DNA of 24,711 nucleotides from a virus: the IMG/VR virus record IMGVR_UViG_3300046543_000354, positions 1-24,711 of that record; one strand, 5' to 3'. Made by a program: the position numbers and the translations under genes. Shown piece after piece: positions 1-24,711 of the stretch. The notes below the pieces were generated by a model. The model worked only from the letters and a program-made list of their open reading frames with translations. It searched no databases and was not told the origin of the DNA. The number at the start of each line of letters is the position of its first letter. Within the stretch, counting starts at the first letter, position 1.

Positions 1-1991
1 AACACGATTGCCCCGGCCCGGTCGACGTAGTGGGCGCCGTTCTCGGTGTCGACAACGCTCTGCAAGGCGCTGACCGCATCCTGCCCGCCGAACGCCGCCG
101 GGCCCATCGACGTCGTGAGCCCTGCCTGGATCGACGTGGCGGTAGTCCAGCCCGCGTAGTTCAGGATCCGGGTGTAGCGGGCGTCCGACGATTCCCCCGC
201 GAAGGAGTTTTTCCAGGCGTTGTAGAGGTTGGTGATACCGACGGCCCCACCGCCTGCGATGCCGTCCCAGTCGGAGAATTCGGCGGCGAAGCTGATGTCG
301 CCTTGATAGTTGGCTGTGGTGCCGCCGCCATTGGTGGCGTCTACGAAGCCGCCCAGGCTATCGCTGATCAGCCCTGTCGGGGTGTACGTCGAGGGGACAG
401 ATCCGTAGACGTTAGGGGCCGCCCCGTCCTGGGAGATCGCCACCTGCTGAGTCGACGCGTTATATCCGAAGATCAGCAAGTGCCAGTTGCCGTCGACGCA
501 GTTGGTCGCGCCGCCTGCTATGTAAGTGGCACCTGCCCCAGTTGGTCCTCCAAGGGTCATGTTCGGGTGTCCCGAAGTGTCCAGATGGACATCGATCAGG
601 GACCCGGAAGGCGAGCCTCCAGAACGCTGGCCGTCCATGCATGACCACAGGTAGGCGCCGCCCGCAATCGTGGGACCGGTGTACCGGAACGCGAGCATGC
701 GGACCCATAGGGCGGGATTCGCTGGTCCGGTGATGCCTGATGATGTCAGCTTCAAATAGGTGGCGGGGCCGATGATGAATTGGCCGGGGTTGGCGTTAGC
801 GATGGTGACGACGGTGCCGCTGGATCCGCTATATATCCCGGTTGTCGGGTTCGTTGCGGTGATCTGTGTGCCGAATGTGAGGCTGCCCGCGCCGTATTTG
901 GATACGGCGACTTTGGCCTGCGGATAGTTGCCGGTGGCGTCGCTCGCGCCGATGCTGCCCTGCGGGTCGTCAAGCTTGAACAGGAACCGCGGGGTGTGTG
1001 AGTTGATCTCCTGGGTGAGCGGGTCCGACAGCTGCCGCTGGGAGAGCAGTGCGAAGGCATCGACCGCGGTCGGATCGACCGTCCCGTAGGTGCCGTTGAA
1101 CGTCCACTTCGACGGCAGACGCTCCATGTAGCCCTGGAACATGGGATACCAAACCCCGGGGGCCGTCCACGCCGACGCGGTGGAGCCCTTCTCCAGCTGC
1201 CAGCCGTCGACCTGGATGCTGGCTGTGGCCGCGGCCGACGCTGCGGTCTGCACGCCGAGGTAGATGCCGGCTGCGTTCGCCGGGCAGGTGCCGGTGACGG
1301 TGATCTGAGTCCATGCCGCTGTTGGCGAGCCGGTGAGCGTGACCGTCGAACCGGTCGACGGGCTGAACGTGCCGCCGCCCGGTGCCCACCAGGTGATGAC
1401 TGGCTGGACCTGCTGCGATGTTGAGGCGGTGACGTTCCGGATCCGCATCTGCATCGTGTACGTCTGGCCCGGCTGGGCGGCGGGCTGGAGGGTGTAGCAG
1501 ATGAGGACGGGCGAGCTCGTTCCGGACGGCACGGAGGCCTGGAGCACGTTGGCGCCCTGCCAGGCGGTGCCAGACGCGGTGACCGTCGGCGCGAACGCCG
1601 GGTCGGTCAGGCTGAAGACGTCGGCGGCGAACAGGTTGCTGCCGACGGCGTATCCGCCGAGGTCGCCGCCTGTGGCCATGACCTGCGAAAGGATGTTGAT
1701 GCTCGGCGGCCACATGGCGCGCTTACGCCACGGCTGGTACGGGGCGATGTGCCCGAACCACGGGCCCGCCGAGTTCAGCGGGTCGAGGGAGCCGTCAGTG
1801 TTCTTGACCGTCGTCGACAGCTCACCGCTGCGGACCTGGTCGAGCTCGTACTGCCGACCCCGCTGGATGCCGGTACGGCCCCGGGTGCCGGGGGTGAGTT
1901 CGACGTACCGGTCCCACGGCGCGGTCGCCGTCGCCGTCCAGTACGGGCCCCAGCCGTCCTCGATGACCGGCCAGTTCGGGTTGATCGCCAC
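1..1991 (-). CDS. Minor tail protein, C-terminus cut by the window edge
   Basis: The frame stays open from a GTG at 1991 to the left edge, giving 663 complete codons and no stop. A GGGGGAG ribosome site lies about five bases upstream, and the start is 12 bases after the tape measure stop. Residues 1-110 are a Trp/Pro-rich segment (WPVIEDGWGPYW near the start, then HIAPYQPWRKRAMWPPSI) of the kind found at the start of actinophage minor or distal tail proteins. Residues about 150-270 look like a carbohydrate-binding jelly-roll module ending in VDGWQLEKGS. Residues about 430-615 look like a LamG/concanavalin-type lectin fold (CVDGNWHLLIFGYN). Position after the tape measure gene and the sugar-binding modules suggest a tail-tip protein contacting the host surface. 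Domain calls are by eye; the tail assignment is firm and the receptor role is inferred. Confidence 0.85.
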   Translation of the reverse strand, partial: MAINPNWPVIEDGWGPYWTATATAPWDRYVELTPGTRGRTGIQRGRQYELDQVRSGELSTTVKNTDGSLDPLNSAGPWFGHIAPYQPWRKRAMWPPSINILSQVMATGGDLGGYAVGSNLFAADVFSLTDPAFAPTVTASGTAWQGANVLQASVPSGTSSPVLICYTLQPAAQPGQTYTMQMRIRNVTASTSQQVQPVITWWAPGGGTFSPSTGSTVTLTGSPTAAWTQITVTGTCPANAAGIYLGVQTAASAAATASIQVDGWQLEKGSTASAWTAPGVWYPMFQGYMERLPSKWTFNGTYGTVDPTAVDAFALLSQRQLSDPLTQEINSHTPRFLFKLDDPQGSIGASDATGNYPQAKVAVSKYGAGSLTFGTQITATNPTTGIYSGSSGTVVTIANANPGQFIIGPATYLKLTSSGITGPANPALWVRMLAFRYTGPTIAGGAYLWSCMDGQRSGGSPSGSLIDVHLDTSGHPNMTLGGPTGAGATYIAGGATNCVDGNWHLLIFGYNASTQQVAISQDGAAPNVYGSVPSTYTPTGLISDSLGGFVDATNGGGTTANYQGDISFAAEFSDWDGIAGGGAVGITNLYNAWKNSFAGESSDARYTRILNYAGWTTATSIQAGLTTSMGPAAFGGQDAVSALQSVVDTENGAHYVDRAGAIV

Positions 1992-2003
1992 AGGTCTCCC
2001 CCG

Positions 2004-4877
2004 TCAGCGGTGGTAGGACTGCCAGGTCTGGGAGTTGCGGGCGCCGAGCTGGAGCATCGCGGTCTGGACGCTGTCCCGCAGATCACGCTCGGAAAGGACG
2101 GAGCCCTGTACGTTGAGCGTGACGTTGTAGACGACGGGCGCCGTGCCGCCGCCGCCTGCCATTGCCAGGGCGCCAGTACCGCCGGTGAGGGGGCCTGAGG
2201 TGGCGGCGCCTATCCCGCCGACGGTCGCCAGTTTCTGCGACGGTGGGCTAATCCCGAGTTCGCCGGAGAAGGCGTCGCGAGTGCCTTGCGCGATGGCTAC
2301 CGCGGCCTTCTGTACGTCGGTGAAGCGGCTGTTCATGCCGTTCACGAGGCCCTCGATGATGAGCTGCCCGGCGCCGTGAAGCAACACCTTGTCGCGGGCC
2401 GGCGGGCCCTTCCAGGACGGGAGCAGGTTGGTCAGCCCGGATAGCGTGTCCTTGACCGATCCGATCATGGATTTGATGCCGTCGATCAGGCCCCGCACGA
2501 TGTTGGTGCCTGCGTCCCACAGCCAGCGCCCGGCTCCGCTGAGGACGCCCATGATCTTGCCCTGGATTCCGGAGATGATGTTGTAGACAGCCACTATGGC
2601 TCGTTCGACGGCAAGCTTGGCGCCGTTTATCGCGTTGCTGATGGTGGAGGTGATTGAGTTCCAGACCGACGATGCGATCGTCCGGATTCGATTCAGGATC
2701 GAGCTCCACAGGTCTTGCAGCGCTGTGAGCTTCGATATGACGGCTGTGTAGATCGCCATCACCACTGTGACGATCATCGATTTGATGCTGTTCCAGGTCG
2801 ATGTCACGAACGACTTGATCGCGCCCCACGTCGCATTCCAGGCCGAGGTCAGCGCACTCGACACCGTGTTCCACAGCGACACGAAGAAGTTGATCGTCGC
2901 GGTGAAGGCCGTCTTCAGGGCATTCCACACCGCGAGGCCGACCGCCTTGATGACGTTCCAGGTCGCCGACCAGGCCGTCTGGAACCAGGTCGTTTTCGTC
3001 GCGATGAAGATGATCGCGGTGACGAGTGCCGCGATCGCCAGGATGATCAGCCCGATCGGGTTGGCGTCCATCGCGATGTTCAGCAGCCATTGCGCCGCCG
3101 CAGCCGCCTTCTCCGCGACTGCCGACGCGATCAGCGCGACTTTCTGCGCTGTCCAGGCCGCTGCGGCGCGCAGCCCGGCAACGGCGGACGCGGCCATGGA
3201 TTTGCCGAACTCCAGCGACGCGAGCGCCGCGGTCTTCATGGCCGTGCCGACCGATTTGATTCCGGTCACCAGGCCGGTCCAGGCGGTGCTGGCCCCGGAG
3301 ACTGCCGCAGTGCGCATCTTCCCCGCGAACTCGGCGACCGCCGTACCGGCGGTGCTGGCCCCGGACTTCACCGCATCCCAGGCGTACATGCCTTTCAGGC
3401 GGACGGTGTCGAGCGCCGACGTGACCCCGGCGCGCATGGTGGAAGCCCCGGCGCGCACGCCGTCCATGGCCATCATGCCGCGCAGCCGCAGCGTGTCGAA
3501 CGCGCTGGAAGCGCCAGAGGCGATACCACCCCACGGGATCTTGCCGATCGCGGAGGCGATCCCGCCGATGCCCTTCACCAGCGGAGTAAGGGCGCTGACG
3601 ATGAACTTGACGACAGCGCCGGTGAGGACGATACCAATGGCGGCCGCCAGGGCTTCCGAGGCTGCTTTGTGCTGGGTGAAGAACGACAGCACGCTCTGGA
3701 TCACCGGGATCAATTTCAGCCCGAGGGTGATCCCCAGGTTCTCCGCATTGGCCTTGATCTTTTGCATCTGCGCGGAGAACGTCTGCTGAGATTTCTGCCA
3801 GGCCGCATCGAACTTGGCTGGGGCCGAAGCGTTGGAGATGTCGTCGAACTTGCCCTTCAACCCGTCCAGATTCTGCATCAGCGACATGATCGCCTTGTCG
3901 CTTCGGCCACCACCGAAGATCTTCGCCAGGACCGAGTCGGCCTCTGTTCCCGACACCCCGGCCTTCGTCAGACCGTCCTTCAGGTCCTTCAGTGCGACAT
4001 ACAGGCCGTCTGGCTGCTTCAAGTCCATGGCCAGCTTGTTCTGAGTGATGCCCGCCTTCACCATCGCCGACTGCATCGCCTCACTGGACGCTTTCACGTC
4101 CGTCGAAGCCAGCCCCATTCCGACAAGCATTTTCGTAGCCTGCTTCGACGGTGTGGTCATCATCGAGATGCCCATCGTCATACGGGTCGCCGCGACCTCA
4201 GCCGAGTTGCCACGGTCGGTCAGGTAGGCGAGGCCGGCACCCATCGACGTGACGGAGATACCCATCTGGGCAGCCGTCGGCGCCCAGTTCTTGATGGAGC
4301 CGTTGAAATCCTGGAACCGCATGTCGCCCTGGCCGACCACCGCGTTCAGTTCGGCCATCGTCTGCTTGGCCTGCGACGCCGGCTGATTGAACGCCTTCAT
4401 CACCGACGACAGCGAGTACGTGGTGTCGTCCAGCGACGCACCCGAGATTTTGGTCTCCTCGGCCGCGTACTTGACCACTTCGAGCGCGGACTTCAGATCC
4501 AGCCCGGCCGAGATCGGGTGGTACAAGGCCTCGGCCATCTTGGTGCCTGAGATCCCAACCGCATCGCCGATCTTCAGCACCTGCGAGTTGAGGCCGTCGG
4601 CCGTCGTCCCGAACTTTTTGAGCTGATCCTGGGTGAGCCCGGCCGCCGTGTACAGGCGCGTCATCTGCGTCTGAAAATCAGACGCCATCTTCACACTGAC
4701 GACGGCGACACCGACACCGACCGCAGTAGTCGCCGCGCCCACCTTCGACGCGACGGCGCCTATGCCGCCCATCTTCGCGATGAACGACTCGCCCTCGACG
4801 CTGGCCGTGCGCATCCCGCGCAAGAAAGGGGCGGTTTCGGCACGCAGGGTGACCCACAGGTCTGCAACCTCGGTCAT
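2004..4877 (-). CDS. Tail tape measure protein
   Basis: This 957-residue protein is the longest complete gene here. It sets tail length, fills the tail tube and is ejected with DNA in long-tailed phages. Residues about 1-330 resemble the TP901-type tape-measure core: Ala/Gly/Met-rich helices with the segment SAEVAATRMTMGISMM. Hydrophobic stretches lie near residues 412-436 and 601-630, the latter being a good membrane-crossing candidate for genome delivery. The next 150 residues have regularly spaced Trp residues (SLWNTV, SAWNATW, STWNSI), common in tape measures. The ATG follows a strong GAGGAGGTG site. It sits after the tail chaperones and before the minor tail gene, the standard order. At about 0.15 nm per residue, the usual rule, the tail would be near 140 nm; that figure is inference. 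Confidence 0.95.
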   Translation of the reverse strand: MTEVADLWVTLRAETAPFLRGMRTASVEGESFIAKMGGIGAVASKVGAATTAVGVGVAVVSVKMASDFQTQMTRLYTAAGLTQDQLKKFGTTADGLNSQVLKIGDAVGISGTKMAEALYHPISAGLDLKSALEVVKYAAEETKISGASLDDTTYSLSSVMKAFNQPASQAKQTMAELNAVVGQGDMRFQDFNGSIKNWAPTAAQMGISVTSMGAGLAYLTDRGNSAEVAATRMTMGISMMTTPSKQATKMLVGMGLASTDVKASSEAMQSAMVKAGITQNKLAMDLKQPDGLYVALKDLKDGLTKAGVSGTEADSVLAKIFGGGRSDKAIMSLMQNLDGLKGKFDDISNASAPAKFDAAWQKSQQTFSAQMQKIKANAENLGITLGLKLIPVIQSVLSFFTQHKAASEALAAAIGIVLTGAVVKFIVSALTPLVKGIGGIASAIGKIPWGGIASGASSAFDTLRLRGMMAMDGVRAGASTMRAGVTSALDTVRLKGMYAWDAVKSGASTAGTAVAEFAGKMRTAAVSGASTAWTGLVTGIKSVGTAMKTAALASLEFGKSMAASAVAGLRAAAAWTAQKVALIASAVAEKAAAAAQWLLNIAMDANPIGLIILAIAALVTAIIFIATKTTWFQTAWSATWNVIKAVGLAVWNALKTAFTATINFFVSLWNTVSSALTSAWNATWGAIKSFVTSTWNSIKSMIVTVVMAIYTAVISKLTALQDLWSSILNRIRTIASSVWNSITSTISNAINGAKLAVERAIVAVYNIISGIQGKIMGVLSGAGRWLWDAGTNIVRGLIDGIKSMIGSVKDTLSGLTNLLPSWKGPPARDKVLLHGAGQLIIEGLVNGMNSRFTDVQKAAVAIAQGTRDAFSGELGISPPSQKLATVGGIGAATSGPLTGGTGALAMAGGGGTAPVVYNVTLNVQGSVLSERDLRDSVQTAMLQLGARNSQTWQSYHR

Positions 4878-4918
4878 GACACCTCCTCACGGCTCGCTGA
4901 CTACCGCGGACCCGGGGG

Positions 4919-5386
4919 TCAGGCGACGCGTGTCCAGCCGGTGCCGTAGGCCGCGGCGTAGATCGTGGGGGCTGCGATCCGGACGGCGAAGTGGAACGCG
5001 GGGACGAGGAACGGGTATTTGGATCCGTTGCGGAGTCCGGTTTCCAGATAGAAGCCGTACCGGTTCGCGGGCGTGCGGCCGTAGGGCGGCGTAAAGCCGA
5101 CTCCCGTGCCGACCTTCGTTTCCCAGCCCGTGCCGACCTGCACGATTGGACTGTGAGTGATCGACCGCCGGAGGTTGCCGGAGATGACGGCGGGGCCCGA
5201 GCCGGGGTGTGCCGGGGTAGGGGTACCGTAGGCGTGACGCCCCGAGGAGGCATTGATCTTTGCCTGCTTCTCAACGGCGTTGGCCAGCGGCTCCAGGGCG
5301 ATCCGCCCCCGGATTTCCCCTTCCGCCGACAGCTTCGCGAAGATCGCAGTGAATTCGCCCGGCCGCAGCTCCGGCACAGCAATCAC
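4919..5386 (-). CDS. HK97 gp10-like head-tail/tail completion protein
   Basis: The protein has 155 residues from a GTG whose bases overlap the stop of the frameshifted chaperone (GTGA), so translation is probably coupled. Visible features are an N-terminal helix (PLANAVEKQAKINASSGRHA), the segment ISGNLRRSITH, then TPPYGRTPANRYGFYLETG and YPFLVPAFHFAV. The pattern of SGNLRRSI followed by a YG.YLE.G turn and a YPFL.PA end is typical of the HK97 gp10-like family, which acts at the head-tail joint or as a tail-completion factor. The usual place for this family is before the tail terminator and major tail genes; here it lies after the chaperones and before the tape measure. Family membership is judged by motif only. 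It could instead be a minor tail component that shares the fold. Confidence 0.6.
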   Translation of the reverse strand: MIAVPELRPGEFTAIFAKLSAEGEIRGRIALEPLANAVEKQAKINASSGRHAYGTPTPAHPGSGPAVISGNLRRSITHSPIVQVGTGWETKVGTGVGFTPPYGRTPANRYGFYLETGLRNGSKYPFLVPAFHFAVRIAAPTIYAAAYGTGWTRVA

Positions 5387-6062
5387 CCCGTCCGCTGAGC
5401 CCGGTTGGCCTCTCGTTTCGCGCGGTCGTGCTCGTCCTGCTCGTGCTCGGCGAGCGCGTTGAGGAAATCGAGCGTGTAGCGCCGCACGTACATGGGAGTC
5501 GCCTGAAGATCGCCCCAGGACCATTTCATGCGTTTCATCAGGATGAAGTCGGCCCATTCGGCAGGAGGCGCACCGCTGCTCCACGTGCCCTCGATGAGGG
5601 ACTCTACGGGCAGCAGGACGTCCTCGAAGTAGGGGCTGCCGGGGCCTAGCTGGGGTCGGCGACCTTGCCGAGCTCCTCGCCGATGCGGTTGATGATGGCC
5701 ATCGGAAGGCGGGCCACGTTCTCCGCAGTGATCTCCGTCATGAGGGTCTGATCCGCAGCGTCGAGGGCCGCTATCTGGACCTCAAGGCTCTCGACGTCGG
5801 CGTCAAGGTCTATGTCGACCGCGGCGGCCGGCGCGCTGGCGTCGTACACGCGCCACGCGACGATCAGGCTTGCCATCACCTCGTACAGGGCCGTGTTGGC
5901 TGCCTGCGGGTCCAGCGGATTGCCCTGTGCATCAACCGCCACGTCTTGTGGGGTGAGTTCGGACGGCGGCAGCAACTTCGGGTTGCGGATCAGGACGCTG
6001 ACCCGGTCACCGAGTTTCGGGAACGACAGCAAAATGACGCGGTTGGTGTAGCCGGCGGGCAT
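5383..6062 (-). CDS. Tail assembly chaperone, long form by -1 frameshift (gpGT-like)
   Basis: Past the TAG at 5648-5646, the -1 frame is open from 5652 to a TGA at 5385-5383, adding 89 residues. The added part includes EWADFILMKRMKWSWGDLQ and MYVRRYTLDFLNALAEHEQD and ends in a basic, charged tail. It has no initiator or ribosome site near its beginning, so it is most simply made as a fusion, about 226 residues in all. A conserved -1 (occasionally different) frameshift joining the two chaperone parts is established for lambda G/GT and many siphoviruses. The extension has high GC at third codon positions and bulky aromatic residues, as expected for real coding sequence. Its stop overlaps the GTG of the next gene. 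The exact slip site is inferred. Confidence 0.75.
5646..6062 (-). CDS. Tail assembly chaperone, short form (gpG-like)
   Basis: This 138-residue product is the unshifted form of a two-product chaperone gene. Such proteins coat the tape measure during tail assembly and are absent from the virion. It begins MPAGYTNRVILLSF and contains the helix-rich acidic stretch VDIDLDADVESLEVQIAALD followed by PMAIINRIGEEL. The ATG has an AAGGAG site seven bases upstream. It stands between the major tail protein and the tape measure, where siphoviruses place the chaperone pair. Its stop, TAG, comes two codons after a C-run where a -1 shift would join it to a second open frame (see the fusion entry). Sequence similarity is weak in this family, so the call rests on position, size and the overlapping frame. 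Confidence 0.8.
   Translation of the reverse strand: MPAGYTNRVILLSFPKLGDRVSVLIRNPKLLPPSELTPQDVAVDAQGNPLDPQAANTALYEVMASLIVAWRVYDASAPAAAVDIDLDADVESLEVQIAALDAADQTLMTEITAENVARLPMAIINRIGEELGKVADPS
5650..5656 (-). promoter_or_regulatory. Probable -1 ribosomal frameshift site (GACCCCA context)
   Basis: In the minus-strand frame the codons read GCC GAC CCC AGC TAG. The proline tRNA on CCC can step back one base and still pair with CCC, because four Cs are present. The next codon then becomes CAG and the second chaperone frame continues. No classic heptamer of the X XXY YYZ type is visible in the overlap, so this is the best candidate rather than a proven site. The zero-frame stop lies two codons downstream. 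Confidence 0.5.
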
Positions 6063-6080
6063 CGGTGTCTCCTTGAGCGG

Positions 6081-6143
6081 TGAGGGCGTTGAGGGCGTGG
6101 TCCCCGACCGGGCGCGACGCCCTCACGCGCGGCCCGGCCGGGG
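6081..6143 (-). terminator. Strong hairpin region between major tail gene and chaperone gene, with a competing fold
   Basis: Arms at 6102-6113 and 6132-6143 can form a 12-bp stem on the minus-strand RNA (CCCCGGCCGGGC with GCCCGGTCGGGG, one G-U pair). It follows the major tail stop at 6150 by a few bases and has no U-run. The same stretch holds two tandem copies of TGAGGGCGT (6081-6089 and 6090-6098) and an inverted copy (6117-6125) in the hairpin loop. The second copy with its inverse makes a 9-bp stem that crosses the larger one. Roles could be partial termination, 3'-end protection or an expression switch; this is inference. Confidence 0.5.
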
Positions 6144-6149
6144 AGTAGG

Positions 6150-7295
6150 TCAGTACGCCGACGAACTGAAGTTTTTGAGCGTGGCCTGGACGGCGCCGCC
6201 GTCGGTCGTGTTGTAGATCCCCGACAGGCTGAAGTCGCCCTGCACGTAGGCACCGGACAAGTCACGTTTGCCCTTGTACCAGCCGGACTTGGACATGGTG
6301 ATCGCCAGGGACTGGCCGCCACGGGGTACCGGCTGGGCTAGGGCTGCGGTCGCGGCGGTCTGCGTGTACTGGAGGTACAGCGCCATGTCGAGCTGGTTCT
6401 CGAAGATGGCCTTATAGGTGCCGTCGACCTCGATCGGGCCGGCGAACACTTCGCGCGGCGTCTGCGTGCCGTCCGAGCTGGCGATGGCTTCGGTGGCGCG
6501 CTTGACGGTGGCGTCGAACGACAGGCCGCGCGTGCTGGCGGCCCCGCCGTTGGTCATGTTCCAGGACCAGCCGAGCAGCGGGTCGTAGGTGGAAAACGTC
6601 TCCGACTGGGTGGTCTGCGTGACCGACGGGAAGCTGATGTACTTCAGCGCGAGGGAGACCGCACCCTTGGGGTCGATCTTCATCTGCAAGTCGCTGAGAC
6701 GGCAGTACGAGGACGACAGGGTCTGCGTGGTGTCGTAGATCGTCAGGGAGTACGTCGGCAGCGGCGTCGTGGACTGCTTGAACAGGTGCGTCGTCTGCGA
6801 CACGACGGTCACGGCCGAGCTGTGGGTCTGCGTCAGCCCCGTCGCCGGAACCGTGATGGGGATCGTGTAAGGCCCTGATCCGGTTGGCGTACCGGTCGTC
6901 GCGTACTCAATCTTCGTGCCGGTATCGATCGCGATGATCGACCCGAGCGGGATCGACGCCGCCGTCGAAATCGTGGTTGCACCGACGATCGTCGACGCCG
7001 ACAGCGTGGTCGACACCCCCGGCGTCACGGTGTCCGGGCCGATGATCCCCGCCAGGAAATGCCCGATCAGGTCCGGATAGGCCATCACGTCCAGAGACCA
7101 CTCGGTGTGCACAACACCCTGGTAGAGGCCTTGCAGGACGGTGTCATTGCCCCGGTACGACTCGTCCTTCAGCTCGGTGTACATGTCCTCGAAGTCGGCT
7201 TTGGTGAAAGGGATGCCGATCGTCGGCGCCAGCCAAGTGCCCGGGGTGACTTCCCTGGCGATGCCGACCGTCGCAAGGCGAGAAATCTGGGTCAC
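6150..7295 (-). CDS. Major tail (tube) protein
   Basis: The protein has 381 residues and starts at a GTG that overlaps the upstream stop as GTGA. It opens with SRLATVGIAREVTPGTWLAP and FTKADFEDMYTELKDESYRG, a form typical of major tail proteins of actinophages, with a beta-rich Thr/Ser-heavy body. Residues about 100-165 (STTLSASTIVGATTIS to TQTHSSAVTVV) look like a small extra beta domain placed inside the tube fold. The end (GGAVQATLKNFSSSAY) is a typical beta-strand finish. In siphoviruses this protein polymerises into the tail tube around the tape measure. Position, directly before the chaperones and after the probable tail terminator, supports the call. A hairpin follows the gene. Confidence 0.85.
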   Translation of the reverse strand: MTQISRLATVGIAREVTPGTWLAPTIGIPFTKADFEDMYTELKDESYRGNDTVLQGLYQGVVHTEWSLDVMAYPDLIGHFLAGIIGPDTVTPGVSTTLSASTIVGATTISTAASIPLGSIIAIDTGTKIEYATTGTPTGSGPYTIPITVPATGLTQTHSSAVTVVSQTTHLFKQSTTPLPTYSLTIYDTTQTLSSSYCRLSDLQMKIDPKGAVSLALKYISFPSVTQTTQSETFSTYDPLLGWSWNMTNGGAASTRGLSFDATVKRATEAIASSDGTQTPREVFAGPIEVDGTYKAIFENQLDMALYLQYTQTAATAALAQPVPRGGQSLAITMSKSGWYKGKRDLSGAYVQGDFSLSGIYNTTDGGAVQATLKNFSSSAY

Positions 7296-7501
7296 GGCTG
7301 CGGCTCCTCACCGACGGGCGCCGGGGTGGGCGCGGCCTTCTTGCTGCGGGCGGTCTTGGGGGCATCCGCCTCAGGCGGCGTGTCCTCGACGGGCTCGAAC
7401 CCGGCGATCGGCTGGTGCCAGTCGACGGTTTCGCCGGGCTGGACCGTGGCCGGGATGTCCGGCACGTCCAGCGCGTAGGGGAAGGGATTGCGCTGGAGCA
7501 C
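7292..7501 (-). CDS. Small structural-region protein, 69 aa, function unknown
   Basis: A GTG start follows a GGAGG site by five bases. The N-terminal half (MLQRNPFPYALDVPD then VQPGETVDWHQPIAGFEP) looks like a compact beta unit; the phrase RNPFPYALDVP resembles short proteins found in tail regions of other actinophages. The C-terminal half is Pro/Ala/Lys-rich and probably disordered (KTARSKKAAPTPAP). It overlaps the major tail gene by four bases (GTGA), so the two are likely translated together. A hairpin with a short U-run lies just upstream. I do not recognise a function. A minor tail-tube accessory is possible because of the coupling, but this is inference. Confidence 0.7.
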   Translation of the reverse strand: MLQRNPFPYALDVPDIPATVQPGETVDWHQPIAGFEPVEDTPPEADAPKTARSKKAAPTPAPVGEEPQP

Positions 7502-7520
7502 AGGGGCCTCCGGGCATGCG

Positions 7521-7545
7521 AAAGGCCCCCGCGAAGGCAGGGGCC
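7521..7545 (-). terminator. Probable weak intrinsic terminator between tail terminator gene and 69-aa gene
   Basis: On the minus strand an 8-bp stem (GGCCCCTG with CGGGGGCC, one G-U pair) encloses a CCTTCG loop and is followed by only three Us. It lies in the 59-base gap between the genes ending at 7561 and starting at 7501. The short U-run suggests partial termination or a processing hairpin. Confidence 0.5.
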
Positions 7546-7560
7546 ACGGGTCGGATCGGG

Positions 7561-8043
7561 TCAGCCGGTGATCTCGGTGTCGTCGGCGTGGTACGTGATC
7601 TCGGCGTGGAATTCGCCCATGCCGAGCGTCTGTTCGGGGTCGGTGAACCGGACGTTCACGTACTCGGGGTTCTCGGCCACGGACAGGAACCGGCCGCCGT
7701 GGCTCTTGTCGCCGACGAGGCCGCCGATGCGGGTTAGTACGAGGTCTACGGCCGCGTCGAACGCGCGCTGATCCGCTTCGGCGATGCCCTGTCCGGAGGA
7801 GAGCGGCCAGATCATTTTGAGGGCAAACTCGTAGGTCGCCATGCGGCGGACGTTCGCGAACCGCTTCTCATGGATCCCGCGCCGCAGGACATAGATGTTC
7901 GCGGCCCGCTTGCCGGGAGTGCGGGGCTGGTAGGCCTGCAAGTTGTCCCACGGGCCGCCCGAGGCGGTCAGCAGGGCTGGCAGGCCGTCGCCGGATGAGG
8001 TGAGCCAGGCGACTTCACGGTCTACGGCGTCAGCGGTCGACAT
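7561..8043 (-). CDS. Probable tail terminator / tail completion protein
   Basis: The 160-residue protein starts at an ATG with GTGAGG a few bases upstream, seven bases after the NUMOD3-array gene. Visible features are an N-terminal helix (ADAVDREVAWL), a core NIYVLRRGIHEKRFANVRRM with the strand ATYEFALKMIWPLS, a long helix (RAFDAAVDLVLTRIGGL), and a last strand pair MGEFHAEITYHADDTEI. This helix-strand layout, size, and place just before the major tail gene fit tail terminators, which cap the tail tube and dock it to the head. Direct sequence similarity in this family is low, so the assignment leans on layout. It could instead be a head-closure (stopper) protein, since no other clear stopper is visible in the usual place. 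Confidence 0.6.
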   Translation of the reverse strand: MSTADAVDREVAWLTSSGDGLPALLTASGGPWDNLQAYQPRTPGKRAANIYVLRRGIHEKRFANVRRMATYEFALKMIWPLSSGQGIAEADQRAFDAAVDLVLTRIGGLVGDKSHGGRFLSVAENPEYVNVRFTDPEQTLGMGEFHAEITYHADDTEITG

Positions 8044-8049
8044 GCAGCC

Positions 8050-8658
8050 TCACCTTCTGCGACGGCGACGGGCCCGGGTCGACTTCTTCACGTGGTGGCG
8101 GCCGAGGTGCGTGGTGCGGTGATGCCGAAGCCCGAACCGCGTGGTCTTGACGTGCTTGCGTCGCAGCCCGAAGTGGGTGGCCATGCGGTTGACGTGCTTC
8201 GGCCTGTTCCGGTGGGCACGGTGGCGGGCTGCGCGCTGGGCTGCCGCCTGGGTGGTGCGGTGGGCGGGGCTGGTGCGGTGCGCAACGATCCGTGCGTGCA
8301 CCCCGGCCCGGGGGTGTTTCCGGCCTTTGAGGCTGGCCGAGATTTTGGCGCGGGTGGCCGCCGACAGCCGGTGGCCTGGGTGGTGGCGGCCTTTGAGTTT
8401 CGCCGAGATTTTCGCCCTCGCGGCGGACGAGAGTTTGTGGCCCTTGTGGTGGCGGCCCTTCAACCGTGCGGCGATCTTCGCCCGGGTCGCCGACGAAACC
8501 ACATGCCCCTTGTGGTGCCTGCCCTTCAGCGCCTTCGCGATCCGGGCCCGAGTGGTCGCCGAAATCTTGTGGCCCTTGTGCGGATGCTTCTTGCCCTTCA
8601 TCCGCGCGGAGAGCTTGGCCCGGGTCGCGGCCGACACCACACGCTTGCGGCGCGCCAC
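8050..8658 (-). CDS. Tandem NUMOD3-like repeat protein, highly basic, no nuclease domain
   Basis: This 202-residue protein has no Asp or Glu at all and is dominated by Arg, Lys and His. Residues 7-119 are five tandem copies of a 22-residue unit (first copy 24), consensus LSAATRAKISAxLKGRHHKGH. This matches the NUMOD3 motif, a DNA-binding module known from homing endonucleases, but no GIY-YIG or HNH catalytic part is present. The rest is Ala/Arg/His-rich with two FGLR phrases (HFGLRRKHVK, RFGLRHHRTT) and ends in RARRRRRR, like a histone or protamine tail. GTG start four bases before the end context of the connector gene's stop (TAG at 8664-8662), so coupling is likely. GC at third positions is high throughout, supporting real coding. 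DNA or RNA binding is likely; the biological role is unknown. It sits among head-tail joining genes. Confidence 0.8.
   Translation of the reverse strand: MARRKRVVSAATRAKLSARMKGKKHPHKGHKISATTRARIAKALKGRHHKGHVVSSATRAKIAARLKGRHHKGHKLSSAARAKISAKLKGRHHPGHRLSAATRAKISASLKGRKHPRAGVHARIVAHRTSPAHRTTQAAAQRAARHRAHRNRPKHVNRMATHFGLRRKHVKTTRFGLRHHRTTHLGRHHVKKSTRARRRRRR
8302..8640 (-). repeat. Five tandem ~66-bp coding repeats (NUMOD3-like units)
   Basis: The unit encodes 22 residues with constant S..(T/A)RA(K/R) and KG(R/K) positions and variable third codon bases. Units begin at residues 7, 31, 53, 75 and 97 of the host protein. Synonymous differences between units suggest an old, selected expansion rather than a fresh slippage event. 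Confidence 0.85.
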
Positions 8659-8661
8659 CGC

Positions 8662-9324
8662 CTACCGCCGGGTGTACGGGGCGAGCATCTCCAGGGCATC
8701 CGAGCGGAGCGCGTCCGGATCATGCCCGGAACGTCCGTCGACCGGGTCCAACTGCTTCACTGCCATGCTCGCGGCCATGTACTGGCAGGCCTGCACCAAG
8801 TCCGCGGGGACGGTGCTGTAACCGCCGGAGTAGGTGACGACGATCGTCGTGCCGGGCGGCACGAACGTGCCTAGCTGGAAGCGGACGTGCCCGGTGTCGG
8901 TCTCGTACTGGATGGTGGAAATGCCGACAGACTGTGTGCCCGAATAGGAGCGCAGCAGGCCGATCGTAGCGATGCTGCCGGACCACAGTTCGGGGTAGCG
9001 GGGCGGGTGTTCGCGGACCCAGAAGTGCCGGGCCAGCCCCGTGGAACCCAACGACTGGCCGCGCGAGAGGTTCAGTTGCGAGGTGGGGTCGAGGGGCACG
9101 TAGGAGTCCATGGCGTCCTCGACGTCCATGGCATTCGCCCGCTGGGTCTCCGTCACGCCCGCGAACGGGGCGAGCCTGCGGTCACAAGCTGATTCGCAGG
9201 CGCGGGTGGCCTGCAACATCAGGTTGGTCTGCGCCGGGCTACTGAACCCGCTGACGAGGTTGGCGAACGGGCCCTCAGTGAACTGGGCCACGCTCGCCAG
9301 GGGGGTAACCAGGTCTTGCGGCAT
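8662..9324 (-). CDS. Head-tail connector (adaptor, gp6-like) protein
   Basis: The protein has 220 residues from an ATG with an excellent GGAGGTGAG site. It is rich in helices at both ends: residues about 1-65 (TPLASVAQFTEGP, then LMLQATRACESACDRRLAPF) and the end (VPADLVQACQYMAASMAVKQ). Between them are beta strands including VRFQLGTFVPPGTTIVVTYSGGY. This helix-strand-helix build, with YSGGYxTVPxDLxxAC near the end, is typical of phage head-tail connector proteins of the gp6/adaptor group, which form a ring under the portal. It comes after the capsid gene and a 90-aa protein, the expected place. The Cys-containing helix RACESACDRRL is a common feature of the actinobacterial versions. Function assigned by pattern and synteny. 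Confidence 0.75.
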   Translation of the reverse strand: MPQDLVTPLASVAQFTEGPFANLVSGFSSPAQTNLMLQATRACESACDRRLAPFAGVTETQRANAMDVEDAMDSYVPLDPTSQLNLSRGQSLGSTGLARHFWVREHPPRYPELWSGSIATIGLLRSYSGTQSVGISTIQYETDTGHVRFQLGTFVPPGTTIVVTYSGGYSTVPADLVQACQYMAASMAVKQLDPVDGRSGHDPDALRSDALEMLAPYTRR

Positions 9325-9365
9325 CGCTCACCTCCAGATCACGGGCGAGGAGGCGAGCGAGCTGG

Positions 9366-9638
9366 TCACTCGCTGACTTCGGTCTGAGTCTTGCGGGGCC
9401 GCCCCCGCTTCGCCGGGGCCGCAGGAGCGTCGGCGTCCTCGTGTCCCGCCGGCTCCTCACGGTCGGAGTCGTCGGCCTTCTGATGCTCGGGTTCGGAGCC
9501 GGGAGCGACTTCGGAGAATCCGGGGATCGCGAGGAGTTCCGCGACTAGGTCGACGTCGCCGACCTCGACAACGTCACCGTCGTGCTCCCAGCTGTGGCCG
9601 GGGCACGACCCAGCCTTGTCCTTACGGATGAACGGCAT
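9366..9638 (-). CDS. Small head-region protein with AT-hook-like tail, 90 aa
   Basis: The start at MPFIRKDKAGSCPGHSW is chosen because an AGGGAGGG site lies four bases upstream; an earlier in-frame ATG at 9689 lies inside a strong hairpin. Residues 1-45 form a small fold (GDVVEVGDVDLVAELLAIPGF). The remainder is acidic and probably disordered, then ends in Pro/Ala and a basic KRGRPRKTQTEVSE. The GRP flanked by basic residues resembles an AT-hook. Short proteins of this sort with a GRPRK-type end are often found directly after the capsid gene in actinophages. Its exact job is unknown; a head or neck accessory is the likeliest. It lies between the MCP hairpin and the connector gene. Confidence 0.7.
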   Translation of the reverse strand: MPFIRKDKAGSCPGHSWEHDGDVVEVGDVDLVAELLAIPGFSEVAPGSEPEHQKADDSDREEPAGHEDADAPAAPAKRGRPRKTQTEVSE

Positions 9639-9659
9639 ATGCCCTCCCTGGGGCTGGAT

Positions 9660-9690
9660 GGTGGGCCCGGACGTGCGTGCCGGGCCCACC
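9660..9690 (-). terminator. 11-bp perfect hairpin after the major capsid gene
   Basis: Arms at 9660-9670 and 9680-9690 are perfectly complementary (GGTGGGCCCGG with CCGGGCCCACC) around a nine-base loop. It lies 23 bases after the capsid stop and has no U-run on the transcript. This could be a U-less terminator of the actinobacterial type, or an mRNA 3'-end protector for the capsid message. Confidence 0.6.
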
Positions 9691-9713
9691 GTGCAGATGC
9701 GGACTGTCCAGGC

Positions 9714-11078
9714 CTAGAGCGCGGCCACGAGCCGACTGAGCCTCGCGCCGTACTTGCTCCCGCGGAAGGCGAGGCACGTGTCGGTGAGTACGGCGAACGG
9801 CAGCGAGTCGGGCGAGCTGACGGTGGGTGCGAGGGGCAGGATCTGCATGTCGCGGGTGTAGGGCCGGACCAGGAAGTCCGGGTTCCGCGGCAGCAGGTAG
9901 ATGTCCTCAGCCGCGTTGGTGACGGTGCGGGGCTTGGCGCCGGCGTTGCCGCCCTGGTAGGCGGTCACCACGGTGTTGCCGGAGCTGTTGGTGAGGAGGT
10001 TGGTGCCGGTGTCGATGATGCTGGTGACGGCGGCGCCGGTCGTGTCGAACGCGTCGACCACACCGACGAGGGTCTCCGTGCCGGTTCCGGTGCTGCGGTA
10101 GACCTTGTAGAGGATCGGGCCCGCGCCGTCCGGGAGGTTCGTCGGCGTGGAGAAGCTGAGGGTGACCGTCGAGGTGGAGCCAGTCGTGGTCTGGGAGACC
10201 TCGGTCGCGGCAGAGATCTCGCCGAAGCGGGCCGCGACGGCGGACACCTGGTAGTAGTAGGTGGCCGCGGCCAGGGTGCCGCCGCTGGTGGCGGTCGCCG
10301 TGGCGACGGTGCTCATCTGGTTCGACCGGGGGCTCAGGAACGAGCTCTTGACGATCGGGATGTCGCGGTACGTCGGCACGTTGAGACCGGCACCGATCAT
10401 GGTGGTGGGGGCCATGAACCGCTGCTGCGCGACGAAGGCCTGCGACACGGCGGAGGCCATGCGCGGCGACATCACGAACATGTGCTCGGATCCCACGGGC
10501 ATCGCCGCGTTGGTTTCCACGAGGTCGATGAGCTGGTCGAGGTAGTGCAGGGCGAAGTTTCCGCCCGCGAGGTCGACCGCGTTGACGTAGTTGTTCGAGC
10601 CCGTGCCCGCCGACCAGTTGGACACGAGGTAGTCCAGGCCGGTGGAGATCGGGTAGAGGCCGCTCGCGGTGGCGCCGTCGTGGCCCCACATGAGTGCGTT
10701 CTCCAGGGTCCACATCATGGAGGAGACGGTGCCGTCGAGTTCGAGCTGGCGCAGGTCGCCGACGATGTCGCGGGTGACGGTCTGCGCGAAGCCGGTGACG
10801 GAGCCGACCGCCTGGTACAGGCGGATGTTGAAGACGGCCTGCTCGTAGGTGCTGTTGCCGATGGGGCGGGCTCCGCCGTCGACGACACCGCCAGAGTCGG
10901 GCCGCTGTACGCGCCGGTTGAAGAAGTACTGCGTGCTGTTCCACTGCTTCGACGGGATGGCGGCGAGCAGCGGCGCGTACCGGCGCTGGTACTCAAGGAG
11001 CACCGGGTCGATGCTCTTCGGGATCAATGCTCCGGTCGTACCGGCGGTGGTGATCGCTTCTTCGAGCTCAGTAGGCAC
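9714..11078 (-). CDS. Major capsid protein with FN3-like insertion
   Basis: The protein has 454 residues and a GTG start with GGAGG seven bases upstream. Residues about 1-255 and 375-454 carry the capsid pattern: SIDPVLLEYQRRYAPLLAAI, an arginine-rich RRVQRPDSGG turn, SVTGFAQTVTRDIVGDLRQ, MSPRMASAVSQAFVAQQRF and the end DIYLLPRNPDFLVRP with RGSKYGARLSRL. Residues about 256-357 look like a fibronectin type III or Ig-like module (LAAATYYYQVSAVAARFGEI, TVTLSFSTP, YKVYRSTGTGTETLVG), probably facing outward on the shell. It follows the protease-scaffold gene as expected for HK97-fold phages. There is no separate delta domain, matching a separate scaffold. It is flanked by strong hairpins on both sides. 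Confidence 0.88.
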   Translation of the reverse strand: MPTELEEAITTAGTTGALIPKSIDPVLLEYQRRYAPLLAAIPSKQWNSTQYFFNRRVQRPDSGGVVDGGARPIGNSTYEQAVFNIRLYQAVGSVTGFAQTVTRDIVGDLRQLELDGTVSSMMWTLENALMWGHDGATASGLYPISTGLDYLVSNWSAGTGSNNYVNAVDLAGGNFALHYLDQLIDLVETNAAMPVGSEHMFVMSPRMASAVSQAFVAQQRFMAPTTMIGAGLNVPTYRDIPIVKSSFLSPRSNQMSTVATATATSGGTLAAATYYYQVSAVAARFGEISAATEVSQTTTGSTSTVTLSFSTPTNLPDGAGPILYKVYRSTGTGTETLVGVVDAFDTTGAAVTSIIDTGTNLLTNSSGNTVVTAYQGGNAGAKPRTVTNAAEDIYLLPRNPDFLVRPYTRDMQILPLAPTVSSPDSLPFAVLTDTCLAFRGSKYGARLSRLVAAL

Positions 11079-11090
11079 GGAGGCGCCTCC
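11079..11090 (-). promoter_or_regulatory. Capsid gene ribosome site inside a 12-base palindrome
   Basis: The bases immediately before the capsid GTG read GGAGGCGCCTCC, a perfect palindrome that contains the Shine-Dalgarno GGAGG. A two-base loop is too small for a simple hairpin, so any regulation would be at the DNA level or by RNA pairing in trans. It may be chance in GC-rich DNA. Confidence 0.4.
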
Positions 11091-11101
11091 ATTTCATGCG
11101 A

Positions 11102-11131
11102 CAGCCCCGCGCCGGTGTCCGGGCGGGGCTG
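11102..11131 (-). terminator. Strong hairpin between protease-scaffold and capsid genes
   Basis: Outer arms 11102-11110 and 11123-11131 (CAGCCCCGC with GCGGGGCTG) form nine pairs, and inner CCGG blocks at 11112-11115 and 11119-11122 extend the stem across a one-base bulge. No U-run follows. It lies 12 bases upstream of the capsid ribosome site. It may mark an mRNA processing point or attenuate read-through into the capsid gene. Confidence 0.55.
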
Positions 11132-11149
11132 GAGTTCGGGGGTACGGCA

Positions 11150-11174
11150 AAGGCCTCGCATCGGGCGGGGCCTT
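11150..11174 (-). terminator. Second hairpin just after the protease-scaffold stop
   Basis: On the minus strand AAGGCC and GGCCTT form the outer stem and CGC with GCG the inner one, around CCGAT. It lies 17 bases after the stop at 11192 and is followed by only two Us. Together with the hairpin at 11102-11131 it makes a structured 100-base spacer ahead of the capsid gene. Confidence 0.4.
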
Positions 11175-11191
11175 GGGGAGGTGCTGCCTGC

Positions 11192-12895
11192 CTACTGGGC
11201 GGGCTGGGGGGTGCGGCCGTAGTTGCCGAGGAGGGTCTCAGCCCGGTTCGCGAACAGGACCTGGACGTCTTCCTTGTCGGCGGCGGGCTGCTCGCTCTCG
11301 TGGACGCGGTAGCCGGTGCGCTGCGGGAGGCCGTTCTCGCGGAGCAGCTGCTCGCGCAGCTCGTCCTTGGCCGCCTTGACGCCTTCGGCGATGAGCCGCG
11401 CGACGCGCTGGTCATCGGTCTCAGCGACAGGCTCGGCCGCGGGCGCGGTCTCGGTGGCCGGCTCGGCTGCGGCGGGCGCGGTTTCGCGGGCGGGGGTGAT
11501 GCGGTCGAGGAGCTGGGTGAACTGCTCCTGAGTGAGCGCGATGAGGGGCGCGGTGGTCGGGGTGCTGGCCGTTTCGGCGGCCGGGGTCGTGGGCTCGCTC
11601 ACGGCGGGCACCTCCAGGGTCGTGTCGGTGGTCTCCTCGGCCGGGGTGGCCGGGGTGGTCTGGGTGAGCGCAAGGGCTTCGTTGACCATGGCGGCAGTGA
11701 TGTGCTCGCCAGGTTGGAGCCGTTCAAGGGCGCCAGACGCCTTCAGCGCGGCCATGTGCCCAGGCAGGAGGGGCATGCCTACGGCGGCGCTCGGCGTGGA
11801 CTCGTGGGCCGGAGTACCGAGCGGGGCCGCAGACTCCATGTCGTCGTCCGGGCTGGCCCCGCTTTCGCCGTTGTCGCCGTCGGTGTCGGCGTGGGGGGCG
11901 CCGTCCACGTCGATGTCGGCGTCCATGTCGGGGTCCATGGCCTGCAAGGCGTCGACGGCGGCGGTCATGGCGGCGGCGGTGATGACGCGGAGTTCGGCGG
12001 GGTCGATGCCGCAGGCGCGCATGGTCAGGGAGATGGGGCCGTTGTAGGCGTCGATGCAGAATCCGGCACTGTCGCCCGGCCCCTCGGGGTAGTACTCCCG
12101 GATCTCCCCGAGGCGGAGTGCGTTCTCCTTCATCGAACCGTCCTTGTTCCACGTGTCGGGGATCATGCTGGTGAGGCCGAGGGCCTTGGCCCGGGCCATG
12201 ATGTGGGCGCGGATGTCGTCGTGGTCGGCGCCGCCCCGTCCGACGGCCCGGATTGCCTTGCGGAGATCCGACTTCGACTTGATCGGGTACGACGGGTCAC
12301 CCGAGGCGTTCTTCATCGTTCCCGCGTCGGCGGGCGCCTCTTCAGTGACCGGCTCGACGGTGGCCTCGACGGACTCGCTGATCGCGGTGCGTCCGTCGAC
12401 AGACTCAGCCGGGGAGCGTCCGTCGAGGTAGGACGCGGCGGCCACTGAGGCGCCGGGCACGCCCGGGGTCGCCGTGAAGTCCAGCGCGTTGATCTCCAGG
12501 TCAGACCCGGTGGTGCAGCTCTCCCCTTCGTACTGCACCTGCTTGACGGGGCCGAGCCAGTAGCCATGGATCGAGACGGACTTGAGGGCGGGCGTCTTGC
12601 CAGTGACGAGGGCGGCGATGTCGCGTCCGGCGGCGGTGTCGTACAGGTCGGCTCGGTAGCGGGCCGACCCGTCCTCGCCGACCGTCACCTCACGGAGGGC
12701 CCCCACGATGCGGGTGCTGTCATCTTCTGCGCCATGGTGGCTGCGCATGACGATGGGCAGGCCGTCGGGATCCGCGATCCGCTCGGTCATCCGCGCCGCG
12801 GCCTTGGCGATCAGCTCGGGCGAGTAGAGGCGCCGGTTGCGGCTCACGCCGGGGGTGAGCATCGTGCCGGTGATCGTGGCGATCCTCTTGTCCAT
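11192..12895 (-). CDS. Capsid maturation protease fused to scaffold-like region
   Basis: The protein has 567 residues. Residues 1-150 form a protease-like domain: TLTPGVSRNRRLYSPE-type opening, His53/His54 in VMRSHHGAEDD, and Ser106/Ser108 in ALKSVSIHGYW, fitting the His and Ser of phage prohead proteases. Residues about 202-260 (YPIKSKSDLRKAIRAVGRG, HIMARAKALGL, MIPDTW) match the short helical domain known as DUF6582 in phage proteins. Residues about 260-450 include an acidic Asp-rich linker (DPDMDADIDVDGAPHADTDG), and residues 480-545 a helical scaffold-like segment. Protease, scaffold, then capsid is the usual HK97-type order. The ATG overlaps the upstream stop by one base (TAATG). The catalytic assignment is by motif and not proven. 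Confidence 0.75.
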   Translation of the reverse strand: MDKRIATITGTMLTPGVSRNRRLYSPELIAKAAARMTERIADPDGLPIVMRSHHGAEDDSTRIVGALREVTVGEDGSARYRADLYDTAAGRDIAALVTGKTPALKSVSIHGYWLGPVKQVQYEGESCTTGSDLEINALDFTATPGVPGASVAAASYLDGRSPAESVDGRTAISESVEATVEPVTEEAPADAGTMKNASGDPSYPIKSKSDLRKAIRAVGRGGADHDDIRAHIMARAKALGLTSMIPDTWNKDGSMKENALRLGEIREYYPEGPGDSAGFCIDAYNGPISLTMRACGIDPAELRVITAAAMTAAVDALQAMDPDMDADIDVDGAPHADTDGDNGESGASPDDDMESAAPLGTPAHESTPSAAVGMPLLPGHMAALKASGALERLQPGEHITAAMVNEALALTQTTPATPAEETTDTTLEVPAVSEPTTPAAETASTPTTAPLIALTQEQFTQLLDRITPARETAPAAAEPATETAPAAEPVAETDDQRVARLIAEGVKAAKDELREQLLRENGLPQRTGYRVHESEQPAADKEDVQVLFANRAETLLGNYGRTPQPAQ

Positions 12896-13110
12896 TACCG
12901 CCCCCTCTCCATGCGTTTTGGGATGGTCGGCCTGGGTTGGCGTCGGGTGCCTGCGACGAGGCGGAGGATCGCGGCGCGGACCCGCTGGTCGTTGTCGATC
13001 GCTTCGAGGAGCCGCTCAGCGAACTCGGCTTCGGCTTCGGCGTCTTCGACATCGGCGCGGGTGACGGCCCGTCGGCGCGGCTTGGGCGGGATCTCGTACA
13101 CCGGGCTCAC
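12895..13110 (-). CDS. Small charged helical protein, 71 aa, function unknown
   Basis: The start is a GTG overlapping the upstream stop by GTGA, and the end overlaps the protease ATG as TAATG, so it is locked into a translational chain. The N-terminus is basic (YEIPPKPRRRAVTRAD), the centre is a predicted helix rich in Glu and Ala (DVEDAEAEAEFAERLLEAID), followed by VRAAILRLVAG and a basic end (PRPTIPKRMERGR). A longer reading from 13278 upstream in the same frame would lie wholly inside the neighbouring gene and is rejected. I do not recognise a family. Its place just before the protease suggests a head assembly factor, which is inference. Confidence 0.65.
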   Translation of the reverse strand: MSPVYEIPPKPRRRAVTRADVEDAEAEAEFAERLLEAIDNDQRVRAAILRLVAGTRRQPRPTIPKRMERGR

Positions 13111-13613
13111 CGCCCGACCACCGACGCCGAAAACGTGATCGCTGTCGGGGTGCCGGTCGATGTCCAGCCGAAGCGGGCGGTGCCGGTCAGGACGGCAGTG
13201 ACAATGCCGGTCGCGGCCGGGAAAGGGCCGATCTGCACGCTGGTGACCCCGGCGCCGTTCAAGGCCGCGCTCGTCCACAGGCGGTACCAGACTCCGTCCG
13301 AGCCGAGCCGGTCCACGAAGTAAGTCACCGTCGGGGACGTGCCACCCGTGAAGCTGGTGAGCGTGACGTCGACCGCGAGCCCCGACACCGCAGCGGTGGA
13401 GAAGGAGACGCCCGTATTGCTGACGGCCTGGGCGCCGGACAGGTAGGTGATGAACGTGCTGGTCGTCGTGGACGTGGTCACCGGCACGCTCGTGCCGCCC
13501 ACCACGCCCTGAATTGACGTGACGCTGGACGCCGGACTGCCCGCCGTTCCGGACGCGGAGCCGATCACGTTCCCGGTGGCGTCGACCGGCGTGAACACTG
13601 GGTTCGTGGGCAT
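13107..13613 (-). CDS. Beta-rich head-region protein, 168 aa, function unknown
   Basis: An ATG with GGAG eight bases upstream starts a protein very rich in Thr, Ser, Val and Gly and poor in charge. It opens MPTNPVFTPVDATGNVIG and has strands such as STFITYLSGAQAVS, SGLAVDVTLTSFTGGTSP and TVTYFVDRLGSDGVWYRLW, ending TPTAITFSASVVGR. This looks like a single beta-sandwich of the sort used for decoration or head-fibre proteins. It sits between the MuF-type gene and the 71-aa gene. No family is recognised. A capsid decoration or minor head role is plausible from fold and position only. Confidence 0.65.
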   Translation of the reverse strand: MPTNPVFTPVDATGNVIGSASGTAGSPASSVTSIQGVVGGTSVPVTTSTTTSTFITYLSGAQAVSNTGVSFSTAAVSGLAVDVTLTSFTGGTSPTVTYFVDRLGSDGVWYRLWTSAALNGAGVTSVQIGPFPAATGIVTAVLTGTARFGWTSTGTPTAITFSASVVGR

Positions 13614-13629
13614 CGGTTGGTCTCCAGTC

Positions 13630-14403
13630 TCAGGCCGGGGCCAGACAGCAGCGGCAGCGGGTGTGTGCGGGCAGCGTTGGTGCTCCGAGCAGGCCGTAAG
13701 GGCTCGCCGTCTCGTTGGCCATGCACAGGTCGCAGACGCGTTCGTCTCCGGCGGTCAGCCACATGACGCCGCCCGTGCCGGCGCCCAGGTAGGCGGCGAG
13801 CATTCCGGCTCCGTAGGCGGCGGACACGCCCACGTCGACGGCGAGCGCCAGGTCCATGCCGTCGTCCAAGGCGTCCTCGGCATCGCCTTCTGGATCGTCT
13901 TCGCTGTCCGCCATGGCGCGTCCGGCGCGGTTGGCGCTGGCCCGCAGGCCTGCGGAGAGGACTGCGCCGGCCGTCGCGTCGGCGGCGTGGTCGGTCATGT
14001 CCGGCGAGCCGATCTGGTACGGGTTGGCGTCGGGTTCGTCGTAGTCGCTGTCGTCGGTGTGGTCGCGGGTGGCGATGGCGTGTCCGGCGGCCCAGCCTGT
14101 GCGGTGGGCGCGTTTGGCGGCGAGCGCCAGGGCCGTGCGGGTGCGGCTCCATGAGCGTGCGGACAGGGTGCCGAGGACGGCTGCGGCGGCTGCCTGGCGT
14201 CGGCGCTGCGTGGCGGGGTCTGTGGTTTCGCCGATGGCCTGGCGCCAGGCCGTGACGGCTGGGGCGAGGTTGATGCCGTGCAGGTCGGCGCGCCAAGCGG
14301 CGATGACGACCGCGTCGGCAGTGGCGTGGAGGGCCTGGCGGCGGGCGTACACGGGCCGCCAGATCCCCTTGAGGGAGCGGAGTTGGAGAGTGGCATCGGG
14401 CAC
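13630..14403 (-). CDS. MuF-type minor head / head morphogenesis protein
   Basis: The protein has 257 residues from a GTG with GGGGGTGG five bases upstream; a GTG two codons earlier is possible but too close to that site. The N-terminal half is helical (LQLRSLKGIWRPVYARRQAL, AAKRAHRTGWAAGHAIATRD). The end has the characteristic Cys/His set of the MuF C-terminal domain: Cys224 and Cys227 (ERVCDLC), then His247 and Cys250/Cys252 (PAHTRCRCCLAP). Proteins of this type follow the portal and are packaged or attached inside the head in SPP1 gp7-like and Mu F-like systems. The acidic stretch ADSEDDPEGDAEDALDDGMD lies in the middle. The family call is good; the exact role in this phage is inferred. Confidence 0.75.
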   Translation of the reverse strand: MPDATLQLRSLKGIWRPVYARRQALHATADAVVIAAWRADLHGINLAPAVTAWRQAIGETTDPATQRRRQAAAAAVLGTLSARSWSRTRTALALAAKRAHRTGWAAGHAIATRDHTDDSDYDEPDANPYQIGSPDMTDHAADATAGAVLSAGLRASANRAGRAMADSEDDPEGDAEDALDDGMDLALAVDVGVSAAYGAGMLAAYLGAGTGGVMWLTAGDERVCDLCMANETASPYGLLGAPTLPAHTRCRCCLAPA

Positions 14404-14428
14404 GGCCACCCCCTGGCGTTGAGCCGTC

Positions 14429-14494
14429 TCAGCCGATCCGTTTGGCGATCAGGGGTAGTACGTCCTGGGCGCGGGTGGGGTGTCCGGGGTCCAT
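14429..14494 (-). CDS. Possible 21-aa mini-ORF between portal and MuF genes
   Basis: After the portal stop there is a GAGGAGG site and, eight bases on, an ATG opening MDPGHPTRAQDVLPLIAKRIG followed by TGA. The gap between portal and the MuF gene is otherwise unexplained, and the ribosome site is one of the best in the window. The C-terminal half could form a short amphipathic helix. It may be a real micropeptide, a leader that couples translation to the next gene, or the leftover of a larger gene. Confidence 0.45.
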   Translation of the reverse strand: MDPGHPTRAQDVLPLIAKRIG

Positions 14495-14507
14495 GCCGTT
14501 CGCCTCC

Positions 14508-16037
14508 TCATAGTTGGGCGAGTGCTTCGTCGAGGCAGCGCCGGTACAGGTCGTCCCACATCTCCTCGGGCGGTTCCCCTTGGGCTGCGTCCTTGGCGAG
14601 GCCGGGTTTGTCCTCGGGGTCCTGGGGCCCGTCGCCGGTTGGCGGGGGTGCCAGGTTGTTCGGGTCGGGCGGGGTCTCCCCGGGCGCCGGGGGCTGCGAC
14701 TGTGAGCCGAGGTTCTTGACGATGAACGACGTGGCGAGGTCCTTCATGTTGGACCAGTCCGCGATGAAGGTGCGTTCCATGAAGATGGCGTCGTCGCCGC
14801 CCTCGACAGGGGGTTCGCCGATCTCGGCGCGCCATCTGTTCAGGGTGTACGCGCCGGCCTTCAGGCGCATGTCGCGGATCTCTTCGACGACCTTCGAGTC
14901 CCGGTAGTCGATCTCCGTGAATTCGAGGTGCCAGTCGGTGATCCCGAACCCGACTTGCAGCAGGTGGTAGTTGAGCTTTTCCAGGATGAGGTTGGCGATC
15001 GGGATGATCGTATTGACGCGGAACGTCTTGTCCTGCGCCTCGCCCGTGCCGCCGCCGAGGTTGCCGGTCTCGATGATGCCGAGCTTGGCCGGGGGCACAC
15101 CGAACGCGGCGATGATCTGATCCCGCAACTGGCGGTCCGCATCGAGGTAGTCGGTGACCTTGCGCTGGTCCAGCACCTGCACGACGCCGCTGCCCGTCGT
15201 GAGGACCGGCTCCCCGACCGCCTTCGGGCCGAGGTTGAACACGCGGTACTGCTCGCGCCACCGTTGCACATCGGATTCCTGCTGGTGTCCCAGGTCGACG
15301 TGCAGCCGGGGCGGATCCCCACGTCGGAAGCATTCCTTGAGGGTGGCCATCGTGAACAGCCAGGCCGTGACGGGCAGCAAGGCTTTCTGGGCTGGGGATA
15401 CGCCGTACAGGCCGCCGCGCGGGGCGTCGAGGCTGATGTGGATGACCTGCTCCGCGTCGAACTTCGCGGTGCGCACCCCGTCAACGTCCTGGATGTAACC
15501 GGACACTTCGCCGTGCTGATCGGAGATGACCGTCATCGTCGTCGCGTCCAGCGTGTACAGCGCGACCGGCTCCCCCAGCAGGAACACCACTTCGAGGTAG
15601 GCGTCGCCGAACAGCAGCAGGTCCGTCGCCACGTTCCGCAGCAGCTGGACCATGTCCTCGCGGGCGTTACAGAACCGCATCAGCCGGTGCAGCCGGGCAA
15701 CCTGGGGAGTCTCCGGGGCGGTGCCGGCCCCGGCAGGGTCGTCCTCGGGCACAGCCTGAAGGCCCCCGGCGGTGACGGTCCGCGCGATCAGATCAACGCA
15801 AGCGGACACCCAGTTGCACGACATGTACGCCTGGTGGAGCTGGGCGAGAACCTGCTGCCGCTCGCTGGTGGCGGACGTCAGCGACGACGTGTTCTGGATG
15901 TTGAGCGGCAGTCCGTACTCGAAGCCGACCCGGCGAACCTGCGCCGGCGTCGGCGCGTCGGCCGACTCGGAGACTGCCGTGCTCTCGGCGAGGGGCGCCC
16001 CGCGGAAGCGGTCGCGGAGCCAGCTCACAGCGCCCAC
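14508..16037 (-). CDS. Portal protein
   Basis: The protein has 509 residues. The GTG at 16037 is chosen because an AGGGGGTGA site lies about five bases upstream; a second GTG at 16028 overlaps the terminase stop but is farther from the site. Portal features include MSCNWVSACVDLIARTVTAG, DLLLFGDAYLEVVF, VIHISLDAPRGGLYGVSPAQ (the wing-domain SPL-like phrase), LRDQIIAAFGVPPAKLGI and LNYHLLQVGFGITDWHLEF. These match HK97-like portal proteins, which form the twelve-subunit ring for DNA passage. The end from about residue 440 is Pro-rich (PPAPGETPPDPNNLAPPPTG) then acidic, probably flexible. It follows the large terminase with 13 bases of overlap. Confidence 0.92.
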   Translation of the reverse strand: MGAVSWLRDRFRGAPLAESTAVSESADAPTPAQVRRVGFEYGLPLNIQNTSSLTSATSERQQVLAQLHQAYMSCNWVSACVDLIARTVTAGGLQAVPEDDPAGAGTAPETPQVARLHRLMRFCNAREDMVQLLRNVATDLLLFGDAYLEVVFLLGEPVALYTLDATTMTVISDQHGEVSGYIQDVDGVRTAKFDAEQVIHISLDAPRGGLYGVSPAQKALLPVTAWLFTMATLKECFRRGDPPRLHVDLGHQQESDVQRWREQYRVFNLGPKAVGEPVLTTGSGVVQVLDQRKVTDYLDADRQLRDQIIAAFGVPPAKLGIIETGNLGGGTGEAQDKTFRVNTIIPIANLILEKLNYHLLQVGFGITDWHLEFTEIDYRDSKVVEEIRDMRLKAGAYTLNRWRAEIGEPPVEGGDDAIFMERTFIADWSNMKDLATSFIVKNLGSQSQPPAPGETPPDPNNLAPPPTGDGPQDPEDKPGLAKDAAQGEPPEEMWDDLYRRCLDEALAQL

Positions 16038-17533
16038 GGGTCACCCCCTTGCATGATCGGGAACCCGCCGATGGTCCGCGGCGCCGCCACAGTTGCCGTG
16101 CCAGCGGCGGCAGGGTCCAGAGGACGCGCAACTGGAGTCGGCGCCGGGAAGTGAAAGCGGGCCTCATTGCCCAGGTTGATCAACAAATATCTGAGGCTGT
16201 CGGGTGCGTGGTCCTCCGCCTTCGTGTCGGCGTCCTCCGGGTCACCCGACGTGGCGTGCGGCAGCGCGGGCAGGGTGCGGACCAGTTCGGTGCACGTCGT
16301 GAAGACATGCAGCAGCGGGCAGGTGTCCCAGCCTGCCGCCCGGTGGTGGGCGCAGGCGGGGGCTTCGGCGAGGTAGGAGTGGACGCGCTGCCAGCCGGGC
16401 ACGCGTCCGCCCTTGCCCGCCGGGGTGAGGGGTACGCCGTTCTCGGCGTACACGGTCGCCACGGGCTTGGCGTCGCCGCGGGTCGCCCACATCGCGTCGT
16501 CGCCATACCGGGCTGCAACATGCTCGCCAGCACTTTCGGCGGCCAGGATCCGCTGCGCTTGGGCTTGTTCGCCGACCTGGGTGGCGTACAGCTCGCGGTA
16601 GATCCAGACCCGGCCGTCCTCGTCCTGCGCACCCCACAGCACGCACCAGGGGGCGGTGTAGCCCCAGTCGATGCCGTTGTACCGGGTGAGCGTCGAGGGC
16701 AGCGCCATCGGGGGGACGGTGTGGCGGTCGTGACGCCACTCAGGGAAGACCATTCCGGCGAACTGGTCCCAGTCGCCGTCGCGCATCGCCGCACGCCGCT
16801 GCGGGTCGGGGATCGCGTCGAGGCGGCGGGCATAGCCGTCATCCAAGTGCGGGTTGTCGGTGGCCTTGGCCTGCACGAAACGCACCGTCAGCCCCTGTTC
16901 GTCGGCCACGATCCGCTGCCCGTGGCCGGTGCCGTCGATGTAGCGGGCCTTGACCTGGGCGTGCGAGGGGCCGCCCGGGTTGCAGGTGGAGCGGGTGCCA
17001 ATGACGGGGACGGTGCCGTCGGAGCGCAGCCGCTCAAACTTCAAAATGTCGACCACTCCGGGCGGCATGAGGGTGGCTTCGTCGACGAGGAGCAGCTGGT
17101 ACTCGCCGCCCTGCCTGCGGGAGGCGTCGACAAGGTTCTCCATGTAGCGGAAGCGGAACAGGGACCGGTTCGGGAAGCGCAGCTCCCTCTCGGTACCGTT
17201 CCAGGTCGCTCCCAGCCCGGCGGCGTACCCGTATTTGGCGAGGACCGGAAAGACGGATTCGGCGAGTTCGTCGTAGGTGCGGCGCACCAGGAGGACGCGC
17301 ATGCCGGGGTGCCGGGCGCAGGCCCGCAGGCCCTCCATGACGATCGCTACACTTTTTCCGCCACCCGCGGCGCCGCCGTACAGAACATCGTCTTCGATGG
17401 CGGCATGGAACTCCTCCTGCTGCGGGTGCGGCCGGTAGCCGAGGACGCCGAACACGTCCAGGCTGGCGAGGCGTACACCCTCGCGCCGGTCGACTTCGGC
17501 TTGTAGCTCACGCAGTCGGCGGAGCTTCTCCAC
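16025..17533 (-). CDS. Terminase large subunit (ATPase and nuclease)
   Basis: The motor protein that cuts and pumps DNA into the head. From the chosen GTG it has 502 residues: Walker A GGAAGGGKS at 53-61, Walker B LLLVDEA with Asp151/Glu152, a coupling motif in GTRSTCNPGG, then an RNase H-like nuclease part with NGIDWGYTAPWCVLWGA and the late acidic EDHAPDSLRYLLIN. The start is uncertain. The frame is open to a TTG at 17614, but that extension lies entirely within the small subunit gene; GTG at 17533 leaves a 26-base overlap. A TTG at 17545 is also possible. No strong ribosome site marks any of them, so coupling to the small subunit is likely. The product end is Pro/Ala-rich and overlaps the portal start. 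Confidence 0.93.
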   Translation of the reverse strand: MEKLRRLRELQAEVDRREGVRLASLDVFGVLGYRPHPQQEEFHAAIEDDVLYGGAAGGGKSVAIVMEGLRACARHPGMRVLLVRRTYDELAESVFPVLAKYGYAAGLGATWNGTERELRFPNRSLFRFRYMENLVDASRRQGGEYQLLLVDEATLMPPGVVDILKFERLRSDGTVPVIGTRSTCNPGGPSHAQVKARYIDGTGHGQRIVADEQGLTVRFVQAKATDNPHLDDGYARRLDAIPDPQRRAAMRDGDWDQFAGMVFPEWRHDRHTVPPMALPSTLTRYNGIDWGYTAPWCVLWGAQDEDGRVWIYRELYATQVGEQAQAQRILAAESAGEHVAARYGDDAMWATRGDAKPVATVYAENGVPLTPAGKGGRVPGWQRVHSYLAEAPACAHHRAAGWDTCPLLHVFTTCTELVRTLPALPHATSGDPEDADTKAEDHAPDSLRYLLINLGNEARFHFPAPTPVARPLDPAAAGTATVAAPRTIGGFPIMQGGDPWAL

Positions 17534-17969
17534 CTTCGCGAGCAAGATCGGCGAATGCGGCTGTATCTCGGAGTTGAGCTTCGAGCTGCTGAAGTTGGGC
17601 GTCGATGGCGTCAATGGTCAGCACCTCCAGCTTGATGGCGCTGTCCAGGCCGAGGAGCTTGGCCCGCCGATCCAAGATCTTCAGGCAGGTTTCTATAGCC
17701 CTGAGATCACCTTGGACAGCGGCACCCCACACGGCGGCCTGGAGACGGTCCAGCCGTAGCAGCTCCACTTCTCGGAGTTCCTCGGCCGACACCCGCTGCT
17801 CGACGATGTTTGCCTCAAGAGCACGGGTTACGTCCTTGCACGCTGCGCCGCGGTCGGAATAGCCGAGCCGATCGGCGATGCTCGTCCAGTCCATGCCGGC
17901 CAGGCGCAGCGTGATGGCGTCGGTGCGTCGTTTGGCGGTTACGGCCCGCCGGGCTTTGGATGCTGACAT
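17508..17969 (-). CDS. Terminase small subunit (DNA recognition)
   Basis: The protein has 153 residues and an ATG with GGGAAGG nine bases upstream. Residues about 14-58 form a helix-turn-helix (RRTDAITLRLAGMDWTSIAD, RLGYSDRGAACKDVTRALEA), and residues 60-110 form the oligomerising helices (LREVELLRLDRLQAAVWGAA, DLRAIETCLKILDRRAKLLG), the normal layout for TerS, which binds the packaging start site and loads the large subunit. The ending is Glu/Gln-rich. It sits directly before the large subunit with overlap. The N-terminal domain has a close paralogue two genes upstream (the gene at 19243-19590), about 47 percent identical over 58 gapless residues by hand count. Confidence 0.88.
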   Translation of the reverse strand: MSASKARRAVTAKRRTDAITLRLAGMDWTSIADRLGYSDRGAACKDVTRALEANIVEQRVSAEELREVELLRLDRLQAAVWGAAVQGDLRAIETCLKILDRRAKLLGLDSAIKLEVLTIDAIDAQLQQLEAQLRDTAAFADLAREGGEAPPTA

Positions 17970-17996
17970 AGGGGCACGCCTTCCCTGTTGGCCCGG

Positions 17997-19241
17997 TCAG
18001 GCGGTGAAGTCGTGTGCCTCGCCGGTTGATTGAAGGATCGGCTGTTCGCCGGTGTGTTCCTGAAATCTGCGGGCGATGACGTCGGCATACCGCGGATCGA
18101 GTTCGCTGATCCGGGCGCTACGGCCGGTGGTGTGGGCAGCGAGGAGTGTGGTGCCTGATCCGCCGAAGGGTTCGTATACGAGGCCGCCGGGCCGGCAGGA
18201 GTTGGCCAGGCAGCGGGTAACCAACTCGACCGGCTTCATGGTGGGGTGGTCTTCGCTTCGCGGCGGTTTGGGGATCAAGAGAACTGAGGTCTGCGCGTTG
18301 TCGCCGTACCAGCGATCGCCGCCGCGGCCCAGGCGACCCGAACCGGGCTCTGGGTCAGTGAACCCATACAAGATCGGTTCGTGACGGTAGTGGTAGTCGG
18401 ACCTGCCCAGGACCATCGCGTCTTTTACCCAGATGAGGTTCTGTCGCCACAGCCATCCGGCGTTGAGAAACGCCTGAGTGAAGGCGAGGGAGAGCGGGCC
18501 GGGCGGATGCGCGACGTACACCGGAGCGCCGGGCTTGAGGGCGACGGTGGCCGTCGCGAAGGCACCGGCTAGGAGGTCGGGCAAGGTGTCGGCACCGTCG
18601 TTGCGGATCGTGAGCGCGTCTCTGGTCTTGCCGACGTAGTCGACACCGTAGGGCGGGTCGGTCCACATCGCATCGCAGCGATCTCCGTCAAGCATTGCCT
18701 CGACGGCCGTGACATCGGTGCTGTCGCCGCAAAGGAGCCGGTGGCGTCCAAGAATCCATACGTCGCCGGGTTTCGACACCGGGGCGGATGGAGGTTCGGG
18801 TACATCATCGACGTCGGTCAAGGCCGGAGGGAGCTGCTGGATGCCGAGGAGGGCGTCGACGTCGTCTTGCGTGTAGCCGGTTCCTTCGTAGTCCTCGTCG
18901 AGATACGACAAGAGTTCGGCGAGCGCGTCGTTGTCGTAGGCGCCGAGCTCGGCCAGCTTGTTGTCGGCGAGGTTGATCCGGCGGGCGGTGGCGTCGTCGC
19001 AGGCCACGATTTCGCAGCGCGCGAGGTCGTGGCCTTCGGCTGTGAGGGCCTGCATCGTATGGTTGCCGGCCAGGACGGTGAGGGGTCCGTCGGGGATCTC
19101 GCGTACCACGAGGGAGCGGTATTGACCGTTCTTCCGCAGCGAGGTGCGGATGGCGTCGACGTCGCCTCGTTTTGCGTTGCCGGGGAACGGCGTGAGTTCG
19201 TCAATAGGGACATCGCGGGTTGCCACGTACCGCGCCCCCAC
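17997..19241 (-). CDS. ParB-like domain fused to DNA methyltransferase (class beta)
   Basis: The start is a GTG at 19241 with GGAGG five bases upstream inside the end of the previous gene; an in-frame ATG at 19427 lies within that gene and is rejected. The 414 residues begin with a ParB/sulfiredoxin-like domain, about 8-100 (VPIDELTPFPGNAKRGD, LTVLAGNHTMQAL, NLADNKLAELG). Then comes a methyltransferase with DPPY at 195-198 ahead of the SAM-binding FGGSGTT at 359-365, the order of the beta class, with HPTMKPVELVTRCLANS between. DPPY favours N6-adenine, though N4-cytosine cannot be excluded. No restriction enzyme partner is visible, so it is probably an orphan phage methylase that protects DNA from host restriction or marks it for packaging. 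Confidence 0.9.
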   Translation of the reverse strand: MGARYVATRDVPIDELTPFPGNAKRGDVDAIRTSLRKNGQYRSLVVREIPDGPLTVLAGNHTMQALTAEGHDLARCEIVACDDATARRINLADNKLAELGAYDNDALAELLSYLDEDYEGTGYTQDDVDALLGIQQLPPALTDVDDVPEPPSAPVSKPGDVWILGRHRLLCGDSTDVTAVEAMLDGDRCDAMWTDPPYGVDYVGKTRDALTIRNDGADTLPDLLAGAFATATVALKPGAPVYVAHPPGPLSLAFTQAFLNAGWLWRQNLIWVKDAMVLGRSDYHYRHEPILYGFTDPEPGSGRLGRGGDRWYGDNAQTSVLLIPKPPRSEDHPTMKPVELVTRCLANSCRPGGLVYEPFGGSGTTLLAAHTTGRSARISELDPRYADVIARRFQEHTGEQPILQSTGEAHDFTA

Positions 19242-19242
19242 G

Positions 19243-19590
19243 TCAGCCTCCGTCCTCGGTCTTGATCCAAGATGCGGGCAGCGGCGGCGGTCCGGGTGGC
19301 GGTTCGGGCGCCGGTGCCGGTTCGGGGGTGCAGTCGCAGCCGGGCAGGGTGGCCGGGTTGGGCGCCGTGCAGGTTTTGGCATGGATGAGGGCTGCTGCGT
19401 CCATACCGATGGCGTGCTGCTCGGCAATGTTCATTTCCAGGACTCGGCAGAAGTCCTTGCTGGCGGCGTTGGGGCTGCTGTAGCCGAGTTCCTGGTAGAT
19501 CTCTTCGTAGGAGCGTCCGTCGATGCGGTACTGGATGAGGCGGGTGCGGCGCTCGGCGAGTTCGGCCTTGCGGGCGCGGATGACGGCCAC
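19243..19590 (-). CDS. TerS-like HTH domain joined to a shared Cys/His C-terminal module
   Basis: A GTG with GAGGAGGG six bases upstream starts a 115-residue protein. Residues 1-58 align without gaps to the N-terminus of the small terminase (both have RRT, LGYS, AA.KD, LE.NI.EQ), about 27 of 58 identical by hand. The oligomerising helices of TerS are missing. Residues 59-115 instead match the C-terminus of the gene immediately upstream: HAIG.DAA.L.HAKTCTAP and LPGCDCTPEP, then a Pro-rich tail. The His and Cys residues could bind metal. It is transcribed just ahead of the methylase and terminase genes. Possible roles are binding the same DNA site as TerS, or modifying TerS rings; both are inference. 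It may also be a recombination product without function. Confidence 0.8.
   Translation of the reverse strand: MAVIRARKAELAERRTRLIQYRIDGRSYEEIYQELGYSSPNAASKDFCRVLEMNIAEQHAIGMDAAALIHAKTCTAPNPATLPGCDCTPEPAPAPEPPPGPPPLPASWIKTEDGG
19316..19344. repeat. 29-base exact direct repeat, copy 1
   Basis: Identical to 19659-19687 and in the same coding frame, spanning the GCDCTPEP part of the shared module. An exact run this long amid otherwise diverged sequence suggests recent recombination or conversion between the two genes. Confidence 0.85.
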
Positions 19591-19603
19591 GGCGTCCCTC
19601 CTC

Positions 19604-20023
19604 TCAGCTCCAGCCCGGCGGCAGTTGCTGCGGGGCTGGGGCGGGTTCGGGCGGCGCGGCCGGTTCGGGGGTGCAGTCGCAGCCGGGTAGTTTCGCGGCC
19701 TCGGGGGCGGTGCAGGTCTTGGCGTGCACGAGGGAGGCCGCGTCGATGCCTATGGCGTGGTGGACGCAGGCGAACACTGGCGTGGTGCAGTCGCCCGGTA
19801 TAGGCAGCGGCCCGAGGTCGGGCGCCGGGAGCTGGGGGTCGGACAGCAGGATGATCTGGTCGCGTCGGGTCTGCTCGGCGTGCAGGTAGTCGGCGAACTC
19901 CGCGTCAGTCAGGCGGCGTTGCCAGTGCACGACGGCCGGCCCCCCACACAGGGTGCAGGTCAGACCGGCGGGCGGCGCGGGTGCTGGCTCTGGGAGTGCG
20001 GGCATGCTCGGGCTGTCGGTCAT
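19604..20023 (-). CDS. Zinc-finger-like protein sharing the Cys/His C-terminal module, 139 aa
   Basis: The ATG is seven bases from the upstream stop, with only a weak ribosome site. After a Pro/Ala-rich leader comes CTLCGGPAVVHWQRRLTDA, a CxxC knuckle plus helix, then AEQTRRDQIILLSDPQLPAP. From about residue 77 (DCTTPVFACVHHAIGIDAAS) to the end it matches the C-terminus of the next gene at roughly 70 percent identity by hand, including HAKTCTAP and GCDCTPEP. The two pairs of Cys/His clusters suggest metal binding. No named family is recognised. Part of the similarity is nearly exact at DNA level (see repeat entries), pointing to duplication or gene conversion. Confidence 0.75.
   Translation of the reverse strand: MTDSPSMPALPEPAPAPPAGLTCTLCGGPAVVHWQRRLTDAEFADYLHAEQTRRDQIILLSDPQLPAPDLGPLPIPGDCTTPVFACVHHAIGIDAASLVHAKTCTAPEAAKLPGCDCTPEPAAPPEPAPAPQQLPPGWS
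19659..19687. repeat. 29-base exact direct repeat, copy 2
   Basis: Second copy of the repeat, in the gene at 19604-20023, 343 bases from the first. A deletion between the copies would fuse the two genes in frame within the shared module. Confidence 0.85.
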
Positions 20024-20029
20024 GGAGCG

Positions 20030-20305
20030 TCAGCCCTGCGGGGCGGGGGGCTCGACCGGCGCAGGGGCCGGTGTGTGCCCGAGGAGCGCGGCGACCGCAG
20101 CAGCTACCTCTGCAGCGAGCTTCTGCTCGTCGATCTTGGCCTCGTCGAGGAGATGTCCCAGGTCGGCGACGATCTCGGCGCGGGCCTGCTCGATGACGGG
20201 CAGGAGGTGACTTTCGGCGGCGGCCACGACCTCTTCCACGTCGGTCTTGCCGACGGAGACGAAGCGGTTCAGGAAGGCGTGGAGGCGGTCGGCGAGCACG
20301 GACAT
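20030..20305 (-). CDS. Helical protein, 91 aa, function unknown
   Basis: The inner ATG (MSVLADRLHAFLNRFV) is chosen because AGGAG lies six bases upstream; an ATG five codons earlier overlaps that site. The protein looks almost wholly helical and amphipathic: DVEEVVAAAESHLLPVIEQA, RAEIVADLGHLLDEAKIDEQ, KLAAEVAAAVAALL, ending in a Pro/Ala tail. It resembles no enzyme I know. The regular heptad-like leucines suggest self-assembly or a coiled coil. It belongs to the run of small genes ahead of the packaging cluster. Confidence 0.7.
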   Translation of the reverse strand: MSVLADRLHAFLNRFVSVGKTDVEEVVAAAESHLLPVIEQARAEIVADLGHLLDEAKIDEQKLAAEVAAAVAALLGHTPAPAPVEPPAPQG

Positions 20306-20336
20306 GGGGTTCTCCTGCAAGTGAGGGCGCGGTCGG

Positions 20337-20534
20337 TCAGGGGTGCCGGATGTCGACGGTGGCCGCCGTGATGAACACGTGGCGGGCGCCGGTGGCGGCT
20401 TTGAGTGCGGCGAGCGGGTCGTAGTCGAGGAGCTCGTTCGCGGCGATCAGATCCTGGGCCTGGTCGAGGATCAGCACGAACGGTGCGATCTCATCGATGC
20501 TGTCGGGGAGTTGCAGGACCTGAATCCGCGCCAT
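20337..20534 (-). CDS. Small protein, 65 aa, function unknown
   Basis: The ATG overlaps the stop of the preceding small ORF by one base (TGATG). The sequence MARIQVLQLPDSIDEIAPFV, LILDQAQDLIAANELLDYD, then GARHVFITAATVDIRHP has a strand-helix-strand look. Short proteins with a RIQVL.LP opening and an F.LI.DQ core recur in actinophages, but I know of no assigned function. The preceding GTG (20537) is possible and adds one residue. Confidence 0.6.
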   Translation of the reverse strand: MARIQVLQLPDSIDEIAPFVLILDQAQDLIAANELLDYDPLAALKAATGARHVFITAATVDIRHP

Positions 20535-20659
20535 CACTCCCCCAGTTCTGATTCCGCCGCCCGGTACCGCTGGCGCACCATGACCCGGCCAGCCTGCGGG
20601 CCCTGCCCCGGCCCGGCCGGGCGGCGGAAGTTGGGGTCCCGCTGCCAGCGGGGGCTCAT
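20534..20659 (-). CDS. Very small basic ORF, 41 aa, possible gene
   Basis: From ATG 20659 the frame reads MSPRWQRDPNFRRPAGPGQG and ends RYRAAESELGE, with its stop overlapping the next ATG. GC at third positions is high from this start on and drops in the open stretch before it, so the earlier ATG at 20728 is less likely; that stretch also contains a strong hairpin. No ribosome site is clear. The protein is Arg/Pro/Gly-rich and unrecognised. Confidence 0.4.
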   Translation of the reverse strand: MSPRWQRDPNFRRPAGPGQGPQAGRVMVRQRYRAAESELGE

Positions 20660-20677
20660 CGGACCGGCAGCGGGACG

Positions 20678-20711
20678 TCGGGGCCGTGTCCGGGGGGATG
20701 GACGGCCCCGA
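20678..20711 (-). terminator. Hairpin directly after the HTH gene
   Basis: Arms 20678-20687 and 20702-20711 are a perfect 10-bp match (TCGGGGCCGT with ACGGCCCCGA) around a 14-base loop, beginning four bases after the HTH gene's stop. No U-run follows, so this is a U-less terminator or mRNA-stabilising structure. Confidence 0.5.
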
Positions 20712-20714
20712 GTC

Positions 20715-20957
20715 TCAGGCGGCGGCATCGATGCGGACGCGGCCGGTGACCGGTGGTGCAGGAGTGGGGGCGATGACGTTGCCGTCGCTGTCGCGGACCG
20801 CGGGGTCGATCTCCATCAGGTCGTACCGCGCGGCCTTGCCGTGGCCATAGACGGTGATGCGGCCTTCGGACGCCCAGCGCCAGATCGTGCCGACAGGACG
20901 CCCGGTCCAGTAGGCCACGTCACTGGCAGTCGCGAGGGCGGTCAGGTCGGAGGGCAT
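20715..20957 (-). CDS. Small helix-turn-helix DNA-binding protein, 80 aa
   Basis: The ATG at 20957 follows a near-perfect GGAGGTGACC site. Residues 8-50 (TASDVAYWTGRPVGTIWRWA, SEGRITVYGHGKAARYDLME) form a MerR/excisionase-type winged HTH: helix, turn, recognition helix with Arg/Trp, then a short wing. The rest is a flexible tail. A longer GTG start at 21050 would run through a terminator hairpin and is rejected. It sits alone between two strong hairpins and behind a candidate promoter, so it may be expressed as its own unit. It could control late genes or act as an excisionase-like factor; no integrase is in view. Confidence 0.75.
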   Translation of the reverse strand: MPSDLTALATASDVAYWTGRPVGTIWRWASEGRITVYGHGKAARYDLMEIDPAVRDSDGNVIAPTPAPPVTGRVRIDAAA

Positions 20958-20976
20958 GGTCACCTCCGGAAACGGC

Positions 20977-21001
20977 AAAAGGCCCGCCGTGGGGCGGGCC
21001 T
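20977..21001 (-). terminator. Intrinsic terminator upstream of the HTH gene
   Basis: A perfect 8-bp stem (GGCCCGCC with GGCGGGCC, loop CCAC on the transcript), extended by an A-U pair, is followed by a TTTT run on the minus strand. It separates the Thg1-like gene's operon from the HTH gene and is the best textbook terminator in the window. Confidence 0.7.
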
Positions 21002-21028
21002 CATGAGACACGAGTTCTAGATGAGCAC

Positions 21029-21057
21029 ATCGTGCCTTCGGTCTGATCACCTGTCAA
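21029..21057 (-). promoter_or_regulatory. Candidate sigma-70-type promoter
   Basis: On the minus strand there is an exact TTGACA (21057-21052), a 17-base spacer and CACGAT (21034-21029), a three of six match to the -10 box. Transcription would begin near 21022 and meet the terminator at 20977-21001 almost at once, so expression of the HTH gene would need read-through. Confidence 0.4.
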
Positions 21058-21081
21058 GCACAGCCATCGCTTCGCCCCTGC

Positions 21082-21867
21082 TCAGGTAGCGGCTGGCGTG
21101 AGCGTAGGCAGCGCCGGGATCTGCTCAGCGAGCCAGCCGTCGGGCTCGGCGGTGAAGTGCGGCGCGGCGACTGTGTCCCACCACGAGCGCATCGCGACGA
21201 CCGTCTCCAACTGGCGGGACCGCTTGTGCGTGAAGGTGATCTCCCGAGGCCCGGTCTCGCGGACCGCGACACGGCCCCGCTTGCAGCCGTCGGAGTAGTC
21301 GTTCCAGTTAATGCCCTTCTCTGAGCACAGGAGTTCCTGCATGCCGCCGCCGGATACGCCGTGCAAGCACCGGGGCGAGAAGTGGGCTTGTGCGGCCATG
21401 CTGACGCTGTTGCGGACCGCGTCCCGCTGGCGCCATACGAAGTAGTTGGCGACCTCGACAGGGTCGGCGATCGTGAAAGCGCGCGCGTCGAACAGCGCCC
21501 GACGGCCGGGACGTCGCTCGTTGAGGACGGCAGTCGCCAGCGAGGCGGCGATGGACAATTGCTTGCCGAGGACCCCGCCGAACCAGGGCTCGGTGTTGTG
21601 GCTGCCGAAGTCGGTGAAGAGCACGCTGATCTCGTCGGACTGCGTGTACGCGAACCGAGCCCCGGCGATCTCGGTGCAGAGGACTTCGGCGACGGCGTCC
21701 ATGTCGGCCATGAAGGATTCGTCGAACGGCTTGGCCGCGCCACGCAGGTAGCTGTGGAAGGCGCGGCCGTCGACCCGAAGGATCGAGTACGTGCGGCGCG
21801 GCAGGAACGCCCGGGTGGTCGCCTCGTACCGTTTCATGCGGTCACCGAGTGCGGTGGAGTCACTCAT
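21082..21867 (-). CDS. Thg1-like 3'-5' nucleotidyltransferase (tRNA-His guanylyltransferase family)
   Basis: The enzyme family adds nucleotides to RNA 5' ends, in the reverse direction to other polymerases; bacterial Thg1-like proteins repair 5'-truncated tRNAs. This 261-residue protein starts at an ATG overlapping the previous stop (ATGA). It has the two metal-binding motifs: Asp33 in ILRVDGRAFHSYL and Asp78/Glu79 in FAYTQSDEISVLF. Further family marks are KQLSIAASLATAVL, YFVWRQRDAVRNSVSMAAQA and MQELLCSEKGINWNDY. The RNSVSM form, in place of the eukaryotic HINNLYNT-type motif, points to the bacterial Thg1-like branch. All catalytic carboxylates are present, so it should be active. It ends the accessory operon, just before a terminator. 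No tRNA gene is seen in the window. Confidence 0.88.
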   Translation of the reverse strand: MSDSTALGDRMKRYEATTRAFLPRRTYSILRVDGRAFHSYLRGAAKPFDESFMADMDAVAEVLCTEIAGARFAYTQSDEISVLFTDFGSHNTEPWFGGVLGKQLSIAASLATAVLNERRPGRRALFDARAFTIADPVEVANYFVWRQRDAVRNSVSMAAQAHFSPRCLHGVSGGGMQELLCSEKGINWNDYSDGCKRGRVAVRETGPREITFTHKRSRQLETVVAMRSWWDTVAAPHFTAEPDGWLAEQIPALPTLTPAAT

Positions 21868-22565
21868 GCCGCGACCCCCGCATCCCGCTCCAGGACGTCC
21901 TGCTGCGCGAGGCGGAGCTGCCGCCAAGCCGCGTAACCGTCCCACTCGGCTGCGCAGTTCGGGCAGCGCACGAACGACGACGCGACTGTGGCGGTGAGCG
22001 GCATCCCGCACAGCCCGCCTTCAAGCTGAACGGGGCAGGGGCCGATCTGGACGCGGCCGGGCCGCCGTTCGGCGCTGAGTGCGGCGGTGGTTTCGGAGTG
22101 GAGGCGGCGGATGTCGTCGATGTCCTGGCCGATGCTGTCGTACTGCTCGCAGGCGCGTTGCAGGTTGATCACAAGGAAGTTGATGTGGACGGGGACGGCT
22201 TGGGCGGGGCTACCAGCCCAAGTCCCGATCCGACGGCCGAGCGCTTGGCGCCACGCGTCCTCGATAGCGGCGAGTCGGGCTGCTACGCCGCCGGGTCCGG
22301 TGAGAGTAAGCACTTCGAGGCGCGGCGGTATCGGCGGCACACGGCTGCCGGTGGTGGCGGTGTCGGGGCGGCGGGCGCCGCGCATGAGGGTCGAGGTGCG
22401 GTTCAAGGCGACGAACAGGTTGGGGAGTTCGGCGAGGCGCTTGGCGGTGCGGGCTTCGCAGGGGCGGCAGGCTTGGCGGCCGGTTTCGGCTTCGTCGACC
22501 CAGAGGTCTTTGCCGCACGCGGTGCAGGCAGGCCACGTGTAGTCGTCGGCGGGGGCGTCGTGCAT
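21864..22565 (-). CDS. Double zinc-ribbon protein, 233 aa, function unknown
   Basis: An ATG with AGGAG eight bases upstream starts this protein. The N-terminus has four Cys (14, 17, 33, 36: CTAC and CRPC), a typical zinc ribbon. The C-terminus has a second set (PCPV, LCGMP, RCPNC) in the zinc-ribbon form seen in phage and plasmid proteins. The middle, about 60-160, is helical (LPNLFVALNRTSTLMRGARR, FLVINLQRACEQYDSIGQDI). Proteins with this two-ribbon plan and length are common in Streptomyces phages but have no assigned function. Nucleic acid or protein binding is likely. Its stop overlaps the Thg1-like gene's ATG, so the two are co-translated and may work together. Confidence 0.75.
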   Translation of the reverse strand: MHDAPADDYTWPACTACGKDLWVDEAETGRQACRPCEARTAKRLAELPNLFVALNRTSTLMRGARRPDTATTGSRVPPIPPRLEVLTLTGPGGVAARLAAIEDAWRQALGRRIGTWAGSPAQAVPVHINFLVINLQRACEQYDSIGQDIDDIRRLHSETTAALSAERRPGRVQIGPCPVQLEGGLCGMPLTATVASSFVRCPNCAAEWDGYAAWRQLRLAQQDVLERDAGVAA

Positions 22566-22608
22566 GGTGCGGCTCCTCGACAGGCGTGGTGCAGAGGTGC
22601 GGGGTTAC

Positions 22609-22619
22609 GCACAGTGTGC
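22609..22619. repeat. Short palindrome GCACAGTGTGC upstream of the zinc-ribbon gene
   Basis: A 5-1-5 perfect inverted repeat in the 67-base gap ahead of the double zinc-ribbon gene. It could be a small operator; its size makes chance occurrence plausible. Confidence 0.25.
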
Positions 22620-22632
22620 ACGGTCGCGCTGA

Positions 22633-23094
22633 CTAGGCGCGGGGCTCCTCTGTCCAGCCCCAGGATTCGGCGAGCAGGCGCACTCGGCGTGCGACTCGCG
22701 CGTCGCGTCCGCAGCCGCATTCTTGGTTGCCGTCACGGTCGCCTTCTTCGTCGGCGACCTGGCAGTGGTACCAGGTGTCCTCGCAGACTCGGTGCTTCTC
22801 GCCTAGGAGGTCGTCGAGGAGCTTGCGGTCGGCGGCGATCCGGCGCAGTACGGCGGCGGGTTGTATCAGTTGAAGGTAGCTATCGAAGCCGGGCCGCTTG
22901 TCGATCCACGATTGGTAGCCCTCTGCGTCGCTGGAGCTGACTACGTAGGTCCCGTCGGCGCCGAGCAGAGACTCGTACTCGTCGTTCTCGGTCTTCTCCC
23001 AGCGCCACGGGCCGGAAGGCAGAGCCTTCACGACGCCCTCGGCTGCGTCCATGGCCTCCCGCAGCCACGCGACCATCAGGGCGGGGTCGTCCAT
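22633..23094 (-). CDS. DUF6221-like protein, 153 aa
   Basis: The ATG overlaps the previous stop by one base (TGATG); a longer ORF upstream lies in the neighbour gene. It opens MDDPALMVAWLREAMDAAEG, followed by GPWRWEKTENDEYESLLGAD, then PAAVLRRIAADRKLLDDLLG and a Cys-bearing part (HCQVADEE, ECGCGRD) ending in RRVRLLAESWGW. The plan of MDD.v.WLR, GPWRW, PA.VLR.i.a.r.ll and a final LLA helix matches the DUF6221 family, which is widespread in Streptomyces and their phages and has no known function. Call made from memory of the family pattern. Confidence 0.65.
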   Translation of the reverse strand: MDDPALMVAWLREAMDAAEGVVKALPSGPWRWEKTENDEYESLLGADGTYVVSSSDAEGYQSWIDKRPGFDSYLQLIQPAAVLRRIAADRKLLDDLLGEKHRVCEDTWYHCQVADEEGDRDGNQECGCGRDARVARRVRLLAESWGWTEEPRA

Positions 23095-23624
23095 CACGGC
23101 TGAACCTCCCAGCAGGCGTCCGTGCAGCCGTCTTGGCATTGGTCCGGGTATCCGGCGTCTTCGTCGAGCACCTGGCAAAACACCTCCCAGTCGGTGACCC
23201 CGGCGAGTGCCCGCTGGCACCACTTGCCTTTCGGTGTGAGCCACGAACCGCCGATGCTGCCGCCGTGTTCAATGAGGTCGGCGCGCGTGAGCGCAGACAG
23301 GACGATGTGATACGCGCCGTGCTGCCCGATCAGTTCCGTTACGGCGTCCGGGTGATCGTAGAACGGGGCGAGGTTGAGGAGGCTGGCGATCAACTGCCAG
23401 GCGTGCTCTGGGTTGCCGCAGCCGCACAGGCCCAGCTCCGATTCGGCGTAGAACATCTGGCACAGGTGATCCAGGGTGTGCTCGCTCATCCCGCTGGACG
23501 TCGCGGGGACGTCGGCCGAGGCGCCGTCGGGCGGCTTCACCTGCTCCGGCTGCTTGACGGATCGCGGGGGCAGCCACAGGGCACCGGAAGGCTGGAAGGC
23601 AGACATCGGAATGAGGTCGCTCAT
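23094..23624 (-). CDS. Cys-rich accessory protein, 176 aa, function unknown
   Basis: The start MSDLIPMSAFQPSGALWLPP is taken; the open frame before it is an Arg/Ser-rich shadow of the next gene. No clear ribosome site is seen. After a Pro-rich linker, residues 50-150 are largely helical (HTLDHLCQMFYAESELGLCG, AWQLIASLLNLAPFYDHPD, YHIVLSALTRADLIEHGGS). The C-terminus is unusual, with several Cys in a short run (YPDQCQDGCTDACWEVQP). Cysteines in CGCGNPEH and this end could bind metal. The family is not recognised. Confidence 0.7.
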   Translation of the reverse strand: MSDLIPMSAFQPSGALWLPPRSVKQPEQVKPPDGASADVPATSSGMSEHTLDHLCQMFYAESELGLCGCGNPEHAWQLIASLLNLAPFYDHPDAVTELIGQHGAYHIVLSALTRADLIEHGGSIGGSWLTPKGKWCQRALAGVTDWEVFCQVLDEDAGYPDQCQDGCTDACWEVQP

Positions 23625-23655
23625 AGCGCCAGTATGCGACTGCCTCTGCCCGGCA

Positions 23656-24183
23656 TCAGCCGATCTTCCGCGTCTGCGTCTTCTTGCACTTGAGGCAGCG
23701 TCGGAGCTGCACCGGAACCTTCCAAGTGCCGAGCTTCGGGAACAGCGGCGAGTCGTAGGTGGCTTCAGCGTCCTGCCATTCCGTCCAATGGTGCAGGTGG
23801 ACTCCCGGCCCCGCCGACTCGCTCTTCCTGTCCGCTTCGTCGCGGATCTGCTCGTCGGGGATGGTCGCAGCAATGCCGGTCACGACATCCGCATGCCCGG
23901 CGCGAGCCTCTGCCTCGGTGCTCCAGCGCCACATCATGTGGTCCTGGTCCTCATCGCCGCCGAAGACCATGGTTTCGAAGATGATCGGCGGACCGTCCTC
24001 AGTGAAGTTGTAGTTGACGCCGAGCCAGACAGTCGAGACTTCAATCTTGACGATGGGGTCGCTGGACGAGGTGATCTCGGTGCGCGCGACGCGGCTGTAG
24101 GCGATATCGCCGAGCAGACGGTTCGCGGCTTCGGAGTCGATCGGCTGACCCTGGCGGTCGAACCACAACTGTCGGTTGAACAT
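23656..24183 (-). CDS. Accessory protein with C-terminal CxxC, 175 aa, function unknown
   Basis: The start MFNRQLWFDRQGQPID has GAGAGG seven bases upstream; the in-frame ATG at 24276 would add an Arg-only stretch that is the shadow of an acidic ORF and is rejected. The centre has IVKIEVSTVWLGVNYNF, FETMVFGGDEDQDHMMWRWS and TEAEARAGHADVV, a phrase set found in many phage proteins of unknown role. The end has RRCLKCKKTQTRKIG, a CxxC knuckle in a basic tail. Only one Cys pair is visible, so a full zinc ribbon would need a partner. Confidence 0.75.
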   Translation of the reverse strand: MFNRQLWFDRQGQPIDSEAANRLLGDIAYSRVARTEITSSSDPIVKIEVSTVWLGVNYNFTEDGPPIIFETMVFGGDEDQDHMMWRWSTEAEARAGHADVVTGIAATIPDEQIRDEADRKSESAGPGVHLHHWTEWQDAEATYDSPLFPKLGTWKVPVQLRRCLKCKKTQTRKIG

Positions 24184-24194
24184 GTCCGGGCCTC

Positions 24195-24332
24195 TCATTC
24201 CTCGTCGTTGTCGGGGTCTTCTTCGTCGTCGCGGTCGTCGTCCTCCTCGTGGCTGGTGCCGTCCCAACGATCGCACCAGTAGCGGTCGTCGGCCTTGGCG
24301 ACTTCTTCCGCCGTCTCCTCCCAGGGCGTGGT
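24195..24332 (-). other. Acidic 45-codon open frame with no ATG/GTG/TTG start
   Basis: Right after the TGA of the upstream gene, and in the same frame, 45 sense codons run to a TGA: TTPWEETAEEVAKADDRYWC, then Asp/Glu-rich to the end. There is no standard initiator in it, although GGGAGGAG lies near its beginning. It encodes a credible protein segment (WC..W, then an acidic tail) that ends just before the next gene's ribosome site. It could be the C-terminus of the upstream gene interrupted by a nonsense change (TGG to TGA would restore Trp), a stop read-through product, or a fragment with a rare start. Confidence 0.45.
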
Positions 24333-24711
24333 TCAGGCGGCCTCCGAGAGCTCGACGGCGACGAGGTGGCGCGTGCCCTTGTAGGTACGAAGTCCGGCGT
24401 ACAGGGCGGGGTCGTTCGGCGCGTACACGTAGACCTGAATCCAGTGGCCGGTGGTGCGGTGCTGCACCCAGGCGCGCGGCGCGTCTTCGCCGAGGTGCAT
24501 CGCCCGGTAGGCCTTCGCTACATGACGGCCGAACCAGGCGCGCTGTCCGTCGGGGAGGTCGTCGGCGCCGAGGCGGTCCAGCAGGTCGCCGGTGCGGATG
24601 AGCCGTCCGTCGGCGAGCTGGGCGCCGATCTGGCCGTTGAGGGTGGCGTAAGCGACGGGCCGGCTAATGCGGAGTGCGGCGGCGATGCTGCGGCGGATGG
24701 CACGAAGCTTG
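24333..24711 (-). CDS. C-terminal part of an unrecognised protein, cut by the right edge
   Basis: The frame is open from the window edge to a TGA at 24335-24333, giving 125 residues. Visible segments are a helical opening (RSIAAALRISRPVAYATLNG), then ADGRLIRTGDLLDRLGADDL, WFGRHVAKAYRAMHLGEDAP and a beta-like end HWIQVYVYAPNDPALYAGLR with TRHLVAVELSEAA. It is not a family I recognise. It looks like an ordinary phage accessory protein. The acidic open frame that follows in register may be its lost C-terminus. Confidence 0.65.
   Translation of the reverse strand, partial: KLRAIRRSIAAALRISRPVAYATLNGQIGAQLADGRLIRTGDLLDRLGADDLPDGQRAWFGRHVAKAYRAMHLGEDAPRAWVQHRTTGHWIQVYVYAPNDPALYAGLRTYKGTRHLVAVELSEAA

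What the first reader, a model, noticed from the sequence alone, without database searches (positions are those of the whole stretch)
19243..19590. Second copy of the small-terminase HTH, fused to a foreign module
The first 58 residues align without a gap to TerS (about 27 identities by hand), yet the TerS assembly helices are replaced by a Cys/His module shared with the upstream gene. A protein with the DNA-reading part of TerS but not its ring-forming part could compete for or pre-mark the packaging site, or cap TerS rings. It is expressed just before the methylase and TerS. I know of no described TerS decoy of this build.
Basis: partly seen in the sequence, partly recalled or inferred. Interest (0 to 1): 0.75.

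Follow-up and report, generated by a model that had tools for sequence, protein, structure and literature searches.

The report
Leftover TerS head fused to neighbour's tail
A small phage gene joins the DNA-binding front of a packaging protein from another phage lineage to the back of the neighbouring gene's protein; it looks like a seam left when phages swapped DNA, and nothing found makes it a decoy of the phage's own packaging protein.

Summary
The 115-aa ORF (19590-19243, minus strand) has an ungapped TerS-type helix-turn-helix in residues 1-58 (27/58 identities to the resident TerS). Its C-terminal module is shared with the upstream gene (24/31 identities), and the TerS helices after the HTH are missing. 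The reading as a second copy and decoy of the resident TerS is not supported. The HTH belongs to another TerS lineage: joining it with the resident TerS is rejected (AU p = 9e-6), and its nearest kin are TerS proteins of other phages (56-58% identity). In one of these (L152) that TerS starts 14 bases after an upstream-gene homologue, the slot the chimera fills here. The C-terminal module is no recent copy either. The resident TerS itself looks mosaic. I therefore read the gene as a recombination seam: the HTH of a displaced TerS, capped in frame by the 3' end of an upstream-type gene when a methylase-TerS cassette entered. No independent relative carries the chimera; its only other copy lies in a contig identical to the window over 7 kb. 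A TerS HTH alone binds DNA very weakly elsewhere (PMC4737164). A function of the intact, translatable protein remains open.

The parts
19243..19590 (-). chimeric gene, 115 aa (P0001)
19417..19590 (-). TerS-type HTH half (residues 1-58), of a TerS lineage other than the resident one
   Evidence: nearest L152 57%, L047 56-58%, L044 49%
19243..19416 (-). C-terminal half (residues 59-115): H-x10-HxxxC-x10-CxC module, Pro-rich linker, LPASW tail; end of an upstream-type (P3) gene. Keeps HxxxC...CxC but lacks the CxxC and the C of CxxH
19591..19603 (-). spacer GAGGAGGGACGCC between upstream gene and chimera, with Shine-Dalgarno; same layout as the upstream gene-to-TerS spacer in L152
19604..20023 (-). 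upstream gene (P3), 139 aa: CxxC, CxxH, HxxxC, CxC; widespread in phages and prophages of Streptomyces and relatives, often next to terminase or portal genes
17997..19241 (-). DNA methylase (ParB-like N-terminal part + N6/N4 methylase), start one base after the chimera's stop; its likely RBS (GGAGG) is coded by the chimera's last codons
17508..17969 (-). resident TerS, 153 aa; HTH (17969-17796) resembles methylase-linked TerS, body (17795-17508) resembles TerS directly behind P3
16025..17614 (-). TerL (open frame; true start may lie inside)

Best explanation
The gene is a recombination seam that stayed in frame. In relatives the P3 gene is followed directly by TerS and TerL. In this lineage a methylase-TerS cassette entered that spot. 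What was left of an older, different TerS (its start site, ribosome-binding site and HTH) became joined in frame to the 3' end of a P3-type gene, whose last codons carry the ribosome-binding site of the methylase. The resident TerS, with a methylase-linked type of HTH on a P3-linked type of body, would be the other side of the same exchange. The product would be a small protein with a weak DNA-binding HTH, no ring-forming body and one possible metal site, without a dedicated role in packaging; keeping the frame open may mainly serve translation into the methylase. Shown: domain make-up, lineage difference of the HTH, divergence of the C-terminal half from its neighbour, synteny, absence elsewhere. 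Inferred: order of events, lack of function, translational coupling.
For: Relatives L002/L034, L009, L126, L006 and L152 have P3 directly followed by TerS (TerL next in all but L006, where it was not detected) with no chimera. L152 has a TerS with the chimera's type of HTH 14 bases behind P3. HTH tree: chimera with L152, L047, L044 (94/84); chimera plus resident TerS rejected, p-AU 8.9e-6. Resident TerS: body nearest L126/L002/L009 (60-62%; clade 96/90 starred), HTH nearest L053-L055/L043 (68-74%) against 50-52% for L126/L002/L009. Methylase directly before TerS recurs in L051-L057, L059 and L066-L070. Essentially all other carriers of the C-terminal module are P3-type proteins. The junction falls at the end of the HTH and at the H of CxxH. 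No second chimera in IMG/VR, phage records or 394 Streptomyces genomes.
Against: No phage with P3 directly before this methylase, the expected donor, was found. The HTH mosaic of the resident TerS is suggestive only (p-AU 0.083). The frame is open, has a good ribosome-binding site, and keeps all invariant Cys/His residues of the module and all invariant HTH residues, which would also fit a selected function. The 33-codon module differs from the neighbour by 10 silent and 6 amino-acid changes, as expected under selection, though the selection may have acted before the fusion.
Confidence: 0.55

Rival explanations
1. The chimera is a working DNA-binding regulator: its HTH binds an operator in the late region and the metal module steadies or pairs it, so that it tunes expression of the packaging operon.
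For: Confident HTH model whose best solved match is the DNA-binding domain of the regulator GcrA (prob 0.97, but E 0.96); intact metal residues; good ribosome-binding site.
Against: No relative keeps it. No operator or partner known. Generic HTH similarity proves little.
Confidence: 0.2
2. The chimera tethers a TerS-type HTH to the (unknown) binding partner of the P3 protein through the shared module and LPxxW tail, giving the phage a second DNA-reading head near the packaging machinery.
For: The fusion keeps the whole P3 C-terminus down to LPxxW. P3 lies beside terminase or portal genes of several unrelated families.
Against: P3 is followed by an endolysin in some phages (L004, L014), so the link with packaging is not strict. 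The chimera lacks the CxxC and the Cys of CxxH, so one of the two candidate metal sites is gone. Single occurrence.
Confidence: 0.13
3. One reading: TerS decoy or antagonist. The chimera competes with TerS for the packaging site, pre-marks it or caps TerS rings.
For: Ungapped HTH homology, 27/58; missing body. A TerS-like DNA-binding protein that binds TerS and changes its specificity is known in phage-inducible islands (Rpp, PMC6739421).
Against: HTH of another lineage with a different recognition region. Isolated TerS HTH binds very weakly (PMC4737164). The TerS helices after the HTH are absent. Not conserved.
Confidence: 0.07
4. Assembly artefact: a chimeric contig.
For: Rare arrangement; the only other copy is in an identical stretch.
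Against: Two contigs that differ from each other upstream (94% identity and unaligned stretches) share the junction exactly; both halves are too diverged from the neighbouring genes to be a mis-join of them.
Confidence: 0.04

Closest known systems
phrog_645 (annotated 'Rnase E'; holds small terminases of actinobacteriophages)
   Same: HTH of residues 6-57 matches (8.8e-9)
   Different: the part of the family protein after the HTH (profile 70-130) is missing
P3-type family of Streptomyces phages (no significant Pfam, PHROG or NCBIfam match)
   Same: C-terminal module with HxxxC...CxC and LPxxW tail
   Different: the N-terminal half with CxxC and the Cys of CxxH is replaced by the HTH
Rpp of E. 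coli phage-inducible islands (PMC6739421)
   Same: small protein with a TerS-like DNA-binding domain acting beside TerS
   Different: Rpp sits on a satellite and forms a proven complex with phage TerS; here no such contact is known and no body or dimer surface is evident
Isolated DNA-binding domain of phage SF6 small terminase (PMC4737164)
   Same: a TerS HTH without its ring-forming body
   Different: an engineered fragment; it bound DNA weakly and without sequence specificity
Mosaic or hybrid genes at phage recombination seams (general phage knowledge)
   Same: novel joint at a domain border next to a cassette of different ancestry
   Different: here the joint gave an intact, translatable fusion

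Membership tests
Small terminase (TerS) | N-terminal HTH related to TerS | tested here: met
Small terminase (TerS) | central helical body for ring assembly | tested here: not met
   helices 89-105 and 119-145 of TerS absent
Small terminase (TerS) | gene directly before TerL | tested here: not met
   methylase and the resident TerS lie between
Copy of the resident TerS HTH | nearest relative is the resident TerS | tested here: not met
   p-AU 8.9e-6 against; L152, L047, L044 nearer
P3-type family | C-terminal HxxxC...PGCDCTPE module and LPxxW tail | tested here: met
P3-type family | N-terminal CxxC and CxxH | tested here: not met
   absent in residues 1-58
TerS decoy or antagonist (Rpp-like) | binds TerS and alters its DNA specificity | not testable with these tools
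   needs binding assays
TerS decoy or antagonist (Rpp-like) | kept across relatives that have the target | tested here: not met
   absent from L002/L034, L006, L009, L126, L152 and the methylase-TerS phages

The most novel reading that the evidence does not exclude
A phage has made a bipartite packaging accessory by putting a TerS-type HTH of foreign specificity onto the docking module of a terminase-neighbour protein, so that a second DNA-reading head is brought to the packaging machine without entering the TerS ring.
Probability: 0.1. Interest if true: 0.65.

Novelty: new member of a known kind. Interest (0 to 1): 0.27.

Why it matters
It shows how a cassette swap at the terminase locus can leave an in-frame hybrid gene, and that the border between HTH and body of TerS is a place where phages appear to exchange DNA-reading heads. 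It also points to an unnamed, conserved Cys/His protein family (P3) beside terminase and portal genes of phages of Streptomyces and relatives. As a TerS decoy it would matter more, but the evidence does not point there.

Tried and rejected
Tandem duplication of P3 and TerS within this phage: rejected as a recent event, because silent-site agreement of the module with the neighbour (17/27 same codon) is no better than with P3 genes of other phages, and the HTH is of another lineage. Relation to ribosomal protein L22 (TIGR01044, 25.5 bits, E 1.2e-5, far below the cut-off of 73.65): found for the chimera alone and for none of 23 relatives of either half, so taken as chance. Conservation from the sibling contig L001: not independent, zero differences from P3 through portal. 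Other fusions of the module: none seen among the 49 distinct carriers found. Apparent two-segment hits in L009 and L002 were two adjacent genes. PDB searches by sequence and a fold search with the TerS model gave nothing usable; for the chimera only HTH matches, with G20C small terminase at E 4.4. No defence-system match for chimera or P3. A first mixed alignment (A5) was misaligned and not used.

Full report
What is there. The ORF at 19590-19243 (minus strand, GTG start, 115 aa) lies between the P3 gene (20023-19604) and a DNA methylase (19241-17997), followed by TerS (17969-17508) and TerL. The window is an IMG/VR virus record of 24,711 bases; its relatives are phages and prophages of Streptomyces and related genera.

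Observation. Residues 1-58 align to the resident TerS without a gap, 27/58 identities; the local alignment is 26/55, E 2e-13 for two sequences. Both proteins hit phrog_645, the chimera only over its HTH. Relatives of the resident protein are annotated small terminases of actinobacteriophages, and the resident gene sits directly before TerL, so TerS is a sound name for it. The C-terminal half matches P3 with 24/31 identities. Structure prediction gives the same three N-terminal helices in both proteins; the chimera's third helix runs through the junction to residue 73 and ends, while TerS continues with helices to 85, 89-105 and 119-145.

Origin of the HTH. Against 21 TerS-type HTHs the chimera is nearest to L152 and L047 (56-57%, BLOSUM62 score 155 each) and L044 (145); the resident TerS scores 114. 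In a tree of 26 HTHs the chimera groups with these three (94/84), and a tree that joins chimera and resident TerS is rejected (p-AU 8.9e-6). It is therefore not a copy of this phage's TerS HTH. In L152 such a TerS starts 14 bases behind a P3 gene, with a spacer (GAGAGGAGGCGGCG) much like the one before the chimera (GAGGAGGGACGCC). The chimera thus sits in the slot where relatives have TerS.

Origin of the C-terminal half. P3-type proteins were found in dozens of contigs. Of the 49 distinct carriers of the module, one is the chimera. Of the others, nearly all show an N-terminal CxxC; the exceptions are L130 (cut by the contig end) and L145 and L155 (differently spaced cysteines). The chimera begins at the H of CxxH, so it lacks the CxxC and the Cys of CxxH but keeps HxxxC-x10-CxC and the LPxxW tail. 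Codon agreement with the neighbouring P3 at identical residues is 17/27 (0.63), within the range seen against P3 genes of other phages (0.29-0.84), so it is not a fresh copy.

The resident TerS. Its body groups with TerS of L126, L002 and L009 (96/90 starred), phages in which TerS lies directly behind P3. Its HTH is nearer to methylase-linked TerS of L053-L055 and to L043 (68-74%) than to L126/L002/L009 (50-52%). Holding it with the latter three in the HTH tree is not rejected (p-AU 0.083), so the mosaic is suggestive. Methylase directly followed by TerS is a recurring pair. These facts fit a cassette [P3 3' end, methylase, TerS HTH] that entered an older P3-TerS locus near the border of HTH and body. 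The old HTH stayed behind P3 and was capped by the incoming P3 end. The chimera's last codons carry GGAGG just before the methylase start (TGACGTG), which may be why the end of a P3 gene is kept there. No donor with P3 directly before this methylase was found.

Conservation. The only other copy is in IMGVR_UViG_3300047317_000373 (L001; junction 31-mer), identical to the window from P3 through portal with zero differences but different upstream. This argues against an assembly error but is not independent evidence of selection. Five relatives with P3 beside TerS and all methylase-TerS phages found lack it, as do 394 Streptomyces genomes searched and the public phage records. The collection scans are pattern-based and can miss distant forms.

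Function. The decoy idea needs binding to the same DNA or to TerS. The HTH is of another lineage with a different recognition region (SPNAASKDF against DRGAACKDV), the helices after the HTH are absent, and the isolated HTH of SF6 small terminase binds DNA weakly and without specificity (PMC4737164). A small TerS-like DNA-binding protein that acts on TerS is already known, Rpp (PMC6739421), so the concept would not be wholly new. I rate an intact but dispensable seam product most likely. The open frame, the ribosome-binding site and the intact Cys/His residues leave room for a regulator or a tether to the partner of P3; the latter is my most novel reading. Which of these holds cannot be told from sequence.

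Noticed in passing
19243-19590 (chimera, residues 6-74): Weak match to ribosomal protein L22 (TIGR01044, E 1.2e-5, 25.5 bits against a cut-off of 73.65) spanning the junction; none of 23 relatives of either half shows it.
   Followed up: partly
21082-22011, minus strand: tRNA-His guanylyltransferase (Thg1) homologue in the phage, phrog_4717 E 2e-68, Pfam Thg1 E 4e-20.
   Followed up: no
8050-8658, minus strand: 202-aa Lys/Arg/His-rich protein made of repeated units like 'SSATRAKIAARLKGRHHKGHK', reminiscent of NUMOD3-type DNA-binding repeats without a nuclease, among head genes.
   Followed up: no
L003:6867-9587 and L007:6906-9434: TerL genes interrupted by about 1.2 kb in-frame inserts at two different sites (after TerL positions 290 and 88), probably inteins.
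   Followed up: no
L053-L056: Two TerS-like proteins in one locus: one right behind the methylase, a second, diverged one 2-4 kb further on.
   Followed up: no
L008:928-4107 (similar ORFs in L005, L017, L018, L129, L138, L148): ORF of over 1000 aa directly behind P3 that matches portal, Nudix hydrolase and minor-head/head-morphogenesis families in one chain.
   Followed up: no
about 20297 in the window, against L001: Sharp mosaic border: from here through portal the two contigs are identical; beyond it they differ, with unaligned stretches and a 94% stretch.
   Followed up: partly
17508-17614: The TerL reading frame is open about 107 bases into the 3' end of TerS, and the same overlap is seen in L002, L009 and L126; true TerL start unclear.
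   Followed up: no
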